NCBI GenBank assembly: GCA_005885165.1
Contig: VAXR01000025.1
Span: 1-38,293 of the forward strand
DNA length: 38,293 bases
DNA from: Actinomycetota bacterium
Lineage (GTDB): Bacteria > Actinomycetota > Thermoleophilia > Solirubrobacterales > Thermoleophilaceae
Reading direction: 5' to 3'
Below, piece by piece: positions 1 to 38,293 of this stretch (position 1 is the first letter of the stretch; every line of letters starts with the position of its first letter). The translations under genes and the position numbers were made by a program. A model generated the notes under the pieces. It searched no databases. It saw nothing but the letters and a program-made list of their open reading frames with translations, and had not been told where the DNA came from.

Positions 1-1557
1 GAGCGCGTCGTGGACGGCGCGGGCATCGAGGGCGAGGTGCGGATCCGCGCCGACGCGTGCGTGATCGGCACCGGCGCCGGCGGCGCGCCCGTGGCGAAGG
101 AGCTCGCCGAGGGCGGGATGAACGTGGTGATGCTCGAGGAGGGCAAGCGCTTCACCACCGACGACTTCAACGCCCGCCCGCGCGACATGATGAGCCGGCT
201 CTACCGCGACGCCGGCCAGGTGGCGACGGTCGGCAACGTCCCGATCCCGCTGCCGCTCGGCGAGTCGGTCGGGGGGTCGACGCTCATCAACTCGGGCACC
301 TGCTTCCGCACGCCCGAGAGCGTCCTCGCCATGTGGGGCGAGCGATTCGGGCTGGACGCCATGGGCGCCGGGGAGCTCGATCCGTTCTTCCGGCGGGTCG
401 AGCGGATCCAGAATGTGATCCAGGTCCCGCCTGAGCTTGCAGGCCAGAACGCGCTCGTCGTGAAGCGGGGCGCGGACGCGCTCGGCTGGTCGGGCGACTT
501 CATCTACCGCAACGTGCGCGGGTGCATCGGCTCCGGGATCTGCACGTTCGGCTGCCCGACATCGGCGAAGCAGCACGTGGGCCTGACGTACGTTCCGCTC
601 GCCTGGGACGCGGGCGCCACGACCTACACCGCCTGCCGCGCCCGCCGGATCCACACGCAGGGAGGGCGCGTGAAGGCGGTGGAGGCGTCGACCGCCGGCG
701 GCGGGCGCGTGCGCGTCGAGTGCGACATCGCGGTCGTCGCCTGCGGGGCGATCGGCACGCCGATCTTCCTGCGCCGGCAGGAGCTCGGCCTCGACTCCGG
801 CGAGCTGGGCCGCAACCTCACGATCCACCCCGCGACAGGAGTCCGCGCCCTGTTCGACGAGGAGATCGACATGGCGAAGGGCGTGCCGCAGTCGTACTAC
901 ATCGACGAGTTTGCGGACGAGCGGATCATGTTCGAGGGGGCGGCGGGCCCGCCGGACTATGCGGCGATGTCGTTTCCGTTCTCGGGCGAGTCCCACCGCG
1001 AGCTGATGCTCCAGTACCCCGGCATCTCGCAGTTCGGCCTGATGGTCTCCGACCTCTCGCGCGGATCGGTTCACGAGCACGCGGGGCTCACCCAGATCCG
1101 GTACTTCCTGAACAAGGACGACGTCGCCACCTTCAAGCGCGGCATCGAGCTCCTGTGCGAGCTCTACTGGGCGGCAGGGGCGAAGGTCGTGTACCCGCCG
1201 ATCGAGGGCATCGGAGAGCTGCACGACGGGGACCTCCAGGCCGTACGCGAGTGGGAACCCCGTCCCAAGGCGCTCACGGTGCTGGCCTTCCACCCGCTCG
1301 GCACCGCTCGCGCGGACGCGCGTCCCGGCCACGGCGTGGTGGACGGCGACCTGAAGGTCCACGGCGTCGACGGCCTGTACGTGAGCGACGGGAGCGTCGT
1401 GCCGAGCTCCCTCGGGGTGAACCCGCAGATCACGATCATGACGCTGGCGACGCGGCTCGGCTTCCACCTGCTCGGGACGGCGCCGCCCGAGGACGAGCCC
1501 GAGCCCGAGGCGATCGCGCGGCCGCGCATCACGCAAGCGCACGCGCTCGCCGCTTGA
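1..1557 (+). CDS. GMC-family FAD-dependent oxidoreductase (5' end open at window edge; GTG at 10 is the first in-window start)
   Basis: N-terminal dinucleotide-binding motif VIGTGAGGAPVAKELAEGG, SVGGSTLINSGTCFRTP, Cys-rich CIGSGICTFGCPTSAK segment, C-terminal GMC signature (HPLGTARAD...VDGLYVSDGSVVPSSLGVNPQITIMTLA). Frame is open to base 1. Confidence 0.9.
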   Translation, partial: ERVVDGAGIEGEVRIRADACVIGTGAGGAPVAKELAEGGMNVVMLEEGKRFTTDDFNARPRDMMSRLYRDAGQVATVGNVPIPLPLGESVGGSTLINSGTCFRTPESVLAMWGERFGLDAMGAGELDPFFRRVERIQNVIQVPPELAGQNALVVKRGADALGWSGDFIYRNVRGCIGSGICTFGCPTSAKQHVGLTYVPLAWDAGATTYTACRARRIHTQGGRVKAVEASTAGGGRVRVECDIAVVACGAIGTPIFLRRQELGLDSGELGRNLTIHPATGVRALFDEEIDMAKGVPQSYYIDEFADERIMFEGAAGPPDYAAMSFPFSGESHRELMLQYPGISQFGLMVSDLSRGSVHEHAGLTQIRYFLNKDDVATFKRGIELLCELYWAAGAKVVYPPIEGIGELHDGDLQAVREWEPRPKALTVLAFHPLGTARADARPGHGVVDGDLKVHGVDGLYVSDGSVVPSSLGVNPQITIMTLATRLGFHLLGTAPPEDEPEPEAIARPRITQAHALAA

Positions 1558-1571
1558 GGCACGCGCTCACA

Positions 1572-1594
1572 GCCTGAGGGGACGCTGCTCAGGC
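1572..1594. terminator. Hairpin between convergent genes, possible bidirectional terminator
   Basis: Perfect 7-bp stem GCCTGAG-gggacgctg-CTCAGGC between the stop at 1557 and the convergent stop at 1614; no U-tract. Confidence 0.4.
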
Positions 1595-1613
1595 CGGGGC
1601 GCGTGGCGGCCGG

Positions 1614-2348
1614 TTAGTTCTCGGTGCAGGAGGCGACACCGTCGCCCCAATGGCGGGTGCCGTCCGTGTACGTGATTGCGACCTCGTAGTGCCAGCCGCC
1701 GGAGCAGATCTTCGGGTTGGTGATGAGCGACACGCGCTTCACGTGCCCGTTCCGCTCGACCTTGTGCGTCGAGCCGATGTCCGCGCGGATCCGCTCGAGG
1801 CGGCCGCCGGTCGCCTTGTCGAGCCGGTCGATGCGGAGCGAGTACGAGTAGACCCAGTCGTGGATGTGCGCGAGGCGCCCGGTGGTCGCCCTCCGGTGGC
1901 CGCCGGCGCGCACGTTGGCGGCGACGGGTCCATGAGTCGCGCGCTTCGCGGTGCCGAGGTAGAGCTTCAGCTTGCCGCTTGCCTGCCGGGCGCCGTTCTG
2001 GACCGCGGCGACGAGCGAGGCCGATCCGATCTGGCTGTCAGACGGGCAGCTGAAGGCCTGGGCCTGGCCTGAGTCCCAGCGAGCGGGAATCGCGCCGCGG
2101 TCGATGTTGAACCCGCGCGCGAAACGGAACTCGATCGAGCGGGGGATCCGGCCGTTCCGGTTTGTGTCCTCGTTGGGATTGGCCCAGAAGATCACGTGCG
2201 ACTGCCGCCCGGCATCGGGGGGCTTCACGGCGGCATAGATCGCGCGCGAGATGTCCTTCTGCGACGGGGCCGCGAGGGCCATCGTGGCGGGCAGCACGAC
2301 GAGCGCGAGGAGAAGGAGAAGCTGAATCCGCCGCCGTGACTTGCCCAC
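1614..2348 (-). CDS. Secreted hypothetical protein
   Basis: 244 aa ORF with N-terminal signal-like sequence (KSRRRIQLLLLLALVVLPATMALA) and a coherent globular composition; GTG start. Confidence 0.65.
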   Translation of the reverse strand: MGKSRRRIQLLLLLALVVLPATMALAAPSQKDISRAIYAAVKPPDAGRQSHVIFWANPNEDTNRNGRIPRSIEFRFARGFNIDRGAIPARWDSGQAQAFSCPSDSQIGSASLVAAVQNGARQASGKLKLYLGTAKRATHGPVAANVRAGGHRRATTGRLAHIHDWVYSYSLRIDRLDKATGGRLERIRADIGSTHKVERNGHVKRVSLITNPKICSGGWHYEVAITYTDGTRHWGDGVASCTEN

Positions 2349-2364
2349 GCCTCCGTCATGCCCG

Positions 2365-2423
2365 CTGAAACGGGTTCAATAAGTGACCTGGCTCACACTG
2401 AAGCCGGTTCAATAAGTGAGCTG
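2365..2423. promoter_or_regulatory. Two near-identical 26-bp direct repeats (33-bp period), each holding a TGAAnCsGGTTCA palindrome, with a CRP-like GTGA-N6-TCAC site between them
   Basis: 2365 ctgaaacgggttcaataagtgacctg and 2398 ctgaagccggttcaataagtgagctg (23/26 identical); GTGAcctggcTCAC at 2383-2396. Confidence 0.55.
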
Positions 2424-2492
2424 CCGGACTTCCCTGCTTCTTGGTCGTCCTGCGACCAAAATCCAGCACGGCCCGAGAGGTTCCGCAGGCTC

Positions 2493-2723
2493 CTACTGGT
2501 GCGTGTATCCGCGCGCCGCGTACGACCAGCGCCGCCGCTGGTTCGACCAGCGTCGCGCGATCGAGCCCCCCGAGAGCCGGTTGGCGGCGTCGAGGTGCTC
2601 GATCGCGTACGAGTAGTCGCCCCAGGCCGCGTCGAGCTCAGCAAGCGTCAGCGCGACGTCGATCACCGCGCGCCGCTCGAAGTTCTTGCGGCGCTCCACC
2701 GTGGTTGCTCGCGTGGGGGACAT
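2493..2723 (-). CDS. Small hypothetical protein
   Basis: 76 aa from ATG at 2723: MSPTRATTVERRKNFERRAVIDVALTLAELDAAWGDYSYAIEHLDAANRLSGGSIARRWSNQRRRW...; plausible helical composition, weak RBS. Confidence 0.4.
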   Translation of the reverse strand: MSPTRATTVERRKNFERRAVIDVALTLAELDAAWGDYSYAIEHLDAANRLSGGSIARRWSNQRRRWSYAARGYTHQ

Positions 2724-2899
2724 GGAGGGGAACTTCGGCTCGGCGGGGCCTCCGGAGTGTCCTGCGCGCCCGCCGGCCTTCAAGCTGCTTGCAGCATCGA
2801 TGTGACCTTCGGCTCGGAAGGTGCACGCCGGATGCAGGTTTCCTCCCATCGCCGCGGCGGTCCGCGGGCGCGCGCCCACGCGGGGCGGGCCCCTAACGT

Positions 2900-4636
2900 A
2901 TGGAAGTCGTGATCGCACGCGACGACGCCCTCGCCGCCTTCGAGGCCGAGCAGTTCGACGTCGTGGTCGTGGGCGGCGGGATCACCGGCGCCGGGGTGGC
3001 GCTCGACGCCGCCTCGCGCGGCTACAGCGTCGCCCTCGTGGAGCGCGAGGACTACGCGTCAGGCACCTCGAGCCGCTCGTCGAAGCTCGTGCACGGCGGC
3101 CTCCGCTACCTCCAGAACTTCGACCTCGGCCTTGTCCGGGAGGCTCTGCTCGAGCGCGCCCTGCTCGTGAACCTCGCCCCGCACCTGGTGCGGCCGCTCG
3201 AGCTCCTCATACCCGCCTTCGAGGGCAACCGCCCCGACCGCTTGACGGGCGTGGGGCTGAACATGTACGACGTGATGGCCACCGAGCGCGTGCGGCTGCC
3301 GAGCCTGCGGCGCCGCGGCGACGCGCCCGCGCTCGAGGAGTGGAGCCCCGACCGCCACCACGTGATCGAGGGCGAGGAGGTCAAGCGCCTCCTGCCCGCG
3401 CTCGCCTCGCGCGAGCCGACGTCCGCCTATCTCTTCTACGACTGCCAGACCGACGACGCCCGCCTCGTGCTGACCGTCCTCGGCGAGGCCGAGCGGTTCG
3501 GCACGGTGATGGCGAACCGCTGCGAGGTGGTCGGCCTGGTGCAGGACGGCGCGCGCGCGGCTGGCGTGCGCTGCGTGGACCGCGTGTCCGGCGGCAGCTT
3601 CCAGGTTCGGGCGTCGAACGTCGTGAACGCGACCGGCGTATGGGCGGACCGGATCAGCTCCGAGGAGATCTACGCGGAGGAGGAGATGCCGCGGATCCGA
3701 CCCAGCCGGGGGACGCACGTGACGCTCCCGTACGAGGCGCTGCCGCTGGTTGCGGGCGCGATCGTGCCCGTCGGGGACAAGCGGACGATCTTCACGCTCC
3801 CGTGGCTCGGCCGGACGCTGGTCGGGACCACCGACTACGACTACGAGGGGGAGCTCGAGCACGTCCCGCCGTCGTCCGACGACATCGACTACCTGCTCGA
3901 CGCCTGCAACCGCTTCTTCGACCTGTCGCTCGATCGCTCCGACCTGGCCGGTGCCTACGCGGGCGTGCGTCCGCTCATCTCCACCGGGGACACGAAGAAG
4001 TCGGTGGACATCTCGCGCCGGGCCGAGCTGTTCGAGACGAGCTCCGGGCTCGTGACGATCACCGGCGGCAAGCTCACCACCTGGCGGCGGATGGCCAAGC
4101 TCGCCGTGGACCGGATCGTGGAGCGGGAGGGGCGCGAGGCCCCGTGCCGCACGCACGAGATCCCGCTCGGCCAGCCCGCCGAGCCCGAGGACCTGGCTGG
4201 CGCCGCCGGGGTCGACGACGAGTCGCTCGACCTGCTCGCCCACCGCTACGGGTTCGCGGCGCGCGACGTCCTGGCCTCGGTCGAGGCCGATCCGGAGCTC
4301 GCCCCGCGGATCGTGCCGGATCTGCCCGACCTCCTCGCGGAGGCCGCCTTCGCCGTCACGCACGAGCAGGCCACGACGCTCGCCGATGTGCTGCTTCGCC
4401 GCACGCGGCTCGGCATCCTCGACGCTCCTCGGCTGGTCGCCGACGGCAGCGCGGAGGCGCGCGCCGCGGCCGAGGCGATGGGGCGGGTGCTCGGGTGGGA
4501 CGGCGCGCGCGTGGCGCGCGAGCTCGACGACTGGAGGGAAGTGGCCCGTGCCGAGGGCCTGCTGGGTGAAGCACCCGGCTCGGCGTCCCCCGCGGACGAG
4601 CGGGAGCCGAGAAGCGCCACCGCAGCGGGCGCGTGA
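2900..4636 (+). CDS. glpD: FAD-dependent glycerol-3-phosphate dehydrogenase
   Basis: FDVVVVGGGITGAGVALDAASRGYSVALVEREDYASGTSSRSSKLVHGGLRYLQ is the GlpD/GlpA signature; C-terminal domain present. Confidence 0.93.
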   Translation: MEVVIARDDALAAFEAEQFDVVVVGGGITGAGVALDAASRGYSVALVEREDYASGTSSRSSKLVHGGLRYLQNFDLGLVREALLERALLVNLAPHLVRPLELLIPAFEGNRPDRLTGVGLNMYDVMATERVRLPSLRRRGDAPALEEWSPDRHHVIEGEEVKRLLPALASREPTSAYLFYDCQTDDARLVLTVLGEAERFGTVMANRCEVVGLVQDGARAAGVRCVDRVSGGSFQVRASNVVNATGVWADRISSEEIYAEEEMPRIRPSRGTHVTLPYEALPLVAGAIVPVGDKRTIFTLPWLGRTLVGTTDYDYEGELEHVPPSSDDIDYLLDACNRFFDLSLDRSDLAGAYAGVRPLISTGDTKKSVDISRRAELFETSSGLVTITGGKLTTWRRMAKLAVDRIVEREGREAPCRTHEIPLGQPAEPEDLAGAAGVDDESLDLLAHRYGFAARDVLASVEADPELAPRIVPDLPDLLAEAAFAVTHEQATTLADVLLRRTRLGILDAPRLVADGSAEARAAAEAMGRVLGWDGARVARELDDWREVARAEGLLGEAPGSASPADEREPRSATAAGA

Positions 4637-5532
4637 GCCGGTCCGAGCTCACCCCGCCGCTGTTCCTGCGCGGCCGCGAGCTGCGGCCGACGCCCGCGCG
4701 CCCGCTCGTGATGGGCATAGTGAACGCGAGCCCCGAGTCGTTCTTCGACGGCCACGAGGTCGGCTCGGCCGAGGATCAGATCGCGCGCGCCCTCGCGATG
4801 CACGACGACGGCGCGGACCTGATCGACGTCGGGGGAGAGTCAGGCGTCACAGACCTGCCGGCGGTGACCGCGCAGGAGGAGCTCGAGCGCGTCCTGCCTA
4901 TCGTAGAGCGGCTCGCCGCGGAGGACGCGATCGTCTCCATCGACACGTGGAAGCCGGAGGTCGCACGTGGCGCGCTCGAGGCCGGCGCGGCGATGGTGAA
5001 CGACGTGAGCGGCCTCGCCGATCCCGGGGTGGCGGAGGCCTGCGCCGAGACGGGCGCCGGGCTGATCCTCACGCACACGCGAGCGGCGCCGAAGCAGAAG
5101 TCCTTCCCGAGCTACCCGGACGTGGTCGAGGACGTGGTCGAGCGGCTCCGCGAGCGGATGGAGGCCGCGCGCGCACTCGGCATGCACGCCGAGCAGCTGG
5201 TGCTCGACCCCGGCCCCGACTTGGCGAAGACGCCGGCGGACACGATCACGGTGCTTCGTGCGCTGCCGCGGCTGGCCGGCCTGGGCCGGCCCGTGCTCCT
5301 CGCCGCCTCGCGTAAGGACTTCGTAGGCGCGTTGACGGGCCGCAGCCCGCGCGACCGGCTGGCGGGAACGCTGGCCGCCATCGGCGTGGGGCTCGATCTC
5401 GGCGCATCGATCCTCCGCGTCCACGACGTGCCGGCCACGCTCGACTACCTCGCTGTCCGCGCGGCGCTGCGCGGCGAGCGCGACGTCGACCCCGACCTTC
5501 GCCTGGATCCGGGCTTGCGCCGGGTGGTGTGA
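4633..5532 (+). CDS. folP: Dihydropteroate synthase
   Basis: PLVMGIVNASPESFFDG...GADLIDVGGESG and SIDTWKPEVA...MVNDVSGL; 4-bp overlap with glpD. Confidence 0.9.
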   Translation: MSRSELTPPLFLRGRELRPTPARPLVMGIVNASPESFFDGHEVGSAEDQIARALAMHDDGADLIDVGGESGVTDLPAVTAQEELERVLPIVERLAAEDAIVSIDTWKPEVARGALEAGAAMVNDVSGLADPGVAEACAETGAGLILTHTRAAPKQKSFPSYPDVVEDVVERLRERMEAARALGMHAEQLVLDPGPDLAKTPADTITVLRALPRLAGLGRPVLLAASRKDFVGALTGRSPRDRLAGTLAAIGVGLDLGASILRVHDVPATLDYLAVRAALRGERDVDPDLRLDPGLRRVV

Positions 5533-5571
5533 CATCCTGCCGCGCGACATGACTCGCGTCCTCGATCCGTC

Positions 5572-6702
5572 ATGCCCATCCTGGACAGGCAGCAGCTAGA
5601 GGAGAGCCCGCTCGCCGATCTCCACGCGATCGCGTCGGAGCTCGGGATCGAGGGGTTTCGCCGCCTCCGGCGGGAGGAGCTGATCGAGACGCTCCTCGCG
5701 GCCGAGGGTGGCGAGGGGGCGTCGGGCGAGGGTGAAGCCAAGGCTGAGGCCGCGGTGGAGGAAGCCGACGAGGAGGCCGAGGCCGAGGAAGCCCAGGCCG
5801 AGGAGGAGGCCGAGCCCGCCAGGGGCGGGGAGGAGGAGCCCGCGCCCGAACCGGAGCCCGAGGAGGAAGAGGAGGACGTGCGCTCCGGCGTGCTCGACGT
5901 CCTGCCGAACGGCAGCGGGTTCATGCGGCCGGACCCGTTCGCGCACTCGCGCGACGACGTCTACGTGTCGCCGGCCCAGGTCCGCCGCTGCGAGCTGCGC
6001 CCCGGAGACGTGCTCGCCGGGCCGGTCCGATCCCCGCGCCGGTCCGAGCGCTACCCGTCGCTCGTACACGTCGAGACGATCAACGGCGAGCCGGCCGATC
6101 CGCCGCCCGAGCGCCCGCACTTCGACGATCTCACGCCCGTCTTCGCCAGCGAGCGGCTGACCGCGCCGGACGGCCTCGACGCGGTGCCGTTCGGAAGGGG
6201 CTCGCGGGTTGCCGTCGGGGGGCCGCCCGGCTCCGGCACGACCACTCTCCTGCGGCGGATCGCGCTCACGCTGGTCCGCTCCCATCCCGACCTCGAGCTG
6301 ACTGTGGTGCTCGCCGGCGTGCGCCCGGAGGAGGTCACGGAGTGGAAGGCCGAGTCCGAGCTGGCCGTGGCCGGGGGAGGATTCGACCGCTCGGTCGAGG
6401 AGCAGACGCAGGTAGCCGAGATCGCGTTCGAGCGCGCGAAGCGCGTGGCCGAGCGCGGCGGTCACGCGGCGATCGTCCTCGACTCGCTCGATGCCCTGCA
6501 TCCGGCCGCCGCGCGGCGGCTCTTCGGTGCGGCGCGCGCACTCGAGGAGGGCGGCTCGCTGACGGTGATCGCCTCGACGGGCCTCGCCGGGGAGCCGCAG
6601 CGGCTTGCCACGACGCGCATCGTGCTCGAGGGCACCGCGCAGGACGGCACGGCGACGCTCGCACCCGCGTCCGGCACGCTCCGCGCCGAGCGCCTGACCT
6701 AG
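5572..6702 (+). CDS. Rho-family transcription termination factor paralog, degenerate ATPase
   Basis: N-terminal Rho_N-like helix (LADLHAIASELGIEGFRRLRREELIETLLAAEG), acidic linker, Rho RNA-binding-like segment (GVLDVLPNGSGFMRPDPFAHSRDDVYVSPAQVRRCELRPGDVLAGPVR), RPEEVTEW, FGAARALEEGGSLTVIAST; P-loop reads GGPPGSGTTTLL. Confidence 0.85.
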   Translation: MPILDRQQLEESPLADLHAIASELGIEGFRRLRREELIETLLAAEGGEGASGEGEAKAEAAVEEADEEAEAEEAQAEEEAEPARGGEEEPAPEPEPEEEEEDVRSGVLDVLPNGSGFMRPDPFAHSRDDVYVSPAQVRRCELRPGDVLAGPVRSPRRSERYPSLVHVETINGEPADPPPERPHFDDLTPVFASERLTAPDGLDAVPFGRGSRVAVGGPPGSGTTTLLRRIALTLVRSHPDLELTVVLAGVRPEEVTEWKAESELAVAGGGFDRSVEEQTQVAEIAFERAKRVAERGGHAAIVLDSLDALHPAAARRLFGAARALEEGGSLTVIASTGLAGEPQRLATTRIVLEGTAQDGTATLAPASGTLRAERLT

Positions 6703-6724
6703 AGCTCCGGCGGCAGGCGCGGGG

Positions 6725-7183
6725 TCAGCGCCGGTAGGCGACCTGCGCCCAGGAGGGCTCGGGCGAGAGCTCGATCACCTCGTTGTCGCGATCGGGCTGG
6801 GCGTAGCCGAAGCCGTTCGAGCTCTCGTCGAAGACGATCTCGAGCTCGCCCTCCTTCACGCGCTGGTCGAGCCAGGCGCCGCGGAAGACGAGCCGGCGCA
6901 GCCAGTGGACGAGCGAACGGTCGGCCGTCGCGTTGAGCTCGGGCCAGCACGCGTTGATGTGCTCGCCGAGGGCGGACGCCGGTTCGGTCACCTCCCCATT
7001 CACCGTGAGGTTCACGAGGTCCTCGCGCTCGGCTCCCTCGAGCGGCCCGGGGACGAATCCGAGCTTCACCGCCGCCTGCTCGACGCGCTCGGTGAAATCG
7101 CGCTCGTTGAACGTGAAGCGGAGCTCGCCGTACTCGAGGACATAGTCCGCTCCGGACTCGTAATTTCGGCGAGTGGCGTCCAT
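6725..7183 (-). CDS. Conserved hypothetical protein
   Basis: 152 aa ORF with balanced composition, ATG start preceded by GGAG. Confidence 0.65.
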   Translation of the reverse strand: MDATRRNYESGADYVLEYGELRFTFNERDFTERVEQAAVKLGFVPGPLEGAEREDLVNLTVNGEVTEPASALGEHINACWPELNATADRSLVHWLRRLVFRGAWLDQRVKEGELEIVFDESSNGFGYAQPDRDNEVIELSPEPSWAQVAYRR

Positions 7184-7198
7184 GTCTCCGTTCTGCCT

Positions 7199-7219
7199 CG
7201 GGCTGCCTCCCGCAGCCCG
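7199..7219. promoter_or_regulatory. Hairpin in leader of the 6725..7183 gene
   Basis: CGGGCTGC-ctccc-GCAGCCCG perfect 8-bp stem just upstream of the ATG at 7183. Confidence 0.35.
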
Positions 7220-7315
7220 GGCGCGTCGGGATCGTAACCCCGATTCCTCCTCCGGCGCGCCCTATGCAACGGCAATTGCACCCGGGCGCGGGCGCCAAGA
7301 GGGCGCCGGTAGGCC

Positions 7316-7954
7316 CTAGGCGGGCGCCCGCTCGCGCCGGCGGCGGTGACGCCTGATGCCGGCGTCCTCGGGCAGCCCTGCGGCGATGTTCGGCCCCTCG
7401 AAGAGCATCATCACGACGGTCGAGCGCCAGTGCTCGCGGTGGGGGTCGTCGGCGACGCGCTCGGCCGCCTCCTCGCCGATCTGCTCGATCCGCTCGAGCG
7501 TCGAGGCCAGCTCCTTCGCGATCTCCTTCCAGGCGTCGTCGTCGAGCGTTAGGGCGCTGCGGCTGATGTGCATCTCGTCGCGGTCGAAGCCCCCCTCGGC
7601 GGCCGCGGCGGAGACGTGCGCGCCGACCTGCTGGAGCCAGCCCGTAACGACGTTGCCCTTGACGATGTCGGGAACGTTCGCCCACGTGTCGTCGGTGATC
7701 TTCGGGCGGATCTTCGCCGTGTAGTGATGCTCGACGGCACCGCGGCGCGGCGTCGTCTTCACGAGCTTAATCAGGCCCAGGCCGGCGAGCTGGCGGACGT
7801 GATAGCTGACGTGGGTGAGCGGGGCGCCGAGCTCGTTTGCGATCTCGCTGGGGCTCGCAACGCGGTCGTCGAGCATCCCGAGGATGTGGATGCGCAGTGG
7901 ATGCGCATACGCCTTCGCGATCTTGGGATCGGTGATGTCGACGGGAACAGTCAA
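7316..7954 (-). CDS. ArsR-family winged-helix transcriptional regulator
   Basis: DPKIAKAYAHPLRIHILGMLDDRVASPSEIANELGAPLTHVSYHVRQLAGLGLIKLVKTTPRRGAVEHHYTA is an ArsR-type HTH; the longer ORF upstream is an overlap artefact; likely TTG start. Confidence 0.82.
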   Translation of the reverse strand: MTVPVDITDPKIAKAYAHPLRIHILGMLDDRVASPSEIANELGAPLTHVSYHVRQLAGLGLIKLVKTTPRRGAVEHHYTAKIRPKITDDTWANVPDIVKGNVVTGWLQQVGAHVSAAAAEGGFDRDEMHISRSALTLDDDAWKEIAKELASTLERIEQIGEEAAERVADDPHREHWRSTVVMMLFEGPNIAAGLPEDAGIRRHRRRRERAPA

Positions 7955-8058
7955 GGGCCCGATGGAACGGTCAAGGCGCCTACTCCGCTTTGGGGACTTT
8001 ATCTTGAAACGTGGACAGGCGGAAAGTTGCGGACGGCTGTCGTAGATGGGCGCTGAAA

Positions 8059-8628
8059 TCAAGCGGCGAGCTCGCCCGCGCGCACCCGCAACCTGGCGCG
8101 TACGCGGTGCAGGCGCACCTTCACCGTCCCCTCCGGCACCCCCATGACCTCGGCGACCTGACCCTGCGTCAGGTCGTGTACGTAACGCAGCCGGATGAGC
8201 CGCCGCTCGTCCGGGGCTAGCGCGTCCAACGCCTGCTCGGTGGCGACGGCAGTGAGCGTCTGCTCGATCTGGCTCTCGACGGCGGGCTCCCAGGCTGCCC
8301 CCTCGCGCTCGGGCTGAGGGACCTCGGCCAGCTCGCGCCTGCGCCGGCGCGCCGCAAGGCGCATCGACTCGTTGCGCGTGATCTGAAGAAGCCAGGGGAG
8401 CGGCGCAGACGGAGTACGGCACGCCGCGCGCTTGCGCCAGGCCCGCGCCATCGCCTCCTGGACGGCCTCCTCGGCGTCGTCGCGGTTGCGCAGGATCCGG
8501 CGCGCCTCTCTGAGGCATCGCTGACGTGCCGCCGCCCACTGCCAGGGCGGATGCTCATCGGCTCCGCGCATCAGCACGCGGACGCAGGACATCGGCGGAA
8601 GATAACTCGCTGAAACTACCTCTACCAC
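8059..8628 (-). CDS. Sigma-70 family (ECF-type) RNA polymerase sigma factor
   Basis: Region 2 (RDDAEEAVQEAMARAWRKR...PWLLQITRNESMRLAARRRR) and region 4 (LAPDERRLIRLRYVHDLTQGQVAEVMGVPEGTVKVRLHRVRARLR). Confidence 0.88.
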   Translation of the reverse strand: MVEVVSASYLPPMSCVRVLMRGADEHPPWQWAAARQRCLREARRILRNRDDAEEAVQEAMARAWRKRAACRTPSAPLPWLLQITRNESMRLAARRRRRELAEVPQPEREGAAWEPAVESQIEQTLTAVATEQALDALAPDERRLIRLRYVHDLTQGQVAEVMGVPEGTVKVRLHRVRARLRVRAGELAA

Positions 8629-8647
8629 TCAAGGGGTCTTTAAGGGT

Positions 8648-9472
8648 GTGGGAGCTCTCGCCGCAGCTCCGGAGCTCGGCGCCGAACGAACCGATGTCAC
8701 CCAAACGGGTGATGTCGCCTCGGCTTACGACGCGTTCGCGCCCTTCTACGACGCCTTCACGGCGGACTACAACCACGACTCCTGGATGGCCGACGTCGAG
8801 CGCTGGGCGCTCGAGTCCGGACTGACTGGCCGCCGCGTGCTCGACGTCGCGTGCGGCACCGGGGCGAGCTTCGTCCCGATGCTGCGGCGCGGCTACGACG
8901 TCACCGCCTGTGACATCTCACCAGCGATGGTCACGCGCGCGCGCGAGAAGATCGGGCCGGGGGGCGAGGTCGTGGTCGCGGACATGCGCCGTCTTCCCTG
9001 GCGTAGTCGGTTCGACCTCGTCACGTGCGTCGACGACTCGATGAATTACCTGCTCTCCCCCGCCGAGGTGAGGGCGGCCCTGACGAGCATTCGCGACGCC
9101 CTTCGCCCGGGAGGCATGGTCGTCTTCGATACGAACTCGCTCGCCACGTACCGAACGGCCTTCGCGCGTCGTTTCACGGTGGAGGCCGGCCCAAACCGCT
9201 TCCGGTGGCGCGGCGAGGGCAGCGAGTTCATGCCGCCGGGTGAGATCGCCTCGGTCTCGATCGAGCTCGTGACCGAGCACGGCCCGGTGCCGATCGGGCG
9301 CCACGTCCAGCGCCATCACCCGATCCGGACGCTCGAAGAGGCCTGCGACGAGGCGGGCCTCGACTGCCTGGGCTTCAGGGGGGAGCTGCCCGAGGGTGGG
9401 CAGACCACAGAACCCGACGAGGAAACCAACACGAAGATCGTGTGCCTGGCGGCGCGGCCGCCGGCGTGCTGA
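8648..9472 (+). CDS. Class I SAM-dependent methyltransferase
   Basis: YDAFAPFYDAF...RRVLDVACGTGASFVPMLRRGYDVTACDISPAMVTRAREK motif I; 5' start uncertain. Confidence 0.88.
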   Translation: MGALAAAPELGAERTDVTQTGDVASAYDAFAPFYDAFTADYNHDSWMADVERWALESGLTGRRVLDVACGTGASFVPMLRRGYDVTACDISPAMVTRAREKIGPGGEVVVADMRRLPWRSRFDLVTCVDDSMNYLLSPAEVRAALTSIRDALRPGGMVVFDTNSLATYRTAFARRFTVEAGPNRFRWRGEGSEFMPPGEIASVSIELVTEHGPVPIGRHVQRHHPIRTLEEACDEAGLDCLGFRGELPEGGQTTEPDEETNTKIVCLAARPPAC

Positions 9473-9570
9473 GAGGGGGTGCGAACGTGCTCGTCAAGCT
9501 CCGCTAGCCGCTGACCACAATCGATAACCGGGCGGGGGCGAGAACCGCGCCGTACGCGTCTTAGACGCGC

Positions 9571-10281
9571 ATGGACCCGCGGCCGGAATCGCTCCTTCTC
9601 GTCGAGGACGACGAGGCCACACGGACCTTCCTGGCCGACAACCTGGCGGCCGACGGCTTCCAGGTTGCGAGCGCGACTGCGCCCGACGAGGCGATTCGCG
9701 CGATCGAGGTTCGGCAGCCGGACCTCGTCGTCCTCGACCTCATCCTCGAGGGCGGGAGCGGCCTCGGGGTGCTCGACCGCGTGCGCGCCGCGGAGCCCGG
9801 CGCCACCCGGATCGACCCCGACCTGCCGATCGTCGTGCTGAGCGCGCGCGCCTCCGAGGTCGACCGGCTCCGCGGATTCGCGCGGGGCGCGGACGACTAC
9901 GTCGTAAAGCCTTTCAGCTACGCCGAGCTCGTGGCCAGGGTCCGGTCGGTGCTCCGGCGGTCGTCGGCGCGCCCGCTGCGCGGGCTCGTGCGGGTGGGTG
10001 AGCTGACGATCGATCCCGTCACGCGAGCCGTGCGCCTCGGCGGGCGCTCCGTCCACCTCTCGGCGAAGGAGTTCGCGCTTCTCAGCGCCCTCGCCGCCGA
10101 GCCCGCCCGCGTCTTCACCAAGGCCGAGCTGCTGCGCGACGTCTGGGGATACGCGTCGGTCGGCGCCACGCGCACGATCGACGCGCACGCCTGCCGCCTG
10201 CGGCGGAAGCTGGGCGGCGCCGGCCGGCCGCTCGTGCTGAACGTACGCGGCGTCGGCTACCGACTTGCGGAGCCCGCGTGA
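9571..10281 (+). CDS. OmpR/PhoB-type response regulator
   Basis: Receiver (LLLVEDDEATRTFLADNL...DLVVLDLILEGGSG...YVVKPFSYAELVARVRSVLRR) plus winged-helix (LSAKEFALLSALAAEPARVFTKAELLRDVWG...TIDAHACRLRRKLG). Confidence 0.93.
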   Translation: MDPRPESLLLVEDDEATRTFLADNLAADGFQVASATAPDEAIRAIEVRQPDLVVLDLILEGGSGLGVLDRVRAAEPGATRIDPDLPIVVLSARASEVDRLRGFARGADDYVVKPFSYAELVARVRSVLRRSSARPLRGLVRVGELTIDPVTRAVRLGGRSVHLSAKEFALLSALAAEPARVFTKAELLRDVWGYASVGATRTIDAHACRLRRKLGGAGRPLVLNVRGVGYRLAEPA

Positions 10282-10958
10282 CGGCGAGCTTCGCGATCGC
10301 GGGGTGGATCGCGGCCGCCGTGCTCGCGCTTAGGGCCCGCGCGCTTGCGGGGCGGCTGCGCGCCGTCGGCGACGCCGAGCACGAGCTGCGCGGGCCGCTT
10401 GCGGCGGTGGCGCTCGCCGTGGAGAGCGCACGCCGCCGGCCGGCGCTCCGCGGGCTGGCCGACTCGCTCGAGAGCGAGCTCGTCCGGGCCCGCGCGGGCC
10501 TAGCCGATCTCACCGCGGCGCGGTCGGGGAGGCCGGGATCCGCCGTCGCGGCGCGTCCCGAGCTCGAGCCCGCGGGGTTCGAGCGCCTGGTTCGCTCCGC
10601 CGCCCAGGCCTGGGGACGAACACGGCGGGTCAGCGTCGATTGGCGGGCCGGCTCGGTTCCGCTCCGGCGGGACGCCGGCGCCCTGGCGAAGGCCCTCGGC
10701 AACGTCCTCTCGAACGCCGCCGAGCACGGCGCCGGGCCGATCGAGCTGCGCGCGAGCCGCCGGTCGGGGGACGTTCTGATCGAGGTCACGAATCCGGTCT
10801 CGCCGGCCGCCCGGAAATCGGTCCGGGGCCTCAGGCGAGAGCGCGGGCGCGGCCTCGGCATCGCCCGGCGGTCCGCGGCGGCGCTGGGGGGCGAGCTCGA
10901 GTTCGAGGCCGAGCGGGCGCGGGTGCGCACCGCACTCGTCGTGCCAGTCGACGGATGA
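10278..10958 (+). CDS. Compact sensor histidine kinase
   Basis: One N-terminal TM then H-box DAEHELRGPLAAVALAVE, N-box NVLSNAAEHGAG, G2 RGRGLGIARRSAAALGGELEFE; 4-bp overlap with the response regulator. Confidence 0.82.
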   Translation: MTASFAIAGWIAAAVLALRARALAGRLRAVGDAEHELRGPLAAVALAVESARRRPALRGLADSLESELVRARAGLADLTAARSGRPGSAVAARPELEPAGFERLVRSAAQAWGRTRRVSVDWRAGSVPLRRDAGALAKALGNVLSNAAEHGAGPIELRASRRSGDVLIEVTNPVSPAARKSVRGLRRERGRGLGIARRSAAALGGELEFEAERARVRTALVVPVDG

Positions 10959-11689
10959 GCGCGTCCCGGCGCCGCCGTGGAGTGGTGATGCTCGGGCTCG
11001 CGCTCGCCTGCGGCGGGCTAGCGGCGTCGGAGGTGGAGCAGAAGGCGCGCAGCGCCGACGAGCGCGTCGGCCCGCTCGTACCGGTCGCGGTCGCTCGGGC
11101 GGACCTGCGTGAGGGCACCCGCCTGACCCCGGCGGCTGCGGCCCGCGCGTTCGCCGTCCGCCAGGCGCCCGCACGGTTCGTGCCCCCCGACACGTTCCCG
11201 TCGGCGAGTGAGGCGGTCGGCGGCACCCTGGCGGTGCCGCTCAGGTCCGGGAGCTACCTGACCGCCGCGGCGCTGGCCCGGCGACCGGCGCCCGGTGGCG
11301 GGCCAGGGTCGACCCCGCGCGAAGGCGAGCGCACCGTCGAGCTCTACGTGGCGGCGGGCCCCGACGTGCTGGCGGCCGGGCCCGGCGCGCGTGCCGACGT
11401 GCTCGTGACGACCGGTGGCGACAGCGGGCGCGGCCGCAGCTACGTGGCGCTGGAGGACGTCGAGCTGGCGGCCGTCCGGGCGGGTTCGGCCGACTCGAGC
11501 GGCCACGGCGGGGCCGGCGACGGGGCGGCGTCGCGCGCGAACGCGATCGCGACGCTGCACGTTACGTTGCACGAGGCCGTGTTCCTGACCGCCGCGGAGA
11601 CGTTTGCGAGGGAGGTGCGGCTACTCTTACGGCCGCAAGGAGAGAAACACTCCGGACGGGCTATCGCGGTCACGGATTCTGCGCTCTAG
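10955..11689 (+). CDS. SAF-domain CpaB/RcpC-like Flp pilus assembly protein
   Basis: N-terminal TM then VPVAVARADLREGTRLTPAAAARAFAVRQAPARFVPPDTF...GGTLAVPLRSGSYLTAAAL (SAF pattern) and VELYVAAGPDVLAAGPGARADVLVTT; ATGA overlap with the kinase. Confidence 0.72.
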   Translation: MSASRRRRGVVMLGLALACGGLAASEVEQKARSADERVGPLVPVAVARADLREGTRLTPAAAARAFAVRQAPARFVPPDTFPSASEAVGGTLAVPLRSGSYLTAAALARRPAPGGGPGSTPREGERTVELYVAAGPDVLAAGPGARADVLVTTGGDSGRGRSYVALEDVELAAVRAGSADSSGHGGAGDGAASRANAIATLHVTLHEAVFLTAAETFAREVRLLLRPQGEKHSGRAIAVTDSAL

Positions 11690-11706
11690 GGCGCGGTCCG
11701 AAGGGT

Positions 11707-14424
11707 TTGGGGGAGTTGTTAAGCGCTGGCCCCCCGTTGCCGACAAAGAGTCGAGTGGCAGAACCCTCCCGCCCCGATTTCGCTGCATTCCATATAGACA
11801 GCTTCGACCTCGTCCCCGGAGGTCGCGAGCTGGCGCTGCTGCGCCTCGAGGGCCGCTACCGGTCGCGGCTCGCGCGACCGCTGTTCGAGGCCGTTCTGCT
11901 GCTGGACGACGGGCTGGCAATCCACCGCCACGAGCCGCTTCCGGAGTCGGTGGACGTGACGCTCGGAGAGGGTGACGAGGACTGGGCGTGGAGGGCCGCC
12001 TTCGCCGTCTCGCTCGCGGCCCTCGAGGACCCCGAGACCGCGTTCGCGCTCGAGACGGGCCCGGGCGTGCACGTCGACCTTGGCCGCCCGCAAACGTGGC
12101 AGCCGCCGAGGGCTCCCCGCAGGCGCAGGCCGCGGGCCGTCGGCCGCCGTGCGGCCGCGGCGGCGATGCTGGTCGCGCTGCTCGCCGCCCCCGTGGCGAG
12201 CCTGGCCGAGGGAGCCGGCATCGTGATCCAGGCGAGCGCGATCAAGGCCGCCGCGAGCCACCCGCTCTACGCGGAGACCTGCCATCCGATCGATCCCCAC
12301 CAGCCGATCGACCCGCGGCTGCACTGCCCGCCGAAGGCGCCGGCGCAGACGACGCAGCCTTCCGCACCCGCCCAGACCAACACCGCCGCGAAGGGCGGAA
12401 GCAGCACGAACTCGCAGAGCCAGTCGAGCCGCGACGCCGGGACCCGCCACACGAGCTCCACGACCAAGGGCAAGCCGCACCACAAGAAGCACAAGAAGCA
12501 CAAGAAGCCCGCGAGCCCGAGTCCGGCTCCCGGGCCGTCCGCGCCTCCCGCCAACTTCGGTCCGCCCGCCGCCCCGCGCAACGTGCCGCTGCGCAACCGC
12601 GACGGTTCCCCGGCGTCCTCGAACCCAACGCTCTTCAACGCGCCGGCGCCGCAGTCCGGGAGCGTGCCGAACTTCATCATCGACCACTTCCGTGTGCCGA
12701 TCTTCCTGCTGCCGATCTACCAGTCGGCGGGGACCCAGTACGGGATCCCGTGGCAGGTGCTCGCCGGGATCAACGAGATCGAGACCGACTACGGCCGCAA
12801 CCTCAGCGTCTCCACGGCGGGGGCGGTCGGCTGGATGCAGTTCATGCCGGCCACCTGGGCGCGCTGGGGCGTCGACGCCAACGGCGACGGCAAGAAGGAC
12901 CCGTACAACCCGGTCGACGCGATCTACGCGGCCGCCCGCTACCTGAAGGCCGCCGGCGGCCAGCACGACATCAGGAAGGCGATCTTCGCCTACAACCACG
13001 CGGGCTGGTACGTCGACTCGGTGATGATGCGGGCCAAGCTCCTCGGCGGGATGCCGGGCGGCGTGGTCGACTCGCTCACCGGCCTCACGGAGGGCCGCTT
13101 CCCGGTTGACGCCCCCGCCCGCTACGCCGACGACCCGGTGGAGAAGGGCGCAGCCTCGAAGAAGGCCGCGTCGCACGTGGTCCAGACCGATCCGACGCGC
13201 CAGGCGGTGGGCATCTACGCGGACTCCGGCTCGCCGGTGATCGCCACGACCGACGGCGAGATCAGGCGGATCGGGCACGACAGCAAGCTCGGCAACTACG
13301 TCGTCCTCGAGGACGTCTACGGCAACCGCTTCACGTACGCTGGGCTCGGCTCGATCGCGAGCGTGTACCCGGTCCCCAAGAAGAGCCCGTCCGGGACGGA
13401 GGCGCACGCCGTCGCGGGCCACGGGCCGCACCCGCAGGTCATCACGCGCCGCCGGGTCTTCGCCCATCCCGCGCGCCCCGCGAACCGCGACGTCGGCGGC
13501 CTCGAGCAGGTATTCGACGAGGGCTCGACGCTCAAGGGCTTCGCGACCTACGCGAACCTGTTCACGCCGGGCCTCGGGCTCAACTCGAGCAACTCGACGC
13601 TGCGGCCGCTGAAGAAGGGCGCCCGCGTGATCGCCGGGACCGTGCTCGGGCGCGTCGGCACGCCGGTGCCGCACAAGGCCGCCCATATGAGCTTCATGAT
13701 CCGCCCGGCCGGCAAGGGCGCGCCGTACATCGACCCGAAGCCGATCCTCGACGGCTGGAAGCTGCTCGAGTCGACCGCGGTCTACCGCGCCAAGGGCAAG
13801 AACATCCTGAAGAACCCGAACGTGTCGATCGGGCAGATCCTGATGATGCCCAAGGCCCAGCTCGAGAAGAAGGTGCTGAGCGACAAGCGGATCAAGATCT
13901 ACGGCGCCGGCCGCAACGACATCAGGACGGGCCAGATCAACCGGCGCGTGCTCGCTGCCCTCGAGTTCCTGGCGATGTCCGGACTCGAGCCCACGGTGAG
14001 CTGCCTGAGGTCCGGGCACAGCGAGTTCACCTCGTCGGGGAACGTGTCCGAGCACGCCTCCGGCAACGCCGTCGACATCTCCGCCATCAACGGCATCTCG
14101 ATGCTCGGCCACGAGCAGAAGGGCAGCATCACCGCGCAGACGGTCCGCAAGCTCATGACGCTCCAGGGCGTGATGCGGCCGCACCAGATCATCTCGCTGC
14201 TCGACCTCGGCGGCAACACGGTGGCGCTGCCCGACCACTACAACCACATCCACGTCGGCTTCCGGCCGATGCCCGGCGACTTGAAGAAGCTCGGTAAGGA
14301 GACGCTGGCGGTGCTGAAGCCCGGCCAGTGGACCGATCTGATCGCGCGGCTCCGCCAGATCCAGAATCCCAAGGTCCCGACGACGCCTTCACCTTGGGCG
14401 CTTCCGGCAGGGCACGGCCAATAA
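11707..14424 (+). CDS. Multidomain cell-wall hydrolase: cytoplasmic N-domain, TM, lytic transglycosylase, degenerate M23-like, M15-like carboxypeptidase (alternative GTG start at 11755)
   Basis: GIPWQVLAGINEIETDYGRNLSVSTAGAVGWMQFMPATW (transglycosylase), GSPVIATTDGEIRRIGHDSKLGNYVVLEDVYGNRFTYAGLG (M23 fold), SEHASGNAVDIS...YNHIHVGF (M15/VanY). Confidence 0.88.
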   Translation: MGELLSAGPPLPTKSRVAEPSRPDFAAFHIDSFDLVPGGRELALLRLEGRYRSRLARPLFEAVLLLDDGLAIHRHEPLPESVDVTLGEGDEDWAWRAAFAVSLAALEDPETAFALETGPGVHVDLGRPQTWQPPRAPRRRRPRAVGRRAAAAAMLVALLAAPVASLAEGAGIVIQASAIKAAASHPLYAETCHPIDPHQPIDPRLHCPPKAPAQTTQPSAPAQTNTAAKGGSSTNSQSQSSRDAGTRHTSSTTKGKPHHKKHKKHKKPASPSPAPGPSAPPANFGPPAAPRNVPLRNRDGSPASSNPTLFNAPAPQSGSVPNFIIDHFRVPIFLLPIYQSAGTQYGIPWQVLAGINEIETDYGRNLSVSTAGAVGWMQFMPATWARWGVDANGDGKKDPYNPVDAIYAAARYLKAAGGQHDIRKAIFAYNHAGWYVDSVMMRAKLLGGMPGGVVDSLTGLTEGRFPVDAPARYADDPVEKGAASKKAASHVVQTDPTRQAVGIYADSGSPVIATTDGEIRRIGHDSKLGNYVVLEDVYGNRFTYAGLGSIASVYPVPKKSPSGTEAHAVAGHGPHPQVITRRRVFAHPARPANRDVGGLEQVFDEGSTLKGFATYANLFTPGLGLNSSNSTLRPLKKGARVIAGTVLGRVGTPVPHKAAHMSFMIRPAGKGAPYIDPKPILDGWKLLESTAVYRAKGKNILKNPNVSIGQILMMPKAQLEKKVLSDKRIKIYGAGRNDIRTGQINRRVLAALEFLAMSGLEPTVSCLRSGHSEFTSSGNVSEHASGNAVDISAINGISMLGHEQKGSITAQTVRKLMTLQGVMRPHQIISLLDLGGNTVALPDHYNHIHVGFRPMPGDLKKLGKETLAVLKPGQWTDLIARLRQIQNPKVPTTPSPWALPAGHGQ
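12481..12507 (+). repeat. (CACAAGAAG)x3 tandem repeat encoding HKK-HKK-HKK
   Basis: Exact three-copy 9-bp repeat in the extracytoplasmic linker. Confidence 0.9.
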
Positions 14425-14455
14425 CGACAAGCCAGCCCGCGGCCGATAAGGACAA
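14416..14455 (+). repeat. Paired 15-bp direct repeats GGCCRATAASGACAA
   Basis: 14416 ggccaataacgacaa and 14441 ggccgataaggacaa (13/15). Confidence 0.6.
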
Positions 14456-14458
14456 TCG

Positions 14459-16525
14459 ATGGAGGCGAGCGTCAAGCAGAAGCGCCGATGGCTGATCGAG
14501 TTCGGGCTCGTCAGCCTGGTGCCGGTCCTCCTGGTGGGGCTGTTCCTCGGGCAGGCGATCCGCTCGAGCATCTCCGGCAGCGTCGTTGACGCCGCGAGCG
14601 ACCGCGCGCAGGCGGTCGCCGATCTCGAGGTCCAGCGCGCGCTCGGGGCCCACCCGGACCCCGGTGGCGGCATCGCCCAGAGCCAGCAGGACGCGCTCGA
14701 CCGCTACTTCCAGGCCGCGCGGGCGCGCGGTGACGTCGCGCACGTGGTGCTGCGGAGCCGCGCGGGCACGATCGCCTACGCCGACAACCACTCCGTGATC
14801 GGCGATGGCAGCACGGCGCCGAGCGAGGCGCACGACGCGCTCGCCGGTGCGGTCGCCTCCCAGGTGACCGACTCGAACGGCGACGCCGGCGGCGCCGCCC
14901 GGGGCCGCGTGCTTCGGGTCTTCGCGCCGCTGCGGACGAAGCCCTCCGACCGCCCGAACGGCTCACTCGAGCTCTGGGTTCCCTACGAGCCGATCGCGGC
15001 GAGGATCACGAGCAGGACGCACGGGCTCTACTGGCTGCTCGGCGGCGGCCTGTTCTCGCTGTGGCTGCTGGTGGTCGGCGTGGTGGCCGGCGCGTCACAG
15101 CGCCTGCGCCGCCAGGCGGCCGAGAAGGAGGAGCAGGCGCTCTCCGACGGGCTCACCGGCCTTCCCAACCGCACGATGTTCCAGACGCTCATCGAGCGCG
15201 CGATGGCCGGCGTCGGCCGGCGCAAGGAGATGGGCGTGGTGATGCTGATGGACCTCGACCGCTTCAAGGACGTGAACGACACGCTCGGCCACCACAACGG
15301 CGACCTTCTGCTGCAGCGGATCGGCTCGCGCCTGCACAGCGTGCTCCGCGACGCCGAGACAGTGGCGCGGCTTGGCGGCGACGAGTTCGCGATCCTGCTT
15401 CCCGAGGTCCCCGACCGCCAGTCCGTCGTGCCGGTCGTGCGGCGGGTCCTGAAGGTGCTCGAAGAGCCGGTCGTGGTCGGCGGGCTCGCCCTGCAGTGCG
15501 AGGGATCGATCGGCATCGCGATCTTCCCCGAGCACGGGACGACGGTCGAGTCGGTCATGCGCGCCGCGGACGTCGCGATGTACATGGCGAAGGAGAACCG
15601 GTCGGGCTACGAGTTTTATGACGCGCGCCGCCACGAGCATCGCCACGACGCCGGCCGCCTCGCGCTGATCGGCGAGCTGCGCCGCGCGATGGACGAGACC
15701 GAGCTCGTCCTCTACTACCAGCCGAAGGTCGACCTCGAGACCGGGCTGGCGCAGGGCGTCGAGGCGCTGGCCCGCTGGCACCACCCCGAGCGCGGCCTCC
15801 TGTCGCCCGACGAGTTCATCCCGCTCGCCGAGCGCTCGAACCTGCTGCGCCCGATGACGCTCTATCTGCTCGACTCCGCGCTCAGGCAGTGCAACGCCTG
15901 GCGGGTATGCGGGCTCGAGGTGAGCGTGGCGGTGAACCTGTCGATGCAGAACCTGATCGACCTCCGCCTCCCGAACGACCTCGCTCGCCTGCTCACGAGC
16001 TGGCGGCTCCCGCCGGGCTCGCTCGAGCTCGAGATCACGGAGTCGACGATCATGGCCGACCACCGCCGCGCGATGACGATCCTCACTCGTCTGAACAAGA
16101 TGGGCGTAACGCTGACCGTCGACGACTTCGGCACCGGCTACTCGTCGCTCGCCTACCTCCAGAGCCTGCCGGTCTCATCGATCAAGATCGACAAGTCGTT
16201 CGTGCTCAGCATGGCCGAGGATCCCGGCAACGCCACGATCGTCCAGTCGACGATCGACCTGGGCCACAACCTCGGCCTACGCGTGGTCGCCGAGGGGGTC
16301 GAGAACGAGGAGACCTACAACAAGCTCGCCGCGCTCGGCTGCGACTACGCGCAGGGCTACTTCCTCAGCCGTCCGCTCTCACCTGACAAGGCAACCGCGT
16401 GGCTTGCGGCGTTCTCGGGGGTCAACGAGATCGAGGCCGAGCCCGTGCCTGAGCTGGAGGGCGCCGAGGACATCAACCTCGGCGAGTGGGTCCTGAAGAC
16501 CCCCACGGACGCGCCGACCGCGTAG
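14459..16525 (+). CDS. GGDEF-EAL bifunctional cyclic-di-GMP protein with periplasmic sensor region
   Basis: Two TM segments flanking a sensor region, GGDEF motif (LGGDEFAILLP) and EAL motif (GVEALARWHHPERG) both intact. Confidence 0.93.
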   Translation: MEASVKQKRRWLIEFGLVSLVPVLLVGLFLGQAIRSSISGSVVDAASDRAQAVADLEVQRALGAHPDPGGGIAQSQQDALDRYFQAARARGDVAHVVLRSRAGTIAYADNHSVIGDGSTAPSEAHDALAGAVASQVTDSNGDAGGAARGRVLRVFAPLRTKPSDRPNGSLELWVPYEPIAARITSRTHGLYWLLGGGLFSLWLLVVGVVAGASQRLRRQAAEKEEQALSDGLTGLPNRTMFQTLIERAMAGVGRRKEMGVVMLMDLDRFKDVNDTLGHHNGDLLLQRIGSRLHSVLRDAETVARLGGDEFAILLPEVPDRQSVVPVVRRVLKVLEEPVVVGGLALQCEGSIGIAIFPEHGTTVESVMRAADVAMYMAKENRSGYEFYDARRHEHRHDAGRLALIGELRRAMDETELVLYYQPKVDLETGLAQGVEALARWHHPERGLLSPDEFIPLAERSNLLRPMTLYLLDSALRQCNAWRVCGLEVSVAVNLSMQNLIDLRLPNDLARLLTSWRLPPGSLELEITESTIMADHRRAMTILTRLNKMGVTLTVDDFGTGYSSLAYLQSLPVSSIKIDKSFVLSMAEDPGNATIVQSTIDLGHNLGLRVVAEGVENEETYNKLAALGCDYAQGYFLSRPLSPDKATAWLAAFSGVNEIEAEPVPELEGAEDINLGEWVLKTPTDAPTA

Positions 16526-16616
16526 AGCGCGATCGCATCCCGCTCCCGGCGGGGAGAGGAAACCGGGGGCATAGAGGAAACCTTTAGGTTCCCCGCTAGC
16601 CTGGGCGCCCGCAGAG

Positions 16617-18074
16617 ATGCGCGAAGCTGTCTCTACCACGGCGGAGACGCCGCTCGTCGCGCGTCCGCGGCCGCTTGCCGGTGTCCGCGGATGGCGGCTC
16701 ACGATCCCCCGCGCCGCGGTGGACCGGGAGGTCCTGCTCCGCGCTCTGGCGCTGTTCGCGCTGTGGGTCGAGGTGGGCCTGATGATCGGGCTCGTGCTGG
16801 TCGTGGCGCGCCGGCGCACCCCGCTCGCGCCCGTGATGAACCGCGGCGGCGAGCACGGCTGGCTGACCGGGCCGCTCCACGACATCGCGCCGTTCGTCCC
16901 GCAGCACGGCTTCGACCTAGCCGCGATCTTCAGCGGCACGCTCGCCGCCACCATCGTCTGCTACGTGGTGGTCGTGAGGCTCGCCCGGCGGATACCGCCG
17001 CGGGCCGGGCTCGGGGCGATCGGGCTGCTGCACATCCTCTTCCTGCTCGCCCCGGTCTTCATCCTCACCGACATCTTCAACTACATCGACTTCGCGCGGC
17101 TCGGGCTGCTGCATGGCATCAACCCGTACACCCACGGAGCGGCGGCGGCCCCGCACGATCCGGCTTTCCCGCTCACCACCTGGCACCACATGCCGACTCC
17201 CTACGGGCCGCTGTTCACCGTCGGGACCTACGCGCTCGTGCCGCTCGGCAACATCGGCGCCTACTGGGCCCTCAAGGTCCTGACGGTGGGGGCCAGCCTC
17301 GGCTGCCTGTGGCTCGTGTGGCGCTGCGCGCAAGCTCGCGGTTACGACCCGCTGCGCGCCGTGATGTTCGTGGGCCTCAACCCGCTGCTCCTCGTCTACG
17401 GGCTCGGCGGAGTGCACAACGACTTCTTCATGCTGCTTCCGGTCCTCGGGGCGATGCTGCTTGTGCTGCGCGGACGCGAGCTGCGTGCGGGCGTGGCCGC
17501 TGCCGTGGGCCCCGCCCTGAAGTTCTCAGCGGGAGTGTTCGCACCGTTCATCCTGCTCGGCTCGCGCCGCCGCGGCCCGCTGCTCGCGGGCGCACTCGTC
17601 AGCGGGGCGGTCCTGTTTGCGCTCGGCGCGGTGCTGTTCGGAACCAGCTACCGGGGGCTGCACGACCAGGCGTCGGTGATCGTCGGGCCGTACAGCGTGC
17701 CGAGCGAGATCGGCGCGCTCTTCGGGCTCGGGATCGGCCCCGGGCTACGGCTGATCACAGGCGTCTGCGTGGCGCTGATCCTCGCCCTTCTTGTCGTGCG
17801 CACCTGGCGCGGAGCCGACTGGGTGGCGGGCGCCGGCTGGGCGGGCGTGGTGCTGGCGGCCGGGCTGTTCCAGCCTATGCCGTGGTACGTGATGTGGGCA
17901 CTGCCGTTCGCCGCGCTGGCGCGGAGCCGGCCGCTGCGGGTGGCGACGTTCGCGCTCATGCTCGCGATGTTCATCAACTGCACCCCTCAGCAGAACCTGA
18001 TCCTCACGCACACGCTGCACCTGCACGGGATCGGCCCGCAGGCGGGCCGCGCAACCCGCGCGCTCCTTCGCTGA
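16617..18074 (+). CDS. Polytopic membrane protein, GT87/MptB-like polyprenyl-phosphate mannosyltransferase candidate
   Basis: Many TM helices, INPYTHGAAAAPHDPAFPLTTWHHMPTPYGPLF loop typical of these GT-C enzymes. Confidence 0.65.
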   Translation: MREAVSTTAETPLVARPRPLAGVRGWRLTIPRAAVDREVLLRALALFALWVEVGLMIGLVLVVARRRTPLAPVMNRGGEHGWLTGPLHDIAPFVPQHGFDLAAIFSGTLAATIVCYVVVVRLARRIPPRAGLGAIGLLHILFLLAPVFILTDIFNYIDFARLGLLHGINPYTHGAAAAPHDPAFPLTTWHHMPTPYGPLFTVGTYALVPLGNIGAYWALKVLTVGASLGCLWLVWRCAQARGYDPLRAVMFVGLNPLLLVYGLGGVHNDFFMLLPVLGAMLLVLRGRELRAGVAAAVGPALKFSAGVFAPFILLGSRRRGPLLAGALVSGAVLFALGAVLFGTSYRGLHDQASVIVGPYSVPSEIGALFGLGIGPGLRLITGVCVALILALLVVRTWRGADWVAGAGWAGVVLAAGLFQPMPWYVMWALPFAALARSRPLRVATFALMLAMFINCTPQQNLILTHTLHLHGIGPQAGRATRALLR

Positions 18075-18115
18075 GCGCAGGTCGCCTGTCGTCGACGAAG
18101 TAGGCTCACCGCGCA

Positions 18116-19228
18116 ATGGCCGGGCGGATCGTCCTCTTCGGCGCGACGGGATACACAGGCCGCCTGACGGCGGAGGCGATGGTGCAGCGCGGCCTGCGCC
18201 CGGTGCTCGCGGCGCGCAACGTCGAGCGGCTGAGGACGATGGGCGACGAACTCGGGGGGCTCGAGATCGCGGTGGCCGACGTGTCGAGCCCGGACTCCGT
18301 GCAGTCGCTCGTGGAGCGAGGCGATGTGCTCCTCTCGACCGTCGGCCCGTTCGCCCGCTACGGCGAACCCGCGGCCGAGGCCTCGGTGCTCGCGGGCGCG
18401 CACTACCTCGACTCGACCGGCGAGCCTGCGTTCATCAGGCGGGTGTTCGAGGAGTACGGCCCGCGCGCCGAGTCCGCGGGCTGCGGCATGGTCACGGCGT
18501 TCGGGTACGACTGGGTGCCTGGCAACCTGGCGGGCGCGCTCGCGCTGCGGGAGGCCGGCGACGAGGCCACGCGCGTGGCGATCGGCTACTTCTTCACGGG
18601 CGACCCGGGGGGCGGGGCGAGCGGGGGCACGAGCGCCTCCTCCGCGGGCGCGATGCTCGAGCCGATGTTCGCGTGGCGCGACGGTGCGCTCCGGATCGAG
18701 CGCGGGGCGAAGCGGATCGCGAGCTTCGACGTCGGAGGGCGTCGCCGGCAGGGCATCTCGATCGGCGCGTCGGAGCACTTCGCTCTTCCGCGCCTGTATC
18801 CGTCGCTGCGGGACGTCGATGTCTATCTCGGCTGGTTCGGGCCGCTGTCGCGCCCGTTCCAGGCCATGTCCGCCGGAATGGCGGTCGCCACGCTGGTGCC
18901 GGGTGTCAAGGCGGGCTTCGAAGCGGTGGCCTCACGGTTGGTGAAGGGATCGACGGGCGGTCCGGACGCCGCGACAAGGGCGAAGAGCGGATCTCACATC
19001 GTCGCCGTGGCGTGCGACTCGAACGGGCGGCGGCTGGCGGAGGTCCGCGTGGCCGGCGCGAACGGCTACGACTTCACGGGCGCAATCCTCGCGTGGGGAG
19101 CCGAGACGGCGGCCGCCGGCGGGATGCGCGGGGCGGGCGCGCTCGGTCCGGCGGAGGCGTTCGGGCTCGACGAGCTCGAGGCAGGCTGCCGGGAGGCGGG
19201 GATCGAGCGGCTGCCGGCCGCCGGTTAG
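18116..19228 (+). CDS. Saccharopine dehydrogenase-like / trans-acting enoyl reductase family protein
   Basis: RIVLFGATGYTGRLTAEAMVQRGLRPVLAARN...LLSTVGPFARYGEPAAEASVLAGAHYLDSTGEPAFI. Confidence 0.85.
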   Translation: MAGRIVLFGATGYTGRLTAEAMVQRGLRPVLAARNVERLRTMGDELGGLEIAVADVSSPDSVQSLVERGDVLLSTVGPFARYGEPAAEASVLAGAHYLDSTGEPAFIRRVFEEYGPRAESAGCGMVTAFGYDWVPGNLAGALALREAGDEATRVAIGYFFTGDPGGGASGGTSASSAGAMLEPMFAWRDGALRIERGAKRIASFDVGGRRRQGISIGASEHFALPRLYPSLRDVDVYLGWFGPLSRPFQAMSAGMAVATLVPGVKAGFEAVASRLVKGSTGGPDAATRAKSGSHIVAVACDSNGRRLAEVRVAGANGYDFTGAILAWGAETAAAGGMRGAGALGPAEAFGLDELEAGCREAGIERLPAAG

Positions 19229-19923
19229 CCGCCTCCGCGGAGCAGGACGTCGACCTGGCCGTCGTCGCGGCCGAGCAGCGCCTCGTCGGCCAGGTCGAGG
19301 AAGAGCCCGTGCTCAACGACGCCGACGGTCGCCTTGATGGCCTCGCCGAGGCGGCGCAGGTCGCCCTCTGGGGGAACCCCGCAGTCGAGCAGGTGGTGGC
19401 CCTCGTCGGTCACGACCGGCGAGCCGTCGTCCTCGCTGCGTAGATCGGCGCCGGCCACCAGCTCGAGGAGGCGCCGCTGCGTGTCGGGCCAGGCGAACCG
19501 GACCACCTCCACGGGCAGCTTGAAGCCCGATCCCAGCCGGTCGACCCGCTTGCGGGCTTCCGCGACCACCAGGAACCGGTCGGCCGCGGACACGACGAGC
19601 TTCTCCCGCAGCAGCGCGGCGCCGCCGCCCTTGATGAGGCCGAGATCTGGCTCGACCTCGTCGGCGCCGTCGATCGCGAGGTCGAGCCGCGTGCGCCCGT
19701 CGAGCTCGACGGGCTCGATGCCGACCCGCCGGCCGAGCTCAGCCGTCCGGTCCGACGCGAACGCCGCGCGGAGCCGTGGACGGCCGGACGGGATCTCGCC
19801 GATTAGCTCCATCAACCGCCACACGGCGCGTCCCGAGCCGAGGCCGAGCGTCATCCCGTCCTCGATGCGATCGAGGGCGGCGGCCGCGGCCGCCTCGCGC
19901 GCTGGGTCCGCGGCCTCGCCCAT
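19225..19923 (-). CDS. rpiA: Ribose-5-phosphate isomerase A
   Basis: MTLGLGSGRAVWRLMELIGE...LDLAIDGADEVEPDLGLIKGGGAALLREKLV...RFLVVAEARK. Confidence 0.9.
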   Translation of the reverse strand: MGEAADPAREAAAAAALDRIEDGMTLGLGSGRAVWRLMELIGEIPSGRPRLRAAFASDRTAELGRRVGIEPVELDGRTRLDLAIDGADEVEPDLGLIKGGGAALLREKLVVSAADRFLVVAEARKRVDRLGSGFKLPVEVVRFAWPDTQRRLLELVAGADLRSEDDGSPVVTDEGHHLLDCGVPPEGDLRRLGEAIKATVGVVEHGLFLDLADEALLGRDDGQVDVLLRGGG

Positions 19924-19994
19924 CGCGCGCAGGATGTCAGGCTTCGCGCGGTGACGACCGGGACCGGCAGGCCGCGCGCCGGGTGGCCGAAGCC

Positions 19995-20645
19995 GTGACG
20001 AACGGACCGGCGGCCCTCGAGCACGTCGTGCGGCCGGGCGCCGGCGAGCCCGAGGGTGCGCTCGTGATGCTGCACGGCCGCGGCACGGATCAGTACGACC
20101 TCGAGCCGCTGATCGGCGTGCTCGATCCGCGGCGGCGCCTGGTGGGGGTGACACCGCGCGCCCCGCTCACCCTCCCGCCGGGCGGCGCTCACTGGTACAT
20201 CTCGCGGGGCGTCGGGTTCCCCGACCCGGACACGTTTCGCTCGACGCTTGCCGTCACGTCCGGCTGGCTCGACGCGTTCCTCGCGGAGCACGGGCTGTCG
20301 CACGACCGGCTGATCCTCGGCGGGTTCTCGCAGGGGACCGTGATGTCGTACGCGCTGGGTCTCGGGGCCAGGCGCCCCCGGCCGGCCGCCATCGTCGCGT
20401 TGAGCGGCTTCATCCCCACGGTCGAGGGCTTCTCGCTCGACCTCGACGGACTCGACGGCTATCCCGTCGCCATCGGCCACGGCACCCACGACCCGGTGAT
20501 CGGGGTGGAGTGGGGGAGGCAGGCGCGGGACCTGCTCGAGGGCGCGGGCGCCGCCGTGAGGTACGACGAGTACCCGACGGCGCACGGCGTTGACCCGCGT
20601 CACCTGGCGGAGCTCGCCGGCTGGGTCGAGTCGGTTCTCCCGTAA
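19995..20645 (+). CDS. Phospholipase/carboxylesterase-type alpha/beta hydrolase
   Basis: ALVMLHGRGTDQYDLEPL, GGFSQGTVMSYALGLG nucleophile elbow, YPTAHGVDP catalytic His. Confidence 0.85.
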   Translation: MTNGPAALEHVVRPGAGEPEGALVMLHGRGTDQYDLEPLIGVLDPRRRLVGVTPRAPLTLPPGGAHWYISRGVGFPDPDTFRSTLAVTSGWLDAFLAEHGLSHDRLILGGFSQGTVMSYALGLGARRPRPAAIVALSGFIPTVEGFSLDLDGLDGYPVAIGHGTHDPVIGVEWGRQARDLLEGAGAAVRYDEYPTAHGVDPRHLAELAGWVESVLP

Positions 20646-20673
20646 CCTGCGGCGCCCCGAAGAGAGGAGCCCG

Positions 20674-21240
20674 ATGGCCCGCCTGCCCTACGCGGACCCC
20701 GAAGCGCTTCCGGAGCGGGTGCGCGAGACACTCGAAGCGCTGCCGCCGCTGAACGTCTTCCGCATGGTCGCGAACGCCGAGACGGCGTTCCGCCCCTGGC
20801 TCGCGCTCGGCGGCGCACTCCTCTCGTCGCTCGAGCTCGATCCACGCCTGCGCGAGCTGGCGATCCTGCGTGTCGGCCGTCTCGAGCGGGCGGAGTACGA
20901 GTGGGTGCAGCACGTGCCGATCGCGCGCGCGGTCGGGGCGAGCGACGAGGAGATCGCGGCGATCGAGCGCGGCGACCTCGACGACGGCGCGCTCGACGAG
21001 CAGACCCGCGCCGTTCTCGCGTTCACGACCGAGGCGGTGCAGGAGGTGCGCGCTTCGGACGGGGCGCTGTCCGCGCTGCTCGACCATGGCCTCTCGCCCC
21101 GCGAGGTCGTCGAGCTGCTCCTCGTGATCTCCTACTACATGGGCGTGGCGCGCATCGCGGAGACTGCCGGGATCGAGCTGGACGCGCCGCTCGGGGACGA
21201 CGTCGCGGCCTCGGCGCTGCGCGGCCCGCCCGAGAAGTAG
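20674..21240 (+). CDS. Carboxymuconolactone decarboxylase family protein
   Basis: LRELAILRVGRLERAEYEWVQHVPIARAVGASDEEIAAIERG; ATG preceded by AGAGAGGAGC. Confidence 0.85.
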   Translation: MARLPYADPEALPERVRETLEALPPLNVFRMVANAETAFRPWLALGGALLSSLELDPRLRELAILRVGRLERAEYEWVQHVPIARAVGASDEEIAAIERGDLDDGALDEQTRAVLAFTTEAVQEVRASDGALSALLDHGLSPREVVELLLVISYYMGVARIAETAGIELDAPLGDDVAASALRGPPEK

Positions 21241-21293
21241 GCGTTTCCCGCGGCCGCCCGCGGGGAACGACAGTCGCACCGGAGGGGCCGGAG

Positions 21294-23234
21294 GTGCGTC
21301 AACGTAAACGGACTCGGTGGGCGGCAACGGCCGCCGCGCTCTGCATCGCCGTGTCGGGCACGGCCCTGGCGCCGAGCCCGGCGGCCGCTGCCGGGGCCGG
21401 TCTGCCTTATGGCGTGAGCCAGCCCGTGCAGCACGCGGTCCGGATGTCGGACGGCACTCGCCTCGCCGTCGACGTCTACTACCCGACGAACCTCCGCACC
21501 GGCGCCCCGGCGAGCGGCCGCTTCCCGGTGCTGCTCTCGATGACGCCCTACGGCAAGCGCTCGAGCGTGACGACGCAGGCGACCGGCGGCTCGACCTACG
21601 GGGGCGACGGCTTCTATCCGTGGCTCGTCCGCCACGGGTACGTCGACGTCGTGGCGGACGTCCGCGGCACGGGCTCCTCGGACGGCGACTTCCAGCTCTT
21701 CGGCCCGCGCGAGCTGCGCGACGGTGTCGAGCTCGTGAGGTGGGCGGCGCGCCTTCGGCGCTCGACGGGCCGCGTAGGAATGGCCGGATCGTCATACGTC
21801 GGCCTGAACCAGATCTACACGGCCGGGCTGATCGGCAGGCACTCCCCGCTGCGCGCGATCGCGCCAGAGGCGGCGGGCATCGACCTCTACCGCGACCTGG
21901 CGTTCGGCGGCGGGATACCGAACGTCGAGTTCGCGGCGGTCTGGGACACGCTGCGGACCACGATGACGCTCGCCGCGCCCGACGAGCCGGCGGCCGATCC
22001 GAGCGCGCTGGTCCGCCACCCCGCGACGCGGGCGCAGCGCCTCGCCCAGCTCGACGCGACGATGGACGCCGAGGTGGACACCGGCGGCCCGCGCGCGTTC
22101 GACGGGCCATTCTGGGAGCAGCGCGCGCCGCGTAACTTCCTCGCCGGCGTGGTCCGCGACAGCGTGCCTGCGCTGCTCGTGAGCGGGTGGAACGACGTCT
22201 ACCAGCGGGGCGTGGTGCTCGACTACGCGGCGCTCCAGAATCTCTACGCGCGCGCGCACGGCCGGCGCGGCGGGCACGTGGCGGCGCCCTTCGGCCCGAT
22301 GCTGGCCGGCGAACGGCCGACCGCCCGCTACCAGGCGGTTATCGGGCCCGCCTACCACAACGCAGTCGTGCTCGGCCGCCCGCTGCAGAACCTCCTGCTC
22401 CGCTGGTTCGACACCTGGCTCAAGGGCAGGCGGCCCGGGATGGCGAGCACGCGCTCGCCGCTGCACGCCTACGAGCTAGGCGCCGGGCGCTGGGTCGACG
22501 CCGGCCGCTACCCGTTCGCGAGCGCCCGCGTCCGCCGCCTCTGGCTCGCCGGGGGCAGGACCGGCACCGCCGCTTCGTTGAACGACGGCTCGCTCGCGGC
22601 GACGGCCCCGCGTGGCTCGGGATCGGACCGCATCGCCTGGTCCGACGCCACGAGCCCGTGCAGCAACCAGGCCGACCAGTGGAACACGGGATTCGTGGGC
22701 TACGTGACGGCCCTCGCGGGCCTGCCGAACACCCCATGCGCGAAGGACGACCGGACGACGCAGGCGAACGCGCTCACCTACACGACGCCCCCGATGCGCC
22801 GCGCGGTGACCGTGGCCGGGCCGATCGACCCCGGAGGGGCCTCGCGGCCGCTCACCACCGGCGCGCTGCTCGCGTCCAACCGTGCGGTCGACCGGGCGAT
22901 GAGCTGGCGGCTGCCCGGCGGCACAGTGCTCCCGTATCACCCGTACACGCGGGCGGCCGCGCGGCCCCTGCAACCGGGCGCGGCGACGCCGGTCGAGGTG
23001 GAGGTCTATGCGACGCTCGCCAGGATCGCGGCGGGGCACCGGCTGCGCGTGACTGTCGCCACAGCGGCCACGCATCTGCATCCCTCGCCCGCCCAGCTCG
23101 CCGGGCTCGTGGGCGCCGTCTACGAGCTCCAGCGCGGCGGCCCGAGCGGCTCCTACGTCGACATCCCGATGACGGGTCCGGGCTCACTCCGGAAGAGCCC
23201 ACTCGTGTGGAGCGACTGTGGGGGCGGGTGTTGA
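21294..23234 (+). CDS. Secreted CocE/NonD-family hydrolase (X-Pro dipeptidyl-peptidase-like)
   Basis: Signal peptide; MSDGTRLAVDVYYPTN...VLLSMTPYGKRS...YVDVVADVRGTGSSDGDF...VGMAGSSYVGLNQIYTAG; GTG start after GGAGG. Confidence 0.87.
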   Translation: MRQRKRTRWAATAAALCIAVSGTALAPSPAAAAGAGLPYGVSQPVQHAVRMSDGTRLAVDVYYPTNLRTGAPASGRFPVLLSMTPYGKRSSVTTQATGGSTYGGDGFYPWLVRHGYVDVVADVRGTGSSDGDFQLFGPRELRDGVELVRWAARLRRSTGRVGMAGSSYVGLNQIYTAGLIGRHSPLRAIAPEAAGIDLYRDLAFGGGIPNVEFAAVWDTLRTTMTLAAPDEPAADPSALVRHPATRAQRLAQLDATMDAEVDTGGPRAFDGPFWEQRAPRNFLAGVVRDSVPALLVSGWNDVYQRGVVLDYAALQNLYARAHGRRGGHVAAPFGPMLAGERPTARYQAVIGPAYHNAVVLGRPLQNLLLRWFDTWLKGRRPGMASTRSPLHAYELGAGRWVDAGRYPFASARVRRLWLAGGRTGTAASLNDGSLAATAPRGSGSDRIAWSDATSPCSNQADQWNTGFVGYVTALAGLPNTPCAKDDRTTQANALTYTTPPMRRAVTVAGPIDPGGASRPLTTGALLASNRAVDRAMSWRLPGGTVLPYHPYTRAAARPLQPGAATPVEVEVYATLARIAAGHRLRVTVATAATHLHPSPAQLAGLVGAVYELQRGGPSGSYVDIPMTGPGSLRKSPLVWSDCGGGC

Positions 23235-24184
23235 GGGCGTCCGGCCGCATCGGCGTCTGCCTCGCGGCGGCGGCCACGCTTGCGCTCCTTTGCGCGGGGT
23301 CGGCGTCGGCGGCAAATCAGCGCGAACCCGCGCTAAGGACCCGAGCGAGGGCACTGCAGCGGGCGCTGCAGTGCCCTCGCAGGCTCCACCGCGGCGGGCG
23401 CCGCAACGCGGTGGACACCTGGAGCTGGAGCTACGAGCGCGCCCTGCCGGCCGCCGGCTTCACGGTGTGCACCGTGCGCCTCCCCGATGACGCGCTCGGC
23501 GACATCCAGACCGCGAGCGAGTACGTCGTGTACGCGGTTCGCCGTATGGCCAGCCTGACCGGTCGGAAGGTCGACGTGATCGGCCACAGCCAGGGCACGC
23601 TCGAGCCGCGCTGGGCGATCCGCTGGTGGCCGCGAAGCGTACGGCCGCGCGTTGACGACTACATCTCACTCGCCGGCCCGCACCACGGCGTGGTCGGCGC
23701 CGACGCATGCGTGGCGAGCGGTAACTGCTGGCCGGCCGTCTGGCAGATGGCTTCGCACTCGCACTTCCTCGCGGCGCTGAACTCCGTTGACGAGACGCCG
23801 GGGGCGATCTCGTACACGAGCATCTTCAGCGACACCGACGAGCTCGTGCAGCCGTCGGAGCCCGTGCCGACGGCCGCCCTGCGCGGCGCCTCGAACGTCC
23901 GCGTCCAGGACGTCTGTCCCGGGCGACCCGTGCACCACGTCGGCGAGCTCGACGACGGCGTGGTGTGGGCGGTGGTGATCGACGCGCTGACGCATCCGGG
24001 GCCGGCGAAGGTCTCCCGGCTGCCGGGGGACGTGTGCACCCGCCAGCTGGTCCCCGGCGAGACCTATCAGAGCGCCTTCAACGGCAACTTTGCGCTCTAC
24101 TCCCACGCCGCCGAGGCCTTCGAGCGCCACCCGGGCGTTCGGTCGGAGCCGCCGCTCAGGCCCTACGCCCGCGGGCACGGCTGA
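23228..24184 (+). CDS. Secreted lipase-like alpha/beta hydrolase (possibly non-functional)
   Basis: Signal peptide; WSWSYERALPAAGFTVCTVRLPDDALGDIQTASEYVVYAVRRMASLTGRKVDVIGHSQGTLEPRWAIRWWP...SLAGPHHG; GTG overlaps previous stop. Confidence 0.8.
   Translation: MLRASGRIGVCLAAAATLALLCAGSASAANQREPALRTRARALQRALQCPRRLHRGGRRNAVDTWSWSYERALPAAGFTVCTVRLPDDALGDIQTASEYVVYAVRRMASLTGRKVDVIGHSQGTLEPRWAIRWWPRSVRPRVDDYISLAGPHHGVVGADACVASGNCWPAVWQMASHSHFLAALNSVDETPGAISYTSIFSDTDELVQPSEPVPTAALRGASNVRVQDVCPGRPVHHVGELDDGVVWAVVIDALTHPGPAKVSRLPGDVCTRQLVPGETYQSAFNGNFALYSHAAEAFERHPGVRSEPPLRPYARGHG
23345..23380. repeat. Perfect 16-bp inverted repeat with 4-nt loop inside the lipase-like CDS
   Basis: gcgagggcactgcagc-gggc-gctgcagtgccctcgc. 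Confidence 0.95.
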
Positions 24185-24235
24185 GCCCGGCTCGCGACCC
24201 TCGGCTCCGGAACCCGATCTGCCACCCTGGGCGGG

Positions 24236-25339
24236 GTGCACGTTCTCGTCGGAGCCCTGGGCGCGGCGCTGATCCTGCTGAACCTCGCGGAGTTCTTCGT
24301 CGTGCTCGTGCTTCCGCGGCGCGTGAAGCGCGGCGTCCGGCTCGCGCGGCGGGTGTTCGCGATGACGTGGATCCCCGGACGGGCGCTGGCGCGCCGGCTC
24401 CCGGGGAGCGCCGGGGACAGCTTCCTCGGGATCCTCGGCCCGCTCGGCCTGTTCGGGATCGTGATCCTCTGGGCGTTAGGAGTGGTGGTCGGCTTCGCCG
24501 CGCTGCAATGGGCCGGCGGCTCGCACGTCGTGTCGCATGGCAGCGGCAGCTTCCTCGACGACCTCTACTTCAGCGGGGGCGCGTTCCTCAGCGCCTCGAG
24601 CGGGGTTGCGCCTCACACCGCGTTCTCCAAGGTCGTAATGCTCGGCGAGGCCGCGACCGGCCTGATGATCCTCTTCATCGTGATCGGCTACCTGCCGGCT
24701 CTCTACGACTCCTTTTCGCGCCGGGAGGTCGTGGTGTCGCAGCTCGACCCGCGCGCCGGATCGCCGCCGAGCGCCGGCGCCATCCTGATGCGCTCCGCCG
24801 ACCGCGGCGGCTGGGAGGAGATCGCGACATACCTCGGCGAGTGGGACAACTGGGCGGCCGAGCTGATGGAGACGCATCTCTCCTACCCGATCCTCGGGTA
24901 CTACCGCTCGCAGCACCTCAATCAGAGCTGGCTGGCCGCGTTGACAACCGTCGTCGACACCTCCGCGTTCGCGATGGCCACCGCGCCCGCTCCCGCCGCG
25001 CACGCGGGCGAGCTCACGTTCGCCATCGGCCGCCACGCGCTGGCCGACCTGGCCTACACCTTCCGGGTCACCCCACACTCGCCCGCGGATGACCGCCTGC
25101 CCGATGCCGTCCTGCACGAGCTGTGCAGCGAGCTCGCGGAGCGAGACCTCGAGCTGACCGACGAGGAGTCGGCGCGCATGCGGCTCACCGAGCTGCGCCG
25201 CACGTACGAGCCGTACGCGAATGCGCTCGCCGAGCACCTGGCCGTGAACCTGCCGTCGTGGATGCCGGCAGGCGATGCCCAGCGCAACTGGGAGGCGGCG
25301 CTGTGGCAGTCGCGGCGCGCGGTCAGGTCGCTGCCGTGA
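24236..25339 (+). CDS. Membrane protein with two-TM ion-channel-like pore region
   Basis: TM-loop-TM: LYFSGGAFLSASSGVAPHTAFSKVVMLGEAATGLMILFIVIGYLPALYDSFSRRE, then a long cytoplasmic C-domain. Confidence 0.6.
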   Translation: MHVLVGALGAALILLNLAEFFVVLVLPRRVKRGVRLARRVFAMTWIPGRALARRLPGSAGDSFLGILGPLGLFGIVILWALGVVVGFAALQWAGGSHVVSHGSGSFLDDLYFSGGAFLSASSGVAPHTAFSKVVMLGEAATGLMILFIVIGYLPALYDSFSRREVVVSQLDPRAGSPPSAGAILMRSADRGGWEEIATYLGEWDNWAAELMETHLSYPILGYYRSQHLNQSWLAALTTVVDTSAFAMATAPAPAAHAGELTFAIGRHALADLAYTFRVTPHSPADDRLPDAVLHELCSELAERDLELTDEESARMRLTELRRTYEPYANALAEHLAVNLPSWMPAGDAQRNWEAALWQSRRAVRSLP

Positions 25340-26957
25340 CCTGAGCCGGCTCGGCGGCCTCGACCTCCGCCGGCGAGAGCGGCTCGCGGCCCAGGATCAG
25401 GTCGGCGGCGCGCTCGGCGATCATGATCGTCGGCGCGTTGGTGTTGCCGCTCGTGATGCGCGGCATCGACGAGGCGTCGACGACGCGCAGCGCCTCGACG
25501 CCGCGCACGCGCAGCTCCGGGTCGAGCACGCCGCCGTCCTCGTCCCCCATCCGGCAGGTGCACGAGGGGTGGTAGGTGTGCTGGAGCTCCGCGCGCAGCC
25601 AGGCCTCCACCTGCTCGTCGCTGCGCACGCCCGGCCCCGGATCGAGGTTGCGGACGGCGGCCTTGGCCAGCGGCCCGGTCTCCGCGATCTCGCGCGCGAG
25701 CCGCACCGCCGCGACCATCGCGCGCATCTCCGCCGGATCCTGGAACCAGCCGAGGTGGATGGCGGGCGGGTCGTGCGGGTCGGGCGAGCGCAGGCGGACT
25801 TCCCCCTCGCTCACCGGACGGACGAACGACGGCCCCAGCGTGAACGCGTGCCCGGGGTAGGCGCGGAAGCCGTTGTCGAAGTAGTACGCCGCGCCGAAGA
25901 GGAGCTGGAAGTCGGGCCACGGGGCGTCGTCTGCGACGCGCACGTGCGCGCCCGCCTCGGCCACGTTCGAGCTGAGCTTGCCGCGCCCGCGACCGACGAT
26001 GTACTGGACGAGGTACTTGGGGTTGGTCGCGTCGAAGAGCGTGACCGTGTCGCGGCACTCGTAGGTGGTGGTCGCGAGCGGGTGGTCCTGGAGGTGCGAC
26101 CCGACGTGCGCGTTGTCCACGATCGGCTCGACGCCGACCTCGCGCAGGTGATCTGCCGGGCCGACGCCGGACAGCATGAGGAGCTGCGGCGAGTTGTATG
26201 CGCCCGCGGAGACGATCACCTCGCGGTCGGCCCGCGCCGTGCGAGCCGATCCCTCGACCTCGTACTCGACCCCGGTCGCGCGCCCAGAGTCGATAAGCAC
26301 GCGGCGGACGGTCGCCCCGGTCTGGAGCTCGAGGCGTGGACGGTCCTTGACCGGGTGGAGGAACGCATCCGCCGCGCTCCAGCGCCGGCCGCGCTTCTGC
26401 GTGAGCTGCATCATCCCGGCGCCGTCCTGGGAGGCGCCGTTGAAGTCGTCGGTCGCGCGGATGCCGACCTCGCCTGCCGACTCGACGAAGAGCGGCGCTA
26501 GCGTGCTGCTCCAGACCGGATCGGCCACGTTCAGCTCGCCGCCCTGGGAGTGGTACGCGTTCTGGATGCGCTCGTTGTGCTCGGAGCGCTTGAAGTACGG
26601 CAGGACCTCGCGGTAGCTCCATCCGGGCGCGCTGTTCGCGGCCCAGCCGTCGAAGTCGCCGCGGTTTCCGCGGATGTAGATCATGGCGTTCATCGAGCTC
26701 GAGCCGCCGAGCGAGCGCCCGCGCGGCAGGTACATCGAGCGGCCGATGAGGCTCTCCTCGGGCTCCGACGTGTAGTTCCAGTCGAGGTCCGTCCGGAACT
26801 GCTTGGCGAATCCGACCGGTATCCGGATGTTCATCTTGCGGTCGGAGCCGCCGGCCTCCAGCAGGAGCACCCGGACTCCCGGCTCGGCGCTGAGGCGGTT
26901 GGCGAGCACGCAGCCGGCGGAGCCGGCGCCGACGATCACGTAGTCGTAGCTCTCCAT
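25323..26957 (-). CDS. GMC-family oxidoreductase, choline dehydrogenase-like
   Basis: YDYVIVGAGSAGCVLANRLS...GRSLGGSSSMNAMIYIRG...HPSCTCRMG...VVDASSMPRITSGNTNAPTIMIAERAADLI. Confidence 0.93.
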   Translation of the reverse strand: MESYDYVIVGAGSAGCVLANRLSAEPGVRVLLLEAGGSDRKMNIRIPVGFAKQFRTDLDWNYTSEPEESLIGRSMYLPRGRSLGGSSSMNAMIYIRGNRGDFDGWAANSAPGWSYREVLPYFKRSEHNERIQNAYHSQGGELNVADPVWSSTLAPLFVESAGEVGIRATDDFNGASQDGAGMMQLTQKRGRRWSAADAFLHPVKDRPRLELQTGATVRRVLIDSGRATGVEYEVEGSARTARADREVIVSAGAYNSPQLLMLSGVGPADHLREVGVEPIVDNAHVGSHLQDHPLATTTYECRDTVTLFDATNPKYLVQYIVGRGRGKLSSNVAEAGAHVRVADDAPWPDFQLLFGAAYYFDNGFRAYPGHAFTLGPSFVRPVSEGEVRLRSPDPHDPPAIHLGWFQDPAEMRAMVAAVRLAREIAETGPLAKAAVRNLDPGPGVRSDEQVEAWLRAELQHTYHPSCTCRMGDEDGGVLDPELRVRGVEALRVVDASSMPRITSGNTNAPTIMIAERAADLILGREPLSPAEVEAAEPAQVTAAT

Positions 26958-26987
26958 CCTCGGTGCGGACGCTACACCCTTGGATCC

Positions 26988-28571
26988 TCAGATCTCAAGC
27001 CGCGACTCCTCGAGATCGAGCTCGCGTATCACGCGGTTCATCACCTCGTTCGAGATCTCGCGCTCGTCTCGCAGGCGCACGAGCGAATCGCGCTGCGCCG
27101 CCAGCACGCTCTGCACCATCTGCTGGTAGGCGAGCGAGCGGTCCTCGTAGCCGTCGTCCTCGATCTTCCCGGCGCGCGCAGCCAAGCGCCGCTTGCGGTA
27201 CTCGTAGGCGCGGCGCATCCGGTCGACGCTGTCGTCGCGCGTCCACTCCTCCTCCGCCAGCGCGTCGATCTGGGCGAGCGCGGCCTTGGTCGCTATGAGG
27301 CGCGCGCGCAGCTCCTCGTCCGACTCGCTCTCGTCGGCCGTCACGCCTAGGGCGCGGATGACGGCCGGAAGGGTCAAGCCCTGGAGGATGAGCGTGGCGA
27401 AGATGACGGCGAAGGTGAGGAAGATCAGCAGGTTGCGGTCGCGGAACGGTGCGCCCGCGTGCGTGTGCAGCGGCAGCGCCAGCGCGGCGGCAAGCGACAC
27501 CGCCCCGCGCATGCCGCTCCAGGCGACGACGAATCGCGGACGCGCCCCGACGCGGCGCTGGCGCTGGCTCTCGCGCCGGTCGATCGCGCGGATCAGATAC
27601 GGGACGGTGAAGAACCAAACCAGCCGTATCACGATCACGACGGCGCTGACGGCGGCTGCGTACCCCGCGAGCGTCGCGGCGGACGTGCCGCCGAGCCCGT
27701 TCACGACCTGGCGCAGCTGCAGGCCCACGAGGACGAACAGCGCGGCGTTCAGCAGGAAGTCGAGGATGTCCCAGACCATGAAGCCCTGCAGGCGCGTGCG
27801 GGGCGCGATGATGCTCGGGCCCTTGATGCCCATGTAGATGCCGGCGGTCACGGCGGCGAGGACCCCGGAGAGGCCGAGGGCGTCGGCGGGGATGAATGCC
27901 GCGTAGCCGCTGAGGAGTGAGATCGTGATGCTCACCTGGGCGTCGCTCGTCCGCTCGCGGATCCAGGCGATGGTCCAAGCGACCGCGAGCCCGATGGCGA
28001 TGCCGCCCGCCGCCCCGGCCACGAACTTGAGGCCGGCGTGCACCAGCGAGAAGCTGCTGCCGACCGCGGCGCCGACCGCAAGCCGGTAGGCGACCAGCGC
28101 GGTGGCGTCGTTGAAGAGGCCCTCGCCCTCGGCTGCGCTGATCAGGCGCCGCGGCACGTCGAGGCGCCGCATGATCGTGGCGGCCGCGAGGGGGTCGGTC
28201 GGGGATACGACGGCCCCCAACGCGAAGGCCGCCGCCCACGACAGGCCGCCGATCAGCGCGTGCGCGACGAGCGCGACCACGACCATCGTCGCGAGCACCA
28301 GCCCGACGGAGCTCAGCGTGATCCCGCGCAGGTTGGCGCGGATGTCGTTCAGGTTCGCGAAGAACGCTGCGCCGTAGAGGAGGGGCGGCAGGAAGACGAC
28401 GAGCACGACGTTCGGATTGAGCTTCACCTCGGGGAGCCCCGGCACGAAGCCGAACAGGGCCCCACCGACGACCAGGACCATCGGGTAGGGGATCGCGAGC
28501 CGGCGCGCGAGCGCGCTGAGGCCGGCCACGGCGACCAGCAGTCCGGCGATTAGAAGCTCTGCCTGTCCCAT
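26988..28571 (-). CDS. CPA1-family Na+/H+ antiporter
   Basis: Polytopic; GAVVSPTDPLAAATIMRRL, GEGLFNDATALVAYRLA, WSGMRGAVSLAAALALP; charged cytoplasmic tail. Confidence 0.9.
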   Translation of the reverse strand: MGQAELLIAGLLVAVAGLSALARRLAIPYPMVLVVGGALFGFVPGLPEVKLNPNVVLVVFLPPLLYGAAFFANLNDIRANLRGITLSSVGLVLATMVVVALVAHALIGGLSWAAAFALGAVVSPTDPLAAATIMRRLDVPRRLISAAEGEGLFNDATALVAYRLAVGAAVGSSFSLVHAGLKFVAGAAGGIAIGLAVAWTIAWIRERTSDAQVSITISLLSGYAAFIPADALGLSGVLAAVTAGIYMGIKGPSIIAPRTRLQGFMVWDILDFLLNAALFVLVGLQLRQVVNGLGGTSAATLAGYAAAVSAVVIVIRLVWFFTVPYLIRAIDRRESQRQRRVGARPRFVVAWSGMRGAVSLAAALALPLHTHAGAPFRDRNLLIFLTFAVIFATLILQGLTLPAVIRALGVTADESESDEELRARLIATKAALAQIDALAEEEWTRDDSVDRMRRAYEYRKRRLAARAGKIEDDGYEDRSLAYQQMVQSVLAAQRDSLVRLRDEREISNEVMNRVIRELDLEESRLEI

Positions 28572-28637
28572 TGCTGTTGAAAGTGTGGCGCGCCACGGTC
28601 CGGGGCGAACCTCGGGCGTCCCGGCACTTCTCGCTTC

Positions 28638-29837
28638 GTGGACCCGCTCGAGCAGCTCGCCGAGGCGCTCCGGCGCCGGCTGATCGAGCGCGCGCGGGAC
28701 GGCGCGGCGGCGGGCGCCGGCTCGGGTGGATCGCTGGTCGACGACGTCCGCGAGCTGGTCGACAGCGAGGCGCCGGCGCTTCCCGTCGACGAGCGCGAGG
28801 CGCTCACTGCGCGCGTCGTTCGGCTCGCCACCGGGCTGGGACCGCTCGAGCCGCTGCTGGCCGATCCCGCGGTCGACGAGGTGATGGTCAACGGACCGGG
28901 CGATGTCTACGTCGAGCGGTCGGGCCGCATCGAGCGCACCGGGCTGTCGTTTGGCGCGGAGGCCGAGCTCATGCACTCGATCGAGCGCGTGCTCGCGCCG
29001 CTCGGCCGCCGGGTGGACGAGGCCTCGCCGCTGTGCGACGCGCGGCTGCCGGACGGCTCCCGGGTCAACGTCGTGATCCCGCCGCTCGCGCTCGACGGTC
29101 CCTGCCTGACGATCAGGAAGTTCCGGACCATGGGGTTCTCGCTCGACGATCTCGTTGGGAACGGCACCCTGCCGCGCGGGTTGGCCGACTTCCTCGCGAG
29201 CTGCGTGGCCGCGCGTGCGGCGGTGCTCGTGAGCGGAGGCACCGGCTCGGGGAAGACGACCACGCTCGGCGCGCTGTCCGGCGCCATCCCCGACGGCGAG
29301 CGCATCGTGACCATCGAGGACGCCGCCGAGCTGCGGCTCCGCCAGCGGCACGTCGTGCGGCTCGAGTCGCGGCCGGCGAACGTGGAGGGGAGGGGGGAGG
29401 TGACGATCAGGCAGCTCGTGCGCAACGCGCTGCGGATGCGGCCCGACCGGATCGTGGTCGGCGAGGTGCGCGGCGCCGAGGCGCTCGACATGCTGATGGC
29501 CCTCAACACGGGCCACGAGGGCTCGCTGACCACCGTGCACGCGAATTCGCCCGAGGACGCGCTTCGGCGTGTCGAGACGCTGGCGCTGATGGCGGGCCTC
29601 GGTTTGCCACACCGGGCGGTGCGCGAGCAGGTCGCGGGCGCCCTGGACCTCGTGATCCATCAGGCCCGCGCGGCCGACGGCTCGCGGCGGGTCGAGTCGG
29701 TGGCGGAAGTCGTTCGAGCGCCCGGCGGCGCCGGGACGCGCGAGCTCTACCGGCTGCGGCGGGGGAGGCCGTTGTGGCGCCCGCCGGGAGGAGGCGAGCT
29801 GGCGGCGCGGCTCGAGCTCGTCGGGGCGGCGGCGTGA
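28638..29837 (+). CDS. tadA: TadA/CpaF-type secretion ATPase
   Basis: PAVDEVMVNGPGDVYVERSGRIE, Walker A SGGTGSGKTTTLGALSG, RPDRIVVGEVRGAEALDMLMALNTGHEGSLTTVHANSP. Confidence 0.93.
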   Translation: MDPLEQLAEALRRRLIERARDGAAAGAGSGGSLVDDVRELVDSEAPALPVDEREALTARVVRLATGLGPLEPLLADPAVDEVMVNGPGDVYVERSGRIERTGLSFGAEAELMHSIERVLAPLGRRVDEASPLCDARLPDGSRVNVVIPPLALDGPCLTIRKFRTMGFSLDDLVGNGTLPRGLADFLASCVAARAAVLVSGGTGSGKTTTLGALSGAIPDGERIVTIEDAAELRLRQRHVVRLESRPANVEGRGEVTIRQLVRNALRMRPDRIVVGEVRGAEALDMLMALNTGHEGSLTTVHANSPEDALRRVETLALMAGLGLPHRAVREQVAGALDLVIHQARAADGSRRVESVAEVVRAPGGAGTRELYRLRRGRPLWRPPGGGELAARLELVGAAA

Positions 29838-30700
29838 CGCGGCTGCTTGTGCTCGGGTTTGCGGCCGGCGCGCTGGGCGCGGTTGGCGGCGTGCGTCTCG
29901 CCGGCGAGGCCGCCGCGGTCGTCCGCAGCCGCGCTCCGCGGCTCGCCGCGGGAGCCGCCGCGCTCGTCGACATCGTCCTGCGAGCCGGGCGCGAGGGGCG
30001 GGACCCCGGCGCCAGGGAGCGCCGCAGGCTGCTGGCGGCTGGCGCGCTGGCGGCCTTCGTCGCGGGCTGGCTGGTCCTTGGTCTCGTGCCGGCGATCGGC
30101 GTCGGGGCCGTGGGGCCGCTCGCGGTCTCCAGGGTCCTGCGCTCGGGACGGGAGCGGTACAGGCATGCGGTCGACCGCGGAGCGGCCTCGATGGCCGGCG
30201 CCCTCGCCGACGCGCTGACGGGCGGCCATTCGCTGCGTGGGGCGATCGTGGCAGCCGCGAGCGGTCTCGACGGCGAAGCGGGGGTCGAGCTCAGACGCGT
30301 CGCGAGCGAGCTTGCGCTCGGAGCGCGCACTGAGGACGCGCTCGAGGCGATGTGCGCGAGGGTGCGCTCGCACGGCGTCGACACCATCGTTGCCGCGAGC
30401 CTGCTGCAGCGTGGCGCGGGCGGCGACCTGGCCGGGCTGCTGCGGGAATGCGCGCGGGCGCTCGAGGATCACGCACGGCTGGAGCACGATGCTCGGGCCG
30501 CGACAGCGCAGGCCCGTTTCACGGGCGTGATCGTCGTCCTGCTGCCGCTCGGCGGCGCGCTGCTGGCCGAGCTCGCGAGCCCCGGTTACCTCGCGCATCT
30601 GGCCGGGTCCTTCCTTACCGCGTGGCTCGGTGGCCTGGCGCTCGTGATGCAGCTGGTCGCGGCGGTGCTGATACGCCGTCTCGGGCGGGTGCGGGTGTGA
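29834..30700 (+). CDS. tadB: TadB-like Flp pilus inner-membrane protein
   Basis: Type II secretion F-domain pattern (LADALTGGHSLRGAIVAAASGLDGEAGVELRRVASELALGARTEDALEAM); GTG overlaps tadA stop. Confidence 0.82.
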   Translation: MTRLLVLGFAAGALGAVGGVRLAGEAAAVVRSRAPRLAAGAAALVDIVLRAGREGRDPGARERRRLLAAGALAAFVAGWLVLGLVPAIGVGAVGPLAVSRVLRSGRERYRHAVDRGAASMAGALADALTGGHSLRGAIVAAASGLDGEAGVELRRVASELALGARTEDALEAMCARVRSHGVDTIVAASLLQRGAGGDLAGLLRECARALEDHARLEHDARAATAQARFTGVIVVLLPLGGALLAELASPGYLAHLAGSFLTAWLGGLALVMQLVAAVLIRRLGRVRV

Positions 30701-31548
30701 CCGGCGCGGCAGCGCTGGCGGGAATCGCAGGCGCTCTCGCGGTCGGCGGGCTTGGCACGTTGCGGGGTCCGCCCCAGCCGCGGGGCGACCGCGGTCCGCT
30801 CGCGATTCGGTTGATGGCGGCGGCTGGGCACCGGCTGCGGCCACTGGTGCGAGCTCGTGCGCCCGCCGGCCTCGCAGCGCGGATCGCAGCCGCTGGCGCG
30901 CCCGGGCGACTCGCGGTGCGCGAGGTGATGGCGGCGAAGCTCGGCGGGGCGCTCGCCGGCGCGCTGATCGCGGCGCTCCTCTCCGCGCCAGCTCCGGGGA
31001 GGCTCGGCATCTTGATCTCGCTTGCAGGCCCGGTAGCGGGCTTCCTCGCTCCCGACTGGTGGCTCGCCCGCCGAGCGCGCGAGCGAGCGCGCCGCGTGCG
31101 GCGGGACCTCCCCGCGCTGCTCGACCTCCTGCGCGTGTCGATCGAGGCCGGCCTTTCGCCGGTCGCGGCGCTCGCCGCGGTCGGGGAACGTGCCGCGGGC
31201 CCGCTCGCGGACGAGTGGCGCGGGGTGGGGCGGGAGGTGGAGCTGGGCGTCGTCCTCGAGGACGCGCTTGGCAGGACCGCGCACCGGTTGCCGCTACCGG
31301 AGGTGAGTGCGCTCCACGCGGCGCTCATGCGCGCGGCACGGCACGGCGCACCGCTGTCGGCGACGCTTGCGGCACAGGCGCGCGACGCCCGCCTGGCCCG
31401 CCGGCGAGCGATCGAGGAGGAGGCGGCGCGTGCTGGACCCAAGATCCAGCTGGTGGTCGCGCTGCTTCTGGTGCCGTCGGTCTTGCTTGTGGTCGCCGCG
31501 GCGCTGGCGGCCGCGTTCCTGGGGGGTGGGGGGTTGCCGGTGGGCTAG
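30697..31548 (+). CDS. tadC: TadC-like Flp pilus inner-membrane protein
   Basis: RDLPALLDLLRVSIEAGLSPVAALAAVGERAAGPLADEW...KIQLVVALLLVPSVLLVVAAAL; GTGA overlap. Confidence 0.82.
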   Translation: MTGAAALAGIAGALAVGGLGTLRGPPQPRGDRGPLAIRLMAAAGHRLRPLVRARAPAGLAARIAAAGAPGRLAVREVMAAKLGGALAGALIAALLSAPAPGRLGILISLAGPVAGFLAPDWWLARRARERARRVRRDLPALLDLLRVSIEAGLSPVAALAAVGERAAGPLADEWRGVGREVELGVVLEDALGRTAHRLPLPEVSALHAALMRAARHGAPLSATLAAQARDARLARRRAIEEEAARAGPKIQLVVALLLVPSVLLVVAAALAAAFLGGGGLPVG

Positions 31549-31619
31549 GGCTCGTCCCCAGACCCACGTTTCCGCGGAAACGCCGCAGGGTCGTGACCCC
31601 GTAAGGGATCACCCCTTTT
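31548..31619. terminator. Cluster of four small palindromes after tadC, ending in a terminator-like hairpin
   Basis: GGG-ctcgt-CCC (31548), CGTTTCCGCGGAAACG (31567-31582), GGGTC-gt-GACCC (31588), AAGGG-atcac-CCCTT-TT (31603-31619). Confidence 0.5.
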
Positions 31620-31860
31620 GTCGCCCAACAGGAGACGCGACGCTCGGATCGGCGGACCCGAGCGGACTCCCATGGCCGCCCGTCTAAGCGCAATTTGGCT
31701 GTCAGGCGGCCGAGCTGCAACGGATCGCCCCGCGGAGCGGGCGACGGAAGACGAGCCGGGGAGTCCCCGCAATCGCGCTCCACGACCGGCCTCCGGCGAA
31801 AGAACGAGCCTGCGCTCGACCGCGCCCACCCCGCCACCCAAGATCCCTCTCAGGGCACCG

Positions 31861-31910
31861 AGTGGTGAAAGGTGTTGCAGAGTGGGGGAGAGTGGGTTAT
31901 AGTGGCGCGG
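31861..31910 (+). promoter_or_regulatory. mraZ/dcw promoter with 10-bp-phased MraZ boxes
   Basis: -35 TTGCAG (31875-31880), 17-bp spacer, -10 TATAGT (31898-31903); AGTGG motifs at 31861, 31881, 31891, 31901. Confidence 0.7.
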
Positions 31911-31918
31911 CCTTAACA

Positions 31919-31961
31919 GGACCGGGGTGGCGGGGCTCCTCCCACTCCGCCACTCCGGTCC
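31919..31961 (+). promoter_or_regulatory. Long stem-loop in the predicted mraZ 5' leader
   Basis: GGACCGGGGTGGCGGGG-ctcctccca-CTCCGCCACTCCGGTCC: 17 pairs, two of them G.U. Confidence 0.75.
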
Positions 31962-32001
31962 GCAACACCGCCCCCGCACATGACGAGGGAAACCGGAGAG
32001 A

Positions 32002-32436
32002 TTGGCGTTCCGCGGGCACTTCGATCACTCGCTCGACGCGAAGAACAGGCTCAACGTCCCCGCCAAGTTCCGCGCCGCGTTCTCCGACGGACTTGTTCTG
32101 GTCAGGTGGCTCGACCCCTGCATCGCGGTCTGGACGCCCGAGGCCTTCACGAGCTTCACGAATCGCGTGGTGGGGGAGCTCAACCCGATCAGCCCACGCG
32201 CGCGCAAGGTGATCGGGTTCTTCGCCGGCGGAGCCTTCGACGCGGAGCTCGACTCCGCGGGCAGGGTCACCCTGAACCAGTCGCTGCTCGACCACTCGGG
32301 GATCGACAAGGAGGTCGTCGTGGTGGGCCATCAGGACCACGTCGAGATCTGGGATCGGGCCCGCTGGGCGGGCGCCCAGCAGGACGTGACGCGGGAGATC
32401 GAGCAGATCGCCGAGAGCCTTGACCATCCTTCTTGA
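32002..32436 (+). CDS. mraZ: Transcriptional regulator MraZ
   Basis: FRGHFDHSLDAKNRLNVPAKFRAAF...FDAELDSAGRVTLNQSLLDHSGIDKEVVVVGHQDHVEIWD; TTG start with GGAGAG upstream. Confidence 0.92.
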   Translation: MAFRGHFDHSLDAKNRLNVPAKFRAAFSDGLVLVRWLDPCIAVWTPEAFTSFTNRVVGELNPISPRARKVIGFFAGGAFDAELDSAGRVTLNQSLLDHSGIDKEVVVVGHQDHVEIWDRARWAGAQQDVTREIEQIAESLDHPS

Positions 32437-33385
32437 CATGACACGCACCCACGTCCCGGTCCTGGCCGGCGAGCTGATCGAACTCCTCGATCCGCACGTG
32501 GGCGAGACCGCGATCGACTGCACCTTCGGCGACGGCGGGCACGCACGGCTCGTGGCCGGGCGGATCGGTCCGGCGGGGATGCTCGTATGCGTAGATCGCG
32601 ATCCCGCCGCGGAGGAGCGGTTCGAGGCCTTCGCGCGCGAGGTCGAGTGCGACACCCGATTCATGCGCATGGACTATGCGGACGCGCTCGAGCGGCTGCT
32701 GGAAGAGGGGATCGAGGCCGACATGGTCTACCTCGACCTCGGGATCTCCTCGATGCAGATCGACGCGTGGGAGCGCGGCTTTTCGTACTCCTACGACGCG
32801 CCCCTCGACATGCGGATGGATCCGGGCCAGGAGCTCGACGCCCGCCAGGTGGTGAACGAGTGGGACGAGCGGCGGCTCGCACAGCTGTTCTCGAGCTACG
32901 GCGAGGAGCGCTTCGCGCGGCAGATCGCGCGGGCGATTGCACGCCGCCGGGCCAAGGCGCCGATTGAGACCACGAACGAGCTGGTCGACACGATCAAGCG
33001 CGCGGTCCCCGCGCCGGCCCGTTTCGGAGGCGGCCACCCCGCCAAGCGCGTTTTCCAGGCCATCCGCATCGCGGTGAACGACGAGCTGGCGTCCCTCGAC
33101 CACGTCCTGCCGGCGGCCTGGGCGGTCCTGCGACCCGGTGGACGCTTCGCCGCGATCTCCTTCCACTCCCTGGAGGACCGGCGCGTGAAGCGCTTCCTAG
33201 CGGCGCGCGCCCGCGGCTGCATCTGCCCGCCCGACCTTCCGGTGTGCGCGTGCAGCCGGAGCCCCGAGGCCGAGCTACGCACCCAGCGAGCCGTGGCCCC
33301 CACGCCCGGCGAGGTGGCCGACAACCCGCGCGCGGGCTCCGGTCGCCTCCGCGTGGCCCGCAAGCTCGCCGTGGAGAGCGGCTGA
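32420..33385 (+). CDS. rsmH: 16S rRNA (cytosine(1402)-N(4))-methyltransferase (start may be ATG at 32438)
   Basis: HVPVLAGELIELLDPHVGETAIDCTFGDGGHARLVAG...YLDLGISSMQIDAWERGFSYSYDAPLDMRMD...ISFHSLEDRRVKRFL. Confidence 0.95.
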   Translation: MTILLDMTRTHVPVLAGELIELLDPHVGETAIDCTFGDGGHARLVAGRIGPAGMLVCVDRDPAAEERFEAFAREVECDTRFMRMDYADALERLLEEGIEADMVYLDLGISSMQIDAWERGFSYSYDAPLDMRMDPGQELDARQVVNEWDERRLAQLFSSYGEERFARQIARAIARRRAKAPIETTNELVDTIKRAVPAPARFGGGHPAKRVFQAIRIAVNDELASLDHVLPAAWAVLRPGGRFAAISFHSLEDRRVKRFLAARARGCICPPDLPVCACSRSPEAELRTQRAVAPTPGEVADNPRAGSGRLRVARKLAVESG

Positions 33386-34065
33386 TGGCAAGGGCGGCGA
33401 CGGCGGCCGCAACACACGCGGCCCCCGCACCGCGGCGCGCGAGGCCGGCTCCGGCACGCCCCGAGCGCGCTCGCCCGCGTACCCGTCCTGCGCAGCAGCC
33501 GGGCTCCCCGGCGTCGCGCTCGGCGCTTCGGTTCGTGGAGCGGCGCGCGGGCGTCCTGCTCGACCGCCTCCTCCGCGGCCGCCTGTGGGTCGGGTGCATC
33601 GGGCTCCTGCTCGCGGGCATCGTCTTCCTCAACGTCAGCCTGCTCGAGCTCAACCAGGAGATCGCCCACACGGGCGCCCGCGCGGGCGCGCTCGACCGCC
33701 AGAACTCGGCCCTGCGCATGCGCGTGGCGTCGCTCGACTCGAGCGAACGCGTACTGCGGATCGCCGCGCGGCGCGGGATGGTGTTCCCGCCGGCGGGCGC
33801 CTACCGCTACCTCAGCGAGCGGCCCTGGCTCGACGGTCTGCTCGCGGCCCGCCGCGCCGCCGCGCCCCAGTCCGCCGGCGCCGCCTCCGCCACCTCCGCC
33901 GCGAGCGGCACCGCGACCACACCCCGGCAGCAGGGCACCGCCGCCGCGACTCCGAGCGCGCGCAGCACGTACGCGCCGCCCACCGCCGCTTCCTCGCCCG
34001 GAGCCGGCCAGCGCTCGGCCACTCCCGCCTCGCCGCCAACCGCCGCCGCTGCGCCGCATCCCTAG
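33385..34065 (+). CDS. FtsL-like bitopic cell-division protein
   Basis: Position between rsmH and ftsI; basic N-tail, single TM (WVGCIGLLLAGIVFLNVSLL), short coiled coil (NQEIAHTGARAGALDRQNSALRMRVASLDSSERVLRIAARRGMV); ATGA overlap. Confidence 0.75.
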   Translation: MARAATAAATHAAPAPRRARPAPARPERARPRTRPAQQPGSPASRSALRFVERRAGVLLDRLLRGRLWVGCIGLLLAGIVFLNVSLLELNQEIAHTGARAGALDRQNSALRMRVASLDSSERVLRIAARRGMVFPPAGAYRYLSERPWLDGLLAARRAAAPQSAGAASATSAASGTATTPRQQGTAAATPSARSTYAPPTAASSPGAGQRSATPASPPTAAAAPHP

Positions 34066-34112
34066 ATGACTGATCCCAAACCCCCGCACCCGGATTCGGA
34101 ATCAATCATCTA
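34063..34112 (+). promoter_or_regulatory. Imperfect 15-bp inverted repeat spanning the ftsL-ftsI junction
   Basis: TAGATGACTGATCCC (34063) / GGAATCAATCATCTA (34098), 13/15 paired. Confidence 0.6.
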
Positions 34113-34113
34113 A

Positions 34114-35751
34114 ATGGTCAAGGTCGACCGCCGCATCGGCCTGCTGTTCACCGCCTTCCTGCTGCTTCTCGTGCTGGCGGGGACGAGGGCGATCTGGCTC
34201 GTCGGCGTGCAGGGCTCGAGCCTCCGCAGCAAGGCTGCGGCGCAGCAGGTGCAGATCCTCCACGTGCCGGCACGCCGGGGGACGATCACCGACCGAAACG
34301 GCGTCGAGCTCGCCGTCTCCGAGGACTCCGCCACCGTCTTCGCCAATCCTCACCTCGTCCACGACCCCGGGGCCGCGGCCAGCCGGATAGCGCCGGTGAT
34401 CGGACGGCCCGTGCCCGAGGTCCTGCGCGCGCTGACGCAGTCGGGCCGCGGGTTCGTCTACCTCGCCCGTCAGATCGACACGAGCAGGGGCGACGCCGTG
34501 CGGAAGCTGAAGATCCCCGGCGTCGACGTGACCACCGAGCCGCGGCGGCACTACCCGCACAGGGAGCTCGCGTCGCAGCTGGTCGGTGCGGTCGGCACCG
34601 ACGGGTACGGCCTGGCCGGCATCGAGCAATCGCGCGAGCGCAAGCTGCACGGCGCCGACGGGAGGCGCCGCGTGGTCAGCGACGCGATCGGCCAGCCGGT
34701 GAGCATCGTCGACGTCAAGCCGTCGACCCCGGGCCACGACATCCGCCTCACGATCGACAGCGCGATCCAGGAGCGAGCGGAGGCCGTGCTCCACAGCGTG
34801 GGGCAGACCTACCAGCCGAAGGGCGCGACCGCCATGGTCCTGAATCCGCGGAACGGCGACATCCTGGCGCTGGCAAACTGGCCTCCGGTCGACGCACAGC
34901 ACTTCGGAGACGCGCCCGCCTACGCGCGGCAGGACCGGGCGGTGGGTGCGAGCTACGAGCCGGGCTCCACGTTCAAGGCGATCACGGTCTCGGGAGCGCT
35001 CGAGGAGCGGCTCGCGACCCCTGGCACCGTGTTCTCGGTGCCGCCCTCGCTGCGGGTCGCGGACCGAGTGATCCACGACGCCGAGGGCCACGGCTACGAG
35101 AGCCTCACCGTCGCCCGGATCCTCGCGCAGTCGTCGAACGTCGGCACCGACGAGATCGGCCTCCGCCTCGGCCGAGACAACTTCGACAAGTGGGTGCGCC
35201 GCTTCGGCTTCGGGCGCGCGACCGGCGTCGAGATCCCAGGCGAGGCGGCCGGGATCGTGCCTCGGCCGTCCCAGTACTCGGGCTCCTCGATGGGCAACCT
35301 TCCGATCGGGCAGGGGCTCGCCGTCACGCCGGTGCAGATGGCCGCCGCCTACGAGGCGATCGCCGACGGCGGGATCGCGCACCAGCCGCACGTGATCGCC
35401 GGCGACTCGGCGAGAGGACGGCGCGTCGTCGACGCCGACACCGCGCGGAAGGTGGCGCGGATGCTCGAGGGCGTGCTTGGCCCCGGGGGCACCGCGCCCG
35501 AGGCGCAGATCCCCGGCTACATCCTCGCCGGCAAGACCGGCACCGCCCAGAAGCCGGAACCGGGCGGCTACTCGAGCACCAGGTTCGTGGCCTCGTTCAT
35601 CGGCTTCGCGCCGGCACGCGATCCGCGGCTGCTCGTCGCCGTGATGGTCGACGAGCCGCAGGGCTCGATCTACGGCGGCATGGTGGCCGCGCCCGCGTTC
35701 CAGAAGATCGCCTCGTTCGCGCTCCCGTACCTGCGGATCCCGCCCGGGTAG
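34114..35751 (+). CDS. ftsI: Peptidoglycan transpeptidase FtsI/PBP2-class
   Basis: N-terminal TM; transpeptidase motifs STFK (YEPGSTFKAI), SSN (AQSSNVGTDEIG), KTG (LAGKTGTAQKPEPGGY). Confidence 0.92.
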   Translation: MVKVDRRIGLLFTAFLLLLVLAGTRAIWLVGVQGSSLRSKAAAQQVQILHVPARRGTITDRNGVELAVSEDSATVFANPHLVHDPGAAASRIAPVIGRPVPEVLRALTQSGRGFVYLARQIDTSRGDAVRKLKIPGVDVTTEPRRHYPHRELASQLVGAVGTDGYGLAGIEQSRERKLHGADGRRRVVSDAIGQPVSIVDVKPSTPGHDIRLTIDSAIQERAEAVLHSVGQTYQPKGATAMVLNPRNGDILALANWPPVDAQHFGDAPAYARQDRAVGASYEPGSTFKAITVSGALEERLATPGTVFSVPPSLRVADRVIHDAEGHGYESLTVARILAQSSNVGTDEIGLRLGRDNFDKWVRRFGFGRATGVEIPGEAAGIVPRPSQYSGSSMGNLPIGQGLAVTPVQMAAAYEAIADGGIAHQPHVIAGDSARGRRVVDADTARKVARMLEGVLGPGGTAPEAQIPGYILAGKTGTAQKPEPGGYSSTRFVASFIGFAPARDPRLLVAVMVDEPQGSIYGGMVAAPAFQKIASFALPYLRIPPG

Positions 35752-35781
35752 ATCTCTCGCGCTGATTACACTCGCCCGGCC

Positions 35782-37206
35782 GTGACCCTTCGTGAGTTGA
35801 TGGGCGAGGGCGCGCCCGCGGTGGATGTCTCCGGGCTCGCCTACTCGTCGCTGTCCGTCGAGCCGGGAGACGTGTTCTTCTGCGTGCGCGGCTTCCGTGC
35901 CGACGGCCACGATTTCGCCGCCGACGCCGTCGCCCGCGGTGCGGTGGCGCTCGTCTGCGAGCGACCGCTCGGGCTGGGCGTGCCTGAGGTGCTGGTCCCG
36001 GATGCGCGCGCTGCCATGGCGGCCGCGGCGGCTCGGTTCTTCGGCGACCCGACCCGGACCCTCGACGTCGTGGGCATCACCGGGACCAACGGGAAGACCA
36101 CCACCGCGTTCCTCACGCGCGCGATCCTGGGGAAGGCCGGCCGCCCCACTGGGCTGCTCGGGACCGTGACCTCGATAGTCGGCGGCCGGGAGGAGCCGGT
36201 GGAGCGCACCACCCCCGAGGCGATCGACCTCCAGCGCACCTTCCGGCGCATGCTCGACGCGGGCGACTCCGCCTGCGCGATGGAGGTCTCCTCCCACGCG
36301 CTCGAGCTGAGGCGGACGGACGGGATCCGCTTCGCCTGCCGCGTGTTCACGAACCTCACGCAGGACCATCTCGACTTCCATCCGTCGATGGAGGCCTACT
36401 TCCGGGCCAAGCGCACGCTCTTCGGCGGGCCCGGTGCGTCGGTCGTGAACGTCGACGACGACTACGGGGTGCGGCTGGTCGACGAGCTTCCCGACGCCGT
36501 CACGTACGCCATCCACGCCGAGGCCGGCTACCGGGCAGTCGACGTCGAGTTCGACGCCGCCGGGGCCGCGTTCACCTGCGCGACGCCCGACGGGGAGATC
36601 GCGATGACCACGCGCCTGCCCGGCCTCTTCAACGTCTCGAACGCCCTGGCCGCCACCGCCACGGCGCGCGCGCTCGACGTCCCACTCGAGACGATCGCGG
36701 CGGCGCTCGCCGAGGCGGACCGCGTGCCCGGGCGCTTCGAGCCCGTCGACGAGGGGCAGCCGTTCGCGGTGCTGGTCGACTACGCGCACACCCCGGATTC
36801 GCTGCGGAACGTGCTCCGCGCCGCCCGCGAGGTCACGCGCGGCCGGCTGCACGTCGTGTTCGGGGCGGGCGGCGACCGCGACCAGGGCAAGCGCCCGCTG
36901 ATGGGGGCGGTCGCCTCCGAGCTCGCCGACCGCGTGATCGTGACCTCCGACAACCCGCGCTCGGAGGATCCGGAGGCGATCGTCGACCAGGTGCTCGCCG
37001 GCGCGGGCCCCGATGCGGAGCGCGAGGTGGACCGGCGCCGCGCGATTCACCACGCGATCGAGACGGCCGAGGCCGGCGACGTCGTGGTGATCGCGGGCAA
37101 GGGGCACGAGCAGGGTCAGGAGTTCGCCGGAGGCCGGAAGGAGCCGTTCGACGACGTGACCGTGGCGCGCGAGGCGCTCCACTCGGCACTCGGAGCGCGC
37201 GGGTGA
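35782..37206 (+). CDS. murE: UDP-N-acetylmuramoyl-L-alanyl-D-glutamate--2,6-diaminopimelate ligase
   Basis: GITGTNGKTTTAFLTRAIL, TTPEAIDLQ, and DNPR motif (TSDNPRSEDPEAIV) characteristic of meso-DAP-adding MurE. Confidence 0.94.
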   Translation: MTLRELMGEGAPAVDVSGLAYSSLSVEPGDVFFCVRGFRADGHDFAADAVARGAVALVCERPLGLGVPEVLVPDARAAMAAAAARFFGDPTRTLDVVGITGTNGKTTTAFLTRAILGKAGRPTGLLGTVTSIVGGREEPVERTTPEAIDLQRTFRRMLDAGDSACAMEVSSHALELRRTDGIRFACRVFTNLTQDHLDFHPSMEAYFRAKRTLFGGPGASVVNVDDDYGVRLVDELPDAVTYAIHAEAGYRAVDVEFDAAGAAFTCATPDGEIAMTTRLPGLFNVSNALAATATARALDVPLETIAAALAEADRVPGRFEPVDEGQPFAVLVDYAHTPDSLRNVLRAAREVTRGRLHVVFGAGGDRDQGKRPLMGAVASELADRVIVTSDNPRSEDPEAIVDQVLAGAGPDAEREVDRRRAIHHAIETAEAGDVVVIAGKGHEQGQEFAGGRKEPFDDVTVAREALHSALGARG

Positions 37207-38293
37207 GGGACCGCACGGCCGAATGGATCGCGGAGGCGGCCGGGGGTCGCCTCGTGGCTGGCGATCCCGCCGAGCCCGGTCCGGTGCGTGCCTCGATCGA
37301 CTCCCGCGAGATCGAGCCAGGTGAGCTGTTCGCCGGCCTGCGCAGCGGCGCGGACGGCGGCCAGTTCGCCGGCGCAGCTCTGGAGGCCGGCGCCTGGGGC
37401 GTACTCGTAGGCCCGGAGCACGCGGAGGCCCTGGCAGCGGCCGGCCGACCGGTCATCGCCGCGACCGACCCGCTCGGCGCTCTACAGGTGCTCGCGCGCG
37501 CCTGGCGCCACGAGCTCGGCCGCCGCGTGGTGGGGATCACGGGCTCCACCGGCAAGACGTCGACCAAGGACATCCTCACCGCGCTGCTGAGCGGCGCCGG
37601 GACGAGCGTCCACGCGAACCGCGAGAACCTGAACACCGAGATCGGGCTGCCGCTGACGATCCTCGAGGCCGACCGCGGCGTCGAGGCGCTCGTCCTCGAG
37701 ATGGCGATGCGCGGCGCCGGCCAGATCGCCGAGCTGACGGCGATCGCGGACCCCGACGTGGGCCTGATCGTGAACGTCGGCCCGGTTCACCTCGAGCTGC
37801 TCGGCACGGTGGAGCGCGTGGCCGCGGCGAAGGCGGAGCTGATCCGCGACCTGCGCGCCGGCGGTGCGTGCGTCGTGCCCGCGGAGGAGCCGCTGCTCGA
37901 GCCCCACCTGCGCGACGACCTCGAGACGATCACCTTCGGCCCGGGCGGCGACGTCCGGCTCGAGTCGTTCGAGGGCGGGGTCGCGCGCATCGACGCGCGC
38001 GGACAGCCGATCGAGCTCGAGCTGTCCTATTCGGAGCCCCACAACGTGCTGAACACGGTCGCCGCCGTGGCGGCCGCAACGGCGCTCGGCGTGACCCCGG
38101 GCGGGCGCGTCGAGGTCGGCTTCTCGTCGCTCCGCGGGCAGGTCGTGGAGCTCGACGGAGGGGTAACGGTCGTCAACGACTGCTACAACGCCAACCCGAT
38201 GTCGATGCGCGCGGCGCTGGAGCACCTCGCGGAGACCCCGGCCGAGCGCCGGATAGCCGTGCTCGGGACGATGGCGGAGCTCGGCCCAGACGG
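37203..38293 (+). CDS. murF: UDP-N-acetylmuramoyl-tripeptide--D-alanyl-D-alanine ligase (3' truncated by window)
   Basis: GTG at 37203 overlapping murE stop; VVGITGSTGKTSTKDILTALL, NRENLNTEIGLPLTIL, VVNDCYNANPMSMRAALEHL; frame open to window end. Confidence 0.93.
   Translation, partial: MRDRTAEWIAEAAGGRLVAGDPAEPGPVRASIDSREIEPGELFAGLRSGADGGQFAGAALEAGAWGVLVGPEHAEALAAAGRPVIAATDPLGALQVLARAWRHELGRRVVGITGSTGKTSTKDILTALLSGAGTSVHANRENLNTEIGLPLTILEADRGVEALVLEMAMRGAGQIAELTAIADPDVGLIVNVGPVHLELLGTVERVAAAKAELIRDLRAGGACVVPAEEPLLEPHLRDDLETITFGPGGDVRLESFEGGVARIDARGQPIELELSYSEPHNVLNTVAAVAAATALGVTPGGRVEVGFSSLRGQVVELDGGVTVVNDCYNANPMSMRAALEHLAETPAERRIAVLGTMAELGPD

What the first reader, a model, noticed from the sequence alone, without database searches (positions are those of the whole stretch)
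5572..6702. Rho paralog with ATPase and translocation elements apparently removed (pseudo-Rho)
Seen: recognisably Rho-like order (N-helix, acidic linker, RNA-binding-like segment, P-loop, RPEEVTEW, FGAARALEEGGSLTVIAST). But the Walker A lysine is Thr (GPPGSGTTT; codon ACG at 6238-6240), the stretch between the Walker B aspartate (IVLDSLDAL) and RRLFGAAR is about 20 aa shorter than in Rho and lacks the Q-loop SGKxLxGGVD block, and the protein ends soon after SLTVIAST, so the arginine-finger/C-terminal region is missing. Inference: it cannot be a canonical helicase; it may bind RNA, regulate true Rho by forming mixed rings, or moonlight. Retention of a long clean ORF in the glpD-folP operon argues against simple decay.
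Basis: partly seen in the sequence, partly recalled or inferred. Interest (0 to 1): 0.78.

Follow-up and report, generated by a model that had tools for sequence, protein, structure and literature searches.

The report
Motorless Rho, the order's only Rho
In a whole order of soil actinobacteria (Solirubrobacterales) the only descendant of the transcription terminator Rho has lost the parts that burn ATP and pull RNA, yet the gene is kept intact, so these bacteria seem to live with a Rho that cannot work as a motor.

Summary
In detail: window 5572-6702 (+) is a clean 376-aa ORF with Rho_N, the Rho RNA-binding OB domain and a RecA-like domain. The Walker A lysine (E. coli K184) is Thr, catalytic E211 is Val, the Q-loop and R-loop are deleted, the arginine finger R366 is Leu, and the last 46 residues are missing.

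The word "paralog" is wrong. None of 121 genomes of the order carries a canonical Rho, including several single-contig genomes. The gene is the single-copy, vertical descendant of rho and still lies beside the ancestral neighbours in two families. Sister families of the class have canonical Rho; four other families have none. All four families of the order share the Q-loop deletion and loss of R366, and then lost different catalytic residues. Two genera have shrunk further to a mini-Rho without the OB domain. Intact ORFs and dN/dS well below 1 argue against a pseudogene.

Most likely it is a pseudo-enzyme: an RNA-binding, non-translocating Rho scaffold. That it cannot be a canonical motor is well supported; what it does instead is inferred. 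Mixed-ring regulation of a true Rho is excluded in practice, because there is no true Rho. I found no published description, but two key surveys of Rho diversity could not be read.

The parts
5572..6702 (+). pseudo-Rho: the only Rho descendant of this genome, 376 aa, single copy
5593..5703 (+). Rho_N helical domain (aa 8-44)
   Evidence: Pfam PF07498, E 1.2e-10; pLDDT about 97
5710..5877 (+). acidic, largely disordered linker (aa 47-102), fast evolving
   Evidence: pLDDT below 50 over aa 49-75; dN/dS 0.43-1.3 within the genus
5884..6096 (+). OB/cold-shock RNA-binding domain (aa 105-175); most primary-site residues kept (F64, R66, D78, Y80, R88, E108, R109, Y110), F62 replaced by Ser
   Evidence: PF07497, E 6.4e-25
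6184..6579 (+). RecA-like domain (aa 205-336), fold kept, motor elements lost
   Evidence: AF2 pLDDT about 97; Foldseek to Rho, 2.7 A over 312 columns with 6xav_A
6220..6246 (+). degenerate Walker A GPPGSGTTT; Thr223 in place of catalytic Lys184
6319..6321 (+). Val250 in place of catalytic Glu211 (AGVRPEEV for IDERPEEV)
6481..6483 (+). Walker B Asp304 (E. coli D265), retained
   Evidence: invariant in 43 sequences
6505..6513 (+). site where the 22-residue Q-loop block (E. coli 276-297) is missing
6580..6591 (+). site where the R-loop (E. coli 322-331) is missing, just after SLTVIAST
6679..6681 (+). Leu370 in place of the arginine finger R366, inside the residual SGTLRAERL motif; the protein ends 6 residues later
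2900..4636 (+). glpD-type glycerol-3-phosphate dehydrogenase, upstream neighbour
   Evidence: PF01266, PF16901
4633..5532 (+). folP (dihydropteroate synthase), upstream neighbour
   Evidence: PF00809, E 4e-62
6725..7183 (-). 152-aa protein without a Pfam family, convergent with pseudo-Rho across the order; present in most of the class

Best explanation
The ORF is the rho gene itself, not a second copy. In an ancestor of the order (Solirubrobacterales) Rho lost its RNA-translocating loops and arginine finger by deletion and substitution; afterwards each family lost further, different parts of the ATPase centre. The product keeps the Rho_N domain, an OB fold able in principle to bind pyrimidine-rich RNA, and a RecA-like scaffold, but it cannot hydrolyse ATP or pull RNA in the Rho manner. 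I think it works as a non-translocating RNA-binding scaffold on nascent transcripts, perhaps with NusG and RNA polymerase, and that motor-driven Rho termination is absent from the order. Shown: identity, orthology, absence of any other Rho, loss of the motor residues in the sequence, selection to keep the protein. Inferred: loss of ATPase and helicase activity. Conjectured: RNA binding in the cell and the role of the complex.
For: No canonical Rho in the own genome, in 61 relatives or in 121 genomes of the order among 230 of the class. Two short contigs of draft genomes are likely contaminants. Single-contig genomes (G005, G034, G047, G052, G191, G206, G224 and others) agree. Rho_RNA_bind is found in 109 of 121 order genomes, nearly always once; 9 of the other 12 carry a mini-Rho, at the same locus where checked. 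Orthology: the order metallophosphoesterase - cyclic-2,3-diphosphoglycerate synthetase - 2-phosphoglycerate kinase - (transaldolase) - rho of canonical relatives also flanks the degenerate gene in families f1 and f4. The tree puts f1-f4 on one side of a branch with support 99. Residues: K184 0/29 in f1, 14/16 in f2, 0/10 in f3 (Arg 9), 0/3 in f4; E211 0/29, 0/16, 9/10, 0/3; R366 0/58; Q-loop absent 58/58; R-loop deleted in f1, f2 and f4 and replaced in f3. Their catalytic and translocation roles are described in PMC8828861, PMC11718236 and PMC4499133; E211A inactivates E. coli Rho (PMC4499133). OB primary-site residues are mostly kept in f1-f3. Fold kept. dN/dS: OB 0.07-0.26, RecA-like 0.04-0.24.
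Against: No biochemical or expression evidence. The mini-Rhos of two genera lost the OB domain, so RNA binding through the OB fold cannot be the whole of the retained function. F62 is Ser and Y110 often His. Family f2 keeps the Walker A lysine in 14 of 16, so nucleotide binding may persist there. NusG keeps its KOW surface in the order, but so does one Rho-less family, so this does not discriminate. Neither purine bias nor intrinsic-terminator content showed a footprint of lost Rho termination.
Confidence: 0.72

Rival explanations
1. One reading: a Rho paralog that regulates a true Rho by joining its rings.
For: Rho-like fold with lost catalytic residues, as a dominant-negative subunit would have.
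Against: There is no true Rho to regulate in the own genome, in 121 genomes of the order or in its closed genomes. The gene occupies the ancestral rho locus.
Confidence: 0.03
2. A remnant on its way out: function nearly gone, gene eroding step by step toward the loss seen in families f6-f9.
For: Graded loss: canonical in f5/f10/f11, motorless in f1-f4, mini-Rho in g37/g38, absent in f6-f9. The protein diverges faster than its neighbour: 152-aa neighbour 63-91% identical across the order, pseudo-Rho 35-77%.
Against: Intact ORFs in nearly all genomes; dN/dS 0.04-0.24 in the RecA-like domain; even mini-Rho is under constraint there (0.16-0.53). Canonical Rho pairs give 0.03-0.29 with the same method.
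Confidence: 0.12
3. It still terminates transcription, but without translocation: it rides on RNA polymerase with NusG and stalls or inactivates it on C-rich RNA.
For: Rho_N and most OB primary-site residues kept; NusG KOW surface kept. A motor-free mechanism was once proposed for M. tuberculosis Rho (described in PMC4499133).
Against: That proposal was contradicted: M. tuberculosis Rho needs a competent catalytic site (PMC4499133). The C-terminal helices are missing in f1, f2 and f4.
Confidence: 0.15
4. An active ATPase with rearranged catalytic residues.
For: Walker B Asp, the arginine valve R212 and the RPEE motif are retained; f2 keeps the Walker A lysine.
Against: f1 lacks K181, K184, E211 and R366 together in nearly all members, and no compensating residue is conserved at these places, except a basic residue one position after R366.
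Confidence: 0.05

Closest known systems
Transcription termination factor Rho (TIGR00767; E. coli and M. tuberculosis Rho)
   Same: Orthologous locus within the class, Rho_N + OB + RecA-like order, Walker B Asp, RPEE motif, GGSLTxIA strand, SGTxR motif
   Different: No Walker A lysine, no catalytic Glu, no Q-loop, R-loop, arginine finger or C-terminal helices; 212 bits against a 509-bit cut-off
NCBIfam paralog_Rho2, 'Rho, short form' (NF041509)
   Same: A short Rho relative; partial alignment, 158 bits
   Different: Far below its cut-off of 628; named as a paralog family, whereas here there is no second Rho
Mycobacterial Rho with a long N-terminal insert
   Same: Actinobacterial Rho with a low-complexity N-terminal insert
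   Different: M. tuberculosis Rho keeps the catalytic residues and is a real motor (PMC4499133, PMC8828861); the insert here is acidic
Divergent Rho of families f34, f56 and f60 elsewhere in Actinomycetota
   Same: Sole Rho match in the genome, eroded Walker A and loop residues
   Different: Less degraded; loop sequences largely present; apparently independent

Membership tests
Rho (by descent) | Recognisable Rho_N and Rho_RNA_bind domains | tested here: met
Rho (by descent) | Orthologous position and single copy | tested here: met
   synteny; copy number
Rho (by descent) | Rho fold | tested here: met
Rho ATP-dependent motor (TIGR00767 equivalog) | Score over the curated cut-off | tested here: not met
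   212 of 509 bits
Rho ATP-dependent motor (TIGR00767 equivalog) | Walker A lysine K184 | tested here: not met
   Thr in the window; 0/29 in the family
Rho ATP-dependent motor (TIGR00767 equivalog) | Catalytic Glu E211 | tested here: not met
   Val
Rho ATP-dependent motor (TIGR00767 equivalog) | Walker B Asp D265 and arginine valve R212 | tested here: met
Rho ATP-dependent motor (TIGR00767 equivalog) | Arginine finger R366 | tested here: not met
   Leu; 0/58 in the order
Rho ATP-dependent motor (TIGR00767 equivalog) | Q-loop and R-loop (secondary RNA site) | tested here: not met
   deleted
Rho ATP-dependent motor (TIGR00767 equivalog) | Primary RNA-binding residues of the OB fold | tested here: met
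   mostly met: F64, R66, Y80 and E108 kept, F62 replaced by Ser
Rho ATP-dependent motor (TIGR00767 equivalog) | Hexameric ring; RNA-dependent ATPase, helicase and termination activity | not testable with these tools
   needs protein
Rho2 short-form paralog (NF041509) | Second Rho beside a canonical one; score over cut-off | tested here: not met
   158 of 628 bits; no canonical Rho
Pseudogene | Disrupted frame or neutral evolution | tested here: not met
   open frames; dN/dS

The most novel reading that the evidence does not exclude
A whole bacterial order carries out Rho's cellular work, or a new job derived from it, with a Rho that no longer moves along RNA or hydrolyses ATP. Part of Rho's function would then be independent of its motor, and the motor has been discarded more than once in Actinomycetota.
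Probability: 0.3. Interest if true: 0.87.

Novelty: new variant of a known kind. Interest (0 to 1): 0.72.

Why it matters
Rho's catalytic and loop residues are described as mostly conserved across bacteria (PMC4499133 on over 1,200 species; PMC8828861), and Rho is usually thought of as either present and active or simply absent. Here is a third state: kept, but without its motor, throughout one bacterial order. It offers a natural separation of Rho's RNA-binding and scaffold functions from its motor, and a graded series (canonical, motorless, mini-Rho, none) within one class in which to ask how a bacterium gives up Rho termination. It also predicts that bicyclomycin has no Rho target in these bacteria, and it shows that a gene annotated as Rho cannot be taken as evidence of Rho-dependent termination.

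Tried and rejected
Purine-bias test: loss of rho weakens gene purine bias in Bacilli (PMC13323073), but the class has no purine bias in canonical, degenerate or Rho-less members, so it is uninformative. Intrinsic-terminator compensation at convergent gene ends: no excess in degenerate or Rho-less genomes; 174 ends, mononucleotide shuffles only, underpowered. NusG Rho-binding surface: FGRETP kept in f1-f4, changed to FERQVP in Rho-less f6 and f7, but kept in Rho-less f9, so not discriminating (one search was a failed script). The convergent 152-aa neighbour as a partner of pseudo-Rho: rejected, since it occurs across the class with and without Rho. Named-genome scan was swamped by canonical Rho of other phyla and gave one named member, a Solirubrobacterales MAG that falls in f2. 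First impression that genera g37/g38 had lost Rho: wrong, they keep a mini-Rho. Missing rho as an assembly gap: rejected because closed genomes agree. Literature searches found no description; D'Heygere 2013 (not looked up by id) and Moreira 2024 (NAR 52:8979; not held) could not be read and may mention such sequences.

Full report
WHAT IS THERE. The ORF at 5572-6702 (+) encodes 376 aa. Pfam finds Rho_N (aa 8-44, E 1e-10) and Rho_RNA_bind (aa 105-175, E 6e-25). The NCBIfam rho equivalog scores 212 bits against a cut-off of 509, with the main alignment breaking off at model position 268. Solved Rho structures are the only PDB matches by sequence at E 0.01 (best E about 1e-44). The AlphaFold2 model has mean pLDDT 89.5 and about 97 over the OB and RecA-like domains, with a low-confidence acidic linker at about 47-90. 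Foldseek returns Rho structures as all of the 50 hits shown, for example 2.7 A over 312 columns with 6xav_A.

MOTOR PARTS. Residue roles follow PMC11718236 (K181, T185, R212, E211, D265, R366), PMC8828861 (Walker A/B, catalytic Glu, Arg valve and finger, Q- and R-loops; K184) and PMC4499133. In the window: K184 is Thr223, E211 is Val250, the Q-loop (E. coli 276-297) and R-loop (322-331) are deleted, R366 is Leu370, and 374-419 are missing; D265 and R212 are kept. Across the order, by family code of the tool: f1 (29 sequences) lacks K184 and E211 in all; f2 (16) keeps K184 in 14 and lacks E211 in all; f3 (10) has Arg for K184 in 9, keeps E211 in 9 and keeps the C-terminal helices; f4 (3) lacks both and also the primary-site residues. 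R366 is absent in all 58, and the Q-loop in all 58. The shared deletion and the family-specific later losses suggest one ancestral loss of the translocation loops followed by separate erosion of the ATPase centre. In f1-f3 the OB residues that hold RNA are mostly kept (F64, R66, D78, Y80, R88, E108), with F62 mostly Ser in f1 and f2.

NOT A PARALOG. The own genome (85% complete MAG) has no other Rho; the second match is an ATP-synthase-like ATPase (inferred from its weak score and matched range). Of 61 genomes searched among relatives none reaches the rho cut-off. Of 230 genomes of the class that are at least 90% complete (own genome included although less complete), 32 reach it, all in families f5, f10 and f11 outside the order; the 121 genomes of the order (counted from handles) give none, including several single-contig genomes. 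Two canonical-like fragments in the order lie on a 2.1-kb contig (G016) and at the edge of a contig of G236 (531 bp matched) in draft genomes and are probably contaminants. Rho_RNA_bind is present in 109 of 121 order genomes, nearly always once, and in none of 73 genomes of families f6-f9 (counts derived from the listed handles and tallies).

SAME LOCUS. In canonical relatives rho follows metallophosphoesterase, cyclic 2,3-diphosphoglycerate synthetase and 2-phosphoglycerate kinase, sometimes with a transaldolase (names judged by me from the sequences). The same run, whole or in part, stands next to the degenerate gene in f1 (G014, G018, G016) and f4 (G036, G039). In the window and most of f1-f3 the upstream neighbours are instead glpD, with folP in the window. 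The protein tree places f1-f4 together on one side of a branch with SH-aLRT 99. Long branches mean that their attachment point in the tree is not trustworthy, so orthology rests mainly on synteny and copy number. A named Solirubrobacterales MAG (L128) falls inside f2, which names the order.

SELECTION. Pairwise Nei-Gojobori dN/dS is 0.07-0.26 for the OB domain and 0.04-0.24 for the RecA-like domain, against 0.4-1.3 for the linker in six of seven pairs. Canonical Rho pairs of the class give 0.03-0.29 by the same method. dS is high in several pairs, so the ratios are approximate. The protein is kept, including the RecA-like domain that has lost its catalysis.

FURTHER EROSION. Nine genomes of genera g37 and g38 (f3), first scored as Rho-less, keep a protein of about 230-295 aa; in the five looked at, it lies beside the convergent 152-aa gene and, where the contig reaches, glpD or a transaldolase. 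It has Rho_N (PF07498 E 1e-6), an arginine-rich linker where the OB domain was, and a RecA-like core without a P-loop, modelled with pLDDT about 90 over that core. Its RecA-like part shows dN/dS 0.16-0.53. This warns that the retained function is not OB-mediated RNA binding alone; the basic linker may bind RNA instead. Three order genomes (G187, G193, G221) show neither form.

ELSEWHERE. In 199 genomes drawn from the phylum, 169 have a Rho above the cut-off. Outside the order, family f34 and single genomes of f56 and f60 have sub-threshold sole Rho with changed Walker A, loop or finger residues, so partial motor loss seems to have happened more than once. These were read by alignment only.

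FUNCTION. Three indirect tests of whether Rho termination is missing gave no answer: purine bias, intrinsic terminators and the NusG surface. The mechanism offered, a non-translocating RNA-binding scaffold, rests on retained domains and is an inference. Termination without translocation and slow decay remain open rivals; regulation of a true Rho does not.

NOVELTY. The papers that could be read describe the catalytic residues as mostly conserved across bacteria (PMC4499133, PMC8828861), and no text on this order was found. Moreira et al. 2024 was not available and D'Heygere et al. 2013 was not read, so priority is not established.

Noticed in passing
L318:6210-7064, L319:5548-6243, L320:4883-5767, L321:6334-7158 (minus strand except L320), L317 partial: Mini-Rho in genera g37/g38: Rho_N, arginine-rich linker in place of the OB domain, RecA-like core without P-loop; found in all 9 genomes of these genera searched.
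   Followed up: yes
Families f6-f9 of the class (for example G093, G131, G132): No Rho or Rho RNA-binding domain in 73 genomes at least 90% complete: a large natural Rho-less group of actinobacteria.
   Followed up: partly
L309, L311-L316 (families f56, f34, f60): Other actinobacterial lineages whose only Rho match has a changed Walker A lysine, Q-loop or R-loop, apparently independent erosion.
   Followed up: partly
window 6725-7183 (-): 152-aa protein with no Pfam family, mostly 63-80% identical across the order and convergent with pseudo-Rho in many loci; also present in much of the rest of the class.
   Followed up: partly
L034 (G016:C9, 2130 bp contig) and G236:C757: Canonical-like Rho fragments on short or edge stretches of draft genomes; probably contamination.
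   Followed up: no
L301, L228, L229, L300 (NusG of f6, f7): NusG KOW motif FGRETP has become FERQVP in Rho-less families f6 and f7 but is unchanged in Rho-less f9.
   Followed up: partly
L112-L115, L125-L127: In canonical members of the class rho is linked to genes that look like cyclic-2,3-diphosphoglycerate synthetase and 2-phosphoglycerate kinase.
   Followed up: no
window 8059-8628 (-), 9571-10958 (+): ECF-type sigma factor, then a response regulator and a short histidine kinase; the regulator and kinase are also found near pseudo-Rho in other families of the order.
   Followed up: no
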